64,000 nucleotides of DNA from an uncultured Desulfobacterium sp. GTDB lineage: Bacteria; Desulfobacterota; DSM-4660; Desulfatiglandales; Desulfatiglandaceae. Every line of letters starts with the position of its first letter. Within the stretch, counting starts at the first letter, position 1. The position numbers were made by a program, and so were the translations under genes. The notes beneath the pieces were generated by a model, which worked only from the letters and a program-made list of their open reading frames with translations, was not told the DNA's origin and made no database searches. This document shows positions 1-64,000 of the stretch, piece after piece. Location of the stretch: NCBI GenBank assembly GCA_900258555.1, contig LT984856.1:236357-300356 (forward strand), given 5' to 3'.

Positions 1-1173
1 CGCGTAGACATTTTTATTGAGCATACGAGTGGCTTTGCCTTTCCTTGCCCCAAATGTCAAAGGCTGTGTTCCGTGTATGACCACACATGTGAAAGAGAGT
101 TCCGGCATTTGAATGTGTTTCAGATGGCTACATTTATCCATGTGAATCTTCCCCGGATCGAGTGTCCGGAACACGGGGTTTTGCAGATCATCTCCGGCCT
201 TGGAGAAGATAATTCGGGCATGACTTATGAATTCGAGAGCCTTGTCCTGGATCTGGAGCAAGAGTGCAGTATTGAGAGTGTTTGTCGTTTGCTGGATATG
301 AACTGGCATCCTTGCTGGGGGGTAATGAAGAGGGCGGTTGAGCGCGGCATAGAGAGAAAGGCGCATAGGATTCCGGAACGGATCGGGGTTGACGAGAAAT
401 CCTTCTCGAAAGGACATCGTTACGAAACGCTGGTCTATGATATAGACTCTGCTACGGTTGACTATGTAGGGGACAAGCGAGATCAGAACAGTCTTGAGGA
501 ATACTATAAGCAGTTTAGCCTTGAGCAACGAGAGAAGGTAAAATCCGTTGCGATGGATATGTGGGACCCCTACATTGCGGCTACCAAGGCCTACATACCT
601 GAAGCGGAGAAAAAGATTACCTTCGATCGATATCATGTCATGCGCCTCGTGGTAGACGCGGTGGATAAGGTTCGCAAGCAAGAGCATCGGGCCTTGATGG
701 AAGAGGGCAATAACATTCTGAAGGGGACCAAGTATCTGTGGTTATGGAACGAAGAAAACATCCCGCCATATCGCTGGACTGAATTTGAACACCTCCGTTC
801 ACTGGATCTCAAGGTCTGTCGTGCTCGCGCTATCAAAGACAACCTCCGTAACCTCTGGAACTATCATAAAGAAGGTTGGATGAGGAGATACTTCTCTCGC
901 TGGTATTTCTGGGCCACGCACTCTCGGCTGGGCCCGATAGTCAAGGCTGCAAAGAGCCTTAAATCTCATATTGACAATATCGTAACCTATGCCAGACACC
1001 GGATAACCAATGCCTTGGGGGAAAGCCTCAACAGCAAGATTGAGAAGGTGAAAAGGCTTGCCTGCGGCTATAGGAATCGGGACCACTACAAGACCGCTAT
1101 CTACTTTCACTGCGGAGGCCTTGATCTCTATCCGAGAAGAAAACCAGCGGCATTCCAGGTCATCAATGCATGA
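1..1173 (+). CDS. ISL3-family transposase, 5' truncated by window edge
   Basis: The frame is open from base 1, so the gene starts outside the window; only about 390 codons are seen. The visible N-terminus has a zinc-ribbon-like CPKCQRLC segment followed by the pattern of a tyrosine, basic residues and RHLN, as in ISL3 transposases. The rest is the DDE transposase core (for example GVDEKSFSKGHRY and AMDMWDPY) and the C-terminal end typical of the family. The protein would catalyse cut-and-paste movement of its own insertion sequence. Just after the stop (about 1181-1220) is a GC-rich stretch with GGGGTCACCC that may be the right end of the element, but the left end is missing so I cannot confirm the inverted repeats. 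Family assignment is from remembered sequence patterns. Confidence 0.85.
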   Translation, partial: RVDIFIEHTSGFAFPCPKCQRLCSVYDHTCEREFRHLNVFQMATFIHVNLPRIECPEHGVLQIISGLGEDNSGMTYEFESLVLDLEQECSIESVCRLLDMNWHPCWGVMKRAVERGIERKAHRIPERIGVDEKSFSKGHRYETLVYDIDSATVDYVGDKRDQNSLEEYYKQFSLEQREKVKSVAMDMWDPYIAATKAYIPEAEKKITFDRYHVMRLVVDAVDKVRKQEHRALMEEGNNILKGTKYLWLWNEENIPPYRWTEFEHLRSLDLKVCRARAIKDNLRNLWNYHKEGWMRRYFSRWYFWATHSRLGPIVKAAKSLKSHIDNIVTYARHRITNALGESLNSKIEKVKRLACGYRNRDHYKTAIYFHCGGLDLYPRRKPAAFQVINA

Positions 1174-1257
1174 CCACAACATATTGGGGTCACCCACACA
1201 AATGTGCGATGCCCCCAAAATAATAATGGCGATTTTCATTATTTTCACCAAATAGAA

Positions 1258-1848
1258 TTATTCGCAGGGCGGCGTACTTGAATTCTTTGATTTCAAGCAA
1301 AACGTATCGGGGTTCAAGAAGGAACCAGAGACTATAATTTCCCCAACAACTAATATGTCGTAATCTCCCCCGTCGAATTTTCCCCCAATAGGGTTAATCT
1401 TTCCTCCTGTTATTTCGCCTCCATTCATAGTAAGATGGACCCTAAAGTCTGGCTGGAAATTAATTGTCTCAACTTCCAGGGAATCGGTCCATGTCCCATA
1501 GCCTTCGGCAATGAAATCAGAGTCAGTGCCACCAAATACATCTATTTCAAAATCCCCCGGCGTCCAACAGTCTTCAAAAGTGTCAAGCACATACAACTTG
1601 CCCAATAGACAAGACGACTGGAAGATAACCGCACTTATATGTAGATATGCTTTGACCTTTGACGAAAATTTTTTAGGGGTTGTTTCAGAATTATCATATG
1701 AAAATTCATACCCGGTCAATTTAATGTTTAATAAAAACCATTGATCTTCCAGCGCGGTTAAATCCCGGGCGATAGAAAATTTTGGCAGTAATAAGAAACT
1801 TGTGACAATATATATAAAAACGATTGACATAAAATTTTTTGATCTCAT
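1258..1848 (-). CDS. exported protein of unknown function
   Basis: I do not recognise this protein. It is about 196 residues from the chosen start, with an N-terminal hydrophobic segment (MRSKNFMSIVFIYIVTSF) ending near SIARD that looks like a Sec signal peptide. The mature part is rich in beta-forming residues, contains four Cys residues that could make disulfides, and has several Gly/Asp-rich turns (GGEITGGKINPIGGKFDGGD). The frame stays open upstream to 1866, but an AGGGGGG ribosome-binding site sits at a good distance from the ATG at 1848, so that start is preferred. It is 27 bases downstream of another small exported protein on the same strand and may share its transcript. Confidence 0.65.
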   Translation of the reverse strand: MRSKNFMSIVFIYIVTSFLLLPKFSIARDLTALEDQWFLLNIKLTGYEFSYDNSETTPKKFSSKVKAYLHISAVIFQSSCLLGKLYVLDTFEDCWTPGDFEIDVFGGTDSDFIAEGYGTWTDSLEVETINFQPDFRVHLTMNGGEITGGKINPIGGKFDGGDYDILVVGEIIVSGSFLNPDTFCLKSKNSSTPPCE

Positions 1849-1875
1849 GGTATCCCCCCTTCTCACGCACAGTAT

Positions 1876-2301
1876 TTATTTAGAACCTTTATATCGAATG
1901 AATACCTCTCTTGCCTTTTGTGCTGCATGTCTTGCTTCTTTATGGGTTTTTCCATAAAAACCTTCTTCTCCTAACTGTATTTTGTTCCAAACTGTATCAT
2001 ATATAATCTGAGACGTCGCAATCGCCTTTACAATATCGGCTTGTTTCCCAGGAACTTTTCTCCAATCTTGGACATAACGGTTATATTTCAACATTTCTAT
2101 ATTCATTCTTTTGAATGCCATCTCAACTTCCAACCTTATAGAGGAAGGATCAGAAAAAACAACTTCTATTTCGTCTAATGCATCAAGGACCTTTTCGGTT
2201 ATCGAAATGAAATCATTAAAAGGAATGGGCTCTGCTGTGTATGCAGTCGTATATACTAATAAAAAAGCCGTCGCAATAAATAGTAAAAAGAATCTTCTCA
2301 T
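1876..2301 (-). CDS. small exported helical protein of unknown function
   Basis: A 141-residue protein with a clear signal peptide (MRRFFLLFIATAFLLVYTTAYTA, cleavage likely before EPIPF). The mature part is predicted mostly helical and charged, ending in a basic tail (ARHAAQKAREVFIRYKGSK). No motif that I can tie to a family. A GGAAGG motif directly abuts the start codon and an AAGGGAA lies further upstream. It is probably the first gene of a two-gene unit with the exported protein downstream. The 750 bases upstream are unusually AT-rich and hold no gene. Confidence 0.65.
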   Translation of the reverse strand: MRRFFLLFIATAFLLVYTTAYTAEPIPFNDFISITEKVLDALDEIEVVFSDPSSIRLEVEMAFKRMNIEMLKYNRYVQDWRKVPGKQADIVKAIATSQIIYDTVWNKIQLGEEGFYGKTHKEARHAAQKAREVFIRYKGSK

Positions 2302-3052
2302 CCTTCCGTTCCCTTTTCTTCTCTTTTGCTCAATATATTCATAAACAGCCCTAACTAATTTCCTGCAATAAAGAAAAGACCTCTCTATTTATTATTTATA
2401 ATATTGAGACGGTCCGAGGCAGCCCCTTTATCAGCCTCTTCTCCTTGATATTGAGCCTTAATTAATTCATATTTTTTTATATATTATATTCAATATTATT
2501 TCGATATATACTATTTTATTTAAATATCAATTAAGTTGAATTTGCGTTTTATTTAACTATGCACTAGTATCGCTCAAATCCTTTTCAGTGGGCTACGCTA
2601 TTTTACAATATAAATACCACCATAACTATTTTATATATAATTTTATTCTAATTGGAAAAATAACACTTAAAAACCTTTGAAATAGATAGCGGATTAATTG
2701 AATTTTAAAAGAGCGTTACCCCAATGTAACTATTCAGGTGGATAGCCTAAATGCTGAAGACTGAAGGTAAAAAATTGAATCATGCCCGATAATTAAGAAA
2801 ATATAAATCGCGAAGGCTTTGTGTAGCCACTCAGGCCTAATAAAATTGAGACCTCGCATTAACTGTCTCCTTCTGCCTTCGAACTTCAGCTAAAATACCT
2901 GAGTACTTACAAATCAATTATGAAAAATCCTATATACTCTTTACAGATTTTTTGCAATAGGCATTATTTCCATATCCCTATTTCGCCAACTTTCCCTATC
3001 ATTCTGTTTCCCATTTTCCTTTATATAATAATATCACTGGCGAAGAAGCCCC
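2302..3052. other. gene-free AT-rich stretch
   Basis: About 750 bases with no convincing coding frame. The middle (about 2450-2700) is very AT-rich with runs such as TATATATTATATTC. It separates the small exported genes from the polyferredoxin cluster. I see no clear hairpin terminator, repeat array or RNA gene in it. Confidence 0.5.
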
Positions 3053-4606
3053 CTAAAATGGAAAGCCTTTCTCTGGTTCAACCGGCTTCAGTTTTTCTTC
3101 AACCGGCGGTTTTGCTGTCTTGTGGAGATAGTTTCCCTCAACGTAAATGGCCTTGTGCGGCAGGGCGGGACATACATGTTCGCATGCTCCGCATCCTACG
3201 CATATTTCCTCATTTACCTGCGGGAGCCTCAGGTTGTTTTCAATTACCTCATGGACCGCCTTTGTCGGGCAGTGTTCCGAACATGCACAACATTCTGTCT
3301 TCTGGGTTACCACTACGCAGTTGTCTTTTATGAATTTCGCAATACCAATCTGAGTGAGTTTTTTTTCTTCCAAACTAATCGGAAGGATTGCCCCGCTCGG
3401 ACAAATCTCGCTGCATTTTTTACATTCATAATTACAAAATCCTTTTCTGTTGTCCATGACAGGAAGTAGAATTGCCCCTGATTCAAGCAACGACGGCTGT
3501 ATAACCTGACCCGGACATACGCTTACACACAGATAACAGGCGGTGCAGGAACCTCTAAAACGGGCAATGCCTTTTGAACCAGGTGGTGTTACAGCGACAT
3601 TCTTTCTGACGGGAATAAGGTTCATTTTGTAAACAACAATCCTGTTTTGGGCTAAGGCATTACGGACTGGCCTTATTGCTAGAAGAAGGATCATGGCAAG
3701 GAAGGCCCTGCGACCTTCCTTGCCTCTTCCCGCAGAAATCGTTCTGTTGCGGTCAATTGCAGAATGACTATATAGGATTGCGCCGGCAGGGCACGAATCA
3801 TAACAATTAAAGCAGCAGACACACCTGCTGAAGTCAATGGAATTGTTTACGGAGTCAATACAGTTCGACTTGCAGACCTTTTCGCAAAGGCCGCAGCCGG
3901 TGCAGAGTTCTTTATCTACACGAAATTTGAATGCAGACAGATATGATACCAATCCGAACAACGACCCGACCGGACAGATGGTATTGCAATAGAGCCTGCC
4001 TCTAATCAATGAAAGCACTGTTGCGACTGCAAAAAATATCGCCGTATACAACAGGATAGAAATCTGTATGGGCTTATATGTAAAGGGCGCAACCGAGTAG
4101 ATATCAAAATGCTCCAGCGTTGTAGCGGTGAGATTATTGAGGCTGATAAAGACAGGTCTTGCAAGGCATGTGATAATTCTTCCGAAATTACTGAAGGGGT
4201 CCAGTATGGTGATTAAGGTCATACCTGTCGTAACAAGGGCTATGACAGTGATTAACAGGACTGAATATCTCAGAAAATTATGTGCCTTTGTATAACGAAA
4301 TTTTACCTTACGGATCTTTCGTCTTACAAATATAATAATATCGAAAAAGCCGCCCAGAGGGCAGAGAAATGAGCAGTATACCCTTCCGAATATCAACAGC
4401 AGTATAAGTACTATGATAAATCCGATGAAGGCTCCACTGTATGTATTGATGAATTTTATCAGGGACGGGATAAACTGAAAAAAAACAGCGCTGTTTATAA
4501 ATGAGGATGGTACTGATCCCTTTATGTCAAGAAAGCTTATGGAGATGGCGGCGATAAAACAGATGCATACCGCCGCCCTTATCTTTTTAGCCGGGCCGTG
4601 TCTCAT
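3053..4606 (-). CDS. membrane-bound polyferredoxin (NapH/MauN-like, multiple 4Fe-4S)
   Basis: A 517-residue iron-sulfur membrane protein. The N-terminal 230 residues hold about five hydrophobic segments with an internal CSFLCPLGG and CNTICPVGS, as in the NapH/NosR/RnfB-like Fer4_5 domain. Then comes a ferredoxin pair (CTGCGLCEKVC, CVCCFNCYDSCP), another hydrophobic segment, and a C-terminal array of about four more 4Fe-4S motifs (CTACYLCVSVCP, CKKCSEICP, CCACSEHCP, CVGCGACEHVCP). It probably moves electrons between a membrane donor and a soluble partner. It lies 10 bases after a DUF362 gene, a pairing often seen in anaerobes. The electron partners are unknown. Confidence 0.85.
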   Translation of the reverse strand: MRHGPAKKIRAAVCICFIAAISISFLDIKGSVPSSFINSAVFFQFIPSLIKFINTYSGAFIGFIIVLILLLIFGRVYCSFLCPLGGFFDIIIFVRRKIRKVKFRYTKAHNFLRYSVLLITVIALVTTGMTLITILDPFSNFGRIITCLARPVFISLNNLTATTLEHFDIYSVAPFTYKPIQISILLYTAIFFAVATVLSLIRGRLYCNTICPVGSLFGLVSYLSAFKFRVDKELCTGCGLCEKVCKSNCIDSVNNSIDFSRCVCCFNCYDSCPAGAILYSHSAIDRNRTISAGRGKEGRRAFLAMILLLAIRPVRNALAQNRIVVYKMNLIPVRKNVAVTPPGSKGIARFRGSCTACYLCVSVCPGQVIQPSLLESGAILLPVMDNRKGFCNYECKKCSEICPSGAILPISLEEKKLTQIGIAKFIKDNCVVVTQKTECCACSEHCPTKAVHEVIENNLRLPQVNEEICVGCGACEHVCPALPHKAIYVEGNYLHKTAKPPVEEKLKPVEPEKGFPF

Positions 4607-4616
4607 CTGCCATCAG

Positions 4617-5537
4617 TTACAGGTTTATCTTATTGATGGCGAGCGTTGAAAGATCCATTGTGCCCACCTGTAACCTTTGGGCGCTTTTGATATAGCCGAC
4701 TTCATTGGGATCAAGCCCGAACATCCTTGTCGCGGCTGTGTCAGCCGCGACAGGGTCTGTTGCGATTATCTGTGATTTCATGACTTCAACATCAGCAACG
4801 GAAACACCCCTGGGGCCGTTTTTCTTCATTACATAATAGGCGTCTATCACTGTCAGATCCGGCCTCTTAAATGTGGCAAAGTCTGCAATGCACTGGTGCA
4901 GGTCATTTCTGTGCCAATATCCCCTGTCCCAGACAATGCCCATATGGTTTTTCATCCCTACGGTAACCTTGGCGCTCCCATGACTCTTTAGTATCGGGAC
5001 ATTGATAAAAACATCGCTTTCAAGGACCTTTTCGTGGACCTTGGCGCTCTTGAGCCTTTCACCACGCTTGATCTCGATATCACCATAGTATCCTTCCTTA
5101 TGGGCCGGGATAATCTTTCCTCCTGCCTCCTTAACCGCCTGTTCAATGCCGCTGTTCTCGTAACACTTTGCCCATTGGTCGCAGGGATGGTCAAATACAT
5201 AAACCTCCTTTGCCCCTGCATCGAGACAATGTTTGATAATCTGCCTCACCAGCTTCGGGTTGGTGTTTCCGCCCCTTTCCGGGGGGACGTCCCAACCGAT
5301 GTTGGGTTTTACCACTACGGTCTGGTTTGGCTTGACAAACCTTTTTATCCCCCCAAAGGCCTCCATGGCCTTGTCAAACATTGCATCAGGCTCTCCACCT
5401 TTAATAGCGACCATATCACAGGCCTTGTCTGCCCCTGTAACAGCTTCTACGGCCCTTGAAATCCTGGGAAGTGAAGTCAGAGACCCTGCCGCCAATCCCC
5501 AAAGTACCCCCTTTATGATAAAATCCCTTCTCTTCAT
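4617..5537 (-). CDS. DUF362 domain protein with Tat-like signal
   Basis: The start at 5537 gives a protein of about 306 residues beginning MKRRDFIIKGVLWGLAAG, a twin-arginine-type signal (RRDFIIKG), consistent with export of a folded cofactor protein. The frame is open to 5579, but that start would overlap the upstream gene; AAGGGG lies about 12 bases before the chosen ATG. The body matches DUF362 features: KPNIGWDVPPERG, VFDHPCDQW, and ILKSHGSAKVTVGMKNHMG. DUF362 proteins are often fused to or placed beside 4Fe-4S proteins, as here. The reaction is not known. Confidence 0.85.
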   Translation of the reverse strand: MKRRDFIIKGVLWGLAAGSLTSLPRISRAVEAVTGADKACDMVAIKGGEPDAMFDKAMEAFGGIKRFVKPNQTVVVKPNIGWDVPPERGGNTNPKLVRQIIKHCLDAGAKEVYVFDHPCDQWAKCYENSGIEQAVKEAGGKIIPAHKEGYYGDIEIKRGERLKSAKVHEKVLESDVFINVPILKSHGSAKVTVGMKNHMGIVWDRGYWHRNDLHQCIADFATFKRPDLTVIDAYYVMKKNGPRGVSVADVEVMKSQIIATDPVAADTAATRMFGLDPNEVGYIKSAQRLQVGTMDLSTLAINKINL

Positions 5538-5557
5538 ATTTTTATACATCCCCTTGT

Positions 5558-6784
5558 TTATATTGTCTGTCTTGTCCAACGCCTGACCAGATATGGCTTG
5601 GCCATTTCAAATGTCAGGCAGTCCTCCTCAATCGCCTCTTCCGCCTGTTTGACTGACATCCTCTTTATCTTCTTTATCACGGAAAGTGTCCTGCCAAAGT
5701 ACAGGGGAATGAGGGAATCTATCATCAGATTTCGGTCAAATTCCTTATCCCTGTAAGCAACGGCCATATCGTATAACACCCTCGCCCAAAGATCAGCAGG
5801 GAATGTATATTCCTTCTCCCTCATGTCTTTTATCTCAAACAATTTATTGCATACATCCTCTGTCAGGACTGCCCTCCAGATATCGGATTGAAGCGCAAAG
5901 CCGTCATGAAATTTATCACTCAGTTTTTTGGTGTCCACCACTATCTCCGGAGGCATTTCCGTCTCTCCCAGACCAAAGCCGTATATTGAAGTTGGCCTGC
6001 TATACTTGATCTTGTTCCAAAATGATTCAAAATGGGTCATCATATCAAAAATCGTGCCTACCACCTCCCTGAACATCGGACCGAGGTCGGTGCCGGGGTC
6101 TTTGGCCTTATGGATCTTGGGCCTGCCCATGAAAGACTGGCATACCTGGACCTTTTGAGTAACGGCAAGGGTGGTCATCCAGATATCTATCCCGAAACTG
6201 GAAACCGCATTGGTCCATCCAGTTCCATTTAAAAAGACCCTGGCCAGATTTCCGCTAAAACCGAAATCGCCTCCTATAGGCTGCCTCACCCTCCTTCCAT
6301 AAAGTGCCCTGGTCATGGGATAGGCAATAGTGTTGGTGATTGTACCATCATATTTGTGCCTGATATACAACGGGGCCACATAATCAAAGTCACTGTAAAG
6401 TGGTTCTCCCAGGTGTTTAATCCACTCAGGGGTAATGCTTTTCAGATCCGCATCTACAACAACCACGGCCTTGGCATCAAGATCAACAACCTTCTGAAAA
6501 AGGTTCAAGAAGTTATTCCCCTTACCCCTGACGCCGGGACCAGTAGAAAGATAGATCTTGGGCGTGGATGTCGGGCTGTCAAAAAATGCCTTTCTTGTAT
6601 TATCAGGGGAGTCATTATCACAGTTGATTATCACTGAAGACTTGTCGCCGAAATATCTCTTTAAGCCCTTGTCCGCCTGAGTGGTGGGATATGCAATGGA
6701 TCCTGCCTCATTGTAAGAAGGAATACATACTACTATCTCAGCCGATTTTATATTTTCCGGGTTGTGCTCAAATACCGCTGACAT
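5558..6784 (-). CDS. glycosyltransferase family 2-like protein
   Basis: A 408-residue GT-A type glycosyltransferase. The nucleotide-sugar fold is indicated by IVVCIPSYNEAGSI near residue 20, then a DxD-type metal site in VVVVDADLKSITPEWI. A GGDFGFSGNLARVF segment and FGIDIWMTTLA follow, the same order of motifs as in glucosyl-3-phosphoglycerate and mannosylglycerate synthases. An AGAGGAGAGA ribosome-binding site precedes the ATG. It follows a second GT of related type by 13 bases, so the two probably act in one glycoside pathway, perhaps a compatible solute or a polysaccharide precursor. The sugar donor and acceptor cannot be read from the sequence. Confidence 0.8.
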   Translation of the reverse strand: MSAVFEHNPENIKSAEIVVCIPSYNEAGSIAYPTTQADKGLKRYFGDKSSVIINCDNDSPDNTRKAFFDSPTSTPKIYLSTGPGVRGKGNNFLNLFQKVVDLDAKAVVVVDADLKSITPEWIKHLGEPLYSDFDYVAPLYIRHKYDGTITNTIAYPMTRALYGRRVRQPIGGDFGFSGNLARVFLNGTGWTNAVSSFGIDIWMTTLAVTQKVQVCQSFMGRPKIHKAKDPGTDLGPMFREVVGTIFDMMTHFESFWNKIKYSRPTSIYGFGLGETEMPPEIVVDTKKLSDKFHDGFALQSDIWRAVLTEDVCNKLFEIKDMREKEYTFPADLWARVLYDMAVAYRDKEFDRNLMIDSLIPLYFGRTLSVIKKIKRMSVKQAEEAIEEDCLTFEMAKPYLVRRWTRQTI

Positions 6785-6797
6785 CGTCTCTCTCCTC

Positions 6798-8216
6798 TTA
6801 TCCCCGGCAAAAGCGTCTTTTTTCCTGCTCTACGACCTCTATCAGATCGTAAAAGATATTTGGGAGCTTATTGGACACTCTTTCCCATGATACAGTCTGG
6901 GGCATTTCAAAGATCTGGTGCTCTGAACCCCGTTCAACCTTAAGGATGGTTTCGGCCAATCCGTTATCAAGGAAGGCCTTAAATTCAGGATGGGTGTTGA
7001 CATACCTCAAAAACCTCTCCGACATCCTGTATGGATCAGTAAAGACCTCGCCTGCGTAAAGGATGGAATCGCGAAAGACATTCCGCACCATATACTCTTC
7101 GTTATCCATGTTGTATTTGAGATTGCTGAAACTGGAATCATCCGCGTATTTTCTTATCATCTCTTCTGCTATTGCCTGATATGTAATGGCCAGGTCACGA
7201 AAAAAAGTATCGGAGACCTCCAGTCCCTCTTCCACAATGATCGCTGTCATCAGAGTGGTTACAATATCAACAGCCATTCGGGTAAGCCCCCTTGACGGGT
7301 CTTTGATAAATGCATCCTGATGTTTGTGGTCAAAGGGCTCTGTGCTGAACATCACCTGGGCGGCGGAAGAGGCCTTTCTGAAGACCTCTATCAGGGTGAA
7401 GATCTCTACCCCCCAGTTGGTGGCAAAACGCATCTTCTTTAACAGATCCACCTTGAAGGCCACCTCTCCTGAAAGCTGATAATGAAAACCCATCAGGAAC
7501 TCTATCAGGTTGAGCATGTTTTCCTTCTTGCTTTCAGTAAACTTCCTCTTCAGCGAAAATAGAAGCGGGTCAAGCAGCAGGCGCTTTACCCTGCCATAGA
7601 ACTCTTTGTCGGCGATCCTCGCATAATAGGCCTTGGAGAAATCATAATCCAGCACCACAACCGGATAGAAAAGCCGGTCCAACTGTTCCCGTCTAAAGGT
7701 CCGGATATCCGCATCAATGAGTCCTATGGACTGGGCGCCCATGGCAATGGCAATCCCAAAGCCCAGGAAAATGTTCTTGCCCTTTCCAGACTCATTAATT
7801 CTAAACCCCGCCTCATTGAGTTTGGCATAAATGCTGCTGAATCCAGGCCCATCATTCCACTGGATGAGGTAATTGGTTATTCCGGATGAGGCTATGAGAT
7901 CTCTTAATATAATTGCCTCTTTTTCAGTTGCGCGGTCCAGACCGAAAATAATTGTTGATACATAGGCGACGTTTTTAAGCTGTCGCAATATGTTTTTGAG
8001 CACAGGCAGATTTGCTGGATCGGTAAACTCTGTTTCAAGGAGAGGGATGATAAGTGTGGTCTTCTTCCACTTGGAATGAAGCCTGAGCTGCGCCCTCATG
8101 TGTTTGCTGTCCTGTTGAAGGATGTGAAAGGTAGTCACCCTTCCGCTGGTTTGGCAAAAGTCAGCGATGGCCGTGCTCCTCATGAAGTGTCTGAAAAAAA
8201 GGCTGTTCAGACACAA
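6798..8216 (-). CDS. GT81-like glycosyltransferase (glucosyl-3-phosphoglycerate synthase-like)
   Basis: The core resembles GpgS: GKGKNIFLGFG followed by GLIDADI (metal site), then GRVKRLLLDPLLFSL, QLSGEVAF and NWGVEIFTLIEVF in the same order as in actinobacterial GpgS. GpgS moves glucose from a nucleotide sugar to 3-phosphoglycerate, the first step to glucosylglycerate. The start is unsure: the frame opens with TTG at 8216, ATG at 8183 has no clear ribosome-binding site, and ATG at 8099 is preceded by CAGGACAG and sits just before the fold, so it is a good alternative. The first 40 residues look unlike the family. Specificity is inferred only. Confidence 0.75.
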   Translation of the reverse strand: MCLNSLFFRHFMRSTAIADFCQTSGRVTTFHILQQDSKHMRAQLRLHSKWKKTTLIIPLLETEFTDPANLPVLKNILRQLKNVAYVSTIIFGLDRATEKEAIILRDLIASSGITNYLIQWNDGPGFSSIYAKLNEAGFRINESGKGKNIFLGFGIAIAMGAQSIGLIDADIRTFRREQLDRLFYPVVVLDYDFSKAYYARIADKEFYGRVKRLLLDPLLFSLKRKFTESKKENMLNLIEFLMGFHYQLSGEVAFKVDLLKKMRFATNWGVEIFTLIEVFRKASSAAQVMFSTEPFDHKHQDAFIKDPSRGLTRMAVDIVTTLMTAIIVEEGLEVSDTFFRDLAITYQAIAEEMIRKYADDSSFSNLKYNMDNEEYMVRNVFRDSILYAGEVFTDPYRMSERFLRYVNTHPEFKAFLDNGLAETILKVERGSEHQIFEMPQTVSWERVSNKLPNIFYDLIEVVEQEKRRFCRG

Positions 8217-8219
8217 TTG

Positions 8220-8247
8220 TTAATTTTTAATTTTTAATTTTTAATTT
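8220..8247. repeat. four perfect 7-bp tandem repeats (TTAATTT)
   Basis: Four uninterrupted copies of TTAATTT lie directly upstream of the glycosyltransferase frame. The 7-base period also appears in the fold-back elements at 17.1 and 18.1 kb and in a TTTTGAA-type run near 18745. It could be promoter-proximal slippage-prone DNA. Confidence 0.9.
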
Positions 8248-8457
8248 AAAAAGGAACTATTTTAACAAAACTTGCTTGATTTCGTTGCCGGCAAACAATA
8301 TTCGGGCTAATGACTGACAATGATATTTGAGATAACTCTAGCCGATACACCGCCATTTGTCAACTTCCCGGCCTTGTGTTCTGATTTTTCTTGAACGGTT
8401 CAAATGTAACTGGTAACTTTTTACAGGGACAAATGAATCTTTTCGGGGAGCAGTAGA

Positions 8458-9015
8458 GTGATTCCGACAAATGATGAATGTTTTCGACTTATGTCAAGGT
8501 ATGAGATGCTCGACAATATCAGGGCACATTCGCTGGTGGTTGCAAAGGTTGCACACCTGCTGGCTAGAAACCTGTTTAAAGTCGGGGTGGATATCTCTGT
8601 GGAAATGGTTACTGCCGGCGCCCTGATGCATGACATCGGGAAGACCGCATCCTTAAAGACAGGTCAGGATCATTCCAAATTAGGAAGACAAATTTGCATT
8701 GAAAATGACCTCCACGAAATAGCAGATATCGTTGGGGAGCATGTCAGGCTGAAAGACTATTATATCTATGGCTGTTATTCCGCAAAGGAGATCGTTTTTT
8801 ACTCCGACAAGCGTGTTACCCATGACACCATTGTCAGCCTGGAAGATCGCCTGACTTACATCATTGGACGATATGGAAAAAATCGGGAAAATCTGGAAAA
8901 TGCAATAAGAGTGAATTTTGAACTTTGCAAGAGGGTCGAAAAAAAGCTGCTCGGCAAATTGGATTTCGCCTCGGAAGAGCTGGCCATTTTGGCAACTGGC
9001 GAGGAAATCGCATAA
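8458..9015 (+). CDS. HDIG-type HD domain phosphohydrolase
   Basis: A 185-residue protein with the HD metal-site pattern: His24 in RAHSLVVAKVAHLLA, then the HD pair H58-D59 in GALMHDIGK, then HSKLG and a later GEHV. HD proteins of this size hydrolyse phosphate esters or nucleotides; the substrate here is unknown. It starts with GTG at 8458, supported by GGGGAG eight bases upstream. It stands alone on the plus strand between two minus-strand clusters and has no obvious partner. Similar small HDIG proteins are common in deltaproteobacteria. Confidence 0.85.
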   Translation: MIPTNDECFRLMSRYEMLDNIRAHSLVVAKVAHLLARNLFKVGVDISVEMVTAGALMHDIGKTASLKTGQDHSKLGRQICIENDLHEIADIVGEHVRLKDYYIYGCYSAKEIVFYSDKRVTHDTIVSLEDRLTYIIGRYGKNRENLENAIRVNFELCKRVEKKLLGKLDFASEELAILATGEEIA

Positions 9016-9196
9016 CCGGATTGCGGGTTACGAGTCAATATCATTAACTTAAGGATATCGAACAAGGAATTCCGAATTAAAATGTAACAACTTAAAATAA
9101 AAAAGAAATTTCCTTGCTTATATATTCTACATTCATTATTCAATATCCTGCGGTTCAAGATGCTTCGCTCACGGCGGCAAATCCGGCTGCCATAGC

Positions 9197-10066
9197 CTAT
9201 TTCATAAAATCCAGTATCCCGCCTGCGTCCAACTGATTTTCTTTTATCCCCAAAGTTTCTGTGTCCACCCCCAGACACAGGCCAAGCAGCTGCGTATAAA
9301 GGATGGATGGCAACGGCACACCATTATTTCTTTTTTCCACTATCATCTTTTGGACACTGTCGAACTGCAACTGACAATACACACACGAGACACAAAGGAA
9401 TTGGGCACCTGATTTTCTGGCCTCACTTACCTTCATGGCTGTTATGTCCATGGCCAGATTATCATTGACGCCGAATACAGGGGCGCCACAGCATTTGACC
9501 TTGGCATCCCAATCGGTGCTTTGAGCGCCTAGGGCCTCAACAAGCTGGTCGAACTTGGAAGGCTTTTCCGGGTTATCAAATTCAGCGATCTCCCTGGGCC
9601 GTAAGATATGACACCCATAATGAACTGCAATATTGGGCTTATCAAGCTTCTTAACCGCCTTTTGTCTTATCTGCTCTACTCCTATGTCACTATATAGAAA
9701 ATCAAGAAAATGCCTGATCTTGATCCCGCCATTATACCTGAGGCCTTCCCTGTTTAATATTCCACTGATCTCTTCCCTGATTGACGCATCCTGTTTCATT
9801 AAGTGATCGGCATTCTTGAGATTTCCATAACAGCAATTGCAAACGGTCAGGATGTTGAGATTATGCCTTTCCGCAATACATAAATTCCTTACGGAGGCGA
9901 GCAGATAGGCCTTATAATCGTAGTTTTTCAGCGGTTGTCCGCAGCAATTGAATTCCTTTATGTCAACCAGCCCCACGCCGAGTCTGGCCAGCACAGCATC
10001 TGTGGATGTCTCGTATTGCTTTAGCAAAACAGATGTGGGGCAACATCGAAATATGGCAAAGTTCAT
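9197..10066 (-). CDS. hdrB: HdrB-like CCG-domain protein (heterodisulfide reductase subunit B homologue)
   Basis: A 289-residue protein with two CCG-type cysteine clusters. The first is formed by RCCPTS, FNCCGQP and CNCCYG; the second by HYGCH, VKCCGAP and CVSCVYC. In HdrB these clusters hold the noncubane 4Fe-4S centres that reduce disulfides. The gene follows the membrane Fe-S cytochrome gene by 18 bases, the usual HdrC-HdrB order, and an AAGGATT ribosome-binding site overlaps the gap. In sulfate reducers and relatives such pairs link the quinone pool to cytoplasmic thiol or other carriers. The natural substrate is unknown. Confidence 0.85.
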   Translation of the reverse strand: MNFAIFRCCPTSVLLKQYETSTDAVLARLGVGLVDIKEFNCCGQPLKNYDYKAYLLASVRNLCIAERHNLNILTVCNCCYGNLKNADHLMKQDASIREEISGILNREGLRYNGGIKIRHFLDFLYSDIGVEQIRQKAVKKLDKPNIAVHYGCHILRPREIAEFDNPEKPSKFDQLVEALGAQSTDWDAKVKCCGAPVFGVNDNLAMDITAMKVSEARKSGAQFLCVSCVYCQLQFDSVQKMIVEKRNNGVPLPSILYTQLLGLCLGVDTETLGIKENQLDAGGILDFMK

Positions 10067-10084
10067 AATCCTTAGTCTCCAATT

Positions 10085-11842
10085 CTAACTGCTTCTCTTT
10101 TCAGTTGTCTCTTCAATCGCCAGATTCTTTAAGACATAGAATATATCAGTAATGTGCACACCCTGAGGGCAGTGTTGCTGGCATTCATAGCAGCCAAGGC
10201 AGTCCCATAACATACCTGTGCGATATACCAGCTCCGGGGTGCCTAAGATAACCGCCTGCATCATCTGATGGGGCACCATACCTAATTTTTTAGGATCATT
10301 GCCGTTGTTGTTCGCCACCGGGCAAACGGTTGAGCAGGTAGTGCAACTGAAACAGTATGAAAAGGTGTCGGCATCTGAGGTCATATTCAGTTTTTTCTTT
10401 GCCCTCTCACCCCACTTGGTGGGCGATACGATACCGTCCTTGGCATCAATTGATCTGCACGCCTCTTCAATGGCGCCCCTTGCTGTCTTAAGAGGCTGGA
10501 GATATTGGGTCTCCGGCAGCCGGCCGCTGTTGATACCCCTGTAATAGGAAAACGGCGTCAAGGTTAGAAATTCAGGATAACCTCTATTTAAAAGAGTCTC
10601 CCTGACATTGAACCATAATTCCTGGAGATTGATGCCGACCGGGCAGACATCTGTGCAGCGGTGGCAATTGGTGCACATATAGACCCCTTCCTGCAGGTGC
10701 CTTATTTCCAGTTCGCCAAGATCCTTGCCGGAGGCAAGGGCCTTTATGGCCGGTATTTTTTCCGATGGCAGTATCCTGACATTATTGAACAGCTCAAAGG
10801 TGACCCCGACTGAACAGCGCGTTGAGCATGTCCCGCAATGTGTACAAGCGTCAAGTTCCATTATTTGTCTTGTTGCAATATTGGCCGGATCTGATTTTTC
10901 ACGCTCCATAACAGCATTGGCAATAAGGCTTATGGGGCTGGCTATTATATGGAACATCTTGCTGAAGGGCAGATATGCCAAACCCGCAAAACAGGCTATT
11001 ATGTGGATATACCAAAGGATAAGAGGGGCATTTATCTTATCAAGACCAAGGGCGACAGGGCTCAGGATCTTTGCAGAGGCATAACCGGTAAAGGCCCATT
11101 GGGGCTTTGAGTGACAGTCGGCGCAGGCGTTTTCGTGTATTTCCTTGCCCTGGTCCAAGACGTCGGTGTCAAATGGCGCCTTTACGTTGGGCGAGACAAC
11201 GCCGAACTCAGCCACCCAAAAACTCTCCAGGGCCCGGATCTCTTCTTCGTCTTCAAGGTCGCCGTATTCTTCCACCATGTCGGAAAATACCCTGTGGGAG
11301 AGAATTTTAGTCCCTTCCAAAAGTACCCCGGATATCATGATCACCGCAACAATGATGATGGCGTATTTATCCATCGCATCAGTCTTTAGCCTCGGGATCT
11401 TCATTATAAAACGACGATACAGCGCGATGGCCACCCCGGCTATTACCAATAGCCCAAAGAGGTCTCTAAGAAACATAAACGGATTGACCGTGGGATAGTA
11501 ATTGCTGAAAAAGGGTTCAGAGAAATAATTATCCAGGGCGTGCATCAGAAGAAGGAGCATAAAGCCGTAAAAGATCATCATGTGCATCAGCCAGCGGAGT
11601 AAATCCTCTTTCAAGATCCTTCTCTCACACATGACATCAAGGACAAATACCTTGACTGCGGTAAAAATCTTAACACTGAAAATAACACCCAACGCACCCT
11701 TCAGCACAGCAAAAAACCTGGTGCCGGGCGTAATATCGTCTGCCAAAAGTCCGACTTTCCATGTTAACCATGTATAGAATCTATAGAGCAGACCAAGGAT
11801 AAAAATTGCTAAGGAAGAGTACAAAAGAACATTGAATAGCAT
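10085..11842 (-). CDS. HdrC-like membrane Fe-S protein fused to NarI-type cytochrome b, with CxxCH
   Basis: A 585-residue fusion. Residues 1-290 hold five or six membrane spans typical of NarI/DsrM-type cytochrome b. A loop within this part carries NACADCHSKP, a c-type haem motif that is not in plain NarI. The C-terminal half has four ferredoxin motifs in two pairs: CTHCGTCSTRC and CTNCHRCTDVCP, then CFSCTTCSTVCP and CLGCYECQQHCP. This is the HdrC layout, doubled. It precedes the HdrB-like gene and is expected to pass electrons between quinol and HdrB. AAGGA precedes the ATG. The number of Fe-S centres and the haem attachment are inferred from motifs. Confidence 0.85.
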   Translation of the reverse strand: MLFNVLLYSSLAIFILGLLYRFYTWLTWKVGLLADDITPGTRFFAVLKGALGVIFSVKIFTAVKVFVLDVMCERRILKEDLLRWLMHMMIFYGFMLLLLMHALDNYFSEPFFSNYYPTVNPFMFLRDLFGLLVIAGVAIALYRRFIMKIPRLKTDAMDKYAIIIVAVIMISGVLLEGTKILSHRVFSDMVEEYGDLEDEEEIRALESFWVAEFGVVSPNVKAPFDTDVLDQGKEIHENACADCHSKPQWAFTGYASAKILSPVALGLDKINAPLILWYIHIIACFAGLAYLPFSKMFHIIASPISLIANAVMEREKSDPANIATRQIMELDACTHCGTCSTRCSVGVTFELFNNVRILPSEKIPAIKALASGKDLGELEIRHLQEGVYMCTNCHRCTDVCPVGINLQELWFNVRETLLNRGYPEFLTLTPFSYYRGINSGRLPETQYLQPLKTARGAIEEACRSIDAKDGIVSPTKWGERAKKKLNMTSDADTFSYCFSCTTCSTVCPVANNNGNDPKKLGMVPHQMMQAVILGTPELVYRTGMLWDCLGCYECQQHCPQGVHITDIFYVLKNLAIEETTEKRSS

Positions 11843-11950
11843 ATGTTAAGTCCTTCAGATTTAGTCATAATTGTAGTTATCAAAATCTATGGCAACAGCT
11901 TGGGGTTTCAAAAAAAACGGACCCAAACTTTATCTCTGAATCACCTTTGC

Positions 11951-12316
11951 TCAAACGCCGAACACCTTGACAGGCTTGTAGGGGTGGGTGCCCTCAATGA
12001 CTTCAACTCCTGCCTTGGCCTTTACCTTTGCAATGATGGTTTCCTTATAAGGGCAGTTGTCCAACAGACATGTCCCGATAAGGACAGCATCAATTGTCTC
12101 TGCCATGGGAGCCATCCACGTCTTCAGCTGCACAAGTCTCAGGACAGGTGATGTGCCAGGACAGCCTCCGCAGTGAATGAGCGCCCGCAATTTTGCATCC
12201 GTATCCTTGTATCTCGAAAACTCCCCCTCCTTTTTATCAAAACCCATCAAGCATCGGTGGCAGCCGATACAGGTCTCATCCTTGATGTTTTTGCAACTTA
12301 ATACTGCTATATTCAT
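11951..12316 (-). CDS. CGGC domain protein
   Basis: A 121-residue protein from the ATG at 12316, chosen because GGAGGG lies 11 bases upstream; the frame extends six codons further without support. It has an N-terminal CIGCHRCL motif, then IHCGGCPG, which names the CGGC domain, and GTCLLDNCPY. These Cys residues suggest metal or cluster binding; the function of the family is not established. It lies about 110 bases upstream of the cytochrome-Fe-S gene on the same strand and may be part of that redox unit. Confidence 0.8.
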   Translation of the reverse strand: MNIAVLSCKNIKDETCIGCHRCLMGFDKKEGEFSRYKDTDAKLRALIHCGGCPGTSPVLRLVQLKTWMAPMAETIDAVLIGTCLLDNCPYKETIIAKVKAKAGVEVIEGTHPYKPVKVFGV

Positions 12317-12563
12317 ATGAAAAATACCCTCCAAAATATTTTATATCGTCTTCTTTCTGACAGCCGAAAAAGTCGTGTGTTATTCCCTGCCATTAAAGGG
12401 TTTTCTATATAGCCCCACTCACAAAATTTTTCAAGTCCTTTATTCATACAAATATTCCTTTTGACCAACACGATTCTGAAATACGGCTTAATCAAAAGAC
12501 TTTTTTATTTTCACTCCCTTATTCCATCTGTCGGCTCCTGATCTGTCACCGGTTGTGAAGGCT

Positions 12564-12605
12564 TTGACTTTCGGATGATCATACCATAATATCAATTCAA
12601 ATTGA
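12564..12605 (+). promoter_or_regulatory. sigma-70-like promoter with 14-bp palindrome at start site
   Basis: TTGACT (12564-12569), a 17-base spacer and TAATAT (12587-12592) form a near-consensus promoter. The perfect palindrome TCAATTCAAATTGA (12592-12605) covers the expected start site, a good place for a repressor. It should drive the kinase-regulator operon that begins about 35 bases later. Confidence 0.6.
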
Positions 12606-12639
12606 GCGGTTCTTTACATATAAATATCGGAGGATCATG

Positions 12640-14076
12640 ATGAACATTGCCTTGATTGGCGGCGGCACAAAGTGCGGAATATTGCTGGAATTGATAAGGA
12701 GCCACAAGTTCAGGACTATGAAACCAAAAATCCTGGGTGTTGCAGACAAAGATGACAGTGCTCCCGGTATGGTCAAGGCCAAAGAGATGGGCATTTACAC
12801 CACCAATGACTATAATGAATTTTTTGATAACGACGAGATAGACCTGATAGTTGAACTGACAGGTAAGGAGGATGTATTACTTGATGTTATAAACAAGAAG
12901 AAGAAAACTGTCCGTTCGCTTGATAGTAAAACTGCAATGCTCTTTTGGGAGATGTCGTCCATCCTATCTGAACAGAGGGTGACAGAGAAACTCCTCCATG
13001 AGACAAGAGCCATTTATGGTGTCCTGATCAATGAGATGATACAGGATGAAGTGATGGTTATTGCCCCCGGATTTCATATCCAGGACATCAATAAATTTAT
13101 GCTCAAAAAGCGCAATATCACTATAGATGATGCAATAGGTAGGTATTGCTATGAGATATCCCACGGTCAGGACAGGCCGTGCAAGGGTAAAAACCATCCA
13201 TGCCCTCTTATACAGACATTAAAGACCCAACAGCCGGCGAGGATGACCCACGTCCATTTGGATGATGATAACAAAGAGGTCTTTTATTCCCTGGCCACCT
13301 ACCCATTGGTTGAAGATGGTAAGATGTCTGCTGTGTTGGAAATATGGAGGGACATCACAAAGGATATAAACCTCCAACGCCTTATGATGCACCAGGAAAA
13401 ACTTGCCTCCATTGGCCGACTTGCCGCGGGTGTAGCTCACGAAATCAACAATCCGATGACAACCATCCTGACGAGCGCAATGCTGATCCAGGAGGACATG
13501 GCCCCCGACGATCCGAACTATGAAGAATTGCAGACAATAGCCGATGAAACCAAACGCTGCAGCAGGATAGTGAAGAGTCTTCTGGATTTTGCCCGTCATT
13601 CAAAGCCATCCATTACGAAAAACAGTATCAATGATATTGTCCGCGAGGGAATTACCCTTACCAAAAAGCAGGCAAAATTTAATGACGTCAGCATAGAGGA
13701 AAACCTGGCGGAAGACCTGCCTCCTGTTTATGTGGATAAAGACCAGATCGAGCAGGTCGTGATCAATCTTTCCCAGAACGCCATTGAGGCTACACCCCCT
13801 GGAGGCAAAATCACATTCACCACCAGGCCGGGTGCCAAGAAGGGGACCATAGAAATTGTGGTCAGCGATACGGGCAAGGGTATACCAAAAGAAGATCAGC
13901 GCAAGATCTTTGAACCTTTTTATACCACCAAGGAGAGCGGAACAGGCCTTGGCATGTCCATAACCGTAGGACATATCCATCAGCATGGGGGCATAATAAA
14001 TGTAGACAGCAACCCGGGCCACGGCGCAACATTTGTTGTAAGACTGCCCATTAAGAAAGAGGACGACAATGCCTGA
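12640..14076 (+). CDS. sensor histidine kinase with Rossmann-like N-terminus and Cys-containing PAS
   Basis: Domains in order: a Rossmann-like region (NIALIGGGTKCGILLEL, then a dehydrogenase-like VELTGKEDV) over the first 110 residues; a PAS-like region with ISHGQDRPCKGKNHPCPL; a HisKA box (GRLAAGVAHEINNP, phospho-acceptor His near residue 267); and an ATPase domain with NLSQNAIEA, DTGKGIP and GTGLGMS. No membrane spans, so it is cytoplasmic. Two ATGs abut (12637 and 12640); the second is better spaced from the GGAGG at 12629. It overlaps the regulator gene by 8 bases, so the two form a pair. The unusual N-terminus may sense a nucleotide or redox state; that is inference. Confidence 0.85.
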   Translation: MNIALIGGGTKCGILLELIRSHKFRTMKPKILGVADKDDSAPGMVKAKEMGIYTTNDYNEFFDNDEIDLIVELTGKEDVLLDVINKKKKTVRSLDSKTAMLFWEMSSILSEQRVTEKLLHETRAIYGVLINEMIQDEVMVIAPGFHIQDINKFMLKKRNITIDDAIGRYCYEISHGQDRPCKGKNHPCPLIQTLKTQQPARMTHVHLDDDNKEVFYSLATYPLVEDGKMSAVLEIWRDITKDINLQRLMMHQEKLASIGRLAAGVAHEINNPMTTILTSAMLIQEDMAPDDPNYEELQTIADETKRCSRIVKSLLDFARHSKPSITKNSINDIVREGITLTKKQAKFNDVSIEENLAEDLPPVYVDKDQIEQVVINLSQNAIEATPPGGKITFTTRPGAKKGTIEIVVSDTGKGIPKEDQRKIFEPFYTTKESGTGLGMSITVGHIHQHGGIINVDSNPGHGATFVVRLPIKKEDDNA

Positions 14077-15481
14077 TGATATACCCGGTTTACTGGTGGT
14101 TGATGATGAAATAAATATTTGCCAGAACTGCGTAAAGATACTTTCAAAGATGCAATGCAATGTGGACTACGCCCTAAACGGCTATGATGCCCTCCAACTG
14201 ATGGATAAGAGGCGTTTCGATATTGTAATAACTGATCTTAAGATGGCCAGCATGGGGGGAATGGAGGTCTTAAGGAAGGTAAAAAGCCATTATCCGAACA
14301 CGCTTGTTATTGTTATAACAGGCTATTCATCGGTGTCCTCTGCCGTTGAGGTGATGAAGACAGGGGCATTTGACTATGTCCCAAAGCCATTTACCCCTGA
14401 TGAGCTGCGCGCTGCAGTGCGAAAGGCGATTTTTGAAATACAGATACAGACTCAAAACAGGGAATTGAGGGAAAATAAAGAACCTTTTAAGCTGCTATCA
14501 CATCAGCTTATAGGTAATAATCCGAAGATAGAGGGTGTCATCAATATGGTGCAAAAGGTTGCGCCGACAGACTCCACAGTCCTTATTTACGGTGAAAGCG
14601 GGACCGGCAAGGAATTGATAGCACGCGCCATACATGCCAACAGCCAAAGAAAAGGCCAGGTATTTTTCGCCGTTGATTGCGGGACATTGTCTGAAAACCT
14701 TTTGGAGAGCGAATTGTTCGGCCATGTCAAAGGGGCATTCACAGGAGCACATAAAGATAAGGACGGGATATTTAAGCGTGCACACAAGGGCACCGTCTTT
14801 CTTGATGAGATAAGCAATGTCAGCACTGAGATACAAGGAAAGCTCCTCAGGTTTTTGGAGACCCGAGAGTTTTTACCTCTGGGCGATACAACGGCCCAGC
14901 ATGTTGACGTGCGTCTGATATTTGCCACCAATCGCGACTTAAATGAGTTGGTCGCCAAGGGAAACTTCAGGGAAGATTTTTATTACAGGATCTTTGTCTA
15001 TCCAATCATTATACCACCCTTAAGGGAAAGAAAGTCAGATGTACTGCCTATTGCATATCATTTTCTCAAACAGTTCAATGCTCATATCGGCAAGAATATA
15101 CAAGGATTCGATTATGATGCTGTTAAACGAATGACTGAATACGACTGGCCCGGAAACGTCAGACAATTAAGAAATACGGTCGAAAGGGCGGTGATCCTCT
15201 GTGAGAGGGACCAGATCAGCCTGAGTGAACTGCCTCTGTTAGACGGAATGGAAACTCCTATGGAGAATATCCCCTCGACTAATGAGGAATTCAAGAGGAT
15301 GAAAAAGGACATCAGGCAGAGGGCTGTGGACCGGGTGGAAAAGAATTTTATTATCAACGCCCTAATCCAAAACCAGTGGAATGTTACACAGGCTGCATCA
15401 AAAGTAGGGCTTCAAAGGACCAATTTCCAGAATCTGATGAAAAAACATGCCATTGTTAGACCCAAGGACATCAAATCGTAA
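14069..15481 (+). CDS. NtrC-family sigma-54 response regulator
   Basis: A 470-residue activator: receiver domain with phospho-acceptor D56 in VITDLKM, a sigma-54 AAA+ domain with Walker A GESGTGKE, the GAFTGA loop that contacts sigma-54, and a C-terminal Fis-type helix-turn-helix (WNVTQAASKVGLQRTNFQNL). It should be phosphorylated by the kinase encoded just upstream and then open sigma-54 promoters. The targets are not visible; I found no clear sigma-54 promoter nearby. The overlap with the kinase gene suggests coupled translation. Confidence 0.95.
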   Translation: MPDDIPGLLVVDDEINICQNCVKILSKMQCNVDYALNGYDALQLMDKRRFDIVITDLKMASMGGMEVLRKVKSHYPNTLVIVITGYSSVSSAVEVMKTGAFDYVPKPFTPDELRAAVRKAIFEIQIQTQNRELRENKEPFKLLSHQLIGNNPKIEGVINMVQKVAPTDSTVLIYGESGTGKELIARAIHANSQRKGQVFFAVDCGTLSENLLESELFGHVKGAFTGAHKDKDGIFKRAHKGTVFLDEISNVSTEIQGKLLRFLETREFLPLGDTTAQHVDVRLIFATNRDLNELVAKGNFREDFYYRIFVYPIIIPPLRERKSDVLPIAYHFLKQFNAHIGKNIQGFDYDAVKRMTEYDWPGNVRQLRNTVERAVILCERDQISLSELPLLDGMETPMENIPSTNEEFKRMKKDIRQRAVDRVEKNFIINALIQNQWNVTQAASKVGLQRTNFQNLMKKHAIVRPKDIKS

Positions 15482-15515
15482 ACAGCGAGTGTTATTCTAA
15501 AGCTTTGCTTTATTC

Positions 15516-15544
15516 TTGACAGGATTTTCAATGAAACATATATT
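15516..15544 (+). promoter_or_regulatory. strong sigma-70-like promoter for the 44-aa peptide gene
   Basis: TTGACA (15516-15521), exactly 17 bases, then TATATT (15539-15544). The consensus -35 and optimal spacing suggest high basal expression. It is placed between the regulator stop and the small gene at 15584. Confidence 0.7.
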
Positions 15545-15583
15545 GATCGAGTTATTTAGTCTTTGATCATAGGAGATAGCAAA

Positions 15584-15718
15584 ATGAGTTCCAATAAGAA
15601 ACAGGTAAAAATAATCCGAGCTAACAAGGCGAAACCCAATAGGGCTAATCTTAAGAAGAACCATAATCGCATCCAAGAAAATATTCAGATACTTAGAGAA
15701 TTAGCTACAAAGGGATAG
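15584..15718 (+). CDS. 44-residue basic peptide, unknown function
   Basis: A short frame beginning MSSNKKQVKIIRANKAKPNR and ending ELATKG. It is rich in Lys, Arg and Asn with a central helix-like part (NRIQENIQILREL). AGGAG lies eight bases before the ATG, a consensus promoter lies 40 bases upstream and a strong terminator follows 43 bases after the stop, so it forms a complete monocistronic unit of about 220 bases. The charge suggests nucleic-acid binding or contact with an acidic partner. I do not recognise a family. The alternative is a small RNA with an accidental frame, but the ribosome-binding site argues for translation. Confidence 0.65.
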   Translation: MSSNKKQVKIIRANKAKPNRANLKKNHNRIQENIQILRELATKG

Positions 15719-15760
15719 CCAGAGGCCTGTCTATTAGCTGTTTTTAATGCCCATTGTCTT

Positions 15761-15790
15761 AAAAAAGCCCCCCAAGAGGGGGCTTTTTTT
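15761..15790 (+). terminator. rho-independent terminator
   Basis: Stem GCCCCC/GGGGGC with a five-base loop (CAAGA), preceded by six A and followed by seven T. It ends the small peptide unit and separates it from the thiolase; the A-run makes it bidirectional in principle. Confidence 0.9.
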
Positions 15791-15817
15791 GCTTCATCGG
15801 GTAACAGGGAACTTGAC

Positions 15818-17069
15818 ATGAAAGATGTCGTCATCGTATCTGCCTGCCGAACGGCAATAGGGACATTTGGTGGGGCGCTCAGAGATTTTGGTCCTGAAAA
15901 GATGGCCTGCATAACCATGAAAGAGGCCATAAAGCGAGCCGGCATTGAACCGGGCATTATTGATGATGTGCGTTTCGGCTGCTGCGTCGAGCCCATTGAC
16001 GCCCTAAACATTGCCAGGGTGTCTGCAATTATGGCAGGCATTCCGGAACATGTACCCGCTGTTACGATTAATCGTGTCTGCATTTCCGCCATGGATGCAG
16101 TGATATCCGGTATGGCCATGATCCAGGCGGATATGGCGGACATCATCCTTGCAGGGGGAGTGGAACAGATGTCAGGCATCCCTTTTATCGCCCCCCGTGC
16201 AAGATTGGGGGATGCGCCTGGGAGACGGTGCCCTGGTGGACGCCCTGATTCACGCCCAGTTCTGCGGGTCGTATAATTTCCCCCACCCTGAAGACGGGCC
16301 GGTGAAGGAGGGTATGCCCATGGATCTGTTCAGGGGTAAGCCTTACAATATGGGACATACCGCCGAGTTTATCGCCCAATTGCACAACATCAGCAGGCAA
16401 GAGATGGATGAGGTTGCACTGCGCAGTCACAATAATGCGGAACGCGCTACAGTGGAAGGTGATTTTAAGGATGAAATAGTCCCCATTGAAATACCGGCAA
16501 AAAAAGGGGGCACTCCTTCAATTTTTGATAAAGACGAACACTTCAGACCAGGCCTGACCATGGACCAGTTGGCTAAACTTCCGCCGGCCTTTATCCCGAA
16601 AGTCGGAAGGCTTACCGCTGGAAACTCCGCCGGCATAAACGATGGCGCCAGCGCAATGATAATCATGTCCGCCCAAAAGGCAAATGAATTGGGTTTAACG
16701 CCCATAGCCAGCATCAAGGCCACGGGCCGTGGGGCATGTCATCCGTCCATAATGGGGCTGAGCACTGTGCCTGCCGTGCAGGATCTTTCCATACGGAGCA
16801 ATCTCAAAATAGATGACTTTGAGCTGATCGAGATGAATGAGGCCTTTGCCGCACAGTACGTGGGTGTGGAAAAAGAACTCAAGTTGAATCGGGAATTAAC
16901 AAATGTAAACGGCTCCGGCATAGGCCTGGGTCACCCCGTAGGCTCTACAGGATGCCGCATAATGGTGACTCTACTTTATGCCATGAAAAAGCGCGGCAAA
17001 ACACTGGGCCTTGCCAGTCTGTGCGGGGGTGGAGGGGTTTCAATGGCCTGCGCGCTTGAGATGCTGTAG
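15818..17069 (+). pseudogene. acetyl-CoA acetyltransferase (thiolase) with a +1 frameshift
   Basis: Two frames together make one full-length thiolase of about 416 residues. The first (from ATG 15818) holds the N-terminal half including the acyl-binding Cys in NRVCISAMDAV; the second holds NEAFAAQ, GSGIGLGHPVGSTG and the catalytic LCGGGGVS. The family expects ARWG at the junction; the sequence reads GCAAGATTGGGGG, so one extra T at 16205-16206 next to the G run breaks the frame. Without it the reading is smooth on both sides. This is either a recent mutation or a base-call error. Thiolases cleave or form 3-ketoacyl-CoA. An acyl-CoA dehydrogenase gene lies 1.8 kb downstream. Confidence 0.85.
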
Positions 17070-17080
17070 ACTTTAATCCT

Positions 17081-17239
17081 AAAAAAAGCAGTCAGAACTT
17101 GGCCTTTAGCTATTAGGCAAGAAATTTCGACATCTTGACAACTTTAAAGGTTGCACCCGGTGGTTGAACATAGAAATTGTTTCAATATATTGAATTCTTT
17201 AAGCTAACGGCTAATCACTAACAGCTAACAGCCTTTTTT
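17081..17239. repeat. fold-back repeat copy 1 (7-bp periodic arms)
   Basis: About 159 bases alignable along their length with 18090-18249. The left arm is a degenerate run of GCNNTTA-type heptamers, the right arm is its reverse complement type (GCTAACGGCTAATC, then ACTAACAGCTAACAGC), and a core of about 90 bases containing AATTTCGACATCTTGACAAC lies between. A-rich and T-rich ends close it. The left arm here is more decayed than in copy 2. Confidence 0.75.
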
Positions 17240-17251
17240 AAGTTAATATGT

Positions 17252-18052
17252 TCATTCCCTATATCCGTAAGGGACATCCATTCCGTCTACATATACACGA
17301 CCATACTCGTCAATGGCAAAACGGCCCCGTGCAATCATTTCAATGGTCTTTGGAAAGATTTTCCAGTCGCCTGCCTCCTTGAGCCTGCCCTGGTGTTCAT
17401 CCACCATGGCCTGGAACCTGTCTCTGTCCTGCAATAGCGTTTCCGGGGCCTGGGAAGTTTCAACAGGAATCGGCTCTGAGACCATAAGCAGGGGGCCTGT
17501 GTCCACTCCATCATCTGTCCAAAGGATGGAGGCCCTCAGGGTCTTTTCCCCTGCAAGTATGGCATCACGTACTGCATTATCACCCACATATACCCTCCTG
17601 CCCTCTGCGGACACAATGGAAAGGTCGGCAGGATGGACATTAACGCACCTGTTCAGTGTGATGTAGCTCATGTATCCGCCCAGGGCGATCACATCAATTT
17701 CAAATGCCTCTATTAATCTCTTTGCAATTGCGTCGTACTGCCTTCTGGCCTCCAGACCCTCCGGTGCGAGGCATGAGCGTTTAAGTGATCTTTGCTGATG
17801 GAAGGCGCGTATGTCGTAGCTAAAGTAGGGAATCCCATTATCAAGCGCAATCTTTTCGCCCGAGCACATTCCGTCTGAGCGGTCACTGAATATAAAGATC
17901 ACCTCAAATGGGGACGACCCCTCACTGGAAGCCAATGCCTTTTGATGTTCAAGCAATTTCATTATATTGGTGCCGGAACCTGACATGAATGCCGCGACCC
18001 GCATAGGCCTTCCGCCGCTATTAGCAGGATCAAAGATGGGTGTGATGGTCAT
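17252..18052 (-). CDS. PurN-like formyltransferase family protein
   Basis: A 266-residue protein with the formyltransferase fold: FMSGSGTNIMKLL near residue 25, FIFSDRSD, ALGGYMSYI, and the active-site region NVHPADLS with DDGVDTGPLL. These match glycinamide ribonucleotide formyltransferase, which uses 10-formyl-THF in purine synthesis. It is longer than standard PurN (about 210 residues) because of inserted segments near residues 85-110 and 210-250, so a different acceptor is possible. It stands alone, bounded on both sides by copies of the same fold-back repeat, which may have helped move it. Confidence 0.8.
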   Translation of the reverse strand: MTITPIFDPANSGGRPMRVAAFMSGSGTNIMKLLEHQKALASSEGSSPFEVIFIFSDRSDGMCSGEKIALDNGIPYFSYDIRAFHQQRSLKRSCLAPEGLEARRQYDAIAKRLIEAFEIDVIALGGYMSYITLNRCVNVHPADLSIVSAEGRRVYVGDNAVRDAILAGEKTLRASILWTDDGVDTGPLLMVSEPIPVETSQAPETLLQDRDRFQAMVDEHQGRLKEAGDWKIFPKTIEMIARGRFAIDEYGRVYVDGMDVPYGYRE

Positions 18053-18089
18053 GTTATTGTCTCCTACCGGTTTTCAAGAATTTAAACTT

Positions 18090-18249
18090 AAAAAAGCAGT
18101 TAGCACTTAGCGGTTAGCTATTAGTCAAGGAATTTCGACATGTTGACAACTTCAATGGTTTCACCCAATGGGTGAAGATATAAATTGGTGCAATATTTTG
18201 AATTTCTTAAGCTAAATGCTAAATGCTGACAGCTGACAGCATTTTTTAG
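18090..18249. repeat. fold-back repeat copy 2 (7-bp periodic arms)
   Basis: The left arm reads GCAGTTA, GCACTTA, GCGGTTA, GCTATTA; the right arm reads GCTAAAT, GCTAAAT, GCTGACA, GCTGACA, GC. The right arm is the reverse-complement type of the left, so a single strand could fold. The core shares AATTTCGACATGTTGACAAC and more with copy 1, in the same orientation. The PurN-like gene lies between the copies. Confidence 0.8.
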
Positions 18250-18372
18250 GTTAAAAGTCCAAGGGGCCAAGCTGACCCGTTTAATCCAGCAAACCTAAAG
18301 CCATTTTAAGGTCTTCTTCGCGGCGGAATCAAGATGGAATATGGTTTCCAGCCTGAGATACAATTTTTGGTT

Positions 18373-18402
18373 TTGACCTTTGCACCCATTTTATTCTATA
18401 AA
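18373..18402 (+). promoter_or_regulatory. sigma-70-like promoter
   Basis: TTGACC (18373-18378), an 18-base spacer and TATAAA (18397-18402). It lies about 70 bases before the 86-residue protein gene and could also drive the acyl-CoA dehydrogenase and helicase. Confidence 0.5.
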
Positions 18403-18473
18403 AATCGTTTTATTCATCTTACCCTTTCCCCACAGGGATGGAAGGCCCATAACCGTATCAAAAGGAGTGACAA

Positions 18474-18734
18474 ATGGCATATGATTCAAGTAAGGACCAG
18501 ATCCTTCATACATGGGAGAATGACAAGACCGGCCTGAATATCTCAATATGTCGTTACGGTGATGGTGAGGCCAAACTTCAGATTGGCCCCCGGACATACA
18601 CCAAGAAAGACGGGTCAAAATCGGCAACAAAGGCGGGCAGGCTTTCGATTGATGATGTCACCTGGCTTAACGATATCATCGAGCAGGTGATTGAGAAGAT
18701 GAATGAATATTTTTTGGAAGAAGGCGCCGGATAA
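18474..18734 (+). CDS. 86-residue protein, possibly PC4/YdbC-like
   Basis: A small protein with AAAGGAGTG well placed before the ATG. After a beta-rich first half (ISICRYGDGEAKLQIGPRTY) comes KKDGSKSATKAGRLSIDDVTWL and a final helix ending in acidic residues. This order (strands, KxG-rich turn, then a C-terminal helix) resembles the PC4/YdbC single-strand DNA-binding fold, but the match is by eye and weak. The gene precedes the acyl-CoA dehydrogenase by 86 bases in the same direction. A 7-base periodic TTTTGAA-type run lies in the gap. Confidence 0.65.
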   Translation: MAYDSSKDQILHTWENDKTGLNISICRYGDGEAKLQIGPRTYTKKDGSKSATKAGRLSIDDVTWLNDIIEQVIEKMNEYFLEEGAG

Positions 18735-18820
18735 CAGAGAATTTTGAATGTTGAATTTTGAATTAAGGCCGGATTATTCATTGAACACATAATTAAGTCT
18801 AAACAACAGGAGGACAGTGC

Positions 18821-20437
18821 ATGACAGAGCAGAGGAGATTAGATCCGGAAGTATTATCCATGGTCCTTGACACCATTGACAAGCTTGAAAAGGACAAGAT
18901 TACCCTGGAGGCAAAACTGGAGATGGACCGGGTCGGCGATTTTCCAGAGGAACTAATCCGTTTTATGCTTGGATCTGAGATTGCGCTGCACCTGATATTC
19001 ATCCCTGAGGAATATGGGGGGCTCGGGGCCGGGACCTCTGATATAGCTATTGTTTCTGAAAGGATGGCAAAGATGGATCTGGCCATTGCCACAGCCTTTC
19101 TTGCCATATGCCTTGGGATGGACCCCATAAGAGTCGGCTCGACGCCGGAACAGAAGCAAAAATATATCACAAGGATAGCGGAAGAAGGCATGGTAGTCGC
19201 CTATGGCGTTACAGAGCCTGAGGCGGGCAGCAATGTCCAGTCTCTCAAGACCAGGGCTGAACGGGTACTGGACGAAAACGGCAATATCAAGGGTTATAAG
19301 ATAAACGGCCAAAAGCAATTCATTACCAACGGCGGTGTTGCGGATCTGTATACAATCCTCGCAGACGCCCCTGACGGCCCGACATTTTTTATTGTAGAGG
19401 CAGGCTCTGAGGGCTTGAACCCGGGCAAGCACGAGGACAAGCACGGGATACGCGCCTCTGACACCTGCCCGCTTTCACTAGAAGATCTGTTTGTCCCCGT
19501 CGAAAATCTGGTAGGGGGCGTGGAGGGCCAGGGCCTTAAACAGGCAAATGAGGTATTCGGATACACCAGACTGATGGTGGCGACCTTCGGTCTCGGTGGC
19601 GGTATGGCCGCACTCGAACGGGCCATAAAATACTCCAAGGAAAGGGTGCAGTTCGGTACCACGCTTTCCGAAAAGCAGGGCTATACCCACAAACTCCTTG
19701 TGACTCATGCTGTACAACTTGAGGCCGCGCGCGCCTTTATAGAAGAGACCGGCCGAAGGCTTGACTCAGACGAAGAGGACTTGCAGGTGGAGGGCTCCAT
19801 TGCCAAGCTGTTCGCAACCGAGGCAGGGGACGCCACGGCCAATGATGCTATCCAGGCCTTTGGAGGATACGGTTACACCCGCGAATATGAAGTCGAAAAA
19901 ATTAAGAGGGATATCAAGATCCTGACCATATACGAGGGCACTAGTGAAATCCAGCAGAACATCATATCCACTTTTCGCTTAAGAACTACTGTGCGCTCCA
20001 AAGGCGGGTATTATTCCGAAATGGCGGATCGTATTGAAAAACTTCCGGCAGATTGCAGGCTTAATCTTGCTGGCGCCCTGAGGACATTGAATCAACTGAT
20101 TCTTGGCGCCAGAAACCACAAGCTGACAAAGGCCCAGCACGTGATGTTCAGGCTGGCTGATATTATAACATGGTGCGAGGTGGCAAACGCCCTGTGCCAT
20201 AAGGCCGCTGTATACAACGGGGAACAGAAGCATTCAACCGACTATATAAAGGCCTGCGCACGGCTGTTTGTGAGGGAAACAATAGAGAAGGTATACACAA
20301 ACGGCATCAAGATCGCCCTTGGCTGCGGCGCAACCATTGATGATGCGATTGAAGCGCTGAATTCTCTGAATATGGCTGAGACGGTCAAAGGATTCCTTGA
20401 GGACATGGACTTTGTGGCGGAGGGACTAGTTGTTTAA
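18821..20437 (+). CDS. acyl-CoA dehydrogenase
   Basis: A 538-residue flavoenzyme that oxidises acyl-CoA to enoyl-CoA and passes electrons to ETF. Visible family features: YGVTEPEAGSNV, KQFITNGGVAD, the FAD-binding GGYGYTREYEVEK and the catalytic base E372 in IYEGTSEIQQ. The last 150 residues extend past the usual 380-residue core, as in a subset of long bacterial acyl-CoA dehydrogenases. ACAGGAGG precedes the ATG. It is followed 11 bases later by a helicase gene, probably a shared transcript without a shared function. The acyl substrate is unknown. Confidence 0.95.
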   Translation: MTEQRRLDPEVLSMVLDTIDKLEKDKITLEAKLEMDRVGDFPEELIRFMLGSEIALHLIFIPEEYGGLGAGTSDIAIVSERMAKMDLAIATAFLAICLGMDPIRVGSTPEQKQKYITRIAEEGMVVAYGVTEPEAGSNVQSLKTRAERVLDENGNIKGYKINGQKQFITNGGVADLYTILADAPDGPTFFIVEAGSEGLNPGKHEDKHGIRASDTCPLSLEDLFVPVENLVGGVEGQGLKQANEVFGYTRLMVATFGLGGGMAALERAIKYSKERVQFGTTLSEKQGYTHKLLVTHAVQLEAARAFIEETGRRLDSDEEDLQVEGSIAKLFATEAGDATANDAIQAFGGYGYTREYEVEKIKRDIKILTIYEGTSEIQQNIISTFRLRTTVRSKGGYYSEMADRIEKLPADCRLNLAGALRTLNQLILGARNHKLTKAQHVMFRLADIITWCEVANALCHKAAVYNGEQKHSTDYIKACARLFVRETIEKVYTNGIKIALGCGATIDDAIEALNSLNMAETVKGFLEDMDFVAEGLVV

Positions 20438-20448
20438 TCGTCCTATCT

Positions 20449-22803
20449 TTGGATACATTACCTGGTGCGGTTGTGCCTGATAGAAGATATCCAAGACGAT
20501 CAGTCCGGGGGCAATTGAGGTCCAGGAGAGGCTCAAGGACCGGCGAGGATTCATTCCAGCCCAGATTGGACCCGCAGCTTAGGCAGGTCTTTGGCATGAT
20601 CGGGGTGCCTGAACCTGGGCCATTTGTGCCTGACCCATTCCAACTTAGGGCAATCGAGCTGATAGCCGATTATGACGTCCTGGTCAGCGCCCCCACGGGT
20701 TCCGGCAAGACCTGGATCGCCATACAGACCATCCATTCATATATGGCCAAAGGCCGGAGGGTGTGGTACGCTTCTCCTCTTAAAGCCCTTTCAAACTCCA
20801 TATATTTTCAATTCTGTAAAGAATTCGGTCCAGAATCCTGCGGGATACTGACCGGCGACAGAAAAGAAAATCCCGATGCCCCTATCATTGTCGGCACCAC
20901 GGAAATATTGAGAAACCAGCTCTATGACGCCATGCACCACGCAGTCAGTATCGGGACTGACTTGGTAATATTGGATGAGGCCCATTACCTGAGCGACCCT
21001 GAACGCGGCGTTGTCTGGGAAGAGGTGCTGATATATCTGCCTGCAAGAGTCAGGCTGATGCTGCTTTCTGCAACCATATCAAATGCTGAAGAGGTATGCG
21101 ATTGGTTGAAGACAATCCGCGGAGCGCCAAACAGGGTGGTTCTTGCCGAGGGGAGGCCAGTGCCCCTTGAAATGCTTTTCCTCTTCCCTGACGGACTCAT
21201 CGGGCCACTTGGCGGAAAAAGAGGACTTAGCCCAGGGGTGAAGAAATTTCTCTATATTAACAGGGAAAAAAAACTGGGCAGACCCGAGAAGATAAACTAC
21301 GGGCAGATAATTAAGTGCCTTAGAAAATATAACCTCCTGCCGGCCATATTCTTTCTGAAATCAAGGGCCGATTGTGACCGTGCCCTTAAGACATGCCCGC
21401 CTGTTGCTGCTGAAGATGATCTTTTGACCAGAGACCATAATGAATTCATCAAGGATTATCCACATCTTGAGGAGCATCGTCAGACCAAGCCGCTTCTTGA
21501 AAGCAGGGTGGCCTCTCATCACGGGGGGCAGCTACCGTACTGGAAGGTGTTGGTTGAAAAGATGATGGGCAGGGGTCATCTGGAGGCCATATTTTCTACA
21601 TCAACAGTGGCGGCAGGCGTTAATTTTCCTGCAAGGACAGTGGTGCTGGTTCAAAGCGACAGGTATAACGGGCATGAATTCGCCAATCTTACCGCAACAG
21701 AGCTCCACCAGATGATAGGACGCGCCGGAAGACGTGGTAAGGACAATATCGGGTTTACCCTGATTATACCTGGGGCGTACCAGGACCCCAAGCTGATATA
21801 TGAATTAAGGGATTCGCCTCCTGAGCCTCTTTTAAGCCAGATACACATCAATTTTTCAATGACCTTGAATCTCCTATTGTCGCACACGCCCCTTGATATC
21901 AAACGGCTCGTGGAGCGTTCTTTTGCCTCGTTCCAGAAAAAGGGATCGGAAACAATTTTCAAGAAAAATTATGACAGGCTGCTAAAGAATCTAAGGAAGG
22001 TCCTGCCCAGGGCGAAATGTGATACCCATGACCCTTACGAGGTTATGGAGAATATCGGGAGGCTCTCAGATTTAAGGAAAAAAGCCCCACAATATGAATA
22101 CGTTTTAGATCATACCCCGTGCCAGACCTGCGAGCATATCAATGTCTGCCAGGGTAAGGCCAGAAAATCCCTTCGCAAACTGCTCAGGGAGATATTAACA
22201 ATAGCAGAGCAGATGACAGGCACGGGCGGATGGCTATGGCTCAGTTTCAAGCGTCACTTGAGATTTCTGAAAGAGACCGGTTTTGTGGATGGGCTAGATC
22301 GCTTGACCCAGGACGGTTTGTGGGCGTCCAAATTGAGGGTGGATCAACCGCTATTGATCGCAGAGGCTATTAGAAAAGGGGCATTTGACGATGCCACTGC
22401 CGAATTGCTGGCAGCAGGGCTTGCCCCTTTTGTATGGGACAGGACACAGGACGTTGAGCTGCGCTCAATGGGAGAGTTGGATCTGTCAGGACTTGAATAT
22501 TTATTCGGGAAGGTCAAGGAAAGAATCCAGGGATTAACAAATCTGAAAAAGGGAAGAGGATTTCCGAGCCCCAAGATCCTGTTCTGGCCTGCCGCGGCCC
22601 TGTTTATGTGGGCAAAGGGGCTCTCATGGGAGCAGATATTGCTCGGAATTTCAGTAGATGAGGGGGACTTGGCTTCACTGATCCTCAGGACCGCTGATCA
22701 TCTAAGACAAATAGTCAGCCTCAGGCAGACCCACCCCCATATCGCCTCAGTGGCTGAAGAGGCTATTAATATGATATTAAGAGAGCCGGTGTATCTGGAC
22801 TAG
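20449..22803 (+). CDS. DEAD/DEAH-box helicase, Ski2-like
   Basis: A 784-residue superfamily 2 helicase. Motif I is SAPTGSGKTW near residue 80, motif II is LDEAHYL, motif III is LLSATISN; the second RecA domain has ASHHGG, STSTVAAGVNFPA and the motif VI HQMIGRAGRRGKD, a Ski2/Brr2 type signature. A CQTCEHINVC segment near residue 560 could be a small metal site. The start is unclear: TTG at 20449 is the first possible codon, and the first 40 residues are Arg-rich and low in family likeness, so a later start is possible. It probably unwinds RNA or DNA in repair or RNA processing. Confidence 0.85.
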   Translation: MDTLPGAVVPDRRYPRRSVRGQLRSRRGSRTGEDSFQPRLDPQLRQVFGMIGVPEPGPFVPDPFQLRAIELIADYDVLVSAPTGSGKTWIAIQTIHSYMAKGRRVWYASPLKALSNSIYFQFCKEFGPESCGILTGDRKENPDAPIIVGTTEILRNQLYDAMHHAVSIGTDLVILDEAHYLSDPERGVVWEEVLIYLPARVRLMLLSATISNAEEVCDWLKTIRGAPNRVVLAEGRPVPLEMLFLFPDGLIGPLGGKRGLSPGVKKFLYINREKKLGRPEKINYGQIIKCLRKYNLLPAIFFLKSRADCDRALKTCPPVAAEDDLLTRDHNEFIKDYPHLEEHRQTKPLLESRVASHHGGQLPYWKVLVEKMMGRGHLEAIFSTSTVAAGVNFPARTVVLVQSDRYNGHEFANLTATELHQMIGRAGRRGKDNIGFTLIIPGAYQDPKLIYELRDSPPEPLLSQIHINFSMTLNLLLSHTPLDIKRLVERSFASFQKKGSETIFKKNYDRLLKNLRKVLPRAKCDTHDPYEVMENIGRLSDLRKKAPQYEYVLDHTPCQTCEHINVCQGKARKSLRKLLREILTIAEQMTGTGGWLWLSFKRHLRFLKETGFVDGLDRLTQDGLWASKLRVDQPLLIAEAIRKGAFDDATAELLAAGLAPFVWDRTQDVELRSMGELDLSGLEYLFGKVKERIQGLTNLKKGRGFPSPKILFWPAAALFMWAKGLSWEQILLGISVDEGDLASLILRTADHLRQIVSLRQTHPHIASVAEEAINMILREPVYLD

Positions 22804-23037
22804 AAAAATAGGGCGTAATTTTGCTCAGTAATGATTCCCCATTCGATTCAGCACGCTAGGACCACCAAAAAAGGCTTAGAGATTTTTATGCTGTTGCAGC
22901 CTCACCAAATTCTTTTACCTCGGCAGGCTCTTATCAGCAAGCCAGGCATCGTATGCATTATATTGGTTTGTTTCGATATTTTTAGTGTATCGAACACGAA
23001 TACTATCGAAAATCCGAACCATGCCGTTGTTGGCCGA
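22804..23037. other. gene-free stretch with a decayed coding remnant
   Basis: Bases 22888-22944 align with 29001-29058 at clear similarity (shared ATGCTGTTG, AAATTCTTT, and AGCAAGCCA/AGTAAGCCA ends). Read on the minus strand both give related peptides (PAEVKEFGEAATA here, PSEVKEFREATTA there), broken by stops here. They look like leftovers of one lost gene family. Confidence 0.4.
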
Positions 23038-23316
23038 TTATTTTCTCGCTTCAACTAAATTTCCGTTAAGGAATTTGTGGATGATGCTGGATACGTAAGT
23101 CTGATAGGGCAAGCCTTCGTTGACTGCCCTTTTTTGTAGCTCAAGAAGATCTCTTTCCGAAATCCGTATATTTAACCTCTTATCCTTGCGTAACGTATTA
23201 CGGGCATAGGCCATTAATTCTTTTTTTCTTTTAGTAAGGTTTGTAACTGGTACCCACTCATCTTTCTCAAAACTATCGAGTATTTCTTTTTCTTCTTTCG
23301 TTAATTTCGTCTTCAT
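23038..23316 (-). CDS. ribbon-helix-helix antitoxin (BrnA/CopG-like)
   Basis: A 92-residue protein with the C-terminal pattern RLNIRISERDLLELQKRA followed by GLPYQTYVSSIIHKFLNG, typical of CopG-type antitoxins of the BrnA group, where the strand-helix-helix binds operator DNA. The N-terminal half is charged and probably wraps the toxin. Its start codon overlaps the stop of the upstream toxin gene by four bases, so translation is coupled. This places the toxin first and the antitoxin second, as in brnTA. Confidence 0.85.
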   Translation of the reverse strand: MKTKLTKEEKEILDSFEKDEWVPVTNLTKRKKELMAYARNTLRKDKRLNIRISERDLLELQKRAVNEGLPYQTYVSSIIHKFLNGNLVEARK

Positions 23317-23603
23317 GTTTTTCCTCCAAGATATCTTTGTGTTGCTTTCCTACTTGGAATGATGGTTTTCAAAAATAGTTCTTCATCATTCTCGACATAA
23401 GGTATGAGATAGGCGTGATTGGCAATATTAATAACCATAATTCGCTGTCCGGGATAATCTTCCTGATTGGGATACCGGTAGTCGTCTAATATGTCACCCC
23501 TTTCAATAAAAAACACCACATCCTCAAAACAGATGCCCCTAGACGACTTAAGCGCGATGCTCTTTTCCGTATTCCAGTTTATTCTTTTATTTAAAGCCAA
23601 CAT
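23313..23603 (-). CDS. putative toxin of a BrnT-like toxin-antitoxin pair
   Basis: From the internal ATG at 23603 the product has 96 residues: INWNTEKSIALKSSRGICFEDV, then ILDDYRYPNQEDYPGQRIMV and a C-terminal part ending in PSRKATQRYLGGKT. Small proteins of this pattern next to a CopG antitoxin are BrnT-like ribonucleases. The frame extends to 23693, but the added 30 residues are Arg-rich and unlike the family, and GAGAG lies just before the chosen ATG. The toxic activity is inferred from context. Confidence 0.75.
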   Translation of the reverse strand: MLALNKRINWNTEKSIALKSSRGICFEDVVFFIERGDILDDYRYPNQEDYPGQRIMVINIANHAYLIPYVENDEELFLKTIIPSRKATQRYLGGKT

Positions 23604-23847
23604 TAAAGGCTCTCTATGTCCTCTTTGGCGGCGGCCTGGCATTGACATCCCACAGCCCAAGACATTTGAGGATCTTCTGAATTTGCCTAACATGGCTTGG
23701 TCAAAAGCAACTCTCAGATAACTCAGCCCCCAAGGTTACGATAAGTAGAAGGGAAAATAGGGACAGGCTCCTTTTGCTTTTTTTGCCCGATTCTTTATCA
23801 AGTTCAGTCCAGAATCATAGTATATTCACTGATAATATTTGTTTGTG

Positions 23848-23913
23848 AAAATGCCTGAAGATTACAGGTGGACGTCTTTTAGACTTCATTTTCAGGGCAA
23901 CCATATGAAATGG
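23848..23913 (+). pseudogene. remnant of a REP-associated (Y1) transposase C-terminus
   Basis: The peptide PEDYRWTSFRLHFQGN matches the conserved C-terminal end of tyrosine (Y1) transposases of the TnpA-REP group, where a PxDYxWSSYR pattern is typical. Nothing else of the gene is left upstream. A GGGACAGGCTCC motif, of the type often found near these transposases, lies 90 bases upstream at about 23760. Confidence 0.5.
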
Positions 23914-23950
23914 ATTGACATGCTGTGCTTTTTTGTTTACGATGAACTAC

Positions 23951-24415
23951 ATGAAGATATTAATGGACTCAGACTGTCTTATCAAAATTACCAAAGCCGG
24001 GTTAAAAGAGCTGATTGGAAGGCTCCATCAAATATTCATACCCGAGACAGTACAAAAGGAAGTGGTGTTGGCCGGCAAATCCAAAGGGTGCGAAGATGCC
24101 TTTATTGTGGAGGAGAACATCAAATCTAATGTCATTAAGGTATCAGAATCTCCATCGAAATTTAATAACGGAGATGACGCATTAGTGGAGCAGTTCAGAA
24201 ATTCTGATTATGATGTGGCAGCCACTGATGATGCAAAGTTGACCCGCAGGCTGATAGCAAATGATATTCCCTTTATTCTACCGGCGCTAATTATATTCAA
24301 ACTCTTTGCCGACAACCACATTGATCGGGCTGCATTTTCAAAGGCCATGGACAAGTTGGTGCCTTTTATCAGCAAAGACGAATACAGCACTGTCATACTG
24401 CTGGCGGAGAAATAA
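23951..24415 (+). CDS. PIN-like toxin (DUF3368-like)
   Basis: Starting at the ATG at 23951 the product begins MKILMDSDCLIKITKAGL, the usual PIN-domain opening with the first catalytic Asp. Further acidic positions follow in NNGDDALVEQF and AATDDAKL, and PFILPALIIFKL near the end; together these can build the metal-binding RNase site. Length is about 154 residues. The frame reaches back to 23915 without a better start; no strong ribosome-binding site is visible. The antitoxin-like gene begins two bases after the stop. Target RNA is unknown. Confidence 0.75.
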   Translation: MKILMDSDCLIKITKAGLKELIGRLHQIFIPETVQKEVVLAGKSKGCEDAFIVEENIKSNVIKVSESPSKFNNGDDALVEQFRNSDYDVAATDDAKLTRRLIANDIPFILPALIIFKLFADNHIDRAAFSKAMDKLVPFISKDEYSTVILLAEK

Positions 24416-24417
24416 AA

Positions 24418-24702
24418 ATGAAGGTAAAATCCATTCGAATTCCGCAAGAAATTGATGACGCAGTTGAGTTTGTGTCCAATTTAGAGAAAATAGATAAAAC
24501 TCAGTCGTTCAGAAAACTGGCAAGAATCGGATTTGAATTCTACGTTGCGAAAACATACCGGGAAGGCAGAATAAGCTTACGAGAGGCGTCTGATTTATTA
24601 GGCCTTACACTTTCTGAAGCAATTGATCTTTTGTCTGATATGGGGGTTCGGGGAAATATTCGTGCTGAACATTTACTTGAATCCCTTAACAGCCTTTCAT
24701 AG
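24418..24702 (+). CDS. antitoxin, UPF0175/ribbon-helix-helix-like
   Basis: A 94-residue protein. The N-terminus KVKSIRIPQEIDDAVEFV is a ribbon-helix-helix opening; the middle has FRKLARIGFEFYVAKTYREG and the C-terminus RISLREASDLLGLTLSEAIDLLSDMG, which is the UPF0175 helix-turn-helix style seen in antitoxins paired with PIN or DUF3368 toxins. It directly follows the PIN-like gene, so the two are read as a toxin-antitoxin module. A bidirectional terminator ends the unit 50 bases later. Confidence 0.8.
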   Translation: MKVKSIRIPQEIDDAVEFVSNLEKIDKTQSFRKLARIGFEFYVAKTYREGRISLREASDLLGLTLSEAIDLLSDMGVRGNIRAEHLLESLNSLS

Positions 24703-24750
24703 GACCTGCTTCCCAAAGTTAGCCCCATAAGATATCATTTTAATCCTGAT

Positions 24751-24780
24751 AAAAAAGCCCTGCCAAATGGCAGGGCTTTT
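24751..24780. terminator. bidirectional terminator
   Basis: Perfect stem GCCCTGCC/GGCAGGGC with AAAT loop, flanked by A6 and T4. It can end both the plus-strand toxin-antitoxin unit and the minus-strand flavoprotein remnant. It is related to the hairpin at 30208-30238. Confidence 0.9.
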
Positions 24781-24807
24781 ATTTTCATTTGTGTGCTTTT
24801 ACAATCC

Positions 24808-25122
24808 TTATTTAAACTTCGGATTCTTATTGGCCTCGATCTTCGGTGCCGGCCAATCCTTTACCTTTTGCATCCACTCTGTTTCCTGGATGAAGAGATC
24901 TGTATCTGCCGGTCCGGGCGGGTTGGAAAGCGCATCCGGATCAAACTCTTCCTTAAACCGGATCATCCACTTGTGATAATCAGGGCCGTATGCCGGGCCT
25001 GTGAGGAACAGTGGCTTGTGTGATGCCAGTTGTGCCGTATAGTAGCGGTTTTCTATATTCATCTTTGATAGGGCCACTGACCACTCATTCACCTTGTGCT
25101 TCTGCTCGTCATCCGGATCCTT
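24808..25122 (-). pseudogene. truncated 3' copy of the FAD-binding oxidase gene
   Basis: The last 105 codons of a flavoprotein nearly identical in protein sequence to the C-terminus of the gene at 30263-31891 (only about four changes, for example NEWSV for DEWSV). At DNA level the two differ at roughly one base in ten, mostly third positions. Similarity stops abruptly at GGATCC (25117-25122), beyond which unrelated DNA begins. The FAD domain is gone, so it cannot make a working enzyme. Even the terminator 30 bases after its stop has its counterpart after the full gene. Confidence 0.9.
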
Positions 25123-25187
25123 TTCTATTGACATCAATTTTTTCTTTCCTTAAATTAGGAAACATCAATTCCAAATAGGAAGGAAAA

Positions 25188-26348
25188 ATGGAAGAAATCA
25201 ATCGTTTTTTCCATGATCCAGGACAGAGCTTTTTTCTGTTTGGACCTCTTGGCACCGGCAAATCCACATGGCTTAGCAGGCATTACAAAGAAGCCCTCAT
25301 TATTGATCTTCTGTCGCCTGATGTTTATCGTTCCTACGCAGCCAAGCCGGAAAGACTAAAAGAGGTGCTTGATGGGCAACGACCCGGCAGGACAATTGTT
25401 ATATACGAAATTCAGAAGGTGCCGCACCTCTTGGATGTTGTGCATCAGCTTATGGAACAACATGCTGGGTGGCGCTTTATTCTGACCGGATCCAGTTCCA
25501 GAAAGCTTAAGAGATCAGGTGTAGATCTCCTTGCCGGACGTGCGGTCCTCAAAACCATGCACCCCTTTATGGCTGCAGAACTGGGCGGGAGGTTCTCGCT
25601 GAGAGAAAGCCTGAATACAGGAATGGTGCCTTTGGTTTTTTCTTCTTCTAGTCCGCAGGATGTCCTTAAAACTTATGCTGCGCTATATTTGACAGAAGAA
25701 GTCCAGATGGAGGGACTTATCCGGAATATGGGGGGCTTCAGCCGTTTTCTCGAAGCTATCAGTTTTTCACACGGTACGATCCTCAATGTTGCCAATATAG
25801 CAAGAGAATGTCAGGTTGAAAGAAAAACCGTTGAGGGATATGTTTCAGTAATTGAGGATTTACTCCTTTCCTTCAGAATCCCTGTTTTTTCAAGACGCGC
25901 AAAACGCCATTTGGCATCCCATCCGAAGTTCTATTATTTTGACTCAGGTGTCTTCAGATCCTTGCGCCCTTCAGGGCCCATGGACGCAGCACAGGAAATA
26001 GATGGAGCAGCCTTGGAAGGGCTTGTTGCGCAACATCTACGCGCCTGGATTGCCTACAGAGGAGATGTCTGCAATCTTTTCTATTGGCGCACTAAATCCG
26101 GAAACGAAGTTGACTTTGTAGTATATGGGCAAGATACATTTTATGCCATAGAAGTAAAAAACAGTCTACAGATCCACCCGAAGATGCTAAATGGATTAAC
26201 TGCATTCAGGCAGGACTACCCTGAGGCGCAACTATGCTTGCTATACCGGGGAGAAGAGAGCCTGAAAGTAAAAGACATTTTGTGCCAGCCTTGTGAAGAA
26301 TTTTTACGAAATCTCACACCGGAAAAGCCAATTCCTGTTGAGGCTTAA
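25188..26348 (+). CDS. AAA ATPase with DUF4143 domain
   Basis: A 386-residue protein: Walker A GPLGTGKST at residues 19-27, a sensor-like FILTGSSSRKL, and a C-terminal DUF4143 part with YYFDSGVFRSL, ALEGLVAQHLRAW and NEVDFVV, which resembles a PD-(D/E)xK nuclease-like core ending in AIEVKNS. At Walker B the usual LDEIQ is IVIYEIQKV, so the Asp is replaced by Tyr. Many members of this family carry out unknown roles in accessory DNA. AGGAAGGAAAA precedes the ATG, and an inverted repeat of TTTCCT/AGGAAG type lies between it and the flavoprotein remnant. Confidence 0.85.
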   Translation: MEEINRFFHDPGQSFFLFGPLGTGKSTWLSRHYKEALIIDLLSPDVYRSYAAKPERLKEVLDGQRPGRTIVIYEIQKVPHLLDVVHQLMEQHAGWRFILTGSSSRKLKRSGVDLLAGRAVLKTMHPFMAAELGGRFSLRESLNTGMVPLVFSSSSPQDVLKTYAALYLTEEVQMEGLIRNMGGFSRFLEAISFSHGTILNVANIARECQVERKTVEGYVSVIEDLLLSFRIPVFSRRAKRHLASHPKFYYFDSGVFRSLRPSGPMDAAQEIDGAALEGLVAQHLRAWIAYRGDVCNLFYWRTKSGNEVDFVVYGQDTFYAIEVKNSLQIHPKMLNGLTAFRQDYPEAQLCLLYRGEESLKVKDILCQPCEEFLRNLTPEKPIPVEA

Positions 26349-27154
26349 TTAAACGTATGCACTATCACATCAGAGGCTACTAATGTCTTTATCGAAGGCA
26401 ATGTCTCCCATTTTTATACCTCTGCAAGCCGCTTCAGCGAGTAGATGCCACTTAGCCCTTTTACCAGTTTTGGTTTTTTCTCATGGGTTGACTGAAACAA
26501 TCCCTTAAATTGCTGATAAATTGTGAATAAAAACTCTCTGCTGTCAATGATCTATGAATCTGTAAAATATCCGGTGCAACTCCTGAAACAGTCGACTTTA
26601 ATTATTTCAAAATTATTTCTTCTGGCTTTTTCAATTACATCTTTCTTAATGACACTTGCCTGCCCTTTTTCCTGGCGCTCAAGTGCTCCATCCTCATAAA
26701 CAAATAACTGCATAAAGGGCCTGTGCCTATTTTCTCTATTATGAGTGAATCGGCCAATTAGGCAAATCTTAATGGCTAAACGGGCCAGCAATAATGGCCA
26801 ATTAGGCAAGCACTAATTTAAAGGTGAAAAATTGATTTTGAAAATATCGAGTAATCTCAATTGCTTTTCCAATAATCTTATTAGCTGTGTGATAACCACG
26901 GGGTTCAGCAAATAGTGGCACCCTTTTTGCTTTATTTACAACTAAAAATATCGACAGCCAGCTCTCCAAGCAATGAACGAGAATCATATTCACTTTCTTC
27001 CGGTTGTAGATGATGGCGGGCTGGTAAATATAACCAGTGATGGAAATCTAAAAATGCTACAGCTCCTTCAGATAATTTGCTATTTTATGTTCCGTGCTCT
27101 TGAGTCACGAATACGTGCTCGGGACTATTACAATTTTTCATAGATGGAATTTAT
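26349..27154. other. gene-free stretch with a 14-bp direct repeat
   Basis: About 800 bases without a gene I can support. GGCCAATTAGGCAA occurs twice, at 26752-26765 and 26796-26809. A minus-strand frame of 53 codons from 26713 to 26552 (begins MQLFVYEDGALERQEKGQ) has no recognised family and only a weak ribosome-binding site; I leave it uncalled. The base composition and broken frames suggest decayed accessory DNA. Confidence 0.5.
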
Positions 27155-28474
27155 ATGAAGATAATTTTCAACTTTGTGTGGCCATTAGCCTCAGTATTTG
27201 CCAAAATAATTGTAATATGCACGATTCTTGACCTGAGTTTTACCTTTGCCGACGACTATCCAGGCAAGTGGTATGGATGGCATTGTCCTCACGTGAAGCA
27301 GTCTGATATGCCGGGACTATTCAGAGGAGATGCATTTCCGGATCAGGTAGTTTTGAATTCATGGGGATACAGAGCCAATGATGTAGATGAAATAAAAGGC
27401 CTCCTTCCCGAGCCTTTTTATAACATGGTCAAACATCCTGAAATTTGGGGGGCAATAAGGATAAACGAAACTGCCTATATCTCAAATGACGAATGGCCAG
27501 GCAAGCATATTAGTATCAGAAAAAAAGCTACGGAATTTTATAGAGGTGGACCATACATCGATGAAAAAGGCCATATCCAAAACTACAAGGCCGGTATCCC
27601 ATTTCCCGAAAGCAAAAACGGGATAGAGATCGCATGGAATCTTGTAACTGCCCGAAACTTCGGTGAGAAAGTGTGGTGCATATTTACAACTGCCGTCACA
27701 AACAAAAGAGGACATACAAATTTTGCGGTTGTTGAAAATTCTTATTTTTGGTTTAGTGGGCTGTTATATGGAGAAAATGGACCTCTCTACGTGCCAAATC
27801 CAAACCGATACGACTCATTTAACGCAGTAGGTTATAATGCCCCTTACGATCTTAAAGGTTCCATCCCTCTCACTCATCGCTATGATGATCCTGAAAAGCC
27901 TGATGACATGTGGCTATATATTCCCTGCCTAAGAAAAGTTCGTCGGCTGTCAACTACACAAAGATGGGATAAGCTTCCAGGCGGATTTGACTTTACATAT
28001 GACAGCATCCTGTGCTTTCAGGGTAAACCTACTAACTATGAATGGAGGTACTTAGGTCGAAAAATCCTTTTGTGTGGCCATAACTCAGCGTATAGACTTC
28101 AGCAGATAAAGGGAAAACCAGGGGGTTTTCCCGATCAGCAGTATCAACGTGTAAATACCGTGGTATTGGAGTACAGGCCCAAGATCTTCTGCCCAATATC
28201 AAAAGCAGTCTTATATCTCGATCCTGACTCCTATTTTCCATATTATGCAGAATTTTATGATAAAAATGCAATGCTTTCTCGTTTTGATGGAAACATCTGG
28301 TCTGTTGATACTAGCGGGTTGATACATCCGGGAAGTATGCTCGTAACAGACGTACTAAGTGTTCACTCCACCAGCAATTACATCTACGACACACGTAACA
28401 ACCTTGATGCAAAAAATATTTGTCCCTCCTTTTTTGCTATGAATTATCTCAAAGGATATTTCGGTGGCCGTTGA
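27155..28474 (+). CDS. DUF1329 domain exported protein
   Basis: A 439-residue protein with an N-terminal signal (VWPLASVFAKIIVICTIL). The body carries DUF1329 patterns: PYDLKGSIPLTHRYDDP, DDMWLYIPCLRKVRRLS, and WRYLGRKILL. DUF1329 proteins are outer-membrane or periplasmic beta-rich proteins often found with RND-type permeases or in hydrophobic-compound degradation loci; their role is unresolved. Here it is followed 24 bases later by a small exported helical protein, with no RND gene nearby. The ribosome-binding site is weak. Confidence 0.8.
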   Translation: MKIIFNFVWPLASVFAKIIVICTILDLSFTFADDYPGKWYGWHCPHVKQSDMPGLFRGDAFPDQVVLNSWGYRANDVDEIKGLLPEPFYNMVKHPEIWGAIRINETAYISNDEWPGKHISIRKKATEFYRGGPYIDEKGHIQNYKAGIPFPESKNGIEIAWNLVTARNFGEKVWCIFTTAVTNKRGHTNFAVVENSYFWFSGLLYGENGPLYVPNPNRYDSFNAVGYNAPYDLKGSIPLTHRYDDPEKPDDMWLYIPCLRKVRRLSTTQRWDKLPGGFDFTYDSILCFQGKPTNYEWRYLGRKILLCGHNSAYRLQQIKGKPGGFPDQQYQRVNTVVLEYRPKIFCPISKAVLYLDPDSYFPYYAEFYDKNAMLSRFDGNIWSVDTSGLIHPGSMLVTDVLSVHSTSNYIYDTRNNLDAKNICPSFFAMNYLKGYFGGR

Positions 28475-28498
28475 TTTTTCATTAAGGAGGAATCAGTC

Positions 28499-28963
28499 AT
28501 GAAACATATCATCCTTATTAATAAAAAGTGTGTCTTGACATTTCTCTTATGCTCATTACTTACTGTAGGTCTCCTGACACCACCGACTTTTGGCGGAGAG
28601 TTGTCTTCGAAAGAGATTCTTGAAATGGTCGAGGAACAGTCCTTCAGGGCTTCTCTAATGGCTGTTGAGGCCAAAGCGACTGATGATTACTATATGGCTC
28701 AGCAGGCCTTCGCCTTGGCCACGGAGGCAGCCGGCTGGGTCGCAGAGGTGTCCGAAATTGCCCATCGGATGTCTAATGCGGAACTTGGAAGAACAGCTCA
28801 CGATGCAGCCAGCAAAATCAGAGTAGTGATTATCCATGTCCAAATCGCAGCCAGGCAAATTTCTGACACCAATCTAGATCCGGAAATTATTCATGCTGCT
28901 AATTTCCTGGTTAATTCTTGTGAATTGGCCCTGAGGCAGTTCGGCGGACCAGCCCCTAGATGA
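28499..28963 (+). CDS. small exported helical protein, unknown function
   Basis: A 154-residue protein with AAGGAGGAA before the ATG and a signal peptide (CVLTFLLCSLLTVGLLTPPTF). The mature part is a run of helices rich in Ala, Glu and Gln (KEILEMVEEQSFRASLMAVEAKA, then FALATEAAGWVAEVSEIAHRM), likely a helical bundle. No family recognised. Its spacing to the DUF1329 gene suggests a two-gene operon; the two products could form an envelope complex, which is inference. Confidence 0.7.
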   Translation: MKHIILINKKCVLTFLLCSLLTVGLLTPPTFGGELSSKEILEMVEEQSFRASLMAVEAKATDDYYMAQQAFALATEAAGWVAEVSEIAHRMSNAELGRTAHDAASKIRVVIIHVQIAARQISDTNLDPEIIHAANFLVNSCELALRQFGGPAPR

Positions 28964-29432
28964 ACCCCCCGTTCTGGATGCCGTATTGAAAAATGATGGA
29001 CATGCTGTTGTGGCCTCTCTAAATTCTTTCACCTCACTTGGTTTTTTACCAGTAAGCCACAGATTGACTCTTTATGTATTTCACTGAAGCTACTGGCTTT
29101 CACCCCAAGGTATTCCACTCCAACCTCATTTCCAAAATGAATCAGCACGAGAATATTTCCTTGATGCAATTACGAAAAAAGTGGGAGAGACGCCCACACA
29201 AATGCGTTGCAATTTATGAAACCACTGGCTCCGCTTCTGGTCTGACTGCTCACTAATGAAGAACCACGAAAGGCATGTCGTACTGCAAAACTCATAGAAT
29301 CCGATGACATACTTATCCAAAAAGAAAGAAAATCGAAAATGGAATCGAAAATGGGGACAGGCTCATTTTGCACTATCCTCGGGTGTGCTGGGAATAGGGG
29401 ACGGGATACTGGCTAGCGTTGGGTGTTTTCAG
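28964..29432. other. gene-free stretch with remnant and GGGGACAGG motif
   Basis: Contains the second copy of the remnant described at 22888 (here 29001-29058, read on the minus strand as PSEVKEFREATTACPSFFN) and the motif ATGGGGACAGGCTCATTTTGC near 29350, close to one at 23755. No intact gene is visible. Confidence 0.45.
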
Positions 29433-29461
29433 TTGACGAATATCTCACAATGAGATAGTCT
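29433..29461 (+). promoter_or_regulatory. promoter with 17-bp inverted-repeat operator for higBA
   Basis: TTGACG (29433-29438), 17 bases, TAGTCT (29456-29461). The spacer and first -10 bases form the perfect inverted repeat TATCTCA-CAA-TGAGATA (29441-29457), a likely HigA operator. The expected start site falls at or within a base or two of the higB ATG. Confidence 0.65.
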
Positions 29462-29467
29462 GTCTTT

Positions 29468-29755
29468 ATGCGCATAATCACTAGAAAGCGTTTACTTGAA
29501 TTTGCCAAAAAGCATCCTGATTGTTCAGCCTCGCTTGAATCTTGGCATAGGATTGTTAAACACACTTTTTTTAATTCATTTGCCGAACTTCGCCAAACTT
29601 TCCCGAGTGCCGATCAAGTAGGCAAATTAACCGTTTTCAATATTGGCGGAAACAAAGCCCGTTTGATTGCAGCAATACACTACAAAACACATCGGATTTA
29701 TATCCGGCATGTCCTGACACATAAGGAATATAGCCGAGGATCTTGGAGGGAATAA
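29468..29755 (+). CDS. higB: HigB-type mRNA interferase toxin
   Basis: A 95-residue RelE-superfamily toxin of the HigB (PF09907) type: RKRLLEFAKKHPDCSASLESWHRIV, then KLTVFNIGGNKARLIAAIHY and the C-terminal RIYIRHVLTHKEYSRGSWRE with the catalytic His/Lys/Tyr set. It cleaves mRNA at the ribosome in known members. No Shine-Dalgarno is visible before the ATG, and the predicted transcript starts about there, so leaderless translation is possible. The stop overlaps the antitoxin ATG by one base. Confidence 0.92.
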   Translation: MRIITRKRLLEFAKKHPDCSASLESWHRIVKHTFFNSFAELRQTFPSADQVGKLTVFNIGGNKARLIAAIHYKTHRIYIRHVLTHKEYSRGSWRE

Positions 29756-30156
29756 TGAATACACAACTTAAAGAAATTACCAAAGTCTGGCCGGATATAC
29801 AGAATATATTTTCTGTGCCGCACAATGAAAAAGACTATAGTAGATTGGTCAGCTTCCTTGATAGTCTAATTGACGAGGTAGGCAATAATGAATCTCATCC
29901 TTTAGCTTCATTAATGGAGACACTTGGAAGCCTTATTGAAACATATGAAGACCAAAATATTCCGGAGATAGAGGGCAATCCAATTGATACTCTCAAGACC
30001 CTTATGGATGACCACGGTATTAACCAATCAAATTTGTCCGAAATCGGAAGTCAGGGTATCGTATCAGAAATTTTATCCGGCAAACGTCAGCTCAATGTTC
30101 GCCAGATTAAACTTTTAAGCAAGCGCTTTAAGGTTTCTCCTGCGGTATTTATCTAA
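29755..30156 (+). CDS. higA: HigA-type antitoxin with helix-turn-helix
   Basis: A 133-residue protein starting at the ATG at 29755, chosen for the GGAGG eight bases upstream (inside higB). The N-terminal half is acidic and probably binds the toxin; the C-terminal half has a Cro/C1-type helix-turn-helix (MDDHGINQSNLSEIG, then VSEILSGKRQLNVRQIKLL). It should neutralise HigB and repress the promoter through the inverted repeat upstream. A terminator follows the stop by about 50 bases. Confidence 0.92.
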   Translation: MNTQLKEITKVWPDIQNIFSVPHNEKDYSRLVSFLDSLIDEVGNNESHPLASLMETLGSLIETYEDQNIPEIEGNPIDTLKTLMDDHGINQSNLSEIGSQGIVSEILSGKRQLNVRQIKLLSKRFKVSPAVFI

Positions 30157-30207
30157 CCTTAGGATGAGAAGCATACCCCGCCGATACTCAGGAGAAAATT
30201 TCTGAAC

Positions 30208-30238
30208 AAAAAAGCCCCACCAAACGGCGGGGCTTTTT
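30208..30238. terminator. bidirectional terminator
   Basis: Stem GCCCCACC/GGCGGGGC (one mismatch) with AAAC loop, between A6 and T5. It serves higBA on the plus strand and the long flavoprotein operon on the minus strand. Its sequence resembles the hairpin at 24751-24780. Confidence 0.88.
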
Positions 30239-30262
30239 CATGTGCTCCTTACTCTTTAATCT

Positions 30263-31891
30263 TTATTCAAACTTCGGATTCTTATTAGCCTCTATCTTGG
30301 GTGCCGGCCAATCCTTCACCTTCTGCATCCATTCCGCTTCCTGGATGAAAAGGTCCGTATCTGCCGGTCCCGGCGGGTTGGACAATGCATCCGGGTCAAA
30401 CTCTTCCTTAAACCGGATCATCCACTTGTGATAATCAGGTCCGTATGCCGGGCCAGTGAGGAACAGGGGCTTGTGTGATGCAAGCTGGGCCGTGTAGTAC
30501 CGGTTTTCTATGTTCATCTTGGAAAGGGCCACTGACCACTCATCCACCTTGTGCTTCTGCTCGTCATCCGGATCCTGATAGGTCAGGAACTCGAACAGGG
30601 CCAGGTGTCCGTAATCGCCCACCTGGAACCAGCCCTGGTCGCCGTATGCCTTCATCAGCGGCGGGGTGTAGCCTTTTTTAAGCTTGGAGCAGTCCACGCC
30701 CTTTGCCACTGCATGGCTTATGGCCTCAAAGTCAAATTCCAGGGATGTGTAACCACCACACATCATCCACATGCTGGCGGAATCCGCATTCTTTACCCAG
30801 GACTCATCCGTGGGTTTTGTCCTGGTCTGCTTTCCGCCAAGATCCTTGACGATAATATCCTGGAGGACCCTTTCCTCATATTCCAGCTGTTTTTCAGAAG
30901 TAAAGCCGATCAGGAGCACCCTGAGCACGTTCATGGCGGCCACGGTTTCCTCTGATTCCTGATCCCACAGCTCCCAGAACTCCTCTTTGTTGTTGGCCTT
31001 GGCAATGGCGCGCCAGAAAAGGGGCACCTTGGTAAGCCCTGCCCCGATCTCAGCATTGGCTATCTCATACATGGCCTTTACCAGGGCGTCTTTGCTGGGC
31101 AGGATAAAATTATACCAGTTGATCCTCTTTAGAGGCAGTTCGACCGCGGTGTCAGGTGAAATTCCAACCGGCATGGGTTTATCCGGCTGAAACGGGACCA
31201 GCTTCACCGACATCTTTGTCACAATACCCATGGAACCCATCCATCCTGGTGAAAACCCGCGGATCATGCCCCTCAAATCCGGGCCTATGCCTTCTCCCCA
31301 GAGATAGTCGTCCTTATCCAGGGCGCAGGAGCCCAGTCTCAATATCTCACCGTCGGGCAGGACCCATTCAACACCAAGGATACGCCTGTTTGCAATGCAT
31401 GTGCGGTAGTTCAATGGAGAACTTCCATAAAGGATATGATTTGCTACAACACCCACCTGTGAGCCGCCGCCCGGGATAGTGGTATAAAGGCCGCGTTTCA
31501 TCGCCTCTTCCTGCAACTGGGAATAGATAAGGCCAGAGCCGACAACCGCAAACATATGCTTGTCGTCTATATCGCACTGATCCATTCTCTTTAAATCAAT
31601 CATCAGCGCATCTTCGACCTTGGCGGCGCCGCGGCCGGACCACCACTGTGTGCTGATGGGGATAAAGGGAACCTTGTAGCGGTTGCATGTCTTTACGATT
31701 TTCTGGACCTCTTCGGTTGTCGAGGGAAATATTACGCAGCCTGGGGATTTGAGAATGGTTGCGACTCCAAGATCGGTTTCAAAGCCGTTAGGGCCTGGCG
31801 TATGTGCCTCGCAATCAATCGGGTCCTGCGAGATATAGTCAGGACCCACAATGGCTTCAAGTACTTTATATGCAGCTTGAGGAATAGTCAT
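30263..31891 (-). CDS. FAD-binding oxidase subunit A1 (vanillyl-alcohol oxidase type)
   Basis: A 542-residue flavoprotein. The FAD_binding_4 part shows CVIFPSTTEEVQKIVKTC near residue 50, then PGGGSQVGVVANHIL, and DGEILRLGS; the substrate cap follows (NWYNFILP, MWMMCGGYTS). This is the 4-cresol dehydrogenase/vanillyl-alcohol oxidase type, which oxidises phenolic or other alcohols by hydride transfer to FAD. It lies 9 bases after a CCG Fe-S gene and is the last gene of the operon. It pairs with the B-type flavoprotein two genes upstream. A paralogue is at 34851, and a truncated near-copy at 24808. The substrate is unknown. Confidence 0.85.
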   Translation of the reverse strand: MTIPQAAYKVLEAIVGPDYISQDPIDCEAHTPGPNGFETDLGVATILKSPGCVIFPSTTEEVQKIVKTCNRYKVPFIPISTQWWSGRGAAKVEDALMIDLKRMDQCDIDDKHMFAVVGSGLIYSQLQEEAMKRGLYTTIPGGGSQVGVVANHILYGSSPLNYRTCIANRRILGVEWVLPDGEILRLGSCALDKDDYLWGEGIGPDLRGMIRGFSPGWMGSMGIVTKMSVKLVPFQPDKPMPVGISPDTAVELPLKRINWYNFILPSKDALVKAMYEIANAEIGAGLTKVPLFWRAIAKANNKEEFWELWDQESEETVAAMNVLRVLLIGFTSEKQLEYEERVLQDIIVKDLGGKQTRTKPTDESWVKNADSASMWMMCGGYTSLEFDFEAISHAVAKGVDCSKLKKGYTPPLMKAYGDQGWFQVGDYGHLALFEFLTYQDPDDEQKHKVDEWSVALSKMNIENRYYTAQLASHKPLFLTGPAYGPDYHKWMIRFKEEFDPDALSNPPGPADTDLFIQEAEWMQKVKDWPAPKIEANKNPKFE

Positions 31892-31900
31892 TTTAACCTC

Positions 31901-33193
31901 CTATTTAATAGCTTCATTTATCATTTCAGCAATGTCCATCACCTTGATATTGTCACCAGAGGCATTGATCGCCTTTGAGAAGTTGTCTTTGCATCTCGGA
32001 CATGCAGTAATCAGGGCCGCGGCGCCCACCTCATCCACTTCTTCCAGCCGTTCTTCGGCAGACCACTGTGCAAATTCGGGGAAAGCCTCTGCTACACCGC
32101 CTCCGGCCCCGCAGCACCAGGCGTTTTCCCTGATACGGATCATATCCACGTAGTCAATCCCGGGGATGGCCTTCAGGATATTTCTTGGCTGATGATATAC
32201 GCCATGGGTCCCTTTCCGCCTGGGGGCTGTCGGCTCCGTAATACCGTAGAGTTTCCTCTTTCCTTCCCAGTACACCCAGGGCTCGCTCATGCGTGCGAGG
32301 TTACAGGCATCGTGATAGGTCACACGCATGTCAATGTTGTTCTTGAATTTGATTGTACCCTTTTCCATCTGGTCCGCTACAAATTCAACCAGGTGAATCA
32401 CTTGGTATCCCATATCGCTGGTGGACTTGTTGAACATCTTGGGGTAATCCACCTTCAGGGTCTTGTAACACTCAGCACAGGCGGTGATCACAGTCTTTGC
32501 GCCGGATTTTGCTATGGTGTCAATATTGTGCTGTGCCGCTTTTTTGGCCTTTTCAATCTGACCGGTGGAATAGAGCGGATAGCCGCAGCAATACTCATCT
32601 GATCCCATGATCTTGAAAGACTGCCCTGTGGCCTTTAAGATATTTGCGGTCGCCTTTGGAATCCCCTGCATCTTGTATGATCCGTAACAGCCGACAAAAT
32701 AAACAAACTCCGCCTTGTCATCGGTTTGGATGCCCTTCGCCCATTTATCTCGGTTATCGGCGGGACCGCCGAACACGTTATGTTCTTTTTCGATCTTTTC
32801 CGCGATAGCCTTATGTTCCGGCATTGGGCCGAATCCGTCGGCAACGCACTTGATGCGAAGAGATTCCAGGGCTGAGCCGATCTCAAGATCCAGGTTTCTT
32901 TTGCAGCCTGCGTCACATGCGCCGCAGAGCTGGCACTTGTATATGGCCTCTACAAACCGGTCGTTGAACTCGATCCTGCCGTTTAATAGGCTTAAGGCCA
33001 AGCGGAGCCTGCCCCAGGCGGAAAAAGAATCAAACAGATACCTCTTTTCACTGGGGCACCTGGTGCTGTAAGTTGCGCCAGGCATGTAGATGTGATCCAC
33101 CCATTTGCATCCCTTGCACCGGACACAGCGTTTCATGTCATATTCAAAATTCTTCATATCAGTAAGGTCAAATTTTACATATTCTTCAGGCAT
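31901..33193 (-). CDS. Fe-S electron-transfer subunit 1 (CCG/GlcF/HdrD-like)
   Basis: A 430-residue protein with an N-terminal ferredoxin pair (CVRCKGCKW, then CQLCGACDAGCKRN) and two C-terminal CCG regions (YCCGYPLYS with CAECYKTL; AWCCGAGGGV with CPRCKDNF). This is the layout of GlcF, LutA and HdrD, which take electrons from a flavoprotein and hand them to quinone or another carrier. It sits between the two flavoprotein genes of set 1. Its paralogue is at 36487-37758. It has no membrane span, so a further acceptor is needed. Confidence 0.88.
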   Translation of the reverse strand: MPEEYVKFDLTDMKNFEYDMKRCVRCKGCKWVDHIYMPGATYSTRCPSEKRYLFDSFSAWGRLRLALSLLNGRIEFNDRFVEAIYKCQLCGACDAGCKRNLDLEIGSALESLRIKCVADGFGPMPEHKAIAEKIEKEHNVFGGPADNRDKWAKGIQTDDKAEFVYFVGCYGSYKMQGIPKATANILKATGQSFKIMGSDEYCCGYPLYSTGQIEKAKKAAQHNIDTIAKSGAKTVITACAECYKTLKVDYPKMFNKSTSDMGYQVIHLVEFVADQMEKGTIKFKNNIDMRVTYHDACNLARMSEPWVYWEGKRKLYGITEPTAPRRKGTHGVYHQPRNILKAIPGIDYVDMIRIRENAWCCGAGGGVAEAFPEFAQWSAEERLEEVDEVGAAALITACPRCKDNFSKAINASGDNIKVMDIAEMINEAIK

Positions 33194-33264
33194 GTTCTTC
33201 TGCTCCTTGTAATAGAGTTATTGCCTGAACGAAGGGGAAATGATCCGTGTTCGTTCGGCGCAAG

Positions 33265-34722
33265 TTAGAAACATAGTCTCCCGGGATTCATAATATTATT
33301 GGGATCAAACATCTTTTTGACCCTCTTTAATGCAGTAGTATATGATGTCGCCTTTTCATAGACCATGTCTGCAAGGTCTCCATAAGGCCGTGTAAATATC
33401 GCCCCCATATCCAGCAGATCCTGGGCAAGTTCACGGTTCATGATCCTGATCTTTTCCCTTTCAATCGGGTCATCAGGGTCATAGAACATGTTGAATTCCA
33501 GATGACAGACTCGTGATTGTTCTATTGGCTGGAGGTACACGCCCAGGTCTTCCAGAGGATATCCGTATTTGGGCGCCTCATCTACAACCTTTTCATAAAA
33601 AGATGGGGCGTCTTCAGGCCTGGCAATAAAGAAAAGGCTCTGGCATGCGCCGCTCAATCGGTTCTTCCAATATACTTCTTCCTTTGGCCAGGGCTTTCTG
33701 AGCATGTGAATCAGTTCCCTTCCGCCTCCTGGCACTCCCGGCAGGGCCTCCAGTATGGGCATGTCCTGGAAGTACTGTTTTTTGAGGTCAAACAGTGCCT
33801 CCTTCTCATATTCAATCCTTTCCTCCGGTCTTCTGGGAGGGCCGCTGATTGTAAGGATCAAGGTCCATGACGGCAGGATGTCCGACAGCCTGTCGTAGTC
33901 ATCGGGCCACTGTTTGGCCAGGATCAACGCCAGGTCAACGTGATTGAGAAGAAAAAATTCCTGCCCGATATGTACCCTTGGGATTTTATAGATAGGCTCA
34001 ATTGCAGCATTGATATCCTCAAAGGGCATGAAAAAGATCTTGTTGATCTTGGGCAGATATTCGAGTTTCAGGTTGGCCCAGTTGATAACGCCCATGGTCC
34101 CCTGCGCCCCTTGGGGGAGCCTGTAAAAATCAAGACCGGGACCGGCGGGGTTTGTCCCTTTTGCAGGGGAATCGGGATACCCTGGGACACTGGCGGAACC
34201 TGTGCGGAACACCTCACCATTTGGCCACACGATCTCATAGGTCATCAGGGGCTCTGCAAATTCATACTTGGGCACCACTGGCGCCTCCCTTTCAAGATAG
34301 TCTGTTATAACCGATCTGTCCGCATGGGGCAGAAGGGGTGAGATTACACGGATATTTTCCTTGGCAAGCTCATCCGTAATCTGTCCCCAGGTCACCCCAG
34401 GCTCAATCCTGACCCTACGGTTTGGCGGGTCAATTTCAAGGATCTTATTCAGGTTGGACAGATCCAGGACTATTCCACCCTGATACGGGATGGTGCAGCC
34501 CTGAAAATGTACCCCGGAACTGACAGGTATTACAGGGGTGGAATTTTTATTTGCCAGATTAATTACCTTTGCGACATCTTCTGATTTGCCGGCCTTTACA
34601 ACAACTGTAGGCATCCCCGGCGGATAGATCCCATTGTCAGTGGAATACTCTTCCAGGATCTCCGGGGAATCCAAGACATTGCCTGCTCCAACTATTTTTT
34701 GTAACTCATTTTTCAGATCCAT
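33265..34722 (-). CDS. FAD-binding oxidoreductase subunit B1
   Basis: A 485-residue FAD_binding_4 flavoprotein: MPTVVVKAGKSEDVAKVI, VSSGVHFQGCTIPYQGGIVLD (FAD site), VRIEPGVTWGQI, and a GTMGVINWANLKLEYLP turn; the C-terminal NIMNPGRLCF is the GlcD-like end. The set of two different flavoproteins with one CCG protein recalls GlcD-GlcE-GlcF. A paralogue is at 37799-39253. It lies 71 bases before the Fe-S gene and 128 bases after the A2 gene. The reaction is probably oxidation of a hydroxy- or alcohol-type substrate. Confidence 0.85.
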   Translation of the reverse strand: MDLKNELQKIVGAGNVLDSPEILEEYSTDNGIYPPGMPTVVVKAGKSEDVAKVINLANKNSTPVIPVSSGVHFQGCTIPYQGGIVLDLSNLNKILEIDPPNRRVRIEPGVTWGQITDELAKENIRVISPLLPHADRSVITDYLEREAPVVPKYEFAEPLMTYEIVWPNGEVFRTGSASVPGYPDSPAKGTNPAGPGLDFYRLPQGAQGTMGVINWANLKLEYLPKINKIFFMPFEDINAAIEPIYKIPRVHIGQEFFLLNHVDLALILAKQWPDDYDRLSDILPSWTLILTISGPPRRPEERIEYEKEALFDLKKQYFQDMPILEALPGVPGGGRELIHMLRKPWPKEEVYWKNRLSGACQSLFFIARPEDAPSFYEKVVDEAPKYGYPLEDLGVYLQPIEQSRVCHLEFNMFYDPDDPIEREKIRIMNRELAQDLLDMGAIFTRPYGDLADMVYEKATSYTTALKRVKKMFDPNNIMNPGRLCF

Positions 34723-34850
34723 TCTTTGTGCTCCCTATCATTAGAATTATTTTAAATGTCATTGGTAAACAAAATTCTTGATCCATGGCCTTTGACGGAT
34801 GACCACCCTGTTTGGGCGGTCGTCCGTCGTCTGTTTTGCATCATCAGGCC

Positions 34851-36467
34851 TTAGCCCTTAGACCAATCCCTGTTAATATAATCCTCCTTGTTGACCCAAT
34901 CCACCTTGTCAACATATTCATCCACATCCCACGGAATGGGATCATTGGATATCTTATCCGGGTCAAACTCCGCCTTGACCTTTTCAAACCACTTGCGGCA
35001 CTCAGGGCCATAGGCCTTACCTGTGAGGTTCATGGGGCTTGCGTACATATTAAATGCATTAAACATACCCCACTCAGCATCAAGGGTCGGCACCTTGATG
35101 TAGTTCCACTCATCCTTTTTATACAGGTTTTCCTGGTTCGGGTTCGGGTCCCAATACTGTAAGAACTCGATGTAGCCCATATGCCCTATCTCACTAACCT
35201 GGAACCAGCCCGGCTCGCCGTAGTCATCCATCAATGGCGGTGTAAACGCAGGTTTTTCCCTCGCAAGGCCCTCACCTCCCTTGACGCCGCAGTCCACTGT
35301 ATCAACTGTAACCTGTACGGATGTATATGCGCCTGTCATCATCCACATGGTGGCGGAGTCCGCATTCTTGATCCACGAGTTATCAGACTGTCTGGTGCGG
35401 CCAAGCTTTGCGCCGTAGCTGTCCATGATGTCCATCAGGACCCGTTCTTCATATTCCAGCTGCTCTTCCGATGCGTAACCCACCAGCATGACGCGGCAGA
35501 TATGAATGTTGTTGATGCTCTTTCTGGCCTCATTGGTGTTCCAGCCCTCCCAGAAGTCTTCACGGCAGCCCGCCTTGGCGATATAGCGCCACTGCTGGGG
35601 GACCTTTGTAAGGGCCGCAGCGATCTCTGCCTTGCCGATATCATACATGCACTCCACAAGGGACTCACGGGTGGGCATCACGAAATTGTACCACCTGATC
35701 CGCTTTTTCTCCGGGAACTGGAGAGTGGTATGGGGTGATATACCTACTGGTTTCAGCCCCTCATCGTGGAAGGGAAGCAGTTTTACCGCAAGCTTTGTCA
35801 CAACACCCATGGCGCCGAACCATCCGATCCAGCCCCTCAATAGACCCCTCAAGTCCGGCCCCGGGCCTTCACCCCAGAACGGGTCGTCACTCGTGCTCAT
35901 TGAGCCGATTCTTAAAAGCTCTCCGTCGGGAAGGACCCATTCGCCGCCTAAGACCCTGCGGCCAGGGACACCGTTTCTGTAATTAAGTGGAGAAAGACCC
36001 CAGTTGATGTGGTTTGCCACAACAGAGACCTGTGAACCCCCACCCGGTGTGGTTGTATACATCCCCCTCTTGATCGCCTCTTCCTGAAGCTGGGAGAAGA
36101 TTACACCAGGCCCGCAGATGGCACACATGTTTTCTTCGTCAATTTCCAGATCATTCATGCGTTTCAGATCGAGCACAATGCTGTTAGGCCTTTTGGGCGC
36201 GCAGTGAGAGATCCAGAATGAACTTGCAGGCACATAGTTGATCTTATATCTGTGTGCAATCTTTAAAATGCCCTGAACTTCCTTGGTGGTTCTTGGCAGC
36301 ACTATGACAGCCGGGGGCACATTCATCTCCAGATCAATGCCAGTGTCCTTTCCGTGCCCGAGACGCCCCACATAGGCCTGAGCGATCACCTGATCATCGG
36401 TGATATATTGAGAACCAACAATATCCTCCATTGCCTTATATGCTTCCTGTGGTATGCCCATTGACAA
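34851..36467 (-). CDS. FAD-binding oxidase subunit A2
   Basis: A 538-residue paralogue of the gene at 30263 with the same landmarks: AVIVLPRTTKEVQGILKIA, PGGGSQVSVVANHINWG, DGELLRIGS and RIRWYNFVMPTRES. Identity to A1 is moderate and spread along the length, so the two copies are old and may have different substrates. It is the third gene of set 2, 19 bases after its Fe-S partner. The first set of residues MSMGIPQEAYKAMEDIVG aligns with MTIPQAAYKVLEAIVG of A1, which supports the start. Confidence 0.85.
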   Translation of the reverse strand: MSMGIPQEAYKAMEDIVGSQYITDDQVIAQAYVGRLGHGKDTGIDLEMNVPPAVIVLPRTTKEVQGILKIAHRYKINYVPASSFWISHCAPKRPNSIVLDLKRMNDLEIDEENMCAICGPGVIFSQLQEEAIKRGMYTTTPGGGSQVSVVANHINWGLSPLNYRNGVPGRRVLGGEWVLPDGELLRIGSMSTSDDPFWGEGPGPDLRGLLRGWIGWFGAMGVVTKLAVKLLPFHDEGLKPVGISPHTTLQFPEKKRIRWYNFVMPTRESLVECMYDIGKAEIAAALTKVPQQWRYIAKAGCREDFWEGWNTNEARKSINNIHICRVMLVGYASEEQLEYEERVLMDIMDSYGAKLGRTRQSDNSWIKNADSATMWMMTGAYTSVQVTVDTVDCGVKGGEGLAREKPAFTPPLMDDYGEPGWFQVSEIGHMGYIEFLQYWDPNPNQENLYKKDEWNYIKVPTLDAEWGMFNAFNMYASPMNLTGKAYGPECRKWFEKVKAEFDPDKISNDPIPWDVDEYVDKVDWVNKEDYINRDWSKG

Positions 36468-36486
36468 CCTCCTTATCTATAATCCT

Positions 36487-37758
36487 TTACATGCAGGCCA
36501 GAATGATCTCGGTGATATCATACGCCTTGATGTTCATGTTGTTTGCCTTAGACGCCTCGTTAAATACCTTCTTGCAGTATGGACAAGCGGAGATTACCGC
36601 CTCTGCCGCGACAGACTGGACTTCAGTCAGTCTCTCTGTGGCCGCCCACATGGCAAAGTCCGGATAGGCGTCCATAACGCCGCCGCCTGCGCCGCAGCAG
36701 AAGGCGTTTTCCTTCATCCTTGGCATCTCAACCAGATCCAGCCCCTGTATCTTATTCAGGATATCCCTTGGCTGCTGATATACGCCGAATGTCCCACGTC
36801 TATATTCCTTTTTGGGTGTCAGGATTCCCCACTGGCCGCGTGTTCCTTCCCATTCCACCCAAGGCTCGCCCTGGCGGGCCATCCTGCACGGGTCATGGTA
36901 GGCAGCGCGTATATTCATCGGCTTGCTGAAAGTGAATTTGCCTTCATTTACAAGCTTGGATACCACTTCCACCAGATGGATCACCTGGTAACCCATGTCG
37001 GCAAAATTCTTTGAAAGCATCTTGGGATAGATCACCTTCCAGGTGTTGTAACACTCAGCACAACTGGTCACCAGAGTTGTTGCGCCCGTCGCCTTCAGGA
37101 TATCTATATTCTTCCGGGCGATTGCCTTGGCCTCGTCAAGCATACCTGAAGTGGCCACAGGATGACCGCAGCAAGTGTCCTTATCACCCAGCGTCATAAA
37201 GTTGATGCCTGCCTTGTTAAGTATTTTGCCGGTCGCCTGGGCGATCCCTTTTTCAACATATGATGCAGAGCACCCTGGGAAGTAAACCATATCGGCCTTA
37301 TCACTTATTTTGGTATCTTTTGTAATCCAGCCGGACCTTTTTTCAGCAGCGCCGTAACGGTTTCCCTTTTCAGCGATATTTTGCGCAACCTTTTTGTGGG
37401 CGGGCATTGGGCCTTTGCCGTCCTTTACAGCCTTTACCCTCAGGGATTCCAGGACAGACAAGGGCTCAAGGTCCAGGTTCCTCTTGCACCCTGCATCACA
37501 GGCCCCGCACAACTGACACATGTACATGACATCCAGGTACTCGGGGGTGTAATCAATCCTACCCTCCAAAAGGGCCTTTCCTATCTTTTCCCTTCCCATG
37601 GGGGCGTAACCGTCAAACAGCTTGTAGGCATTGCTGGGACACTTAACCCCGTATCTGACACCCGGCATATATACATGGTCAACCCACACACAGCCTTTAC
37701 AACCTATGCACCGGTCCATGTCATAGGTGTAATTGTTGATATCATAATTATCCTTCAT
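36487..37758 (-). CDS. Fe-S electron-transfer subunit 2 (CCG/GlcF/HdrD-like)
   Basis: A 423-residue paralogue of the protein at 31901: CIGCKGCVWVDHVYMPG, CQLCGACDAGCKRN, then TCCGHPVATSG with CAECYNTW, and AFCCGAGGGV with CPYCKKVF. The strict conservation of the cysteine frame indicates the same cluster content. It follows the B2 flavoprotein by 40 bases and precedes A2, giving the order B-FeS-A as in set 1. It should collect electrons from both flavoproteins of its set. Confidence 0.88.
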   Translation of the reverse strand: MKDNYDINNYTYDMDRCIGCKGCVWVDHVYMPGVRYGVKCPSNAYKLFDGYAPMGREKIGKALLEGRIDYTPEYLDVMYMCQLCGACDAGCKRNLDLEPLSVLESLRVKAVKDGKGPMPAHKKVAQNIAEKGNRYGAAEKRSGWITKDTKISDKADMVYFPGCSASYVEKGIAQATGKILNKAGINFMTLGDKDTCCGHPVATSGMLDEAKAIARKNIDILKATGATTLVTSCAECYNTWKVIYPKMLSKNFADMGYQVIHLVEVVSKLVNEGKFTFSKPMNIRAAYHDPCRMARQGEPWVEWEGTRGQWGILTPKKEYRRGTFGVYQQPRDILNKIQGLDLVEMPRMKENAFCCGAGGGVMDAYPDFAMWAATERLTEVQSVAAEAVISACPYCKKVFNEASKANNMNIKAYDITEIILACM

Positions 37759-37798
37759 AGCAGAAATCCTCCTATAAGTGGTGCTGGATCATAATCGT

Positions 37799-39253
37799 TT
37801 AGAAACACAGGTTACCCGGGTTCATGATGTTGTTCTCATCAAATATCTTCTTCACCCTCTTGAGTGTAGCGGTGTAACTTGCGGCCCTTTCATAGACCAT
37901 ATCCGATAATGATCCGTAGGGTCTTGTAAACTGCGCCCCATGAGGTAGCATGGCCTTGGCCGCCCTGTCATGCAGCCTTAAGACCTTTGCCTTGTCATTG
38001 TCGCACTTGGGGTCATAATACATGTTGAATTCAACATGACAGGCGCGTCCCCCTTCAATGGGCTGGATATAGGTACCGATGTTGGCTACAGGGAAGCTTT
38101 CTGCTACAGCAGCCTTTGTCATCATGGAGACGAATTCCGGGACCATGCTCATCTTGGTGATGAACATCAGGTCCTGGCAATTGCCGGTCAGTCTGTGTTT
38201 CCAGTAAGGGCCTTTGTCGGTCCAGGGCTGGCGCAGGATCTCGGTCAGCCTGATTGCAGCATGTCCGCTTCCCGGCAGGGAGTTTAGATACTGCATGCCG
38301 TTAAACTTTCTGCAAATATCGTTGATGGCGTTTGTTTCATATTGAATCTTTTCTTCCGGTCTGCGCCTGGAGGCCCTCAGGGCCAGCACAATCATCCACT
38401 CGGGAAGTTTCTTCATCATTACATCAAATTCGTTTGGATATTCTTCTGCGCATATCAGGGCCAGATCCAGCCTGTTCATGATAAAGCAGTCATAGCCTAT
38501 CTTCCTTCTTAAGAAGGAATAGGTGGGTTTGATCGCGTCTTCTATATTATTGAAGGAGAAGAAGAAGAATTTGTTCATGGGTGAAAGATACTCAGTCTTG
38601 ATAATGGCCCATGTCACTATTCCCATCGTCCCTTGGGCACCCTGGAGAAGACGGTAAAAGTCCATTGTTCCTGGTCCTTCGGGATTAACGCCTTCTGCAA
38701 ATGAGTTCGGGAATGTGGGCGCGCTGGCAGACCCTGTCCTGAAAAGTGTCCCATTAGGCCATACCACCTCCATGGATAGCAAGGGTTCAGCGTATTCATA
38801 CAAAGGAATAACCAGAGGGGATCTTTCCAGGAAAGTAGTGATCACAGACTGCTCACCGTGCGGCAGCATGGGCGGACAGACCATAAGGTTTTTTTCCGCG
38901 AGCACTGGATAGAGCTGATTCCAGGTAACACCTGGCTCTACGGTTATCTTTCTGTTACGCTCATCCAGGTTCCAGATCTTATTCATGTTTTTCATATCAA
39001 CAATGACGCCGCCCTGTTTGGGGATGGCCGCGCCTGTAAAATGCACCCGTGAGCTTACGGGGACGACCGGCGTGTTGGTCTCGTTGGCAAGTGCCACAAT
39101 CGCCATGATCTCTTTGCTGTCATTGGGATAGGCTACACACAGGGGTGTTCCAGGAGAGGCAAGGCTGTAATCCGTGCGGTAAGCGTCAAGGGCCGCGGGT
39201 GCATCCGATACCCGATTTCCTAATAGATCTGTAAGTTTGTTTTTAATGCTCAT
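37799..39253 (-). CDS. FAD-binding oxidoreductase subunit B2
   Basis: A 484-residue flavoprotein from the ATG at 39253, chosen because GGGAGGTT lies just upstream; the frame extends 21 codons further with no support. It has PLCVAYPNDSKEIMAIV, VSSRVHFTGAAIPKQGGVIVD, ITVEPGVTWNQLYP and the same NIMNPGNLCF end as B1. Its last 150 residues match B1 closely (RPYGSLSDMVYERAASYT against RPYGDLADMVYEKATSYT). It begins set 2, about 200 bases after the thiolase stop. Confidence 0.85.
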   Translation of the reverse strand: MSIKNKLTDLLGNRVSDAPAALDAYRTDYSLASPGTPLCVAYPNDSKEIMAIVALANETNTPVVPVSSRVHFTGAAIPKQGGVIVDMKNMNKIWNLDERNRKITVEPGVTWNQLYPVLAEKNLMVCPPMLPHGEQSVITTFLERSPLVIPLYEYAEPLLSMEVVWPNGTLFRTGSASAPTFPNSFAEGVNPEGPGTMDFYRLLQGAQGTMGIVTWAIIKTEYLSPMNKFFFFSFNNIEDAIKPTYSFLRRKIGYDCFIMNRLDLALICAEEYPNEFDVMMKKLPEWMIVLALRASRRRPEEKIQYETNAINDICRKFNGMQYLNSLPGSGHAAIRLTEILRQPWTDKGPYWKHRLTGNCQDLMFITKMSMVPEFVSMMTKAAVAESFPVANIGTYIQPIEGGRACHVEFNMYYDPKCDNDKAKVLRLHDRAAKAMLPHGAQFTRPYGSLSDMVYERAASYTATLKRVKKIFDENNIMNPGNLCF

Positions 39254-39451
39254 AAATAACCTCCCAAAGTGATTTGCGTAGCTGGTCGCGCTCAGTGCAA
39301 GTTGGATTAACATCAATTTTTCTAAAGTCTTGTGCGCGATCGCTTAAGAATTTTCCTCGTTTAATAAAGCGAACAAGCGGCCAGCAACATTCCCGATTAT
39401 CCTTGAATGGAATCAAACCAACCGCTTGGTTTATCCATAGGGCTGCATGTC

Positions 39452-40633
39452 TTAGTCAGGTTTTCCCAGAATGACTACAGCGCCTGTGCTTGAATCAATG
39501 GGTGTGCCGCCTACGCCGTGTGCAAGACCGAGTTTGACATTATCCAGCTGCCTCTTTCCCGCTCTTCCCATCAGCTGATTATAAACTTCATAAAGCATGC
39601 GGATACCGCTGGCCCCCACCGGATGACCAAAGCACTTGAGCCCGCCGTCGGTATTTACAGGCACCTCACCTTTGAGCTCAAAAGTACCCTTATGAACCTC
39701 TTCAATCGCCTTTCCATGCTCACAGAAGCCCAGATCCTCATAAATGATCAGCTCGGTGATGGTAAAGCAGTCATGAACAATGGCAACATCTATCTCTTTT
39801 CTGGGATTGGTTACGCCTGCCATCTTGTATGCCATTTGGGCTGCGCGTACATTTTCCTCAAAATAAATAAAAGGCCAGTCATCCTCTATCGAGGCCTGAT
39901 AATGCCCGATGCTGAACCCAAAGCCTTTGAGTACAACAAAGTCTTTTTTCATTTTTCTGGCCTTTTCCACTGTCGTCACAATTGCAGCAGCGCCGCCATC
40001 GCTTACGCCGCAACAGTCAAACAAACCCAGGGGTGGGGCGATCATGGGGGCCTTCAAAACCTGCTCTATTGTAATCGGCTTCTGGAACTGGGCCTTGGGA
40101 GTGAGGCTTCCATGATAATGATTCTTTACTGCAATCTTTGCCAGGGCCTCTTTTCCCTCCTTTGGGTCCACCTTATAATGATGGAAATATCTCTGGGCAA
40201 TCTGGGCGAATGCGCCGGGCGGAACAAACATGATATCGCCGCGGTGGGTATAAGGCGTTGTCGGGTCAATTCCGGCCGCAGAAATCCCTGAGTCTTTCAG
40301 CTTTTCTGCGCCACATACCAGCACTGTTTCATAGGCACCTGCTGCAACGGAAAAACAGGCGTTTATAAAGGCATCCTGGCCGCCTGAGCAACGATTTTCC
40401 ACCCTTGTAACCGGTATGTAATTGAGTTTAAGGGGGTAAGCCAGAGACCTGCCCATTTCACCGGAATACATGGTTGACCACCAGGCCGCATCAAGATCCG
40501 TTGACTGAATGCCCGCGTCATCAAACGCCTCATAACAGGCATCCACCACCAGATCTTTCACATCTTTATCCCAGAGTTCACCAAACTTGGTGCACCCCAT
40601 GCCGATAACTGCTACTTCATTTTTTAGTCCCAT
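39452..40633 (-). CDS. thiolase-like acyltransferase (lipid-transfer/SCP-x type)
   Basis: A 393-residue thiolase-fold protein starting at 40633, with GAGGAGG in place upstream. Landmarks: VAVIGMGCTKFGE at the N-terminus, VENRCSGGQDAFINAC (acyl-binding Cys), CCGVSDGGAAAIV, VNTDGGLKCFGHPVGASGIRML and GLAHGVGG at the end. These are SCP-x/archaeal-type thiolases, which in archaea and in toluene degradation (BbsB) work together with an OB-fold DUF35 protein. The gene upstream carries such a DUF35 domain, so a complex is likely. It could cleave a 3-ketoacyl-CoA made by the flavoproteins. Confidence 0.88.
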   Translation of the reverse strand: MGLKNEVAVIGMGCTKFGELWDKDVKDLVVDACYEAFDDAGIQSTDLDAAWWSTMYSGEMGRSLAYPLKLNYIPVTRVENRCSGGQDAFINACFSVAAGAYETVLVCGAEKLKDSGISAAGIDPTTPYTHRGDIMFVPPGAFAQIAQRYFHHYKVDPKEGKEALAKIAVKNHYHGSLTPKAQFQKPITIEQVLKAPMIAPPLGLFDCCGVSDGGAAAIVTTVEKARKMKKDFVVLKGFGFSIGHYQASIEDDWPFIYFEENVRAAQMAYKMAGVTNPRKEIDVAIVHDCFTITELIIYEDLGFCEHGKAIEEVHKGTFELKGEVPVNTDGGLKCFGHPVGASGIRMLYEVYNQLMGRAGKRQLDNVKLGLAHGVGGTPIDSSTGAVVILGKPD

Positions 40634-40644
40634 TTCATTCCTCC

Positions 40645-42057
40645 TCAACCGTTCGCACGCAGTGGAACAGCTTTCCACGTATAACTTATCATGGTATCCC
40701 AGGGCACCAGGACTATCTTTCGGAAACTCATCTCCACAATGGTGTCAATCTGTACGGTCTTCATGGTGCAGTCGGACATGTTGCAGTAAACCCTGCCACC
40801 GCCATCAAGGTTGATGAGCCCTTCCATCTGGCTGGTCAAGGGATCTTGCATGCAGGTAAATACCTTGCCCTGTTTGTCTGACAAGGTGACTGATTCGAAT
40901 TCATCCTTTGCCCGGCACTTGGCGCAGACCCTCTGCGGCGGGAATTCAATGGCCCCGCATTTCTTACACTTTGTTCCGTGGAAGGCATAAAGCCTCTCTC
41001 TTTCTCTGTAAGTGGGAGGAGCGGATGCATAGGTAAGCACATAAGGCATTTTGGCGTCTTTCAAGTCCACCAGGCGGTTCCACTTAAGATATGTAAAGTA
41101 GTCAGGGATATTGAGCTTTGATTGGATCTGGCCCTTTACGCTTACGCGTCCTTTGGCCTCAATCGGCTTATTGACCTTCATGCGTATGACATCACTTCCG
41201 TTTCCGTAACCTGCAAGGAGTATGTTGTCGCCTGCCTTTGCCTCGTCCAGGGTCGCAGCCAGTAACAGCAAGGGGGAGGCGGCACCGGTGTTTCCGATGG
41301 TGCCCATGTAGCCGTCCTGGATCTGCTTCATAGGGTCAAAGCCCAGGCCCTGGGCCATGCCTATGGTGGTCCTTGCATCAGGGCAATAGAAAACTCCCTT
41401 ATTGACATCCTTGGCTGCAATGCCTTCTCTTTTCATCAGGGCACCTATAGCCTCACCCATTGATTTGGTATAGCCGAAGGTCAAATCAAACCTGGACTCC
41501 CATGAGTTTAGGTAGGTGTCTTTTTTCCTCTGCCAGATGTCAAAGATCTCGTTGGCAACCGATAGACTGGATTCAATGCTGACCGCAACGTCATCTGCGC
41601 CAATCAGCACTGCACCTGCTCCCGCCCCGCCGTTTCTTTCATGCTCTGAGCCGGGCTCGCCCATGCGGCAATCAGATGCGACCACAATGATCTGTTTTGC
41701 TGAACCTGCCTTTACCGCGTCCGAAGCAAGCCTCAAGGCCGTAGTCGCCCCCTTGGTACTGCTGCCGAAATCGGCGGTCATGATGTCCTCACGCAGATCC
41801 GCCGCCTTGGCAATCAGGGATGACATCTGTTTTTCGGTGTATGGTGAAGACGTGGATGCGAAAAAAAGACCATCCACCTTGCTCCGGTCCACACCCTTCA
41901 GACATTGTAATACAGCGGAAACCGCCATTGTTACGCTGTCTTCATCAGGGCCGGTAATAGACCTCTCGCCCCGCGCACCTACCAACCCAAGGTCCATCCT
42001 CCACCTGGGTATGTATGCTCCGTAAGATATTAAACCAACCACTTCATCCTCCTTCAT
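40645..42057 (-). CDS. HMG-CoA synthase-like protein fused to DUF35 OB-fold, no catalytic Cys
   Basis: A 470-residue fusion. Residues 1-330 follow the HMG-CoA synthase/KAS III fold (LISYGAYIPRWRM, FASTSSPYTEKQ, GGAGAGAVLIG, GTIGNTGAASPLLLL). At the position of the active Cys the sequence is DFGSSTKGATTAL, with Thr101 where HMG-CoA synthase has Cys. The C-terminal 120 residues are a DUF35 domain with a zinc ribbon (CKKCGAIEFPPQRVCAKC) and OB-fold, which channels acyl-CoA in thiolase complexes. It overlaps or abuts the thiolase gene and leads the operon. It probably scaffolds or presents an acyl-CoA rather than doing the normal condensation; that is inference. Confidence 0.85.
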   Translation of the reverse strand: MKEDEVVGLISYGAYIPRWRMDLGLVGARGERSITGPDEDSVTMAVSAVLQCLKGVDRSKVDGLFFASTSSPYTEKQMSSLIAKAADLREDIMTADFGSSTKGATTALRLASDAVKAGSAKQIIVVASDCRMGEPGSEHERNGGAGAGAVLIGADDVAVSIESSLSVANEIFDIWQRKKDTYLNSWESRFDLTFGYTKSMGEAIGALMKREGIAAKDVNKGVFYCPDARTTIGMAQGLGFDPMKQIQDGYMGTIGNTGAASPLLLLAATLDEAKAGDNILLAGYGNGSDVIRMKVNKPIEAKGRVSVKGQIQSKLNIPDYFTYLKWNRLVDLKDAKMPYVLTYASAPPTYRERERLYAFHGTKCKKCGAIEFPPQRVCAKCRAKDEFESVTLSDKQGKVFTCMQDPLTSQMEGLINLDGGGRVYCNMSDCTMKTVQIDTIVEMSFRKIVLVPWDTMISYTWKAVPLRANG

Positions 42058-42229
42058 GCTTGAATGTCAAAAGCCTCTTGTTGAAACCCCTTTCGTTTAT
42101 AAATCTCAAGGTGATAGTCATTGGAATAACCGACCGGATCATCTTAGGCGTAAAAGCTGGACCCGAGGCATAAATGCAATGATATCAACTTGTTAATACA
42201 ATACACCCTAATTATTTCATAAATTGTGA

Positions 42230-42258
42230 AAACTAATACAAACTATATGCCTTGTCAA
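42230..42258 (-). promoter_or_regulatory. candidate promoter of the flavoprotein operon
   Basis: On the minus strand TTGACA (42258-42253), 17 bases, then TAGTTT (42235-42230). The -35 is consensus, the -10 is poor, so activation may be needed. About 170 bases of untranslated leader would precede the ATG at 42057. No clear sigma-54 site was found here. Confidence 0.35.
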
Positions 42259-42402
42259 GGGCTGTTTTTAGTAGATTGAGGAAGACCTTTGCCTTGACGG
42301 CCTTTTAGGGCTTGCGGGAATGATCATGGGGTCATGTTCAAATTTCTCAGGATCTCGCTTCAAGCAATGACGGATTTGGGGTATTGCGGGACAAACGGGC
42401 TT

Positions 42403-43224
42403 CTATGAGGCCGCATCAGCAAGCCCGTGCCTTAAGGCGATTTTTTCGAACATCTGAGCAAGCCCTGTGCTTAAAGTGAAGACGGATTCAACATCGAGAT
42501 TTCTATCTGCTGTCTTGTCAAAAAAAACATGGAGGCTGGAATCCATCCCCTCACCGGGCAACCAGTAACAGATCATCACCGGGACTAATGGCAGAGGGTT
42601 TAAGACAACCGATATATCGGACTGAAACCGGCTGTCCACCCTCCTTCCGCCGAAGACATGAACGATGTCGTCAAACAACTCCGGATAGATGTCGGCCACT
42701 CGTTTCATCGGCTCTTCGCAACGCTTTTTAAAAAATGGGTAACGCTCCATTCCTTCTCTCAATTCCCGGAATGATATCCAACTGCCGGATATTGGAACAC
42801 CCTGACAGTGTAAGATGTAATCAAGAAAGGGAACCGCCACCCAGTGGTTGATGTGGATTTCTGAAAAAAGATTTCCCCCGGTATCCACGCTGAAATCCCT
42901 GCCGAGCACCTTCAGTGTCAGCTTGTTATCTACAAAACGGCCTCCGACCCGTTCGGCCGCCGTTGCAAGATCAAGGTGGGCGACATCGGATTTGAGTTTT
43001 TTCAGCAAATCACCGGAACTCTCTTCAAGGATATCATGATGTTCGGGGGTTTTTCCTGCAAATTGATTCAGTGCCTCTTGCGATAATTTCGGACATTCAT
43101 CGAGCCTTCTGTGAGCCAGAAAGACCGCCCCGGCAAAGGCCATACACGTCTTTTCACCGCATTTTTTGCAGTTCGATTTTTCCAGCAGCTTAAAGATCTC
43201 CATAGCATTTCTTGGTCTTTGCAT
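42403..43224 (-). CDS. DUF3786 protein with N-terminal CdhD/AcsC-type Fe-S motif
   Basis: A 273-residue protein. The first 60 residues hold KSNCKKCGEKTCMAFAGAV followed by DECPKL, the 4Fe-4S motif (PF04060) known from the CO dehydrogenase/acetyl-CoA synthase corrinoid protein. The rest is DUF3786, including DTGGNLFSEIHINHWVAV and GEGMDSSLHVFFDKTADRN. Such proteins occur in anaerobes; the function is unknown, though a role in corrinoid or one-carbon chemistry has been suspected from the motif. GGAAG precedes the ATG. It stands alone on the minus strand. Confidence 0.85.
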   Translation of the reverse strand: MQRPRNAMEIFKLLEKSNCKKCGEKTCMAFAGAVFLAHRRLDECPKLSQEALNQFAGKTPEHHDILEESSGDLLKKLKSDVAHLDLATAAERVGGRFVDNKLTLKVLGRDFSVDTGGNLFSEIHINHWVAVPFLDYILHCQGVPISGSWISFRELREGMERYPFFKKRCEEPMKRVADIYPELFDDIVHVFGGRRVDSRFQSDISVVLNPLPLVPVMICYWLPGEGMDSSLHVFFDKTADRNLDVESVFTLSTGLAQMFEKIALRHGLADAAS

Positions 43225-43412
43225 ATCAGTCTTCCATTAGGAGTTTCACTATTGTTTTGAGTATAATTACTAAACTTATCCGGTCAAGACAGTTTTTCTG
43301 CGAGGGTTCTCAAGACGATCCAGGCGTTTTTCTGATATTTGGTCTTTTGATCTTTCCTATGATTTCAGAGACAAACAACACTTTCATAAGCAACAGGCAT
43401 GACGAGGTCTTT

Positions 43413-43580
43413 ATGGAAAATTTCATGGTCATCCTGATTGTCGCCCTGGCTTGCTGGTATATCGTCAGGAAGTTTTGGAAAGGCTCAAAAGAAGTTGTGA
43501 GCTGCAACTGCGGGTGCTCTTCATGCAACATCAATGCAGTATGCGGTGAAGAGGCGAAAGATAAGCAGCAGGAGTTTTGA
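43413..43580 (+). CDS. FeoB-associated Cys-rich membrane protein
   Basis: A 55-residue peptide from the ATG at 43413 with GAGG just upstream; the frame extends to 43212 but no start there is supported and it would overlap the DUF3786 gene. It has one membrane span (FMVILIVALACWYIVRKFW) and a Cys-rich tail, CNCGCSSCNINAVCG, the signature of the small partners of FeoB iron transporters. No feoB or feoA lies nearby in the window, so it is an orphan here. It may help ferrous iron delivery or sensing. Confidence 0.75.
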   Translation: MENFMVILIVALACWYIVRKFWKGSKEVVSCNCGCSSCNINAVCGEEAKDKQQEF

Positions 43581-43868
43581 GAGGTAGGCATTTCCATCAA
43601 GCAGAAAAGCCATTTTGAAATCCATCAGATCCTGGTCAAAAGCTCGGAAAGGGAAGACCGGCTGTCCCGCAGGATAGATGGCTAGCTTAACCGAAAATTG
43701 ATTGAAGGCGTCTTATGGGTTGCTGCAATAAAACCGGATTCCCAAACTTTTCGCTTATCGGCAAAACCAAAGCAATTGCCGGGTGTTTTATTTCCAGCTT
43801 ACAGCCCATGTTCATTCCACCGGCATGCCGGTGCGCACACCTCTCCGTGATTTGGGACGGGTATCCTG

Positions 43869-45065
43869 TTACGCTTTGAATGCCTTTTTCCTTTCATGCG
43901 GTAAAATCAGTATAAATGGAATGCCTAAAAGACCGATGCCGGCGCTGATAAGATATGTTGCATGAAGACCTATGCGGTCGGCAATCATCCCGACAAAAAC
44001 TACAACTGCTGATCTGGCCAGAAATGATACCATCATTAACATTCCATTTGCTGCCGCCGGACTGTTTTCAGCGTGTTCCTGCACCATGGCAAGCATGACA
44101 GGAGTGGTGGACAGCAGCGTAAATCCGGTGAAAAGGAGCATGATAAAGCGCAGAAGACCCCCGGTCACAATGAATAGGAAAAGACATATTGGGGCGCCCA
44201 GAAGGGCGAAAAACAGAATTCTTCTGCGGCCGAAGTAATCGCTCAGGATGCCTGAGGATAGCACGGCAACGACGCCGATACCTTCCAGTGCAGTCAAGGC
44301 GAAACCCGCCAGCCAGATGTTGTCTGTTTCCTGCTTTATGAAGGTCGGGAGAAAGGTGATCATGGAGGCATGCATAAATCCCCTGACGACAAGTATCGCT
44401 GAAAGAGGCAGCAAAACATGCTTTGTCTCATGGAATGTGGCAGCCAGCGATGATCTGGCCGTTTTGCCGGTATGTGCAGGCACGTCGCGAAATTTAAAAA
44501 ACAGCCAGACCGAAGCCATGACGCCAAAAACCATAATAGGCCAAAACCCTTCAAGACCAAGCAGGGATACCGCTCCTACCGCAATCAGAGGACCCATGGT
44601 CCTTGCAAGCTCTCCGCCTGTCATGTAGAAGCTCATGCCTCTGCCTTTTTTGTCTCCGGACAGAAGTCCAATCATTACCGGCGCAGGGACATGAAAAACA
44701 GCGACGCTGACACCTGTAATAAACATAAATATCAGAAGGATTCCATAACTGGGGGCCAAGCCTGTCAGACTCATGGGAACGGCAGTGGTTAAAGGGGCAA
44801 GAATAATAAAATAGCGGACACTCCTCCTGTCCGCCAGAACCCCTATGAGAGGATTAAGCAGTGACGGAATCTGCATGGCCGTCGAAAGAAAACCGGCCTG
44901 TGTAAGTGACATTGAAAACTTTTCGATCAGGAAGGGAAGCAGTGGCGCGAGAAAGCTGGAATAGATATCATGTATAAAATGACAGGCCGATAAGATAATG
45001 ACCTCTCCGGTCCTGAATGTCACAGTAAGTCGGGATCTTGGATCGTTTTTTGGGGGTTCAGTCAT
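43869..45065 (-). CDS. MFS transporter, fosmidomycin-resistance (Fsr)-like
   Basis: About 398 residues from the ATG at 45065 (start of MTEPPKNDPRSRLTV); the frame reaches 45203 but the added part is low in hydrophobicity and unsupported. Twelve membrane spans are likely. The opening VIILSACHFIHDIYSSFLAPLLPFL is the Fsr-type pattern, followed by the loop GVLADRRSVRY and GILSDYFGRRR in the second half. Such proteins export small molecules; the substrate is unknown. No clear ribosome-binding site. It lies beside a methyltransferase gene on the same strand. Confidence 0.85.
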   Translation of the reverse strand: MTEPPKNDPRSRLTVTFRTGEVIILSACHFIHDIYSSFLAPLLPFLIEKFSMSLTQAGFLSTAMQIPSLLNPLIGVLADRRSVRYFIILAPLTTAVPMSLTGLAPSYGILLIFMFITGVSVAVFHVPAPVMIGLLSGDKKGRGMSFYMTGGELARTMGPLIAVGAVSLLGLEGFWPIMVFGVMASVWLFFKFRDVPAHTGKTARSSLAATFHETKHVLLPLSAILVVRGFMHASMITFLPTFIKQETDNIWLAGFALTALEGIGVVAVLSSGILSDYFGRRRILFFALLGAPICLFLFIVTGGLLRFIMLLFTGFTLLSTTPVMLAMVQEHAENSPAAANGMLMMVSFLARSAVVVFVGMIADRIGLHATYLISAGIGLLGIPFILILPHERKKAFKA

Positions 45066-45247
45066 AGCGTTGGTATTCAGTAAATAGTATAGTCCGAAAT
45101 CAAAGGTCTCCGAATGAAAAGAACTGCTTAAACTTACACTTTGGCAGTTAATACTACAAGTTGAAAAAGACCTTAAGCTGTGAGAGCCATACACTTCTAC
45201 CATTTTGATTGAATTCTGGCTCCTGAGTAGTTACGATCATTTCTACA

Positions 45248-45802
45248 TTACTTTATCAACAGTCTTTTCCTGCTGCCGTCTCTGACAGATAAGGCTTCAG
45301 GTCTAAACCCCGCTTGTTTCGCTGTTGCCATGGTCTGTTCAAATTCCATTTGGGATACGTGGCCTTTGGGCTCCAGCACGAACATCTTTCCGCCTGGTTT
45401 CAGGGTATCCCAAACCGCTTTAAAAAAAACAGCCCGGTCAGGGACCTCATGGACCATGTGAATGGCTACGGCCATATCCACCTGGTCTGAAAGATCTTCA
45501 AAGTTGTATCCCTTTTCCCCGATGTGTCTAAGATCAATCCTGTCCAGCAGACCGGCCTTTCGTGCCCGTCGAGACAGCACGGAAAGCATCTTTTCCTGGA
45601 TCTCCGCCGCCACAATCCGGCCTTTTGGACCGACCATGCTCGCCAAGGGCAGTGTGAAATAACCCATGCCGCAGCCCGGCTCCAGCACAATCATCCCTTC
45701 CCGCACAAATGGTCCTAATATCTTTTCCGGATTTTCAAACAGTCTGCGCAGGGGATTCAACAGAAAATAGCCTACCCATGGAGGACAAACCCTGTGTGAC
45801 AT
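45248..45802 (-). CDS. class I SAM-dependent methyltransferase
   Basis: A 184-residue methyltransferase: motif I LEPGCGMGYFTLPLA near residue 57, an acidic end of strand 2 (IVAAEIQEKML), VDMAVAIHMVHEVPD as motif IV, and LKPGGKMFVLEPKGH as post-motif. AAAGGAGC precedes the ATG. The acceptor is not deducible. It sits about 180 bases upstream of the MFS gene and 80 bases downstream of the truncated TPR gene; all three share a strand. Confidence 0.88.
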   Translation of the reverse strand: MSHRVCPPWVGYFLLNPLRRLFENPEKILGPFVREGMIVLEPGCGMGYFTLPLASMVGPKGRIVAAEIQEKMLSVLSRRARKAGLLDRIDLRHIGEKGYNFEDLSDQVDMAVAIHMVHEVPDRAVFFKAVWDTLKPGGKMFVLEPKGHVSQMEFEQTMATAKQAGFRPEALSVRDGSRKRLLIK

Positions 45803-45884
45803 AAAAGCTCCTTTGATAACGGTTTATTGTTTTTTTAAAATCCGGGACATACCAAGCTGGTCCTTTATGCCGGCCAAGTCTAAT

Positions 45885-46388
45885 TCATTGACTGTATTGT
45901 TTTTTGGGATCGCTCGGTAATGAGGCTGAAAAATGCTCTTTCGCCTTTTCCATATTCCCAAGCCGCTTATACGCAATGGCCAGGTTATGGTGCGCGTCCG
46001 TGTCCCGCGGGTTTTGCTCCAATGCCTGTGAAAACGATGCGACAGCATCCTGATATTCACCCTGAGACAGGTGTGCAAGGCCCAGCTCACTATGGATCTC
46101 AGGGTCATCGGGCCGAAGCAGCCCGGCCTTTGACAGGTTTGATACGGCCTGTTTCACCTTACCACGGCGAAGGTCAATCATCCCCAGATATTTATAGGGG
46201 TCGGCCCCGCGGGGCGACATTTCAAGAATACGCGAAAAACATCCGGCAGCCTCATCCAGCCTTCCTGCCTCGGCCAGAAGCAATCCCAGGGCGGTGCAGC
46301 CCCCTTCATGCCAGGGATCTACTCGGACGGTGTTTTCAAACTCCCGGATCGCCTCTTCGTGTCTGCCTGCCGCGGTCAGGGCAAGCAA
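45885..46388 (-). pseudogene. tetratricopeptide-repeat protein, N-terminally truncated
   Basis: About 167 residues of TPR repeats (for example HEEAIREFENTVRVDPWHEG, then RLDEAAGCFSRILEMSPRGADP, QGEYQDAVASFSQALEQNPRDT, then RLGNMEKAKEHF). The first repeat lacks its beginning: an in-frame stop lies three codons before the only possible start, TTG at 46388. The break is within a few bases of the 5' end of the cassette-like gene, so the 5' part was probably lost when that DNA came in. An intact short protein from the TTG (AAGG upstream) cannot be excluded. Confidence 0.7.
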
Positions 46389-46409
46389 ATGGCCTTAAAG
46401 GAGATGCGA

Positions 46410-46892
46410 ATGAAATATCTATTATCTTTTTGTATTCTTCTTCTGAGCCCAACCATCGTTATGGCGAGAAAACCAGACGATCCGGTTGACCGTATCATGC
46501 CAACAGTCATTATGACTCTTATAGTTGGTGGCATCGCTTGGCTTATATCGGTAGTGAAAAAAAGGAATTCATCCACAACAAAAAAAGAGCACACGGCAGA
46601 AGAACATCGCTCAACGCAGACCGATAACCCGCCACAGAAAACTACTGCAAACAAAATTGATGGCGTTGGTTGGAAATTGGGTATTGCAGGTGCAGTCTTA
46701 GGCGGTCTATATGGCTTTATTAGTACAAATGATTTGGGCCAAGGTATTATTTATGCGATAGGAGGCTTTTCTCTATTGGGGGCGCCCTTTTTTGTGTTTG
46801 CTGACTCCGATTCCATGTTCGAGAAAATACTCGCTATTCTTTTTTTCGGTGGTGTACTGATTGCGATTATTTATTCGGTGATAAAGAAATGA
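46410..46892 (+). CDS. cassette-borne membrane protein of unknown function
   Basis: A 160-residue protein from the ATG at 46410, with AAAGGAG seven bases upstream. It has a signal-like N-terminus (YLLSFCILLLSPTIVMA), a membrane span near residues 25-45 (IMPTVIMTLIVGGIAWLISV), a Lys/Thr/Glu-rich loop, and two or three further spans (LGIAGAVLGGLYGFI, IYAIGGFSLLGAPFFVF, ILAILFFGGVLIAIIYSV). I do not recognise the family. It is immediately followed by an attC-like site and starts at the break of the TPR gene, so it reads as an integron gene cassette. No promoter of its own is visible, as expected for cassettes. Confidence 0.75.
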   Translation: MKYLLSFCILLLSPTIVMARKPDDPVDRIMPTVIMTLIVGGIAWLISVVKKRNSSTTKKEHTAEEHRSTQTDNPPQKTTANKIDGVGWKLGIAGAVLGGLYGFISTNDLGQGIIYAIGGFSLLGAPFFVFADSDSMFEKILAILFFGGVLIAIIYSVIKK

Positions 46893-46893
46893 C

Positions 46894-46989
46894 ACTTAAC
46901 AACGGCATCGAGAGGGACGCGGGATTAGCCGTCATTCTTTTTCAATATTGGCCTTGTTGTTCCCGCGCCCCTCATTCCCGGCGTTAAAC
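46894..46989 (+). other. attC-like integron recombination site
   Basis: Begins two bases after the cassette gene stop. It opens with ACTTAAC (fits RYYYAAC) and closes with GTTAAAC (fits GTTRRRY), 96 bases apart in total, within the usual attC length. The two halves are imperfect inverted repeats: GAGAGGGACGCGGGA on the left pairs with the reverse complement of TCCCGCGCCCCTC on the right, leaving two unpaired A bases on one side, like the extrahelical bases that orient attC. No integrase gene is in the window. Confidence 0.7.
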
Positions 46990-47378
46990 ATTACCATTTC
47001 AATCCTTCATCTCCTCAAAAATTACGTATAACTGGTATGAACGGCGAATATAGAAAGAAAAATAAACTTATGACTTGCAGGACAAACATTTATTTTGTGC
47101 GGTCAGAAAATCCGAAACTTGCCAATTCTAAAAAAGACTTTATATAATTAAGGGGTTGGCCAGATAAAGGCAATGGCAAGTTAGCATTGGTTTGAGAAGG
47201 CACGGATCCTTTGATGAAATCGGCGATGCAGCAGGGAGAGCTCAGCGCTGGACGGTTTTTCCTTTGGTGATGTGGAAAAGGCTTAAGCAGCTATAGCACT
47301 CTCGTTTGTCAAATAAAAAGACCGCAAGATCCAATCCCAATATGTGTAGAGTGTCGTCATATACAATTATGGCGGCGT
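46990..47378. other. gene-free stretch beyond the cassette
   Basis: About 390 bases with no gene, no second attC-like site and no recognisable continuation of the TPR frame. Short AT-rich parts (TTATATAATTAAGG) may hold a promoter but none is convincing. Confidence 0.5.
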
Positions 47379-47960
47379 TCACTTTGTGGGTTCAAAAAGA
47401 CGTTGAACTCGCCTGCGGATGACAGCAGGATATTTTTCAGACATCTTCAACAAAGATCCGAAGTTCACGTCAGCCAGTTCCATCTCATCCTCGGCCGGAA
47501 TCTTTCCACGATAATAAAGGGTATCCAGGATCGCCTTTTCCGGCGAGGCCATATACACACCGTTCTCGACGGAAAATCCTTCAAAGAGTTTTGGAGCAAT
47601 ACTTGAAAATTCGATGGTGATCCCCTGGTAGATAACACTGCGAGCCTTGCCCACTGATGAACTCAAGGTGATGGTTGAACAGACATAGGGGGCCTGCAGC
47701 AGGATACCGTGGTGGTTCAAGGCCCATTCGCAGGAAACATATGCGGGCGGTCTCAGAAAACATGCGGCCTGTTCCACTCCCGGAAAACCGTAAAGGAAGG
47801 AATTGACGTAATTTCCGCGGTTGATCCGGTGGATCAGTCCCTTTTTAACGGCCCTGTTCAAGAAGATTTCGGAATGTGGGGCCACCTTTTCCGCATCATG
47901 CTTGCGAAAGAGAATGGGAAGGATTTTTAGTCTCTTAAGTGTTGATTCATTTTCTTTCAT
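47379..47960 (-). CDS. AbiEi-like antitoxin
   Basis: A 193-residue protein with an N-terminal winged-helix-like region (FLNRAVKKGLIHRINRGNYVNSF) and an AbiEi-type body (PPAYVSCEWALNHHGILLQAP, ITIEFSSIAPKLFEGF, YMASPEKAILDTLYYRG). AbiEi proteins repress their operon and counter AbiEii toxins. It overlaps the nucleotidyltransferase gene by 14 bases but lies downstream of it, opposite to the usual antitoxin-first order. Confidence 0.85.
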   Translation of the reverse strand: MKENESTLKRLKILPILFRKHDAEKVAPHSEIFLNRAVKKGLIHRINRGNYVNSFLYGFPGVEQAACFLRPPAYVSCEWALNHHGILLQAPYVCSTITLSSSVGKARSVIYQGITIEFSSIAPKLFEGFSVENGVYMASPEKAILDTLYYRGKIPAEDEMELADVNFGSLLKMSEKYPAVIRRRVQRLFEPTK

Positions 47961-48807
47961 TTAAGTACTTTTTCAGACCCTGGTCCAGCAGGTCCGCGGT
48001 CACTTTCTTTAATGCATTTCTGAATTCCTCGAAATTATTTTCCTGATACACCAGGAAAATATCTTGAGGGATAAAGCGAGGCAGATCACTCTTCAAGGCG
48101 CTGATGATCTCCTTGTCGTTTTTTTTATGCTGGAAAAATGCCGGGTCCCTTGCAGACGAAAAATCAGCCTGATACATTTCCAACTTGGCCCTTGTACTTG
48201 TCCATGAAGGTTTTACCCGGAGTTTTTGGGTAAGCCACCAGATATCATAGATATCCCGCCCCTTAAGATAGGCTCTTTCATAAACGGCCCTTATCTTGTC
48301 GGATAGAATTTCTTCAGGCGTTTCAGCCAGAACCACGCTGCTTGAGTAAGTCATGATCAGTTTTCCACTGGTAAGCATGCCTGCCACTTGAGGCAGGTCC
48401 CTCAATACTGTTTTCATAATGCCAGGCTTGGAACCATGTTTCAGCGATTCGAACTCCAGCTTTACAGCGACCCTTTCCCGCTTATTCTCTGGACGATATA
48501 TGAAAAAAACCTTAACCGCTTCTTCTCGACTCTTCTTATGGCTTTGTTCCGATTTTCCGGGGCCGAACTGTGCAACACATGAATTGTGAATTTTCTTGGA
48601 AACGCCTTGGATAATCGTTTGAATATCAGAAGCTGAAAGTTCGGTTACAAAATCCAGATCTTCCGAAAATCGTGTTCCGCCATAGATCCATCTAATGGCG
48701 GTTCCGCCATGAAAATAGATGCGTTCCGACCCGGATAAGCTATAAAGGTTGTCCAGTAAAAGGATTTGAAACGACTCAGAATGTCTGATGTATGCCTCTT
48801 GATGCAC
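47947..48807 (-). CDS. AbiEii-like nucleotidyltransferase toxin
   Basis: A 286-residue protein of the AbiEii/MenT group. The nucleotidyltransferase site is FHGGTAIRWIYGGTRFSEDLDF, with the GG motif and the DxD-like DLD. Further family features are VKLEFESLKHG and the GRDIYDIWWLTQ segment. Such toxins modify tRNA or use GTP, and give phage abortive infection in known systems. It starts with GTG at 48807, well spaced from GGAGGAA. A promoter with an inverted repeat lies upstream at 48838-48866. Confidence 0.85.
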   Translation of the reverse strand: MHQEAYIRHSESFQILLLDNLYSLSGSERIYFHGGTAIRWIYGGTRFSEDLDFVTELSASDIQTIIQGVSKKIHNSCVAQFGPGKSEQSHKKSREEAVKVFFIYRPENKRERVAVKLEFESLKHGSKPGIMKTVLRDLPQVAGMLTSGKLIMTYSSSVVLAETPEEILSDKIRAVYERAYLKGRDIYDIWWLTQKLRVKPSWTSTRAKLEMYQADFSSARDPAFFQHKKNDKEIISALKSDLPRFIPQDIFLVYQENNFEEFRNALKKVTADLLDQGLKKYLNERK

Positions 48808-48837
48808 CCCTGTTCCTCCATCTGTATTGGATTACAA

Positions 48838-48866
48838 TACTTATCATAATTGTTAATTATTGTCAA
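48838..48866 (-). promoter_or_regulatory. candidate AbiE promoter with inverted repeat
   Basis: On the minus strand TTGACA (48866-48861), 17 bases, TAAGTA (48843-48838). The spacer contains the perfect inverted repeat ATAATT-AAC-AATTAT (48846-48860), a plausible operator for the AbiEi-like protein. The -10 is weak. Confidence 0.45.
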
Positions 48867-48878
48867 TCCAGGATCTAC

Positions 48879-49001
48879 GAGGGTACCAATGAGCTTTCTG
48901 ACTTGCTGGGTGACTTCTCCGGTCGCATGGGGAAACACCACCGTCAACCAATGTTCTGAGACCTCAAACCTGGGATCGGCCACGCCATAGTCCCGGCACA
49001 A
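48879..49001 (-). pseudogene. C-terminal remnant of an AlbA_2/RecG-like DNA-binding protein
   Basis: The peptide CRDYGVADPRFEVSEHWLTV followed by VFPHATGEVTQQVRKLIGTL resembles the end of AlbA_2-domain ATP-binding proteins often annotated as RecG-like regulators, where a GLPEPEF motif and TxQVxxLL helix are typical. Nothing upstream remains; the short tandem repeat at 49020 marks the break. The match is by eye. Confidence 0.4.
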
Positions 49002-49010
49002 AATAAAAAA

Positions 49011-49051
49011 GGGGACAGCCCCCTGTTAAATCTGTCCCCTGTTAAATCTGT
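49011..49051. repeat. GGGGACAG motif and 16-bp tandem duplication
   Basis: GGGGACAG (49011-49018) faces CTGTCCCC (49032-49039) as an inverted repeat, and the 16-mer CCCCTGTTAAATCTGT is present twice in tandem (49020-49035, 49036-49051). Related GGGACAGG motifs lie near 23755 and 29350. Confidence 0.8.
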
Positions 49052-49109
49052 TTTACTCAAGAAAAAATTTTCATTGGTGCGGATGATCGCTTGAGTATGA
49101 AAATCACCG

Positions 49110-50567
49110 TTATTTGGACACCTCGCTAAGTGAGATTCCCAGTGCATCTGCCACACCCTTACCATAAGCAGGATCGGCCTTCAAGCAGTTTCCGATATGG
49201 CGGAGTTGAATTTCCCTGGGCGCCTCTCCGATAGAACGGGCAGTGTTGCCGAAGAGCGCCGCTTTCTGCTCGTCGCTCATCAATCGGAAAAGCAGGCCGG
49301 GTTGTGTGTAGTAATCTTCATCCACCCGATGATTCCAGTGATCGGCCGCACCTTCCAGGCTGAGGGGCGGTTCGGCAAATTCAGGCTGCTCCTGCCATTC
49401 ACCGTAACTGTTGGGCTCATAGCCAAGCGTGCTTCCGTGATTGCCGTCAACCCTCATTGCGCCGTCTCGGTGATAGCTGTGTACTGGGCAGCGCGGGGCA
49501 TTTACAGGGATCAGGTGGTGGTTTACGCCCAGACGGTAAAGTTGGGCATCGTGGTAGGAAAAAAGCCTTCCCTGCAACATCTTGTCCGGTGAAAACCCGA
49601 TACCGGGCACAATGGACGCGGGATTGAAGGCCGATTGTTCCACCTCGGCAAAGTAGTTTTCCGGGTTACGATTCAGCTCCATTACGCCCACCTCCATCAT
49701 GGGATAGTCCTTGTGGTACCAGACCTTGGTCAAATCAAAGGGGTGGTAGGGACAGGTGGCTGCATCCTTTTCCGGCATAATCTGAATATACATGGTCCAG
49801 CAGGGAAAGTCCCCCTTCTCGATGCTCTCGTACAGATCGCGCTGATGGCTTTCCCTGCACTTTGCGATAACCGCCGCTGCCTCTTCATCGGTCAGGTTCT
49901 TGATGCCCTGCTGGGTCTTTAAGTGAAATTTGACCCAATACCGCTCGTTTTTGGCATTGATCAGACTGAAGGTGTGGCTGCCGAAGCCGTGCATGTGGCG
50001 ATAAGTTGCGGGGATTCCCCGATCACTCATGACCACAGTGACCTGGTGCAGTGCCTCAGGCAGTGAAGTCCAGAAGTCCCAGTTGTTTTTGGCGCTGCGC
50101 ATGTTGGTGCGTGGGTCCCGCTTGACTGCGTGGTTCAGGTCCGGAAACTTGAGCGGATCACGCAAAAAGAAGACAGGCGTGTTGTTGCCTACCAGATCCC
50201 AGTTCCCCTCCTCGGTATAAAACTTCAGTGCAAAGCCCCGAATGTCGCGCTCGGCGTCCGCAGCGCCCCGCTCGCCGGCCACTGTTGAAAAACGGGCGAA
50301 CATTTCGGTCTTTTTCCCCACCTCGGAAAATATCTTTGCCTTGGTGTACTTGGTGATGTCATGGGTGACGGTGAAGGTGCCGTAAGCGCCGGAACCCTTG
50401 GCGTGCATACGCCGCTCCGGGATCACCTCACGATCGAAATGGGCGAGTTTTTCCAGGAACCAGACATCCTGCAGCAACTGCGGACCTCGCGGTCCGGCAG
50501 TCATCACGTTCTGGTTGTCAACAACGGGCGCACCCGCATTGGTGGTCAGTTTTTTCTTTTCGTCCAT
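49110..50567 (-). CDS. katA: monofunctional haem catalase
   Basis: A 485-residue catalase of the small-subunit type. The distal His is H55 in [12 protein letters not shown], the distal Asn is near 128 in [10 protein letters not shown], and the proximal Tyr lies in [20 protein letters not shown]-site-like residues follow ([21 protein letters not shown]). It breaks down hydrogen peroxide. It starts at 50567 with AAAGGAGG upstream and follows a PerR-like gene by 22 bases, so peroxide control through that repressor is likely. In an anaerobe this supports survival of oxygen exposure. Confidence 0.97.
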
Positions 50568-50589
50568 AGGTCCCTCCTTTCATTTGGGG

Positions 50590-51024
50590 TTATAAATCTT
50601 TTTGTTTCTGGCTGCATTTCTTACAAACGCCATGGATAACGACCTTTTTATCCATGACGGTGAACTGATTTCGTATCTCTTGCGGCACTTCAAGGTTGTC
50701 ATAGTCGGCACTGTAAAAATCGAGAATCTTTCCGCACTTTAAACAATGGGCATGATGGTGGATCTCCATATTGGCATCAAAGCGCTTGGTGTTACCCTGG
50801 GTTTCCACTACATGGGCAATGCCGATTTTAACGAAAGTCATCAATGTTCGATAAACCGTATCCAATGATATGGTGGGAAATCGCTTTCTTATGGCCTGAA
50901 ATATTATCTCCGCAGTGGGGTGATCCCTGGAATCTTCAAGCGCATCAAAGATAGCCGTCCTCTGGGGAGTGACTTTGATCCCCTGCTCCTTGCAAATTTT
51001 TCTGAAAGATTCGATTCGGTTCAA
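50590..51024 (-). CDS. perR: Fur-family peroxide regulator (PerR-like)
   Basis: A 144-residue Fur-family repressor: winged-helix part (RTAIFDALEDSRDHPTAEIIF, LDTVYRTLMTFVKIGIAH), then the metal region HHHAHCLKCGKILDF and the second structural-zinc pair CKKC. It is called PerR rather than Fur because it is co-transcribed with catalase. The start is TTG at 51024 with GGAGG ten bases upstream. A 15-base palindrome resembling the PerR box sits in the spacer of its promoter, which implies autoregulation. Confidence 0.9.
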   Translation of the reverse strand: MNRIESFRKICKEQGIKVTPQRTAIFDALEDSRDHPTAEIIFQAIRKRFPTISLDTVYRTLMTFVKIGIAHVVETQGNTKRFDANMEIHHHAHCLKCGKILDFYSADYDNLEVPQEIRNQFTVMDKKVVIHGVCKKCSQKQKDL

Positions 51025-51047
51025 ACCAGGTTTTCCTCCATATTGTT

Positions 51048-51076
51048 CTTATATAGGAATCATTCTTATTTGTCAA
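51048..51076 (-). promoter_or_regulatory. perR-katA promoter with PerR/Fur-type box
   Basis: On the minus strand TTGACA (51076-51071), 17 bases, TATAAG (51053-51048). The spacer is almost entirely TAAGAATGATTCCTA, a 7-1-7 inverted repeat with one mismatch that fits the PerR/Fur box. Binding there would block RNA polymerase. Confidence 0.75.
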
Positions 51077-51264
51077 GGAAAATTTAAACCATTTGCTGGA
51101 GCAGACCTTACTCAGCAGTGAAGAGTAAAAGTATAGTCATAACTTAATAATAGAAGGCCTGGTGCATCAAGTCGGCCTGCGTTTGCTTTGCAGACTAAAA
51201 CAACAAGGTAGCTTGTTAAACCCGTTGATAATGCATGACGGCCAGTATCAGAATGAAATGGTCC

Positions 51265-51729
51265 TCAATTGTGAGAATGCCTGCCCTTCCAACCGTACCA
51301 CAATCCGAAGATACCGAAGATTATTGATATACCCATTACGGCCTTTTGCGCGCGTGTCATGCCAGGGGCTTTAGAATGCGAAGATTCATCAGTATCCTTC
51401 GTACCAGGCTTCTCCCCGCTCACATCGGAAACGAGTGACACACGGTGTCCCATTCCGTCCTGGACCACGATCTGCCATCGGCCTTCACGATCAGGAAAAA
51501 ACATAAAGCGTCCGTTGCGATCAGTATGGCCTGTCTGAAAGGCGATATCCGACCCCGGCCCTTTAATTTCAACAGCCGCATATCCCATTGGTTCTCCATC
51601 GTCGTATTCCGCTGTGATCATGTGGCCTTGGGACAGGGCCACATGGCCTATTGTACCGTGGGACCACCCGCATGTGACACTGAAAAGCAGAAAGGCTGTA
51701 CAGACTGTAAAGATAGGATCGGATTTCAT
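51265..51729 (-). CDS. NikL-like exported protein with C-terminal membrane anchor
   Basis: About 154 residues from the ATG at 51729; the frame extends 13 codons upstream. Signal peptide VCTAFLLFSVTCGWS, so the mature protein probably begins HGTIGH. A carboxypeptidase-regulatory-like beta domain follows (YDDGEPMGYAAVEIKGPG, TDRNGRFMFFPDREG, DGMGHRVSL), then a linker and one membrane span near the end (VMGISIIFGIFGLWYGW). This is the layout of NikL/CbiL subunits of nickel/cobalt ECF transporters. It is the last gene of the tonB operon, which supports a metal role. Confidence 0.7.
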   Translation of the reverse strand: MKSDPIFTVCTAFLLFSVTCGWSHGTIGHVALSQGHMITAEYDDGEPMGYAAVEIKGPGSDIAFQTGHTDRNGRFMFFPDREGRWQIVVQDGMGHRVSLVSDVSGEKPGTKDTDESSHSKAPGMTRAQKAVMGISIIFGIFGLWYGWKGRHSHN

Positions 51730-51781
51730 TTTTCGTTTCCGCTTAACCATTATTAATCCGCTTGTCATGCCTTATCCTGTT

Positions 51782-52462
51782 TCATGTCAGTTCGAACAGG
51801 ATTGTCAGTTCCATATGAAGCGGCCCCTTGAACAGATGGGCGGGCGGCCTGGGAAAAGGCGAGGCCTTTTTGACCGCTTCCAGCGCCGCGCCGTTCAATA
51901 TCTGGTATCTCGCAGCCTGGATAACCTCTACATCAGACGCCTTGCCATCCTGATCTATTACAAATCTTACCGTCGTCCGGCCCTCAATGTGTTTGAGCCT
52001 AGCTGAATCCGGATATCGCTTGCGGCTTTCTATCCTCAATCTCACCATCTCATAGTAATCGTCGGGTGTGGTATAGTTTACTTCAGAGACAGGATTCCAG
52101 TCCGCAATACCGAGACTTGAAACATCAGGGACCTTAGGAATTGATATATCTTCCGTAAGGGCGTCATTCAAATTTTTATCAACAGGGTCAATATTGAATT
52201 TAGGGATAGGGAGCTGTCGAACATGCAATTTCTTAACATCCCTTGGTTTTTCCTCATGTTTTTGTTTTATTCGCGGTCTGGGGATATCCCGTGAAAAGGG
52301 CTTTGAAATATCATCGAGCGTCATCTCAATAAATGACAGGGCACTTGTTTGATAAAATCCGGAAATGTGCATGAAGATAACAATATGAATTATAAGGGAG
52401 ACCCCTATAAGGCCTCTGAAGAGCCAATTCGCCTTACTCTTTTGTCCGGGACCATATTTCAT
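51782..52462 (-). CDS. tonB: TonB energy transducer
   Basis: A 226-residue protein with an N-terminal membrane anchor (GLIGVSLIIHIVIFMHI), a proline- and charge-rich periplasmic linker (PFSRDIPRPRIKQKHEEKPRD), and the C-terminal TonB domain (YPDSARLKHIEGRTTVRFVI, then GAALEAVKKASPFPRPP). It transmits the ExbB-ExbD proton-driven motion to outer-membrane receptors. It follows exbD by 34 bases, and the receptor it likely serves is encoded at the head of the same strand. Confidence 0.92.
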   Translation of the reverse strand: MKYGPGQKSKANWLFRGLIGVSLIIHIVIFMHISGFYQTSALSFIEMTLDDISKPFSRDIPRPRIKQKHEEKPRDVKKLHVRQLPIPKFNIDPVDKNLNDALTEDISIPKVPDVSSLGIADWNPVSEVNYTTPDDYYEMVRLRIESRKRYPDSARLKHIEGRTTVRFVIDQDGKASDVEVIQAARYQILNGAALEAVKKASPFPRPPAHLFKGPLHMELTILFELT

Positions 52463-52496
52463 AATGGCAACATCCTAATGGGTTTTCATGTGACAA

Positions 52497-52904
52497 TTAC
52501 AGGTCCTTTTCCGTTGCAAGGCACAGTTTTCCTGCTCCTGCCGATTTCGCCACATCCATCACCTTTACCGCCTTGTTCAGTATCACGGTCCTGTCCGCCC
52601 TGACCACCACCAGTTTATCTTTGTCTGCCCCGATCATATCCTTGACCGTTTTGAACAGATCTCCCATGGTGATTTCCTGCTCGTTTAAGTAAGCCCTGCC
52701 GTCTTTGTCTACAAAGATCGTGATCGCCTCTTCCACCTGTGGCTTTGACGCCCTGGCGTGCGGGAGCTTTATCTGTATCCCCTCATCCACCATGAAGTTG
52801 GTGGTCAAAAGAAAATAGATCAAGAGCATAAAAACTATATCTATAAGCGATGACAGAGGCATCGTTACCTCATAGCGCGCCTTTTTCTTCCGATGAACTA
52901 TCAT
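52497..52904 (-). CDS. exbD: ExbD/TolR biopolymer transport protein
   Basis: A 135-residue protein with the membrane span near residues 18-38 (SLIDIVFMLLIYFLLTT), which includes the conserved Asp of ExbD (D22 or so), and a periplasmic domain with YLNEQEITMGDLF and VVRADRTVILNKAVKVMDVAK. Its stop precedes the tonB start and it follows exbB by five bases, so it is part of the motor complex that uses the proton gradient. Confidence 0.93.
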   Translation of the reverse strand: MIVHRKKKARYEVTMPLSSLIDIVFMLLIYFLLTTNFMVDEGIQIKLPHARASKPQVEEAITIFVDKDGRAYLNEQEITMGDLFKTVKDMIGADKDKLVVVRADRTVILNKAVKVMDVAKSAGAGKLCLATEKDL

Positions 52905-52909
52905 TTCCT

Positions 52910-53527
52910 TTATCCCCCGGTTCTAAGGGATGATATGGTCTTTAAAAAGGTGACCGTACCCTGCTGTATCCTCGCCTCGTAGCCATCCACACGGGAAAGA
53001 AGATAGCTGTGACCCACAACGATGGGAAGGGCGACGGCGAGCCCGAAAGCGGTCGTCAACATCGCCTCCCAAATGCCTCCTGCAAGGACAGCGGCATTTA
53101 CCTTTCCGCCCATCTCCTGTATGACCATAAAGGCCTTGATCATGCCCAGAACCGTACCAAGAAGGCCCAGCATGGGGGCCACGTTTCCTATTGTCGCCAA
53201 GGCCTGTAGATAACTGGAGAGGTCCTGGACCTCTTCATCTGTTGCGTGGACGACCACGGTCTCAATGGTCTCGCGATCCTGGTCCTTGACCTCCAGCGCC
53301 TTGACAAGCACCCTGCCTATTGGCGATTTACTCCTTGAGGCTATTTCATAGGCCTCCTTATCATTACTGGCCTTGAGTTTTTCAGTAACTCTTGTCTCAA
53401 GGCCCAGTCCGCGCCTGTGCATACGTCCGAAGCTTATGAAACGCTCAAGAAAAATGGCCAGCCCCACCACCGAGCACAGTAGTATCGGCCACATGCATAT
53501 CCCACCCTTTGTAAAAAACTCCATCAT
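52910..53527 (-). CDS. exbB: ExbB/TolQ/MotA proton channel protein
   Basis: About 205 residues from the ATG at 53527, supported by GGGAGGT seven bases before. The longer frame up to 53665 reads through an intergenic repeat and is rejected. Three membrane spans are expected: GGICMWPILLCSVVGLAIFLERF, then LQALATIGNVAPMLGLLGTV, and AMLTTAFGLAVALPIVVGHS. The pattern GNVAPMLGLLGTVLGMI is the ExbB/TolQ signature. It forms the motor with ExbD. Confidence 0.93.
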   Translation of the reverse strand: MMEFFTKGGICMWPILLCSVVGLAIFLERFISFGRMHRRGLGLETRVTEKLKASNDKEAYEIASRSKSPIGRVLVKALEVKDQDRETIETVVVHATDEEVQDLSSYLQALATIGNVAPMLGLLGTVLGMIKAFMVIQEMGGKVNAAVLAGGIWEAMLTTAFGLAVALPIVVGHSYLLSRVDGYEARIQQGTVTFLKTISSLRTGG

Positions 53528-53579
53528 ATTATTTACCTCCCTGTAATGTATTACTCCGGCAATTAAATACGCTAAAGCC

Positions 53580-53668
53580 GTCATTCCGGCGAAGGCCGGA
53601 ATCCAGGAAAACACTGGATGCCCCCGGCTTAATGCATGCCGGGGCAGGCTTATCAAGTCCGGCATGAC
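53580..53668. repeat. intergenic fold-back repeat of the GTCATTCCGGCGAAGGCCGG type
   Basis: GTCATTCCGGCGAAGGCCGG opens the element and GTCCGGCATGAC closes it, as outer inverted repeats; inside, GGATGCCCCCGG faces CCGGGGCAGG. Such short dispersed elements are widespread in bacterial genomes. It lies in the gap between the DxDxDG-repeat gene and exbB and would form a long hairpin in the operon RNA. Confidence 0.8.
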
Positions 53669-53677
53669 AAAGTTCGA

Positions 53678-55507
53678 CTATTTAATTGCCGGGTTAATAT
53701 CCTTTGCCATTGCTGTTTCAGCCGCTTTTTTATCAGACTGCTCCTCAATATCCGCTGTGCCGTCATAATCAAGATCCTTGGACCTTTTCACCATGGCCTC
53801 GGATTCATCGTATTGTTCCCATATATCCGGCTTGCCGTCGCTGTTGGTGTCCTCTTCAACATTGGTTATTCGGCCCTGGCTGTAGTGATACCAGATCTCA
53901 ACATTGCCGTCGCCGTTGACGTCTTTTTCAGCACTTACCGCCTCTTCCTTATCGTTGTATTGCCAGACCATATCCAGCCTGCCGGTATTTCCGCTATCCT
54001 CTTCACTCTTTGTGAGGTTGCCGTTTTGGTTGTAATATTCTTTTAGATCAGCTTTTCCGTCAGAGTTATCGTCAATCTCTTTAACCCTCAAAACCCCGTT
54101 TTTGTAACAATACCTGGCATCAGTGTGGTTGTCCCCGTCAATATCAGTTTCCATCACCACAGGCCAGTCAGGATTGTTAAACCACTGAGTGGACTCGAAC
54201 CTTCCGTCATGATCCTGGTCCAGGACGAGCTTTATCTTATTCTCGCTGTTGTCAAAAAACACCTTCTGGTCAACCAGCCCATCTTCGTTTTCATCCTTTT
54301 CCATACGCACTATCTTTTCGGCCTGGTAATATTGCCATGTGTCGCTCTTTCCATTATGGTTGGAATCGCTTTCCACCCTTTCTTTTTCTTCCTTGTTGTT
54401 GAAATATATAGTTACATCAGGTCTCTTGTCCTTGTTTTCGTCAAGGGTCTGTATGCAGAGCCTGCCGTTTTTAAAAACAGATGTCTGATCCAGGTAGCCG
54501 TCACCATTTGTGTCATACTCAATTTTTACCGGATTACCTTTTTCAAAATACCTGATCCTGTCAATGCGGCCTGTGTATCTGGTGTCTTCACGGATCTTCG
54601 CAGGCTGCCCGGCAGAATCAAAGTCGCAGAAAAAATCTCTTGTCCCGTCAAAGTTGGTATCCTTTTCCTGGCAAACCGGTCTGTCGTTTTTATATGTAAC
54701 AAAGCAGTCAAAGGCCTTGTCCTTGTTGGTGTCTTTCTTTTCCTCTCTGGGCCTTTCATCTTTGTATGTGGTTACAACCTCACACCAGCCGTCCAAGTCT
54801 GCGTCCTTTTTCTGCTCAACAATCTTACCCTGCTTAAAATATCTGAATGTCTCCATATTGCCGTCATTGTCCGTATCAATGCTGGCTTCCTTTTGGAGTC
54901 CCTTATCATCAAAAAAGGTGAGTTTATCTACTTTTCCGTCGCCGTTGGAATCCTCTTTCCTCTCCACGGGTTTTTCGTTTTCGTATGTCTCCCATATGTT
55001 TATTTTTCTGTCCGCATCCGTATCTCTGGTGCAGTTTGAGACCTTTCCCTCCTTAAAATTATATATGGTGTCAAAATAGTTATCCCCGGTGGTATCCTTT
55101 TCTATCTTTAAGGGGCGCTCCTTTTCATCAAAGGATGTAACCTGGTCAACTTTGCCTGCTCCCTTGCAGTCACGTTCCTGTTTCGTCCTTTTTCCGTCCT
55201 TGAAATAATCCCAGCAATCAATCTTTTGATTGTAGTCCGTATCCCTTTCCACTCTAACCGGCTTTCCCTTCTCATAATACTGAAACCGGTCCATGATCCC
55301 GTCCGCATTGCTGTCGCTTTCGACTTGTTTGACCTGCCCTGACAGGTCAGAATAAACTATCTGATCTATCTTTCCATCCTTGTCGGTATCGTAGCTCATA
55401 TTTTTTTCTGCAGCCCCGGATTTATTGACATAACACATCAAAAATAGGGCAGCACTGACAATGAAAATCCAAAGGCAGGGCATTACCCTGTAGATGTTAC
55501 TAATCAT
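53678..55507 (-). CDS. exported protein of about 25 DxDxDG-type repeats
   Basis: A 609-residue protein from the ATG at 55507 (GGAGGAA seven bases upstream). After a signal-anchor (CLWIFIVSAALFLMCYV) nearly the whole protein is a run of about 22-residue repeats of the form D-x-(N/D)-x-DGK-x-D followed by an aromatic-rich strand and a G-K/R turn (for example DTNGDGYLDQTSVFKNGR and DSNGDGKVDKLTFFDDKG). The DxDxDG loops resemble EF-hand or thrombospondin type 3 calcium sites. It lies between the DUF4198 and exbB genes, so it may store or hand over metal in the periplasm; this is inference. Confidence 0.8.
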   Translation of the reverse strand: MISNIYRVMPCLWIFIVSAALFLMCYVNKSGAAEKNMSYDTDKDGKIDQIVYSDLSGQVKQVESDSNADGIMDRFQYYEKGKPVRVERDTDYNQKIDCWDYFKDGKRTKQERDCKGAGKVDQVTSFDEKERPLKIEKDTTGDNYFDTIYNFKEGKVSNCTRDTDADRKINIWETYENEKPVERKEDSNGDGKVDKLTFFDDKGLQKEASIDTDNDGNMETFRYFKQGKIVEQKKDADLDGWCEVVTTYKDERPREEKKDTNKDKAFDCFVTYKNDRPVCQEKDTNFDGTRDFFCDFDSAGQPAKIREDTRYTGRIDRIRYFEKGNPVKIEYDTNGDGYLDQTSVFKNGRLCIQTLDENKDKRPDVTIYFNNKEEKERVESDSNHNGKSDTWQYYQAEKIVRMEKDENEDGLVDQKVFFDNSENKIKLVLDQDHDGRFESTQWFNNPDWPVVMETDIDGDNHTDARYCYKNGVLRVKEIDDNSDGKADLKEYYNQNGNLTKSEEDSGNTGRLDMVWQYNDKEEAVSAEKDVNGDGNVEIWYHYSQGRITNVEEDTNSDGKPDIWEQYDESEAMVKRSKDLDYDGTADIEEQSDKKAAETAMAKDINPAIK

Positions 55508-55586
55508 GTTCAAATTCCTCCGGAAATTACAATTCGCTCCCATGTGTTCCAGCGATTTCAAAAGTAATTTTAACCTGGAGCCAAAT

Positions 55587-55621
55587 GACTTTGACCCCGT
55601 CTTCAGGACGGGGTCAAAGTC
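55587..55621. repeat. perfect 15-bp inverted repeat hairpin
   Basis: GACTTTGACCCCGTC (55587-55601), loop TTCAG, then the exact reverse complement (55607-55621). It lies between the DUF4198 stop and the repeat-protein start, without a T run on either side, so it is better read as an RNA stability or processing hairpin than as a terminator. Confidence 0.85.
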
Positions 55622-55667
55622 CAACAAACCGAAAATGCGGCATTACCCTGATTATTACAGACGTTTG

Positions 55668-56462
55668 TTATTTCACTTCAAAAGTCAATGATGACGAAAG
55701 TGAAAAATTGTCACACTTCGCCGGATCGGGATAAGGCACCTCATGTTTAACGATGACCAGCCATAAGCCCGGCTTGATGATCTTCACTTTTGCAATGCCG
55801 TTTTCATCTGATTTAGTCGCATAGGCAAAAGTACTATCGTCGGTTGAAAAGCCAGCAAAAGTTGCAAAAACATATGTCTTTAATGGGTTGCCCTCAAAGA
55901 TTACCTTAAGGCGTACAAAATCGCCTTCCTTCAAATTTGACGGGTTTTCCAAAGGAACAATCTCAAGTTTGTGGCCCAGGGTTTTGGAAAAGACATTGCC
56001 GCCTCCCTTACCGATTGTGACAATAGCCTTGGCTTGCTTTTCTGAATAGGTGCAGCTAATCACATTCTTTAGATCTTTTTTCGTTTGTCCTATTTTGTAG
56101 CCTTCCGCGGTCTTGGAAAAAAAACCGCCTTTAGCTCTTGTGACAAAGACATATGTGCCGTCGTCTTTCAGGGGGACTTCGGTCTGATATTCCACTTCAT
56201 TTTTTGGTATGATTTTCAATTCTTTTCCATCCGGCTGGATCCCATATAGCCTATCCAGACTATCCTTGGGCAAAAATTCTCCTCCGGGACCTCCGAAAAC
56301 ATGGTCATTAGATATTGTCAGCGAAACAGGGACGCCCCCTTCAATCGTATATGGTTTCATGTTCAACCACATAAAGTGTGCTGAGGCCTCAAGGGAGAAA
56401 ACGCATAAAATAAATACTGTTACGGACGCAAAAAACACTATTTTATTCTTAATATTAGTCAT
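55668..56462 (-). CDS. DUF4198 exported protein (NikK/CbiK-like)
   Basis: A 264-residue protein from the ATG at 56462 with AGGAGG eight bases upstream. Signal peptide ends EASA, so the mature protein starts HFMWLNMKPY. The body has the DUF4198 pattern: VPVSLTISNDHVFGG, EVPLKDDGTYVFVTRAKGG, KLEIVPLENPSNLKEGDFVRL and a final GIAKVKIIKPGLWLVIVKHE. DUF4198 proteins accompany nickel or cobalt transporters and may bind the metal outside the inner membrane. It lies between the TonB receptor and the repeat protein. A second DUF4198 gene is at 60894. Confidence 0.85.
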   Translation of the reverse strand: MTNIKNKIVFFASVTVFILCVFSLEASAHFMWLNMKPYTIEGGVPVSLTISNDHVFGGPGGEFLPKDSLDRLYGIQPDGKELKIIPKNEVEYQTEVPLKDDGTYVFVTRAKGGFFSKTAEGYKIGQTKKDLKNVISCTYSEKQAKAIVTIGKGGGNVFSKTLGHKLEIVPLENPSNLKEGDFVRLKVIFEGNPLKTYVFATFAGFSTDDSTFAYATKSDENGIAKVKIIKPGLWLVIVKHEVPYPDPAKCDNFSLSSSLTFEVK

Positions 56463-56582
56463 TGCTGACACCTCCTATTTAATTATGAATTGTTTGGTTC
56501 GCCGCATTTTCGTTTAACGCCGCATCATTTAAGGTCTGAAAAAAAGCCGAAATCTATGAGTACCTCTTCAGATATACAGTTA

Positions 56583-58718
56583 TTAAAAATCAACGGTAAA
56601 AGAGGCATAAGCCGTCAATGGAAGCCCGGGCGCAATACCGGATGTGCCCTCGTAAGCCGGATACGTTTCATCGAAAAGATTGACTAATTCGAGAGAAATG
56701 GTGTACTTTTGTTTACCTCCGAAACGATAGAAAACATCCATATCTACAGTATCCCACGATCTACCCTTTAGCGTATTGGCTGCATTCAGATCAGCCCCGG
56801 ATTGGTAATGATACCTGAGCCAGCCGCCAAAACCTTTCGGTGGGTTATATCCCAGCTCTATGTTGGCAATATTATCCGGCACCATCGGAAGACTCTTTCC
56901 GTCATAGATTACACCTCCTGATGTATAGTCATCATATTTGGCATTTATATGAGAATAGTCGGCATGCAGATAGGCGTAGTCGAATGCATAAAAATCCGCC
57001 GTCACCTCAACGCCGTCACGTGTGGTTTCTCCCGCATTCTCATATTCAAGTGTAGCGGGGTCCTGGATGAAATCATCCTTTGTTTGTATTCTAAAGCCAA
57101 TAAGTTGACCGGCAAACCAGTCAAACGGTCTAATTTTCGTACCCAGTTCATACTGCGTTCTTATTTGCGGGTCCCATTTGTCCTGTGTATACTGGGCCTG
57201 TTCGGCAAACCCTGACATCATGGCAAACCCGCGGGAGCAGTTGCCGAAAAACTCCAGACGATCATCAAGCAAGGTAAGGAGCAATCCCCCTTTGGGGCTG
57301 AAAATATCCGTGTCACTCATTGAAAACTTTAGATCATTTAAAAGGTGATCTGTAAGATCGCCTGTGAAACGATCATAACGGCCGCCGATGATAAGTTGCA
57401 AAGGTTCAAAAACTTGATAATTTATGTCGGTATAGAATCCCAGAGATTTGAATTCGACTTTGTAATCTATATATTTAGCTCCCTTGTTTCGGCCGTTTCC
57501 GGCTGTAAGCCGCCATCTTTGCCGATCTTCTTCTTCAAACGAGTAATCAGTTCCAAAAGTAAACCGCAACTCCCTTTCCAGAATGTCGCTAATCAGGTTG
57601 TAGCTTGCCCCCGAGCCATAAACCAGGCGGTCAAAATCCCGCAGATTGCCCGTGACAGTGCCGGCCGGCAGTCCATCTTCTCTGCCTGCATAGTATCTTT
57701 TGAAATTTTGATCATAGCTCCAAACCTGAAAAAGTATCTTTGAATCCGTCGTGAGCATATAGTCGAGATCAATCTTACCCGAAAGGTGATCTTTGCTCCC
57801 TCCATTGGCGTCATTTGCCGATTTTGTGGGATCGTGCTTGTATTCTTCTTCGGTCAGATACCCGGGCGCGTCCCAATCTGAATTAAACCCCCGGAGGCTG
57901 AGCCTGATATCAAGATCGTCTGTGATATAGTTGGTGATCCGAGCGGCGGCATTGAGCTTGTCCCAGTCTGAATTATCCTGATACCCGTCCGTATGATAGG
58001 TCTGAAATGAATAAACATGATCCCATTTCTCGTCTTCACTTGTAAATCCGCCAACGAAGTCCCCCTCATAGGTGTTGTCTCCGCCATAGAGTAGCTTCAC
58101 GTGCTGCTGGTCAACCTTTTTTTGCGTATAAAAATGAATTACACCCGCCGATGCATAATTTCCATAGAGTGGAGAAATGGGGCCCTTTATAACTTCGACC
58201 CTTTCAAGCTCTTCAGGATTTACAATGTTAGTGTCGGCATAGCCATCCCCTTCATTTAGGGGAATGCCGTCGAGATAAATAGCGGCGTCAGAGCCGTGAG
58301 AAATGGATGTGAACCCTCGCATTTGCATACAGGCGGCTGTTCCACCTTGCTTATATCTCATCAGAGATACCCCGGGAACAAGGCCTATGATTTCCAATGG
58401 CGATTCATATACCTTATTGGCTATTTCCTCCTTGGTCAGCACCGATGTTGAGCTGGCCTCAAGGTTCGTTTGGCTCAAATCGCCGCGAATTACTATGTCG
58501 TCCAGCTTTACAGCCTCTTTCTTGTTCTTCTGTTTGTCTTCCTCCTTTGTTTCCCCTGTTGAAGCAGACTCCCCGGTTTTATCCTGCTGATTTTCACCTT
58601 CTGCTTCAATTGTCGCAGGGGAATATTTATCGTCTGATTCCTGTGAATATACAGCCGTCACAGCCACAGCCAGCAACATTACGCAAAAAAACAACACCAA
58701 AAATTTACATATTTTCAT
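56583..58718 (-). CDS. TonB-dependent outer-membrane receptor
   Basis: A 711-residue receptor from the ATG at 58718, with GAGGAGGG upstream; the frame extends 24 more codons without support. Order: signal peptide, an acidic linker (GESASTGETKEEDKQKNKKE), a short DDIVIRGDLSQ segment that could be the TonB box, the plug (SPLEIIGLVPGVSL, RGFTSISHGSDAAIYLDGIP, RVEVIKGPISPLYG), then a beta-barrel ending in Phe (AYASFTVDF). It should import a metal chelate powered by the TonB-ExbBD encoded downstream. Nickel or cobalt is suggested by the neighbours, but siderophore or other cargo is possible. Confidence 0.9.
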   Translation of the reverse strand: MKICKFLVLFFCVMLLAVAVTAVYSQESDDKYSPATIEAEGENQQDKTGESASTGETKEEDKQKNKKEAVKLDDIVIRGDLSQTNLEASSTSVLTKEEIANKVYESPLEIIGLVPGVSLMRYKQGGTAACMQMRGFTSISHGSDAAIYLDGIPLNEGDGYADTNIVNPEELERVEVIKGPISPLYGNYASAGVIHFYTQKKVDQQHVKLLYGGDNTYEGDFVGGFTSEDEKWDHVYSFQTYHTDGYQDNSDWDKLNAAARITNYITDDLDIRLSLRGFNSDWDAPGYLTEEEYKHDPTKSANDANGGSKDHLSGKIDLDYMLTTDSKILFQVWSYDQNFKRYYAGREDGLPAGTVTGNLRDFDRLVYGSGASYNLISDILERELRFTFGTDYSFEEEDRQRWRLTAGNGRNKGAKYIDYKVEFKSLGFYTDINYQVFEPLQLIIGGRYDRFTGDLTDHLLNDLKFSMSDTDIFSPKGGLLLTLLDDRLEFFGNCSRGFAMMSGFAEQAQYTQDKWDPQIRTQYELGTKIRPFDWFAGQLIGFRIQTKDDFIQDPATLEYENAGETTRDGVEVTADFYAFDYAYLHADYSHINAKYDDYTSGGVIYDGKSLPMVPDNIANIELGYNPPKGFGGWLRYHYQSGADLNAANTLKGRSWDTVDMDVFYRFGGKQKYTISLELVNLFDETYPAYEGTSGIAPGLPLTAYASFTVDF

Positions 58719-58884
58719 CCTATTTTCCCTCCTCCTCAGTAGACCTGGAAATAAAAACCATGAGCTTGTTGATAGCCCACAAAAATACATTCATATCAGA
58801 TTGATAGGTTAAATTCCCCGGACCGGGCAAAGAGATTGCAAAGAAATTGCAAAAAGGATGAGGGTGTGATAGGAATAATCCTGC

Positions 58885-58965
58885 ATCCTCCAGTCCGAGG
58901 GTGTTTTTCACAGGGGGCAGCCGGTAAACTCTTGGCGGAGCCCGGCTGTCTCCCATATTTCTTTA
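58885..58965 (-). promoter_or_regulatory. structured leader element of the TonB-receptor gene
   Basis: On the minus strand GGGAGACAGCCGG (58964-58952) can pair with CCGGCTGCCCCC further on, enclosing a CTC/GAG subhairpin. Then CACCCTCGG and GGATGCAGGATTATTCC follow, which give further helices. The GCTGCCCCC segment is reminiscent of the cobalamin riboswitch core, but the B12 box is not convincing. A 20-codon frame (58970-58908, begins MSKEIWETAG) overlaps the hairpin. Confidence 0.35.
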
Positions 58966-59069
58966 CTCATTTTGTATGCTTGTTTAGTATGTTATTCCTG
59001 GTGCGCCTCCCTCCTTTCGAATGTTTATCAAAACAGGATCACCTCAGGCCAAATACAGGGCCGATCCTT

Positions 59070-59197
59070 AAAAAACAAAAAAGCCAGAAATGCTCTCCCC
59101 GATTTCAATCGGCGTGGCCTTCCTGGCTTATTTATTGCTCGACCTATACTATTTTGATAAAAATCTTTGTGCGCAATTTCATACTGCGCGCTTCTTG
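59070..59197 (-). ncRNA. attenuated leader or small RNA ending in a strong terminator
   Basis: From a predicted start near 59197 the minus strand runs about 110 bases to a compound hairpin: AAGCCAG (59129-59123) with CTGGCTT (59087-59081), an inner CCGATT/AATCGG stem, then TTTTTTGTTTTTT. Either it is a free-standing small RNA or the attenuator of the TonB-receptor operon whose first gene starts 370 bases later. Confidence 0.5.
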
Positions 59198-59203
59198 AGT
59201 AGG

Positions 59204-59232
59204 TTTATATTTGCCCTTTCCCCGTTAGTCAA
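59204..59232 (-). promoter_or_regulatory. sigma-70-like promoter toward the TonB-receptor operon
   Basis: On the minus strand TTGACT (59232-59227), exactly 17 bases, TATAAA (59209-59204). Close to consensus. The terminator about 70-120 bases downstream would have to be read through for the operon to be expressed. Confidence 0.65.
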
Positions 59233-59363
59233 GAATTTTTATCGGAACTTGGCCTTGCCCCATGATTATGAGCATGATGAGGATAGACAATACCGAGGGC
59301 AGAAGTTGTTTTGACGCGATTCCTAAGGTGAGATAATTGGAATAACCGGTCTTTTATTTTTTT

Positions 59364-59392
59364 ATTGACTTTCATAAAAGTCATAAGTAGAA
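59364..59392 (+). promoter_or_regulatory. candidate promoter and 18-bp palindromic operator for the nik operon
   Basis: TTGACT (59364-59369), 17 bases, then TAGAAA, a weak -10. The -35 overlaps the perfect palindrome TGACTTTCATAAAAGTCA arms (TGACTTT/AAAGTCA, starting at 59365), a likely binding site for a metal-responsive repressor. It differs from the known NikR site pattern. Confidence 0.45.
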
Positions 59393-59468
59393 ACAAATAC
59401 CAACCGGGAACAGAAGTTTCCATCAGTTTGTAAAACATCCTGAAAGAGCAAGCCACGAAGGCGGAACG

Positions 59469-59502
59469 ACCAAACGGGACATCTAACCCCGTGTGGTTTT
59501 TT
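59469..59502 (+). terminator. terminator-like hairpin 1 in the nik leader
   Basis: ACCAAACGGG (59469-59478) pairs with CCCGTGTGGT (59488-59497) with one mismatch, followed by a T6 run. It lies 140 bases before the first gene, so it can only act as an attenuator. A small CTGAGG/CCTCAG hairpin follows at about 59522-59538. Confidence 0.65.
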
Positions 59503-59569
59503 GTGTCCGGTAATATTTAAACTGAGGGTAAAACCTCAGGGTAAAACAAGTCATCACATCAGTAATTAG

Positions 59570-59622
59570 GCCATGAAGGCTGACCGTTTTAGAACTGAAC
59601 GGAACTTCATGGCTTTTTTTTT
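59570..59622 (+). terminator. terminator-like hairpin 2 directly before the porin-like gene
   Basis: GCCATGAAG/CTTCATGGC closes around an inner CCGTT/AACGG stem and is followed by nine T, then at once by the ribosome-binding site GGAAGGAG and the ATG at 59640. This is the geometry of a regulated attenuator. Its shape resembles the hairpin on the other strand at 59081-59129. Confidence 0.75.
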
Positions 59623-59639
59623 GGAAGGAGTAGAAGATA

Positions 59640-60857
59640 ATGAAAGATGCTTTAAAAATTTTTGTGGTTATGATCCTGGTCCTATTCGCTGAAAGCTCTT
59701 GGGCCGGTGAGACGGCCATGCAACAGGAAATCAATCAATTGAAACAAAGGCTGGAGGAACTGGAAAAGAAGAATAGTGATCAGGCATCGGAATCAAGCGA
59801 GTCAGACGCATCAAAAAGTCTGTTAGACAGAATATCATTCGCCGGTATCATAGCAGGCGCTTACCAGTATGAAGACGCAGGCGGCAGACCCGAGGCGGAA
59901 GACTTTGGCCGCGGGGCGCTTCCGGTGCAGGCGGAGGTCGGCATCAATCCCACAGAGGCGGACGAGGTTTTCTTCAAGTTCGGATTCGCCTCAGGTAACG
60001 GCCTCAATACGGAAAATCATTCCTTTGCCCTGGCGCCCTGGGCCGCGGACCTGGAAGATGATGTCAAAGATATCAACGGCCGCAACCGGGATTACCTCCT
60101 TACTGCGTGGTATAAGCATACGTTTACCTTCAGTGAAGAAAACTCCCTGGGCCTCACAGGCGGCATCATAGACGCCACGGATTATCTCGATGAAAACGCC
60201 TATGCCAATGATGAATTCACACAGTTCATGAACGAGGCCCTGGTCAACGGTCCTCACGCCTTTCTGCCCTCCTATGACCTGGGCGGGGCCATGGAGTGGG
60301 AAGCAGGCGGCTTCGCCGTAAAGGGTGTAGTGATGCAGATCGGTGAAAATGACGATGGCAATGCCTATCATTTCTATGGCGCACAGATGGGTTACACCAT
60401 CGAGACACCCCTGGGCGAGGGGACCTACCGTATCCTTTACAATCAAACCAGCGACGATTTCTGTGATCCCGGCGGGGAAGATAAAGAATCCTTAAAAGCA
60501 GGGCTCATCTCATTTGATCAGGCCCTCGGAGAAATCCTGGGGGCATGGATACGGTTCGGATGGAGCGACGATAAGGCCCTGGTCTGTTTCCAGGATCTTT
60601 ACTCCGGCGGGATTAACATCAGCGGCAAGCTCTGGGGCCGTGAGCAGGACAACATCGGGGTCGGTTACGGCCGCCTCAGGGGCGGAAACGATGAGATTGA
60701 TACCACACAAGTGGCCGAGGTATATGCGCGATTCGCCCTGAATGAGGTATTCGCCGTCACCCTTGATTTACAACACTTGGACGATGAATACAAGGCAGAG
60801 GCGGGTGACGACATTGACGGCTGGATTTCAGGCATCCGCCTTACAGCGGAATTTTAA
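59640..60857 (+). CDS. outer-membrane porin-like protein with N-terminal coiled coil
   Basis: A 405-residue protein. Signal peptide (FVVMILVLFAESSWA), then a short coiled coil (MQQEINQLKQRLEELEKK) and a Ser-rich link, as in several porins that anchor to peptidoglycan. The rest is amphipathic strands with many Asp and Gly and the final residues WISGIRLTAEF, ending in Phe as outer-membrane barrels do. It resembles carbohydrate-selective porins loosely. First gene of the nik operon, after an attenuator, so it may form the channel for metal or its chelate. Confidence 0.75.
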   Translation: MKDALKIFVVMILVLFAESSWAGETAMQQEINQLKQRLEELEKKNSDQASESSESDASKSLLDRISFAGIIAGAYQYEDAGGRPEAEDFGRGALPVQAEVGINPTEADEVFFKFGFASGNGLNTENHSFALAPWAADLEDDVKDINGRNRDYLLTAWYKHTFTFSEENSLGLTGGIIDATDYLDENAYANDEFTQFMNEALVNGPHAFLPSYDLGGAMEWEAGGFAVKGVVMQIGENDDGNAYHFYGAQMGYTIETPLGEGTYRILYNQTSDDFCDPGGEDKESLKAGLISFDQALGEILGAWIRFGWSDDKALVCFQDLYSGGINISGKLWGREQDNIGVGYGRLRGGNDEIDTTQVAEVYARFALNEVFAVTLDLQHLDDEYKAEAGDDIDGWISGIRLTAEF

Positions 60858-60893
60858 TAATTATAAGACAAAGAAAAGACAGGAGGTAATGTT

Positions 60894-61694
60894 ATGCGCA
60901 CAATAATTTCAATGTTATCTTTCATAGTGGTAATGGCTTTGGCCGTCAATCCGGCGTCAGCCCACTTCGGCGCCATTATTCCGTCAAATGACATTGTAAC
61001 GCAGGACGATGATAGGACCTTAGGCTTAGAGGTCAAGTTTATACATCCCATGGAGAGGCATTACATGGAGATGGTCAAACCCAAGGCCTTCGGCGTAATC
61101 GTTGGCGGCAATAAAACCGATCTGCTTGAGACACTCAAGCCTGCAAAGGGGAAAGGCCCTGATCAGGATCAGGACTTCACCTTTTGGTCCACTGACTTTA
61201 AGATCCGCAAGCCTGGAGACTATTCCTTTTATGTAGAACCCACTCCCTATTGGGAGCCGGCGGAAGACTGTTTTATAGTTCATTACACCAAGGTCTGTGT
61301 AAATGCATTAGGCCTGGAGGAAGGCTGGGATAAGCCTGTTGGCCTTGAGACCGAGATCGTTCCCCTGACTCGTCCATACGGGCTATGGACAGGAAACCTC
61401 TTTACCGGCCAGGTATTGCTCAAGGGAAAGCCGGTCCCCTTTGCCGAGGTGGAGGTCGAGTATTTGAACGACTCACCGGGCAACCCCTCGATTGTCGCAG
61501 CCCCGGCAGACCCCTTTGTCACCCAGCTGGTCAAGGCAGATGCCGACGGCGTTTTCAGTTATGCCATGCCCAGGGCCGGATGGTGGGGGTTTGCAGCGCT
61601 CAGCGAAGCAGACTGGAAACTAAAACAGGATGGCCAGGAAAAGGCCGTGGAGATAGGGGCCGTTTATTGGGTCCATACCCGTGATATGAAATAG
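60894..61694 (+). CDS. nikK: DUF4198 periplasmic protein (NikK-like)
   Basis: A 266-residue protein with AGGAGG before the ATG. Signal peptide ends PASA, giving a mature start [13 protein letters not shown]4198 features: [70 protein letters not shown] and a closing [18 protein letters not shown]. In nickel ECF systems this gene (nikK) precedes nikL and nikM, as here. It probably binds nickel in the periplasm for the transporter. Two Cys (EDCF and KVCV) could form a disulfide or a site. Confidence 0.85.
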
Positions 61695-61709
61695 TGGATG
61701 GAGACCGAG

Positions 61710-62042
61710 ATGAAAATTCTTAATTATCTTTTTATTCCGTTTCTTGTATCATTGCTTCTCAGCGGAATCGCACTGGCGCACAAGGTTAACGTCTTTGCCT
61801 ATGTCGAGGCAGGCAAAGTCTACACTGAGAGCTATTTCCCGGATGGTGGCCGTGTGGAGGGAGGCAAGGTGCTGGTTTATGACAGTCAGAACAACCTGCT
61901 TCTGGAGGGCGTTACCGACAAAAACGGGGAGTTTTCCTTTGACATACCAAAGGTGGATGACCTGAACATTGTCATTGAAGCGACCATGGGACACAAGAAC
62001 AGCTTTAAACTCAAAAAATCCGAGGTGGAGGCTGGAAAATGA
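61710..62042 (+). CDS. nikL: NikL-like protein, N-terminal half (split)
   Basis: A 110-residue protein from the ATG at 61710 (GGAG upstream; ATG at 61698 also possible). Signal peptide FLVSLLLSGIALA, mature start HKVNVFAYVEAGKVYTESYF. A beta domain follows (GGKVLVYDSQNNLLLEGVT, GEFSFDIPKVDDLNIVIEAT) ending at GHKNSFKL. Usual NikL proteins continue into a C-terminal membrane anchor; here the frame stops and the next gene overlaps by four bases (ATGA). So the subunit is split in two. Confidence 0.8.
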   Translation: MKILNYLFIPFLVSLLLSGIALAHKVNVFAYVEAGKVYTESYFPDGGRVEGGKVLVYDSQNNLLLEGVTDKNGEFSFDIPKVDDLNIVIEATMGHKNSFKLKKSEVEAGK

Positions 62043-62332
62043 AGAGCATCCCTCGATCGCTCATCGCATGCTTGGTCTGGCTTTTGCTGGCCGGCCCAGC
62101 AGGCCCGCTTCATGCGCACACGCCCCCTGAAGGGCATTCCGAGGACGTTGTTACACTGTTAAAGGCCCAAAACAGCAAACTGTCCGGCGATCTGAGGCGT
62201 ATACAGCGGGAGATTGCCGCCCTGCGCGCGGATCTGGACAAGCCTGGACTCGGTGATGTCTTTGCGGGGATCGGTTACATCCTCGGATTATTCGGGATTG
62301 CCGCGTTTGTCGCTTCCCGTCGCAAGGAGTAA
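62039..62332 (+). CDS. NikL-like protein, C-terminal half (split) with membrane anchor
   Basis: A 97-residue protein with its own signal peptide (CLVWLLLAGPAGPLHA), mature start HTPPEGHSEDVVTL, a coiled-coil part (KLSGDLRRIQREIAALRADL) and a C-terminal span (AGIGYILGLFGIAAFVASRRK) typical of the NikL/CbiL end. The start overlaps the previous stop, so translation is coupled. The His residues near the N-terminus (three in the first ten) may touch metal. Together with the preceding protein it likely replaces one NikL/CbiN-type subunit. Confidence 0.8.
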   Translation: MKSIPRSLIACLVWLLLAGPAGPLHAHTPPEGHSEDVVTLLKAQNSKLSGDLRRIQREIAALRADLDKPGLGDVFAGIGYILGLFGIAAFVASRRKE

Positions 62333-62335
62333 ATC

Positions 62336-62953
62336 ATGCATATATCCGACGGGGTCCTTCCCATTTCAGTGACAGTCGGGGGCTATGTGGCAGGGGCCGC
62401 GCTGGCGGCCCTAAGCGCCCGCCGCACCAAAAGCGAGGATCTGCCCAAGCTGGCTGTAATGACCTCGGCCTTTTTCGTGGCCTCGCTGGTTCACGTGCCT
62501 TTTGGACCTACCAGCGTCCACCTGATCCTGCCGGGTCTCACGGGGGCGCTGTTGGGGCAGTCCGCGTTTCTGTCTATCAGCCTTGGCCTTTTGCTGCAAA
62601 GCCTGTTGTTTCAATTCGGCGGCTTGACCGCCCTTGGGGCCAATGCCCTTATGATGGGGCTGCCTGCCCTGGCGTGTGGATGGTTGTTTCAGAAGTTCAA
62701 GGGCCGCACCAGGATGCGGCAGGCCGTCGTAGGCGGGCTGATCGGCGCGCTGGGTACTGTACTTGCGGCGACTATCCTGGCCTTGCTGTTGATTACAGGA
62801 GGTGAGGATTTCTTCGGCGTTGTCAAGATTGCCCTGCTGGCCCATGTACCGGTCATCATTATTGAGGGCGTGATCAGCGCATTTACCATCGCCTTTCTGG
62901 GCCGCGTAAAACCGGTCCTTCTTGAACCATCTTTTCTGCGGCAAGCCCAATAG
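62336..62953 (+). CDS. cbiM: CbiM/NikM ECF transporter substrate-specific subunit
   Basis: A 205-residue membrane protein beginning MHISDGVLPISV; the second-residue His is the known nickel or cobalt ligand with the free amino end in NikM/CbiM. Six or more spans follow (for example ASLVHVPFGPTSVHLILPG, where His residues give the further ligand, LLLQSLLFQFGGLTALGANAL, IGALGTVLAATILALLL). AAGGAGT precedes the ATG. It binds the metal ion and works with CbiQ and CbiO. Whether it carries nickel or cobalt is not decidable by eye. Confidence 0.93.
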   Translation: MHISDGVLPISVTVGGYVAGAALAALSARRTKSEDLPKLAVMTSAFFVASLVHVPFGPTSVHLILPGLTGALLGQSAFLSISLGLLLQSLLFQFGGLTALGANALMMGLPALACGWLFQKFKGRTRMRQAVVGGLIGALGTVLAATILALLLITGGEDFFGVVKIALLAHVPVIIIEGVISAFTIAFLGRVKPVLLEPSFLRQAQ

Positions 62954-62973
62954 ACCCATGCCCAAGGATCCCA

Positions 62974-63894
62974 ATGGTTGATGCACGCATTATCCAGCCG
63001 CCCCTGTGGCAATTGCCCCTGTTGATACTGGTTCCGCTCGCGGCGGCGGCGATAATGGCGGTCTGGTTGCGCCGCATTTCACAAGGGCAAAATACCCCCG
63101 AGGAAGAAAGGGACTGGTCGGTCCCCTCTCTTGACCATGAGGCCGGTTCTTCCATCCTTCACCGCTGGGATGTACGCTGCAAGATCATAACCATACTGAT
63201 ATACAGTTTTGCCGTCACCTGCCTGAGTCACCTTGGTCCTGCGCTTGCCGCCTTGGGTGTTTCAGTCGTACTATTAAAAATCGCAAAGACTTCTTTTAAA
63301 AGCGTGCTGTTCCGGCTGTCTGCAATTACCGGCTTTGTCGGTATGTTTCTGGTGGTCATGCCGTTTTCAGTCCCGGCGCACCCAGGGGATCAGGTGTTGA
63401 TCTTCGGAGGCATGGAATGGCTCAGTTTCAATCTGCGGGGTCTGGCCATTGCAGGTTTAATCGCGGCCAAGGCCGCGGCCATCGCCTTGTTGATGGAGCC
63501 TCTCCTGTCCACGGCCCCCCTGCCTGTCACCCTGCACGGGCTCTCCAGGCTGGGCGCTCCGGAGATTGTAAGCCAGATGGTGCTGCTCAGTTACCGTTAT
63601 CTGCATGTATTCGTTCACGAGGCCCGGCGCATGGCAGCCGGAATGCGGGTTAGGGGATTCCGCAAACGCACTGACCTGGAGACATTGCGCGCCGTGGCCA
63701 ACTTTTTGGGCATGCTTTTTGTGCGCAGCTTCGAACGGACTGAGCGGGTCTTTGAGGCCATGCGGGCCCGCGGTTACAAAGGCCGTTTTCCGGAACCAGG
63801 CCGATTGCGTTTGCAGGCCAGGGATGTGGTGCTTGCGGCGGTGTGGCTGGCCGTTGCAACTGCCCTCATAGTCTGTGACCGCGTCTTTTATTAG
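62974..63894 (+). CDS. cbiQ: CbiQ/NikQ ECF transporter transmembrane subunit
   Basis: A 306-residue membrane protein. N-terminal span (LILVPLAAAAIMAVWL) then a cytoplasmic link, then the CbiQ core with KIITILIYSFAVTCLSHLGP and the ATPase-coupling helices GMRVRGFRKRTDLETL and VFEAMRARGYKGRFP; the A-R-G motifs (MRVRG, MRARG) are the family signature that contacts CbiO. The first 60 residues exceed the typical length. It lies 20 bases after cbiM and 12 before cbiO. Confidence 0.92.
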   Translation: MVDARIIQPPLWQLPLLILVPLAAAAIMAVWLRRISQGQNTPEEERDWSVPSLDHEAGSSILHRWDVRCKIITILIYSFAVTCLSHLGPALAALGVSVVLLKIAKTSFKSVLFRLSAITGFVGMFLVVMPFSVPAHPGDQVLIFGGMEWLSFNLRGLAIAGLIAAKAAAIALLMEPLLSTAPLPVTLHGLSRLGAPEIVSQMVLLSYRYLHVFVHEARRMAAGMRVRGFRKRTDLETLRAVANFLGMLFVRSFERTERVFEAMRARGYKGRFPEPGRLRLQARDVVLAAVWLAVATALIVCDRVFY

Positions 63895-63906
63895 GGGGTG
63901 TGGGTA

Positions 63907-64000
63907 ATGCATGAACCAAGGATTTTTCGTGATCCGTCTCCTTCTGATCATTCCCTTTTCCGCGTGCGCGGGCTGTCATACAGGTATCCGGACAATATCC
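63907..64000 (+). CDS. cbiO: CbiO/NikO ATP-binding subunit, start only (cut by window end)
   Basis: Thirty-one codons are visible before the window ends. They read MHEPRIFRDPSPSDHS and then LFRVRGLSYRYPDNI, the usual N-terminus of an ABC ATPase (first strand and YRYPD turn ahead of Walker A). Its position directly after cbiQ makes it the energy-coupling ATPase of the nickel/cobalt transporter. The Walker motifs are outside the window. Confidence 0.85.
   Translation, partial: MHEPRIFRDPSPSDHSLFRVRGLSYRYPDNI

Follow-up and report, generated by a model that had tools for sequence, protein, structure and literature searches.

Cassettes that lie alone in a chromosome form a recognised class, the SALINs (PMC12690207), and in 41 Shewanella genomes, for example, 115 orphan cassettes have been counted (PMC9229058). 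The authors of IntegronFinder have likewise pointed out that clusters with a single attC can be true (PMC9024848). Two further reports concern the insertion itself: entry into the genome via attG sites (Loot et al. 2024, doi 10.1038/s41564-023-01548-y, as cited in PMC12901181), and the aadB cassette in RSF1010 as a case of secondary-site insertion (Recchia and Hall 1995, as cited in PMC10127599). The locus described here lies in a 64-kb stretch of DNA, which was analysed as a whole and is called the window in the following. It resembles the SALINs in having one attC, one ORF and no intI nearby, and differs from them in nothing essential, namely in its lineage and in a C at its left junction. 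As far as the citing papers describe them, attG and secondary-site insertions likewise consist of one cassette in a non-att genomic target without an integron around it, whereas in our case the target reads CTT where GNT is expected, and the neighbouring gene is not merely cut in two. Like the attC-bearing cassette clusters found away from an integrase, the window cassette has no nearby integrase, but it carries one attC, the usual minimum for such clusters being two (PMC9024848). With the sedentary chromosomal integrons it shares a genome that possesses an integrase above the TIGR02249 cut-off; this integrase, however, is on another contig, and a gap of 9,065 bases is present where its array would lie. 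Lone cassettes are already known from other bacteria, and the present locus is a further case, from a lineage for which we found no description of a solitary cassette in the literature; its junctions show two untidy features.

The region 46395–46983 is an integron-type cassette that stands by itself in its bacterial chromosome, remote from any integron. It occupies 589 bp of the plus strand, the first T of TTAAAG being its left end and the G of the R' box its right end, and its borders are backed on the right by a covariance match to attC and on the left by the end of an open TPR frame. A leader of 15 bases (46395–46409), in which GGAG at 46400–46403 resembles a ribosome-binding sequence, precedes a plus-strand ORF of 160 amino acids (46410–46892) for a predicted small membrane protein. 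The stop codon is separated by one base from the attC site of 96 bp (46894–46989, plus strand), and the ORF stands directly before attC in the same orientation, with little non-coding DNA, as in gene cassettes. Both end boxes named in the original prediction are present in the sequence: the R'' box ACTTAAC (consensus RYYYAAC) at 46894–46900 and the R' box GTTAAAC (GTTRRRY) at 46983–46989, in which crossover is expected after G46983 according to established integron knowledge and PMC10127599. The G+C content of the ORF is 0.41 versus 0.47 for the window; this lower value, the leader and the one-base distance from stop codon to attC are consistent with a cassette. No second copy of the cassette sequence was found across the source genome. 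On the left lies a minus-strand TPR-repeat gene (45888–46394), whose 5' side is truncated exactly at the cassette edge, and on the right a non-coding flank without TPR coding (46984–47378) extends from attC to an AbiE-like gene pair. This AbiEi/AbiEii-like pair beside the cassette (minus strand, 47379–48807 of the window) was recognised by PADLOC matches.

The analysis used a covariance model of attC, which was our own and not that of IntegronFinder. It was built from 36 sites of integrase-linked loci in other bacteria, none of them from the window, and its structure has 14 pairs comprising the R box and the L box. For this purpose seven integrases of the order to which the source genome belongs were aligned, the alignment served to retrieve 80 integrase loci of other genomes, and when these were scanned for R boxes whose arms are complementary, many of them proved to contain arrays; the training sites were drawn from this wider set because the first attC scans around the order-level integrases had given few sites. 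The model matched exactly 46894–46989 on the plus strand (27.8 bits, E 1.7e-5, model positions 1–68 of 68), in agreement with the 96-base element of the original prediction, and gave no further match in the 64-kb window up to an E of 10. In the whole genome (5.43 Mb, 28 contigs) there were two clear matches, one on contig C1 with 32.2 bits and the window site with 27.8 bits (E 1.4e-3 in this search), the next match having 16.3 bits; this search scores only part of the first candidates, and weaker sites may be missed by it. The model was also applied to two control genomes. In the first (3 Mb, with integrons and large arrays) the matches above 20 bits were all confined to two arrays, none being scattered, and in the second (5.2 Mb) a single match exceeded 20 bits and stood isolated. 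The arm-pairing scan detected this one element in the window, with a score of 15.2, and among 600 dinucleotide-preserving shuffles of the window a score of 15 was reached by one site only.

We also examined the predicted fold of the element. The bottom strand gives a hairpin of −17.9 kcal/mol versus −12.4 ± 2.6 for shuffled sequences (z −2.2), and the top strand folds less stably (−15.2, z −1.7). In the bottom strand the R box pairs five bases and is followed by an unpaired spacer, a 12-bp L-box helix preceded by an AT:AT step, and a long variable end; in the best canonical pairing, three bases (G, T and T of the bottom strand) stay single on one arm. The unpaired bases are thus three, and not two as in the original prediction. 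In the fold of minimum energy slightly more of the spacer is paired and fewer bases are in register, and the R and L boxes are common to both folds. One of the training sites (L094:112–183) shows the same bulge pattern by eye. In general, attC sites are marked by a central spacer that stays unpaired, a terminal part that varies, and two to three extrahelical bases (PMC11641012), and 46894–46989 shows all of these in addition to the R and L boxes; on the basis of its sequence and predicted fold, we assign it as an attC site.

The isolation of this cassette was examined in the window and then in the genome. No integrase over the family cut-off, no attI and no second attC, even a partial one, was found in the window, and the other clear attC of the genome is located on another contig; the locus therefore has the single attC, without a second attC or intI nearby, of a SALIN and lacks the intI and attI that adjoin the cassette in a complete integron. 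That we deal with a single cassette outside an integron, as had been proposed, is supported by the covariance model, by the cassette anatomy and by the fact that the gene belongs to no conserved operon of relatives. An intI gene elsewhere in the genome, for which a search had been recommended, does exist: one integron integrase exceeds the TIGR02249 cut-off, with 360 bits at 10850–11785 of contig C4. The gap mentioned above is a run of N directly upstream of this gene, where attI and an array are expected, and in the sequenced part of 40 kb around it no attC was found beside the integrase. By eye, the C4 integrase keeps the residues R, K, HxxR and Y; it has a P before the catalytic R (of 73 integrase-linked frames, 69 have L or M there), and its N-terminus is shorter than that of its nearest kin. 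Judging from this P and the short N-terminus, the enzyme may be inactive. In the fetched locus L023 (G000:C4), the integrase region occupies 10628–11863 and the gap 1488–10552, and the far side of the gap carries HigBA-like genes and a repeated transposase-like fragment.

The same genome contains a second cassette-like unit, at 9084–9540 of locus L163 (G000:C1, about 2562083–2562540). Its attC (L163 9452–9537, 32.2 bits) has the R boxes TCCTAAC and GTTATAC and is directly preceded by an ORF ending in ...FNKMQWP, a gene for which no relative was found in the order. Because a gap of 1,203 bases lies about 370 bases to the left of the site, this cassette is possibly not truly single. HipA-like and helix-turn-helix genes are located to the right of the unit.

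The left junction requires a closer description. As had been noticed originally, the gene starts behind a break in a TPR gene: the cassette start TTAAAG directly follows the last open codon of the opposite-strand TPR-repeat gene, whose frame is open up to 46394, has a stop at 46395–46397 and lacks a plausible start codon of its own. The edge, CTTAAAGG, has C in place of G, just as the original prediction described it, and within 46376–46412 the only GNT triplet is GAT at 46403. When C^TTAAAG is set against G^TTRRRY, the TTRRR part fits, but the left G and the last Y do not. The left G of a cassette edge comes from the target and not from the cassette. The target rebuilt from both flanks is GGCC^TTAAAC, with CTT and not GNT at the crossover. 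For secondary sites of integrases, GNT has been reported, with GTTRRRY as the extended and best form (PMC10127599). The C at the left junction could be a later mutation, could reflect the preference of another integrase, or could belong to an edge produced by another process. When the two flanks are rejoined, a stop codon comes directly before the TPR frame and is followed by 395 bases without TPR coding; this excludes simple insertion into a TPR gene that was still whole, unless a deletion followed, and the locus must have undergone a deletion, an older break or the disappearance of an array that once existed. The right flank, when searched against the genome, gave only short weak matches. 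A search for a related genome without the cassette, another check suggested originally, was unsuccessful: no empty site was found in a relative, and the neighbourhood is not syntenic in relatives. We also searched for the ancestral locus via the neighbouring methyltransferase, and its orthologues, with up to 66% identity, had no TPR or transporter gene beside them. The order of events cannot be read from the locus because no relative preserves it.

The explanation that we consider probable, and the simplest one, is that an integron integrase placed a circular cassette in a non-att part of the chromosome, where it was then stranded, one of its flanks having been altered. As to enzyme, target and order of events, we infer the following course. 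An integron integrase would have excised a circular cassette at its attC, would have bound the folded bottom strand of this attC and would have recombined it with a short target sequence within or beside the TPR gene, and the cassette would have been left stranded as a single unit at a non-att chromosomal place. The alteration of one flank would most likely be a deletion in which the TPR gene lost its 5' part, possibly through an integrase reaction between attC and another genomic site, or else the flank may have been lost by an older break beside the landing place. A deletion made by an integrase between attC and an outside site would explain both the sharp edge and the lost flank; integrases can delete genomic regions (PMC10127599), and we infer that the same could apply to this locus. 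The secondary-site insertion already considered in the original prediction agrees with the solitary attC and with the sharpness of the left edge, but the target lacks the G of GNT and the TPR gene is not restored when the flanks are rejoined.

The other origin suggested originally, the last remnant of an array, is possible but in our judgement unlikely. A deletion that took the other cassettes, attI and intI of a longer array or integron together with the TPR 5' part would account for the missing part of this gene and would need no insertion at a non-GNT site, and both solitary and clustered attC sites are present in the order; the window, however, is without traces of a neighbouring partial attC, attI or intI, and a left border exactly at the TTRRR edge would be lucky for a random deletion, so that an integrase-mediated one would be needed. 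We find it improbable, to a further degree, that the cassette was inserted next to a TPR pseudogene already truncated by an older, unrelated break. The in-frame stop directly upstream of the TPR frame at the rebuilt junction and the presence of an AbiE-like pair, often mobile, in the right neighbourhood agree with such a history, which must nevertheless treat it as a coincidence that the end of the open TPR frame and the start of the cassette fall exactly together. That there is no cassette at all, and that an ordinary ORF is simply followed by an intrinsic terminator, a hairpin formed by chance or a repeated extragenic element, appears very improbable. A single attC is indeed the case most prone to false positives, and the default of IntegronFinder is therefore two (PMC9024848); against this stand the E values of 1.7e-5 for the window and 1.4e-3 for the genome and a full-length match including both R boxes. 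In addition, no terminator-like site was called there, the lack of a second genome copy argues against a REP-like repeat, and the Rfam scan returned no family.

The product of the cassette gene is, judging from its sequence, a small membrane protein, and its function cannot be inferred further. Its N-terminus contains a hydrophobic stretch, and there are about four further hydrophobic helices with a charged linker, the total being about four to five. Family libraries gave only matches below cut-off, which accords with the original description of an unknown membrane protein. A structure model from the single sequence (mean pLDDT 60, five helices) was too weak for a fold search. No relatives of the gene were found in 85 genomes of the order, none of the protein in 84,980 species by a peptide pattern, and none when 395 genomes of the phylum, as well as plasmids, phages and viral contigs, were searched with DNA and protein queries. 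Two weak matches (E about 1e-4 per genome, 30–33% identity over part of the length, with stops) were set aside, no attC being present beside them. Cassette cargo is usually without relatives, and this small membrane protein is presumably ordinary cassette cargo. No promoter-like site was called before the ORF on its own strand, and for this reason the gene is probably little expressed and may be silent.

The search was also extended to the order. Among its 85 genomes, 38 have an integrase over the cut-off and 56 have attC matches (E up to 0.05), many of which are alone in the fetched stretches of 6.5 kb. For example, the one-contig genome G041 has several isolated attC places, and no integrase was found in it at an E of 1e-70. 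Scattered solitary attC sites are registered as L219–L238 (G041, G058, G008, G048 and others). A methyltransferase-like cassette is common to two genomes of different families, with 90% identity over 907 bases (L227 3353–3412 and L224 3184–3243); the identity stops exactly at the GTT of R' and the flanks are unrelated, which is direct evidence that such units are discrete modules. A more general view would be that the cassettes of the order are largely scattered chromosomal singles and not arrays, that they are placed by integrases accepting non-GNT targets, that cassette-mediated deletions reshape the flanking genes, and that the window shows one such event; taken as a whole, we regard this view as rather unlikely.

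The window cassette is a clear case from nature of settlement outside an integron, and single cassettes are widespread in the order, including a genome in which no integrase was found. Such naturally occurring loci lend themselves to the study of how frequently single genes are seeded into chromosomes by integrases, and of whether other integrases obey the target rules seen with IntI1.
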